Assembly (NCBI RefSeq): GCF_004168205.1
Contig: NZ_RCYB01000070.1
Coordinates: 1 to 10,753 of the forward strand
Source of the DNA: Catenibacterium sp. co_0103
GTDB taxonomy: Bacteria > Bacillota_I > Bacilli_A > Erysipelotrichales > Coprobacillaceae
DNA length: 10,753 bases
Direction: 5' to 3'
The position numbers and the translations under genes are program-made. The stretch's first letter is position 1, and each line of letters begins with the position of its first letter. This document shows, piece by piece, positions 1 through 10,753 of this stretch. The notes beneath the pieces are model-generated. The model made no database searches. It saw only the letters and a program-made list of their open reading frames with translations, and was not told where the DNA came from.

Positions 1-9
1 TCTTCCCAT
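1..9 (-). CDS. Start of an unidentified gene running off the left edge
   Basis: An ATG at 9-7 (minus strand) is preceded by AGGAGG (23-18) with an 8-nt spacer, which is a strong ribosome site, but only three codons (Met-Gly-Arg) lie inside the window. It follows the NIF3-like gene by 79 nt on the same strand, so it may be the next gene of the PTS operon; no product can be inferred. The AGGAGG is also the descending arm of a hairpin followed by a T-rich run, so the ribosome site could be accidental and the ATG not a real start. Confidence 0.4.
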
Positions 10-12
10 AAG

Positions 13-67
13 AAAAACCTCCTCAGCAAACAGTGCTTTTAATTATTTACACTGTCTACTGGGAGGT
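13..67 (-). terminator. Long hairpin with T-run overlapping the ribosome site of the edge gene
   Basis: On the minus strand, 67-49 pairs with 36-17 to give about 19 base pairs with one bulged base (23) and an A/U-only loop (48-37). The closing helix is ACCTCC against GGAGGT, and the hairpin is followed by TTTT-C-TT. Three non-Watson-Crick positions (27/58, 29/56, 36/49) are G-U in minus-strand RNA but C-A in plus-strand RNA, so the fold fits the minus transcript. It begins 22 nt after the NIF3 stop and reads as an intrinsic terminator for that operon. It also buries the AGGAGG of the next start codon, so it could act as a translational switch. Confidence 0.7.
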
Positions 68-88
68 CATCATATCATTAAGAGATGC

Positions 89-874
89 TTATTTTTCTAT
101 ATGATAAATACCATATTTGTTAGGAACATAAGTAAATGACACTTCTTGAAGTTGTTCATTGAGATACTTAGCAAGACATTCAATTCCTGGTGCTTCACAA
201 GTCATATGGTTAATAACAATGAGAGGTAAGTCATTATCCATCGCCCATTGAACTGCAGTCCAGTTATTGATACCATCGTCACTTACTAAGCAGGCATCAA
301 CTCCATGTTCAGACATTTGAAAAACATCTGTGCATGCTCCAGTACCTATTCCTAATCTATTTATTTTTTTATTCTTATCACCAATCACTTCAATGCCATA
401 CTGATAATAAGGCTTGATTTGCTTTATGATATGGTGTGCTAATTCTTCGACTGTCATATTTACATCATTCGCAAATCTTAAGAATGAATAATCATGCGAC
501 TCTTCGAATTTTAAATCTAATACTTTTGCCCAGCAATCTCTTACACCATATTCTGGATATAAATCCCATAAATCATGACATCTATATAACGTAATATCAT
601 GTTTTTTTAATAAGGCTTCTTTTTCTTTCTGTGCTTTATAAACAGCTGTAGGAAGTGATGTTGATGCCATATAGAATGCATTTTCATGTGTAATAATAAA
701 ATGCACATCATGTTCTATTGCATACTGAATAATTTCTTTAGTAGCAACCCAGCAAACAACTACTTTATTCACGTCTTTTTGATCATCACCAAATAGAATA
801 CGGTCTCTTGTACAACTTCTATTGACCCACTCACCGTGTGATTCTAATAAATCTAAAATTTGTCTAACTCTCAT
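89..874 (-). CDS. NIF3/DUF34-family dinuclear-metal protein, copy 1
   Basis: The product is 261 residues and belongs to the NIF3-like (YbgI/YqfO-type) family, which usually forms toroidal hexamers with a two-metal site; the substrate is unsettled. The family pattern is visible: a His pair region at 62-65 (THEN), CHDLWD at 99-104, GIGTGAC at 175-181 and INHMTCEAPG at 221-230. These give likely metal ligands H63, D104, H223 and E227. The usual HHP motif is changed to HEN, so E64 replaces the second histidine. The start at 874 is chosen over an in-frame ATG at 940 because AAAGGAGG (886-879) lies just upstream, and this length matches copy 2 exactly. It follows the PTS permease gene by 37 nt and is probably co-transcribed. 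Family confidence is high; its role in sugar metabolism is inferred from context only. Confidence 0.85.
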   Translation of the reverse strand: MRVRQILDLLESHGEWVNRSCTRDRILFGDDQKDVNKVVVCWVATKEIIQYAIEHDVHFIITHENAFYMASTSLPTAVYKAQKEKEALLKKHDITLYRCHDLWDLYPEYGVRDCWAKVLDLKFEESHDYSFLRFANDVNMTVEELAHHIIKQIKPYYQYGIEVIGDKNKKINRLGIGTGACTDVFQMSEHGVDACLVSDDGINNWTAVQWAMDNDLPLIVINHMTCEAPGIECLAKYLNEQLQEVSFTYVPNKYGIYHIEK

Positions 875-886
875 ATGTCCTCCTTT

Positions 887-920
887 AAAAAACCTGGAGA
901 ATAGGATAACCCTATTCTCC
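887..920 (-). terminator. Intercistronic hairpin plus T6 between EIIC and NIF3 copy 1
   Basis: A perfect 10-bp inverted repeat (GGAGAATAGG at 896-905, CCTATTCTCC at 911-920) with a 5-nt loop is followed on the minus strand by AGG and then six Ts (892-887). The stem contains the EIIC stop codon, and the T-run touches the ribosome site of the NIF3 gene. It is probably a partial terminator or an RNA-stabilising/processing hairpin that lowers NIF3 expression relative to EIIC. The 3-nt gap before the T-run makes strong termination less certain. Confidence 0.6.
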
Positions 921-2243
921 CTGTTCAGATAATTTCTCATCTTCTAAATCCATCTGTTTATCATAAGATTTCATAAATGGAATGAAGACAATAATGTTGA
1001 TTGCAAATAAGACAAACCAAATAATAATAGCACGATAATCCATAGTTGAAAGGAATGCATATAGAGGTGCAGGTAAAGTCCAAGGAACACTCATACATGT
1101 CTTACTCATAAGACCTGCAGCTGTTGATAAATATGCAACAACTAAATTAATAGCAACACAAATCATACTTGGAATGAATGTTAGAATATTTAATACTGTT
1201 GGAACACCAAATACTAATGGTTCATTGATGTTAAATACTGATGATGGAATTGCTAAACGTCCTAGTGAACGTAATCTCTTATTCTTACATACAAAGTTCA
1301 AGTTAAATAGAATTGCAAGATAAGCAATAGCTAATCCAAAGATAAATGTAAAGTTACCTGCAATAATGTTTGGAATTTCTTTGTTTGCATTATATGCAGC
1401 TAAGTTAGCAACTAAGTTACCAGTGAAAATTGGTGTAGTAATAGCACTTACCATGTTATCACCATGAATACCGAAGAACCAGAATACTACTGTTAATAAT
1501 ACAATAAATAACATAGATGGTAGTGATGCAGTCGCTGAGATAAGTGGTGAGAAAACAGTAAATACAAGATTTGTAAGACCTGATCCTAATGTTGCAATAC
1601 ATACCTGATCTAAGAAGATAAAGAATAAAATATCAACAACCATTGGCAATAAGACTTCGAATGGCCCAGCAACCATAGGTGGCACACCGGCTGGCATTTT
1701 GATTTTGATATTTTTCTCAATCATGAAGTGGTTAATTTCAATTACAACAAGTGCAACGATAATAGCTGCAAACATAGAACCAGAACCAAGACCACTTAAA
1801 TTGATATAACTACCATCTTTAATAGTCTGTGGAACTGCTGCAATACATAAGAAAGTAAATAATGCTGTAATCGCATTTGGGAAAGCTTCCATTTCATAAT
1901 GCTGTGCTAAACGATATGATACACCAAGCACTACATATACAGAGATGATTCCAATTGTTAAGTTAAATGGAATTGTAAGAATTGAAGACCACTGAGTAGC
2001 CCATGTCTTCCATGCGATTAAAAAACTAAAGAAGAAATTAGTAGGTTTCATAACCTCTAAATCAACTGGTGGGTTCGCAATCATAAGTGAAATACCACCA
2101 ATAACTGTAAGTGGAATTAAAATTGTAAGACCATCTCTTAATGCGGCAAGATGTCTTTGTGAAGCAATCTTTGTTGCTACTGGTACAACTTTTTCTTCCA
2201 TCACTTTTTGAAACTTGTCAAAAAAAGCTTTTAATTTTTCCAT
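912..2243 (-). CDS. PTS lactose/cellobiose-family EIIC permease (CelB/LicC-like)
   Basis: This 443-residue integral membrane protein is the sugar-translocating EIIC subunit of a phosphoenolpyruvate-dependent phosphotransferase system; it would pass the sugar to be phosphorylated by a separate EIIB. Family signatures are KMPAGVPP (182-189), FGIHGDN (257-263), FNINEPLVFG (337-346) and VPWTLPAPLYAFL (386-398). About ten hydrophobic segments run from residue 35 to 425, and the charged N-terminal helix is typical. The start at 2243 is preferred to an in-frame GTG at 2264, because AAAGGA lies 8 nt before this ATG and inside the longer reading. No EIIA or EIIB gene lies in the window, so partners must come from elsewhere or from beyond the left edge. 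The sugar is likely a beta-glucoside or disaccharide but cannot be read from sequence. Expression probably starts at the promoter at 2286-2314. Confidence 0.93.
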   Translation of the reverse strand: MEKLKAFFDKFQKVMEEKVVPVATKIASQRHLAALRDGLTILIPLTVIGGISLMIANPPVDLEVMKPTNFFFSFLIAWKTWATQWSSILTIPFNLTIGIISVYVVLGVSYRLAQHYEMEAFPNAITALFTFLCIAAVPQTIKDGSYINLSGLGSGSMFAAIIVALVVIEINHFMIEKNIKIKMPAGVPPMVAGPFEVLLPMVVDILFFIFLDQVCIATLGSGLTNLVFTVFSPLISATASLPSMLFIVLLTVVFWFFGIHGDNMVSAITTPIFTGNLVANLAAYNANKEIPNIIAGNFTFIFGLAIAYLAILFNLNFVCKNKRLRSLGRLAIPSSVFNINEPLVFGVPTVLNILTFIPSMICVAINLVVAYLSTAAGLMSKTCMSVPWTLPAPLYAFLSTMDYRAIIIWFVLFAINIIVFIPFMKSYDKQMDLEDEKLSEQGE

Positions 2244-2265
2244 AAACAATGTCCTTTCTATCACT

Positions 2266-2279
2266 TGTAAGAGTTTACA
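2266..2279 (-). promoter_or_regulatory. cre-like site at the PTS transcription start
   Basis: The minus strand reads TGTAAACTCTTACA, with TGTAA and TTACA arms around 4 nt. It matches the CcpA operator pattern TGWAARCGYTWNCA except that the central CG is CT. It sits on or just after the predicted +1 of the PTS promoter, where CcpA binding would block transcription. Catabolite repression of a PTS permease is expected biology; the site itself is a prediction. Confidence 0.45.
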
Positions 2280-2285
2280 TATATG

Positions 2286-2314
2286 ATTATATTCTTGTTG
2301 TGAAATAGTGTCAA
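2286..2314 (-). promoter_or_regulatory. Perfect-consensus sigma-A promoter of the PTS-NIF3 operon
   Basis: TTGACA (2314-2309) and TATAAT (2291-2286) are separated by exactly 17 nt on the minus strand. Transcription should begin near 2279, giving a leader of about 36 nt before the EIIC start. Such a strong core promoter usually needs a repressor, and a cre-like site lies directly downstream. Confidence 0.85.
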
Positions 2315-2333
2315 TATATTTTGATGATAAATG

Positions 2334-2382
2334 GGAATTTTCTCATTAATTGGGCTTAATAAACTAAATTCCACGCTTAATA
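2334..2382. repeat. Operator-like repeats upstream of the PTS promoter
   Basis: Two direct copies of GCTTAATA (2354-2361 and 2375-2382) are spaced 21 bp start to start, two helical turns. They overlap an inverted pair GGAATTT (2334-2340) / AAATTCC (2366-2372). The block lies 20-70 bp upstream of the PTS -35 box and about 100 bp upstream of the plus-strand -10. It is a candidate binding site for one of the RpiR regulators; the pairing is unproven. Confidence 0.35.
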
Positions 2383-2454
2383 TCATTATTTTATTATATT
2401 GATACTTTTTCTCATTATTTCATTGAATCATTTATTGTGATTTCTCAAAATCAT

Positions 2455-2483
2455 AGCACATAAAAAATCTTTTTAAATATAAT
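2455..2483 (+). promoter_or_regulatory. Probable promoter for the alkyl-sulfatase-like gene
   Basis: TATAAT at 2478-2483 is a perfect -10 box. The -35 at the proper 17-nt distance (AGCACA, 2455-2460) is weak, sharing only the final ACA with consensus, so an activator may be needed. Transcription from about 2490 would give a leader of roughly 105 nt that includes the hairpin at 2546-2589. Confidence 0.5.
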
Positions 2484-2545
2484 CTACCTTCAGCAAACTA
2501 ACGAATGAAATCATGAGCCTCTAATACTTACCTCAAAGTGCCTAC

Positions 2546-2589
2546 TACCCTCCTATCTAATTCTCTAGTAGAATACATATAGGAGGGTA
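2546..2589 (+). promoter_or_regulatory. Leader hairpin masking the ribosome site of the sulfatase-like gene
   Basis: TACCCTCCTAT (2546-2556) is perfectly complementary to ATAGGAGGGTA (2579-2589), which contains the AGGAGG of the downstream gene 9 nt before its ATG. Within the loop, ATTCT (2560-2564) pairs with AGAAT (2570-2574), making a nested two-helix hairpin. CTACTA (2542-2547) can pair instead with TAGTAG (2566-2571), which would open both helices, so two exclusive folds exist. No T-run follows, so it is not a terminator. It could control translation (ligand, temperature or protein) or be a DNA operator. Confidence 0.6.
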
Positions 2590-2595
2590 TTTAAC

Positions 2596-3822
2596 ATGAG
2601 TGAACAACTATTAATCAAACATACACAAGAAACATTTAAAAAACATTTCTATGAAATCAATGATCACATTCTATTCTTCTATTCCTATGGTCATAGTAAT
2701 GCAACTGCTATTATAGGTAATAGTTCTGTTATCTTAATAGATACTCTAGACTCTAATGAATATTCACAAGACTTATTGAATGACTTAAGAAAGTATACAG
2801 ATAAACCAGTGAAAACATTAATCTATACTCATGGTCATCCAGACCATAGAGGTGGTGCAGGTACTTTTAGAGATACTGTAGAAGAAATCATAGCTTTTAC
2901 ACCATTTAAAACACCTTTAAAGTATTATGAAAAGATTGATGAAGGATTAAGAAAAAGAGGAACATATCAACATGGATATACTCTTACAAATGAAGAAGCA
3001 ATATGCCAAGGTATTGGTATAAGAGAAGGTAAGGTTACTGGTCATGGATGCTATGATTTTATCTCTCCTACTACTTTATATACTGAAGATAAAGTCATAA
3101 GAGATATTGATGGTATACATCTAGAGTTATATAGAGCACCAGGAGAAACTGATGATCAAATCTGTATCTGGATCAATGATGATCAGGTTCTCTGTACGGG
3201 TGATAACTATTATGCTGTTTTTCCAGCATTATATGCTATTAGAGGTACACAATACAGAGACCTTGCTACATGGATTGATTCTTTAGACCTTATTCTTTCT
3301 TTTGATGCAAAAGTTCTATTACCAGGGCATATACATCCTTTATTAAACAAAGAATTAATCCAGAACCAAGTAGGTCAGTTTAAAGAAGCTATCGAATATA
3401 TTCTCTTTAATACCCTAGACTGTATTAATAAAGGTCTTACTCTAGATGAAACAGTACAAACTGTTTCATTACCAGAAGAACTTAAGAACTCACCTTACCT
3501 GCAGGAATATTATGGAACTGTAGAATGGGCTGTTAAAAGTGTTTATACAGGCTATGTAGGATGGTTTGATGGTGATCCTATCCATTTATTACCTGTCAGC
3601 AATCAAGAATATAATAGTGTATTATTAGATCTTATTGGTGAAGAAAAACTATTAGAGAAGATTAAAGACTGTATGTCTCATTCACAATATCAAATAGCCT
3701 TACAATTATTAGAACTCATAGACAATAAAGAACTAAAAAAAGAATGTCTACTACAACGTGCAAAACAAGTAAGAAGTGCGAATGCGAGACATTATCTAAT
3801 TGCAGCTAGTAAAGAGTATTAA
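2596..3822 (+). CDS. Alkyl-sulfatase-type metallo-beta-lactamase-fold hydrolase, short form
   Basis: This 408-residue protein resembles the SdsA1/BDS1 type III alkyl sulfatases, which cleave alkyl sulfate esters with two zinc ions. The metal motif THGHPDH gives H79, H81, D83 and H84; further likely ligands are E184 (APGET), D203 (CTGDNYY) and H245 (LPGHIHP). AIRGTQYRDLATWIDSLDL (214-232) and VGWFDGDPIHL (321-331) are characteristic of the sulfatase and its dimerisation helix domain. Family members usually exceed 600 residues and end in an SCP2-like lipid-binding domain. That domain is absent here, and the tail ends soon after the helical domain. There is no signal peptide, so it is probably cytoplasmic. 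The gene stands alone, divergent from the PTS operon, with a long structured leader. The true substrate may not be an alkyl sulfate. Confidence 0.82.
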   Translation: MSEQLLIKHTQETFKKHFYEINDHILFFYSYGHSNATAIIGNSSVILIDTLDSNEYSQDLLNDLRKYTDKPVKTLIYTHGHPDHRGGAGTFRDTVEEIIAFTPFKTPLKYYEKIDEGLRKRGTYQHGYTLTNEEAICQGIGIREGKVTGHGCYDFISPTTLYTEDKVIRDIDGIHLELYRAPGETDDQICIWINDDQVLCTGDNYYAVFPALYAIRGTQYRDLATWIDSLDLILSFDAKVLLPGHIHPLLNKELIQNQVGQFKEAIEYILFNTLDCINKGLTLDETVQTVSLPEELKNSPYLQEYYGTVEWAVKSVYTGYVGWFDGDPIHLLPVSNQEYNSVLLDLIGEEKLLEKIKDCMSHSQYQIALQLLELIDNKELKKECLLQRAKQVRSANARHYLIAASKEY

Positions 3823-3848
3823 AAAGCAGGTCCCCTCGGACCTGCTTT
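3823..3848. terminator. Shared bidirectional terminator between convergent genes
   Basis: AAAGCAGGTCC (3823-3833) and GGACCTGCTTT (3838-3848) form a perfect 11-bp stem with a 4-nt loop. On the minus strand it ends in five Ts (3825-3821) and starts 8 nt after the esterase stop, making a good terminator. On the plus strand it directly follows the sulfatase-like stop but has only TTT, so it is weaker there. Confidence 0.88.
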
Positions 3849-3856
3849 AGTGCGTA

Positions 3857-5476
3857 TTAAGCTCTTTTTCTTCTAATAAGAATGATTCCAAAAGCGGCTA
3901 CTACAAACATTGCGATATATGCTGCAAATGTAGTTGTATCACCAGTCTTTACTGGATCCTTCTTAGTAGTAGTTTCAGTTTTGTTTGTTGTATCTGTTTT
4001 GTTTGTTGTGTCTGTCTTATCTGTTTTATCTGTTGATGGTTTGTTTTCTGGAGTAGTAGGCTTTTCAGGTTCTACTGGAGTAGCATCTTTCATATATGTA
4101 GCTGCCCAATTCCAGATATGAGTACCTGATGCATCAGATGGGTTATTTCTTAAAGTATAAATCCAAGACCAATGGTCACTGTATTTAACTGTTTCTTTCA
4201 CACCATCTAAATTATAATCTTCTTCAAATTTAAGTTTACCACAAGGTCTAGTTTCACCTAATGAGTCAACTTTATCTTCTAAATCTACTGTATCATATAA
4301 TGATAATTTATATTTACCATCTTTAGTTTCACTAGTAGTGAAGCTTGAATTGAATTCCTGTTCTACTCGAGTAGTAGTTAATTCAGCACCATCAGTTAAG
4401 ATTTTAAAGATTCTCTGTGAACATACTTCTGACTTAACGCTAGAGTCTGTCTTACCCTGTACTAACCAGATAGCTGTCTTAGAATTCTTAAGGCTAGCTA
4501 ATTCTTCATCAGTAGGAGTTTCTCCACCTCTAATTGCAGCTGTATCTAATGCTGGACAGTTGATCATAGCTGCAGAGAATAAATCAGGATATGCAATCAA
4601 CATTCTAGTAGTCATATAACCACCAGCTGAACATCCACTTACTACAACCTTATTAGGGTTAATATTGTATTTCTTAATAACTTCTTCGATTTCTGTTTTA
4701 GCTTTTTCTAATAAATTATCTCTTTGAGCATAGTACCAAGTAGCTGGTGCTTGGAAACTCATTACATGAGCACCACCAAAGATGTTCTGAGCTTCATCAG
4801 TAGCCCAAGCAACAGTACCTCTATTTGCAAGCATCTGAGCAACGTTATTCTGAGTATTATAACCTTCTAAGTCCCCTTCACCATTACCATGGAACCAAAC
4901 AACTAACTTATCAGCACCTTTTGCTTCATGGAACTGATAGTTGATTCCCTGAGAGCCTTTAACTGAAGTGAACTTTGCTGTTTCTTCATCAATAACAGTA
5001 TTATCACAAGTGATTTCTCCAGTGATATCTTCTAAGTCTCTACCATCTACTGAAGTTGCTTTTAAAGCTTCATTCTGAGCAATAGTATAATTAATCTTAC
5101 CTGGATAGTTTCTACTTTCAGATAACCAAGTTAAAGTAGCACCTTCTGATTCATTCATATAAAGTGTTACCTTACCACCTGCAACTTCTACCTTTTCAAT
5201 AGTACGATCAGCATCACTATAAACTTTCCCGTTATTTGAACCAATCTGTACATAGTTAGTTGCATGAACTGTATAAGTATCTTTATCAGCGCCAGATACT
5301 TTTACACCATCACCGTAGTCAATTACAACTTTATTGACTACCTGCCCAGCATCTGTGACTTTACCATATAACTGAGCTACATAATTACCTGCTGCCTGAA
5401 CAGGAACTACAAACACCATTGCAACCATCATTGCAACACTTACAACAACTGAAAATACATGTTTCATCTGTTTCAT
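3857..5476 (-). CDS. Secreted, sortase-anchored alpha/beta-hydrolase (esterase/peptidase, COG4099-like)
   Basis: The 539-residue product starts with a signal peptide (1 to about 28, ending VPVQA). A beta-rich N-terminal region (30-180) precedes an alpha/beta-hydrolase core with HGNGEG at 196-201 (oxyanion side), the nucleophile elbow GCSAGG with S283, a likely acid D344 (GKTDSSV) and a His at 435 (SDHWSW) or 453 (GTHIW). This suits PHB-depolymerase/feruloyl-esterase-like or predicted-peptidase families. A Pro/Thr/Lys/Asp linker (467-506) leads to PVKTGD (508-513), a hydrophobic helix and RRKRA, a variant sortase signal lacking the Leu of LPXTG. The start at 5476 is chosen because AGGAGG lies 8 nt before it but only 2 nt before the ATG at 5482. 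It likely acts on dietary or host polymers at the cell wall. The substrate is unknown. Confidence 0.85.
   Translation of the reverse strand: MKQMKHVFSVVVSVAMMVAMVFVVPVQAAGNYVAQLYGKVTDAGQVVNKVVIDYGDGVKVSGADKDTYTVHATNYVQIGSNNGKVYSDADRTIEKVEVAGGKVTLYMNESEGATLTWLSESRNYPGKINYTIAQNEALKATSVDGRDLEDITGEITCDNTVIDEETAKFTSVKGSQGINYQFHEAKGADKLVVWFHGNGEGDLEGYNTQNNVAQMLANRGTVAWATDEAQNIFGGAHVMSFQAPATWYYAQRDNLLEKAKTEIEEVIKKYNINPNKVVVSGCSAGGYMTTRMLIAYPDLFSAAMINCPALDTAAIRGGETPTDEELASLKNSKTAIWLVQGKTDSSVKSEVCSQRIFKILTDGAELTTTRVEQEFNSSFTTSETKDGKYKLSLYDTVDLEDKVDSLGETRPCGKLKFEEDYNLDGVKETVKYSDHWSWIYTLRNNPSDASGTHIWNWAATYMKDATPVEPEKPTTPENKPSTDKTDKTDTTNKTDTTNKTETTTKKDPVKTGDTTTFAAYIAMFVVAAFGIILIRRKRA
3976..4011. repeat. 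18-bp tandem repeat in the esterase linker
   Basis: Two adjacent 18-bp units (3976-3993 and 3994-4011) match at 16 positions and encode a T/N/K/D-rich hexapeptide repeat of the wall-spanning linker. It is likely to vary in copy number between strains through slippage. Confidence 0.7.
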
Positions 5477-5502
5477 GTCCATTTCCTCCTGTAATTAATA
5501 TA

Positions 5503-5541
5503 TCAGAAAGAGCATATGAAATCGATTGCATAAAACGTTTT
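5503..5541 (-). promoter_or_regulatory. Possible esterase promoter with a cre-like core upstream
   Basis: The minus strand carries an extended -10, TGATATATT, about 20 bp upstream of the ribosome site; no good -35 is visible. Further upstream, AAAACGTTTT (5532-5541) is a perfect palindrome with the CG core of a CcpA site, though the outer TG/CA bases are missing. No convincing terminator for the upstream regulator gene is seen in the 121-nt gap, so read-through is possible. Confidence 0.35.
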
Positions 5542-5597
5542 TAGTTTTTATTTTATAACCATTATTTTTTTAAAACAGAAAGGGTTCATAAATAGAA

Positions 5598-6293
5598 CTA
5601 CATTTGTATATTATCTAAGATTCCATATATATTTTCAAAAATCATACAGAGATGATGTATTCTATCTGCTATACATCTCTCATCAATTTCTATATAGTTT
5701 TCATTTAATTCCTTCTTCTTTGCGACTTTCCCTATGTAGATATGTTCTATATTTCTTTGTTCCAATGATTCCATTAAAGTAATATATTCATCAAGATATC
5801 CTAATTCAAATCCTAGATTAGAATGAAAAAGAGAGACAAAGAATACAATATCATCCGATGTCACATTAAGCTGTATCAGCTGTTTCATAGGAAGAGATTG
5901 ATACAGCTGAAAATCTATAGGTATTTTTGTATCTCGGAAAATCTGCTTATAGACAAGTAATGGTGCAAGAGAACTCTCATCTCCTAAAACAACGATTCTT
6001 TTCTTATCTTTAATCTTATCCCAAAGTGACTCATCATACTGGCAGGAACGATAAAGTGGTCTCGTAGACAACTCATAATACAGCTGATATTGAACAGCAG
6101 TAAAATTCTTATAGCCCAAATCAATAGAATAACGTCTCAATGTTGATTTAGAAATATCTAAGTCTTTTAATATATCATTTACTTTATATTCAATAATAGA
6201 ATGACGATTTTCTAATAGATAATGTGTAATACGATAAGTATGGCTTTCTCTATCCGATATACTATCTAACATATTCAACTGTTCTAATATCAT
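5598..6293 (-). CDS. MurR/RpiR-family regulator, second of a tandem pair
   Basis: The 231-residue protein has an N-terminal RpiR-type helix-turn-helix (about 36-64, ILKDLDISKSTLRRYSIDLG) and a divergent SIS-like sugar-binding fold. The SIS part is recognised by RIVVLGDES (99-107) and DDIVFFVSL (147-155), with no clear phosphosugar-binding Ser/Thr motif. RpiR regulators normally dimerise and respond to sugar phosphates; this one is shorter than the usual 280 or so residues. Its ATG overlaps the stop of the preceding regulator (ATGA, 6293-6290), which implies translational coupling and perhaps a heteromeric complex. Targets are probably the PTS operon and/or the esterase gene just downstream. 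Family assignment is fair; the ligand is unknown. Confidence 0.75.
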   Translation of the reverse strand: MILEQLNMLDSISDRESHTYRITHYLLENRHSIIEYKVNDILKDLDISKSTLRRYSIDLGYKNFTAVQYQLYYELSTRPLYRSCQYDESLWDKIKDKKRIVVLGDESSLAPLLVYKQIFRDTKIPIDFQLYQSLPMKQLIQLNVTSDDIVFFVSLFHSNLGFELGYLDEYITLMESLEQRNIEHIYIGKVAKKKELNENYIEIDERCIADRIHHLCMIFENIYGILDNIQM

Positions 6294-7039
6294 AAGTAAT
6301 TCTCCGCATAATAGTATGTAATTTCTTGTATATAATAATCCAGGATCATATTCTCTAATACTTCATCTAAGCCTTGAGGAATTGTAAGACCATAAGCATC
6401 CTGCAAATAATCATAATGTCCTATAGTAATCATCTTTGGATTATTCTCTTTCATTTTATTAAGTAACCAAGGATTTAAGTCTACAATTCTTCCTTCCATA
6501 CTTAATAATATGACACAATCATCTTTCTCAGGAGTAAAGAAGTTTGTTTTATATATACTATCTTTTACAACAAGCTTCCCCATTACATAGAAATCTATCT
6601 GCATTCTAGAAAAGTAACTAGCCATCTCATCAGAACCTATAAGTATTACTCTTTTACTATTATAAATCATCTCACATACTTCTTTAATCCATGACATATC
6701 TATGAGTCTTTCATAATCTTCTGATTTAAGAATACTAGAAAATACCTTATGAAGCATCTCATAATCTTTATCATTGATTCTATTTTGTATCTGTACATAG
6801 CGAATACGCATATGACTAGAAAATAATGCTTTAAAGATCATATACTTCTTATAGCCATAAATACGAAAGAATCGATTTAAGCTAGAAGTAGAAACAAAAC
6901 ATCTTTCTGCGAGTTCATTAATAGTTAAATAATCTAATTCATGTCCATTCTCTAATAGTCCTAAGGCAATCTGATAGTTGATATCACGTACTTCTGGATT
7001 ATTAATAAACATGAATAAGGCATTAAAAAAACAATTCAT
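6290..7039 (-). CDS. MurR/RpiR-family regulator, first of a tandem pair
   Basis: The 249-residue product has a clear RpiR helix-turn-helix (about 39-66, INELAERCFVSTSSLNRFFR followed by YGY) and a C-terminal SIS-like domain. RVILIGSDEMA (130-140) and DDCVILLSMEGRI (173-185) occupy the positions of the SIS phosphosugar motifs, but the usual SxSG pattern has become SMEG, so ligand binding may differ. The gene starts at an ATG preceded by GGGGAGGG (7052-7045). The start codon and first codons lie in one arm of a 13-bp inverted repeat, suggesting autoregulation. It overlaps the second regulator by 4 nt and lies 77 nt after NIF3 copy 2. It is likely to control sugar-uptake genes of this region. 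Confidence 0.8.
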   Translation of the reverse strand: MNCFFNALFMFINNPEVRDINYQIALGLLENGHELDYLTINELAERCFVSTSSLNRFFRIYGYKKYMIFKALFSSHMRIRYVQIQNRINDKDYEMLHKVFSSILKSEDYERLIDMSWIKEVCEMIYNSKRVILIGSDEMASYFSRMQIDFYVMGKLVVKDSIYKTNFFTPEKDDCVILLSMEGRIVDLNPWLLNKMKENNPKMITIGHYDYLQDAYGLTIPQGLDEVLENMILDYYIQEITYYYAENYL

Positions 7040-7080
7040 CGTATCCCTCCCCTACAGTTATCATATCATGAATTGTTTTT
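7027..7080 (-). promoter_or_regulatory. 13-bp inverted repeat around the regulator promoter and start codon
   Basis: AAAAACAATTCAT (7027-7039) and ATGAATTGTTTTT (7068-7080) are perfect inverted copies with arm centres 41 bp apart, about four helical turns. On the minus strand an extended -10 (TGATATGAT, 7068-7060) and the ribosome site lie between them, and the proximal arm contains the start codon. If the promoter is real the transcript begins near 7053, so the repeat is a DNA operator. In read-through RNA from the NIF3 gene, it would form a hairpin ending in seven Us, hiding the start codon or terminating. Confidence 0.6.
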
Positions 7081-7116
7081 ATACTTCATTTTTTTCAAAT
7101 TCGTGCTTAAAAATGC

Positions 7117-7902
7117 TTATACATCCATATGATATATACCATAATCATTGGATACAAAGGTAAAAGTCACTTCTGGAAACTGTTTAGATAAATACTCTAC
7201 CATATGTTCCATACCTGGTGCTTCACATGTCATATGATTAATCACTATAAGTGGAATATCATGATCTACTGCCCACTGGACACCTATCCAGTTACTCACA
7301 CCATCATCACTGACTAAACATGCATCTGCACCTTCTTCATACATTTCAAATACATCTGTACAAGCACCTGTACCTATGCCTAATCTATGTATTATTTGCG
7401 TCTTATCTCCTATCATTTCTATACCTTGCTGGTGGTAAGGTTTTATTCTATTAATAATATGCTGTGCACATTCTTCTACTGTCATATTGATATCATGAGT
7501 ATATCTATAGTAAGAATGATCATGTGATTCTTCAAAATCTAGATCTAATGTGTTAGCCCAGCTATCTCTAATGCCATATTCGGGATAGACATCCCATAAA
7601 TCATGACATCTATAAATAGTAATATTATTTTCCTTTAATAATGCTTCTTTTTCTTTTTGTGCTTTATATATAAGTGTAGGTAACGATGTAGATGCGAGAT
7701 AGAAGGGATTCTCATGTGAAATAATAAAATGTATATCATGTTCTATTGCATATTGAATCACTTTATTAGTCGCAACCCAACAAGTAATGACTTTACTTAT
7801 TTCTGTTTGATCATCCCCAAACAATATACGATCTCTTGTACAGCTTCTATTCACCCATTCAGCTTGTGACTCTAATAAGTCTATGATGTCTCTTATTGTC
7901 AT
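7117..7902 (-). CDS. NIF3/DUF34-family dinuclear-metal protein, copy 2
   Basis: This 261-residue paralogue aligns without gaps to the copy at 89-874, about 70% identical by eye count. The same ligand pattern is present: SHEN at 62-65 (H63, E64), CHDLWD (99-104) and INHMTCEAPG (H223, E227). The HHP-to-HEN change is therefore shared and looks like a subfamily trait. The start at 7902 has AAAGGAG 9 nt upstream and gives the same length as copy 1. It sits between the RecJ-like gene and the regulator pair, whereas copy 1 follows the PTS permease. Enzymatic function is not established for this subfamily; a metal-dependent role tied to the carbohydrate locus is inference. Confidence 0.85.
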   Translation of the reverse strand: MTIRDIIDLLESQAEWVNRSCTRDRILFGDDQTEISKVITCWVATNKVIQYAIEHDIHFIISHENPFYLASTSLPTLIYKAQKEKEALLKENNITIYRCHDLWDVYPEYGIRDSWANTLDLDFEESHDHSYYRYTHDINMTVEECAQHIINRIKPYHQQGIEMIGDKTQIIHRLGIGTGACTDVFEMYEEGADACLVSDDGVSNWIGVQWAVDHDIPLIVINHMTCEAPGMEHMVEYLSKQFPEVTFTFVSNDYGIYHMDV

Positions 7903-7924
7903 ATATGTTCACTCCTTTCTTATA

Positions 7925-7955
7925 ATTATACACAAAAAAAGACATTCTTAATCAA
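7925..7955 (-). promoter_or_regulatory. Probable promoter of NIF3 copy 2, inside the upstream terminator
   Basis: TATAAT (7930-7925) is a perfect -10; TTGATT (7955-7950), in the loop and arm of the upstream terminator, could serve as a -35 but with a long 19-nt spacer. Transcription would start near 7918, giving a very short leader before the AAAGGAG site. Confidence 0.45.
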
Positions 7956-7962
7956 GAATGTC
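7934..7962 (-). terminator. Intrinsic terminator overlapping the end of the RecJ-like gene
   Basis: GACATTCTT (7941-7949) and AAGAATGTC (7954-7962) form a perfect 9-bp stem with a 4-nt loop, followed on the minus strand by seven Ts (7940-7934). The stem encodes the last residues of the protein, and the stop codon is at the loop junction. Confidence 0.88.
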
Positions 7963-9174
7963 CACTTGTACTGCGTTAATTGTCATAAGGCTAGTAAAGT
8001 CATTAATAGATAATGTACCTACAATCTTTACTTTCTGACCTTGTTTAAACTGCTTAATTTTATAGTTTGGATTATAGATGATTGTATCAATACCACCTAC
8101 ATTAGGAATAAAGAAACTTAACTTGATATGATCAAAATAATCTTTTACAGGTGCTTCATGAATGACTAAACCTTCAATAGAGATAGGAGTCTTTTCCTGT
8201 CCATTTCCAAATGGTGATAATACCTGTAAGTATTCTTCTATATTTGTCTTAGATAAGTCTGAAATTTCTAATGGAATCACATCTCTTACTCGATCATCAT
8301 CATGGAATTCATCACTAATAAAGTATCCTGCATTAATTTCATCCGCAATAGGTGCAACAGAACGGAACTTACCTGTACCAGGACAACCATAAATAAGGTA
8401 CTTAACCATCTTCTTCGCATTATTTAAAGAACTAAGATAATGTGCCATCTTATTTGTGATAGAACCAGACATAACACTTTCATTATATGTCTTCTTGAAT
8501 TCTCTTTGACGCATATTGTTTTTCTGTCTTGTCTTAGGCGTTAAAGCAACAAACTCAATCGCATCAAAACGACAATCATTTAATAAACCTAAAGTCTTCT
8601 TTAAATGATAACGGTTAGAGTTACGTAGAGGAACTTCTTCAGCCTGAATACCAATACCTGCAAGAGAAGCTAAATACTGATTTTCTTTACCAAGTAATGT
8701 ATTAATAAGCTGTAATACAAGTAAACTCTGTGCAACATCTTCATCCTTATAGTGACCACCAGGTACTAATGGATATACATTGTCACCATCTCTTACTTCT
8801 AACTGATTGCCTAAGATAATATGAAGACCAGGCCCAAAATCATCTTGAGGACCATCAAAAAATTCAAAAGCTGATTTCCCTTTAGCCATTAAGACACCCA
8901 GGAAAATCATTGCACTTTCTAATAAATGATGTAGTTCTGTACTCATGATACAAATATGAATCTTAGACTTAGAAGCACATGCTTCTTTAATGAGATTCAA
9001 TGCTGTTTCACCATTCTCTAAATCTGTAAAGTTATAATAGAATGGTGTGTTGAGTGCTTCATAGTCTTCTTTTGTGAAGCCTCTATGTTCTACATATTTC
9101 GCAATAATAGGATTCACTTCATATGAATCCATAATTTCTTTAGTATGAGATAATTCAACTTCGTGAAATATCAT
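7948..9174 (-). CDS. RecJ-like DHH-superfamily protein lacking catalytic motifs
   Basis: The 408-residue product follows the RecJ plan. The N-terminus has NPIIAKYVEHRGFTKEDYEA (21-40). ASLAGIGIQAEEVPLRNSNR (169-188) corresponds to RecJ ALGTIADVVPL..NR. GTGKFRSVAP (266-275) resembles the DHHA1 GSGRS loop, LSPFGNGQEKTP (319-330) matches RecJ PFG.GN..P, and an OB-like C-terminal domain spans about 345-406. The active-site motifs are gone: DYDVDG is replaced near MSTELHH (77-83), the DHH position reads GNQ (122-124), and the segment carrying motif II and the GGH..AAG core are absent. It should therefore not be a nuclease, and may bind DNA or a partner as Cdc45 does. The start at 9174 has GGGGAG 8 nt upstream, unlike an ATG at 9201. 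It is monocistronic, divergent from the MATE gene. Confidence 0.68.
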   Translation of the reverse strand: MIFHEVELSHTKEIMDSYEVNPIIAKYVEHRGFTKEDYEALNTPFYYNFTDLENGETALNLIKEACASKSKIHICIMSTELHHLLESAMIFLGVLMAKGKSAFEFFDGPQDDFGPGLHIILGNQLEVRDGDNVYPLVPGGHYKDEDVAQSLLVLQLINTLLGKENQYLASLAGIGIQAEEVPLRNSNRYHLKKTLGLLNDCRFDAIEFVALTPKTRQKNNMRQREFKKTYNESVMSGSITNKMAHYLSSLNNAKKMVKYLIYGCPGTGKFRSVAPIADEINAGYFISDEFHDDDRVRDVIPLEISDLSKTNIEEYLQVLSPFGNGQEKTPISIEGLVIHEAPVKDYFDHIKLSFFIPNVGGIDTIIYNPNYKIKQFKQGQKVKIVGTLSINDFTSLMTINAVQVDILD

Positions 9175-9200
9175 TTTTTCACTCCCCTCTTTCCAAAACA

Positions 9201-9206
9201 ATTATA
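9201..9206 (-). promoter_or_regulatory. -10 box for the RecJ-like gene
   Basis: TATAAT (9206-9201) lies 26 nt before the ATG on the minus strand. At -35 only a T-run is found (the A9 tract at 9221-9229 on the plus strand), so the promoter is incomplete by consensus. Confidence 0.4.
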
Positions 9207-9224
9207 ACGAATGGTTCTCTAAAA

Positions 9225-9253
9225 AAAAAGTGTTACTTTCATTTACACTTTTT
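9225..9253. repeat. 9-bp inverted repeat between divergent genes, operator candidate
   Basis: AAAAAGTGT (9225-9233) and ACACTTTTT (9245-9253) are perfect inverted copies with an 11-bp spacer, centres 20 bp apart, in the 139-bp gap between the RecJ-like and MATE genes. It covers the -35 zone of the minus gene and lies just before TTGAAA (9252-9257), a possible -35 for the plus gene whose -10 is poor. A shared regulator site is plausible. Confidence 0.4.
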
Positions 9254-9313
9254 GAAACTTCTCAACGACTTTCTTTTTATTGTGTTAGACTATAGTCATG
9301 AGGAGGGGATTCC

Positions 9314-10657
9314 ATGAAGAAAGATCAATATCAAATGGACATGACGCACGGTCCATTACTTGGTAAGATCTTAATATTTTCTATACCATTAATGTTTTCA
9401 GGGGTGCTGCAGTTATTATTTAATGCAGCAGATGTTATTGTGGTAGGACAGTTTGCTGGTCCACGTTCTATTGCGGCAGTAGGTTCTACATCTTCTGTTG
9501 TCAATCTATTAGTGAGTTTATTTATTGGTTTATCTGTCGGGGTCAATGTACTTGTCGCACGTTTTATTGCCTCACAAAGAGACAAAGATACCCATGAAAC
9601 AGTACACTCTGCCATACTACTCGCAATTGTCTTTGGCTTGGTCTTTGCGATTATTGGTGTGACATGCGCAAGAATAATTCTAGAGGCGATGGGATCACCT
9701 GATGATGTCATCAATCTTGCAACAACCTATTTACGTATCTATTTTGTAAGTATGCCCTTTGTTGCACTTTATAACTTTGGTGCTGCCATATTACGTGCCA
9801 TTGGTGATACAAAAAGACCACTTATATTCCTTATTATAGCGGGTGTTGTGAATGTCATATTAAACTTAATATTCGTTATTATATTCAAGATGGATGTAGC
9901 TGGTGTCGCACTTGCGACATTTACGGCTGAACTTGTTTCGTCAATTCTTATTATTAACTGCTTGATGAAAACAAGTACTGTCATTCATTTAGATATTCAT
10001 GCTTTAAAGTTTCATAAAGATAAAGTGATTCAGATATTCAAGATTGGTTTACCTGCGGGATTACAGGGTGCTATCTTCTCTATTTCTAATATTCTGATTC
10101 AGTCATCTATTAACTCATTTGGTTCTATTGCGATGGCAGGCAATGCCGCAGCAGGATCACTTGAAGGATTTGTTTATCAGTCTATGAATGCCATCTATCA
10201 GGCGTGTGTCACTTTCACAAGTCAGAACTATGGTATTAATGATAGAAAGAGAGTCGATAGAGTCCTTGCATTATGTATTGGAATAGTCACAGTTGTAGGA
10301 CTTGTTTTAGGTAATCTTGTCTACTTCTTTGCGGATGAACTCATTCGTATCTATACAACAGATGTACAAGCTATTGCCTATGGACATGAAAGATTATTGT
10401 ATATATGTGTCCCTTATTTCATCTGTGGCTGGATGGATGTCATAGTTGGTTCATTAAGAGGTTTAGGCTATTCTACTATTCCTATGATTGTATCTTTAAT
10501 AGGTGCATGTGGACTAAGAGTCTTATGGATTCTTACTATCTTCCAATATTTCCATACACTTAATTCTATTTATTTATCATATCCAGTAACATGGGTTGTT
10601 ACTGCAGCAGCACATCTTATTACTTATATGATACTAAGAAAAAAAGCTTTTAACTAA
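9314..10657 (+). CDS. MATE-family multidrug/sodium antiporter
   Basis: The 447-residue membrane protein has the MATE family opening, THGPLLGKILIFSIPLMFSG, then LLFNAADVIVVGQFAG (about 33-48), followed by twelve hydrophobic segments in two six-helix halves. LRAIGDTKRP (near 164) closes the first half and LRGLGYSTIP has the same place in the second, as usual for NorM/DinF/MepA-like exporters. These pumps use sodium or proton gradients to expel cationic compounds. The ATG at 9314 follows AGGAGGGG with a 5-nt gap. It is full length, divergent from the RecJ-like gene, and no other gene is seen in its transcript before the right-edge terminator. The exported compound is unknown. Confidence 0.93.
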   Translation: MKKDQYQMDMTHGPLLGKILIFSIPLMFSGVLQLLFNAADVIVVGQFAGPRSIAAVGSTSSVVNLLVSLFIGLSVGVNVLVARFIASQRDKDTHETVHSAILLAIVFGLVFAIIGVTCARIILEAMGSPDDVINLATTYLRIYFVSMPFVALYNFGAAILRAIGDTKRPLIFLIIAGVVNVILNLIFVIIFKMDVAGVALATFTAELVSSILIINCLMKTSTVIHLDIHALKFHKDKVIQIFKIGLPAGLQGAIFSISNILIQSSINSFGSIAMAGNAAAGSLEGFVYQSMNAIYQACVTFTSQNYGINDRKRVDRVLALCIGIVTVVGLVLGNLVYFFADELIRIYTTDVQAIAYGHERLLYICVPYFICGWMDVIVGSLRGLGYSTIPMIVSLIGACGLRVLWILTIFQYFHTLNSIYLSYPVTWVVTAAAHLITYMILRKKAFN

Positions 10658-10682
10658 AAAAAGCCATTCAGAAATTTAAAAT

Positions 10683-10745
10683 GGTACCCATAAGGAGGAC
10701 AACAACCTGACAGTTGTGATACCCACCTTGTGGGTATCTTTTTTT
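10683..10745 (+). terminator. Strong terminator with an alternative 13-bp pairing (attenuator-like)
   Basis: GATACCCAC (10718-10726) and GTGGGTATC (10730-10738) form a perfect 9-bp stem with a 3-nt loop followed by seven Ts (10739-10745), a clear intrinsic terminator 60 nt after the MATE stop. Upstream, GGTACCCATAAGG (10683-10695) can pair with 10726-10738 over 13 bp, including two wobble pairs, which would destroy the terminator. ACAAC and GTTGT (10713-10717) make a small hairpin inside that fold. It may be the end of the MATE transcript or the leader of a gene beyond the edge. Confidence 0.85.
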
Positions 10746-10753
10746 CATTTCGT

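Follow-up and report, generated by a model that had tools for sequence, protein, structure and literature searches.

Bacterial RecJ is an exonuclease specific for single-stranded DNA that works in the 5'-3' direction. In the enzyme of Deinococcus, as described in PMC4846377, the metal ligands are D79, D81, D83, D135, H159 and D223, H160 and H397 take part in catalysis, alanine at the metal ligands gives an inactive protein and the OB fold touches the single-stranded DNA. Relatives of RecJ that do not act as nucleases have also been described. Cdc45, a subunit of the eukaryotic CMG helicase, is RecJ-derived with an inactive DHH domain, and is reported to have a DHHA1 domain (PMC4873980). Certain archaeal RecJ proteins are described as having been inactivated independently and are thought to be structural parts of replication (PMC3307487), and RecJdbh of Sulfolobus, which is homologous to the single-stranded-DNA-binding domain of RecJ, is reported to bind GINS (PMC3104950, PMC3307487). 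For bacteria, a search by titles and by the beginnings of abstracts found no title on a nuclease-dead RecJ paralogue.

The window, that is the whole stretch of 10,753 nucleotides analysed here, carries on its minus strand an open and intact frame of 408 codons (7948..9174, stop codon included), with an ATG at 9174 at which the starts of the orthologues also align. The first-pass annotation had read this intact gene as a catalytically dead RecJ paralogue with an OB-like tail, and the tail was confirmed by Pfam: the RecJ OB domain (RecJ_OB, PF17768) is matched at residues 301-396 (7987..8274, minus strand) with an E of 3.6e-9 and 37.1 bits over a cut-off of 27. No other family passes its cut-off in the protein, and RecJ_OB is above the cut-off also in the orthologues of Kandleria, Sharpea porci and genome G025; neither DHH nor DHHA1 is listed by Pfam for the window protein at E <= 1. 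The NCBIfam model for recJ (TIGR00644) covers residues 301-402 only, with 32.6 bits against a whole-protein cut-off of 396.9. Moreover, the profile of seven short proteins is colinear with that of 26 full-length RecJs (probability 99.85, E 7.5e-31), and RecJ also has aligned counterparts of two further landmarks pointed out earlier in the window protein, VPLR..NR and SPFGNGQ. At residues 179-188 (8611..8640, minus strand) the alignment has E in the position of the motif IV aspartate, followed by the retained start of the PL..NR helix, and residues 205-230 (8485..8562, minus strand) form a segment which is common to the short proteins, unaligned to RecJ and modelled with low confidence (pLDDT < 50 at residues 201-228 of the window protein).

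Two structure models were built, from 13 and 8 sequences, with a mean pLDDT of 69.9 and 78.8. For both (window and Kandleria proteins) bacterial RecJs come out as the best fold matches, ahead of archaeal RecJ and Cdc45, and fold comparison of the models places the short protein in the RecJ fold. The core and linker extend to residue 289 in the window protein and the OB part starts at 295 (277 and 283, respectively, in the Kandleria protein). Profile alignment and fold comparison locate at residues 281-295 (8290..8334, minus strand) the junction left by the missing DHHA1 domain. The Kandleria short protein has no counterpart for one stretch of 98 RecJ residues, the GGH motif included; the corresponding loss in the window protein is broken up into several gaps, each 17 to 33 residues long, and from the alignment this protein appears to be without the domain. 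The motif GTGKFRS, previously taken as DHHA1-like, was wrongly assigned, as it lies within the linker of a protein in which DHHA1 is missing and has different letters in other genera. A Walker A motif (GCPGTGKF, with the look of a P-loop and weak matches to DAP3 and RFC) was also considered and rejected, the S/T being absent and the motif not conserved in other genera. With bacterial RecJ the short protein has in common colinear homology, a DHH-like core, linker helices and an OB domain, and it differs from it in having neither the catalytic residues nor DHHA1 and in its size, about 400 against about 540 aa.

In the alignment with the Deinococcus enzyme, which is approximate in gapped stretches, none of the eight catalytic residues is kept by the window protein. 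The position of RecJ motif I (DYDxDG) reads STELH (residues 78-82; 8929..8943, minus strand), with S, E and H in place of D79, D81 and D83; D135 falls in a gap, H159 and H160 are Q and L, D223 is E and H397 is D, two of the eight replacements being the acidic E. D158, also part of the DHH triplet, is N. The loss of catalytic motifs noted earlier for this protein is confirmed, and activity as a RecJ nuclease is not to be expected of it. All eight residues are present in each of the 26 RecJs of the tree described below; these were chosen by the pattern GDYD.DG, which presupposes the three motif I residues and leaves the other five unselected. None of the seven short copies has H159, H160, D81, D223 or H397. 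In the Kandleria copy and in two copies from genus g16 the positions of D79, D83 and D135 are still occupied by aspartates. The two Sharpea copies retain D83 and carry Glu in place of D135. Partial metal sites may therefore survive in these copies, which is a point against a dead nuclease. These residues could favour an enzyme still working with an altered metal site; this is very improbable given the five residues gone from every copy, the window copy without any of the aspartates and the reported inactivation of Deinococcus RecJ by alanine substitutions at the metal ligands (PMC4846377).

In a tree of 33 rows and 374 columns the short proteins fall together as a single clade (100/99) within the RecJs of the host family, which points to the family's own RecJ as their origin. 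The RecJ subclade that holds them comprises genera g1, g9, g16, g18 and g20 (88/92 in the joint tree), and when only the two window-lineage proteins or only the other five were included, each set went to the same subclade (94/97 and 94/96, respectively). The branches of the short proteins are long and the tree program warned of false joins. The tree used 26 of the 28 RecJs tried, leaving out those of G037 (motif I GDFDCDG, which missed the pattern) and G013 (RecJ in pieces), and its Sharpea rows are three residues short. Because both sets of short proteins nest there, a single old duplication of recJ at the base of this subclade is likely. Genome G020 (g20) lies inside the subclade and has no short copy, which suggests a loss.

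A match to the whole length of the short protein was found in six of the 43 host-family genomes (four of the 20 genera), among them those of Kandleria vitulina, Sharpea porci and Sharpea azabuensis, and is absent from 37. In a sample of the class at least five of 395 genomes have it among the matches listed, all of them from the host family; the sixth carrier, G025, is outside those matches. RecJ_OB occurs at E <= 1e-6 in 125 of 392 genomes of the phylum sample, where the six frames shorter than 480 aa are five of the short protein and a 123-aa frame in G356. Short RecJ_OB matches below the cut-off in G011, G017 and G019 are exonuclease VII large subunits and were excluded from the count. With the window protein as the one query, no relatives that would indicate a mobile origin were found in phages, plasmids or viral contigs, the last of these searches reaching close relatives only.

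A full-length RecJ is encoded in all six carrier genomes, and a separate recJ can be inferred for the window organism because G001, whose short protein is 91% identical, has one. Together with the homology and the fold comparison, these complete genes support the call of a catalytically dead RecJ paralogue. In the six carriers the short copy is always accompanied by a full-length RecJ and derives from the subclade of that RecJ, which could be explained by a regulatory role, that is a pseudoenzyme competing for SSB-coated DNA or for RecJ partners and limiting 5'-end resection. Such a role seems rather unlikely, as RecJ is present across the host family without the short copy (RecJ_OB in 39 of the 40 genomes searched), the two genes are distant from each other and RecJ is not known to depend on a partner copy.

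Selection was evaluated as dN/dS by Nei-Gojobori. Between genera dS is near or beyond saturation, and the cross-genus values of 0.40 and 0.61 carry little weight because dS is about 1.5. The short proteins of Sharpea porci and Sharpea azabuensis give 0.034 (dS 0.48), and the g16 pair gives 0.10 for the short copy against 0.16 for their RecJs (dS 2.3 and 1.8, near saturation). For the window and G001 short genes the value is 0.22, with 0.04 to 0.29 in eight neighbouring genes, the highest being that of the MBL gene, whose dS is only 0.007. In addition, the frames are without stops in all six carrier genomes, and exactly 408 aa are found in 145 of the 148 homologous proteins among the matches listed (best 120 of 232 and best 120 of 257, close matches first and similar lengths only). 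These comparisons show, at the level of sequence, that purifying selection acts on the short copy; the first-pass annotation, which had proposed dN/dS across relatives as a check, had it maintained rather than decaying, and the intact frames in four genera and the ratios well below 1 agree with this. A decaying relic of a duplicated recJ would account for the fast evolution between genera (24-25% identity between the window and Kandleria short proteins), for the looser residues 231-299 of the window lineage (dN/dS 0.38) and for the missing copy of G020, but with stop-free frames, a constant length and the low ratios of the Sharpea and g16 pairs it is hardly tenable. Between the window and G001 the short gene has 91% protein identity and a dS of 0.26, and the neighbours have 96-99.6% and 0.007-0.21; this higher divergence, mostly in the C-terminal half, hints at allele exchange.

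A terminator-like hairpin overlaps the stop codon (7940..7963, minus strand) and is one of five found by the hairpin scan in 7000-9400, against 0.5 expected. Upstream of the gene a purine-rich, ribosome-binding-like stretch and a TATAAT (9201..9206, minus strand), a possible -10 box, were noticed by eye; the consensus scan did not confirm the box and found no sigma-70 -35/-10 pair. A promoter of its own, claimed earlier for this gene, is therefore plausible only. Rfam gave no match at or above a family's gathering score anywhere in the window.

The neighbours in the window are a MATE transporter (encoded on the opposite strand), two DUF34/NIF3 proteins, two RpiR-like regulators, a PTS IIC protein, an esterase-like protein ending in an LPXTG-type sequence and an MBL-fold protein that carries an alkyl-sulfatase dimerisation domain. 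The two DUF34/NIF3 paralogues (89-940 and 7117-7902), found in one 11-kb window, both score far below what NCBIfam requires of the standard Nif3-like protein. The adjacent RpiR-like regulators (5598-7039) overlap by 4 bases; both match Pfam HTH_6 slightly below its cut-off, and one of them shows a weak SIS domain. A comparison of gene neighbourhoods found no neighbours of the short gene conserved across genera. In G001 a 105-aa SSB paralogue (L041 4215-4532) lies about 4 kb from it and was not encountered next to it in other genera. In both g16 genomes a protein of 421-435 aa with no Pfam match (L042 10570-11835, L044 10159-11466), which looks TPR-like, adjoins it and a GGDEF protein is beside. 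A shift of the short protein to RNA or translation, its OB fold binding tRNA or rRNA, is improbable: OB folds are generally alike, the only family over its cut-off is that of RecJ, and the methyltransferase is not a neighbour of the gene in other genera.

The reading we prefer, at a probability of roughly 0.55, is that of a RecJ-derived pseudonuclease kept as a non-catalytic accessory or scaffold that binds single-stranded DNA. Its past is shown by sequence, trees and predicted structure: an ancestor of this branch of the host family duplicated its recJ, and the copy lost the catalytic motifs and DHHA1 but retained a DHH-like core together with linker helices and OB fold; it also has a segment of its own at residues about 205-230. 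At present the accessory protein would bind single-stranded DNA via the OB fold without catalysis, its dead core may be where a replication or repair partner docks, and the cutting would be done by full-length RecJ. Contact of this OB fold with the DNA is suggested by its counterpart in Deinococcus RecJ. Against this reading, all seven short copies have lost the 5'-phosphate arginine R109, and S371 too, so a RecJ-like grip on 5' ends is not to be expected of the short protein. Most of the helical-gateway residues are gone as well, and an R aligned with R373 is present in the two copies of the window lineage. One OB position is aromatic throughout (Y in the seven short copies, F or Y in the 26 RecJs) and our guess is that it corresponds to W517. 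The seven short proteins (pI 5.3-6.5) and their OB parts are acidic, which also weighs against it, although the 26 RecJs are acidic as well (pI 5.0-6.6). Further points against it are the unconserved neighbours and the presence of SSB, RecO and RecQ, which does not track the short gene in the 43 host-family genomes; SSB is found in 42 and RecO in 42, with 41 over its cut-off. RecQ (TIGR01389) is seen at E <= 1e-30 in one of the 43, with a hit below the family cut-off.

The first-pass annotation had also proposed a bacterial parallel to Cdc45. What stands of it is an inactive RecJ that was kept, both proteins being RecJ-derived with an inactive DHH domain. Cdc45 keeps DHHA1, whereas the short protein has dropped that domain and retained the OB fold; it is therefore not a Cdc45 in architecture, its best fold matches are bacterial RecJs and the parallel goes no further than an analogy. 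By description, the inactive RecJ proteins of archaea, RecJdbh of Sulfolobus among them, resemble it as non-nuclease relatives of RecJ; they differ in being archaeal and separately derived. GINS is not known from bacteria. Moreover, the short RecJ is not a core replication part in the host family because it is missing in 37 of the 43 genomes. It is a tentative idea, possible but somewhat doubtful, that this bacterial lineage has repeated the archaeal and eukaryotic step, turning a duplicated RecJ into a dedicated non-catalytic structural subunit of the replication fork or of the recombination machinery, here at the expense of DHHA1 and with the OB fold retained.

For annotators the finding is a warning that a match to RecJ_OB alone does not make an exonuclease. 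Inactivated RecJ proteins are core replication parts in archaea and eukaryotes, and a bacterial case confined to one lineage, in which the active parent is still encoded alongside and related genera are free of the copy, would make the early steps of such a change directly testable.
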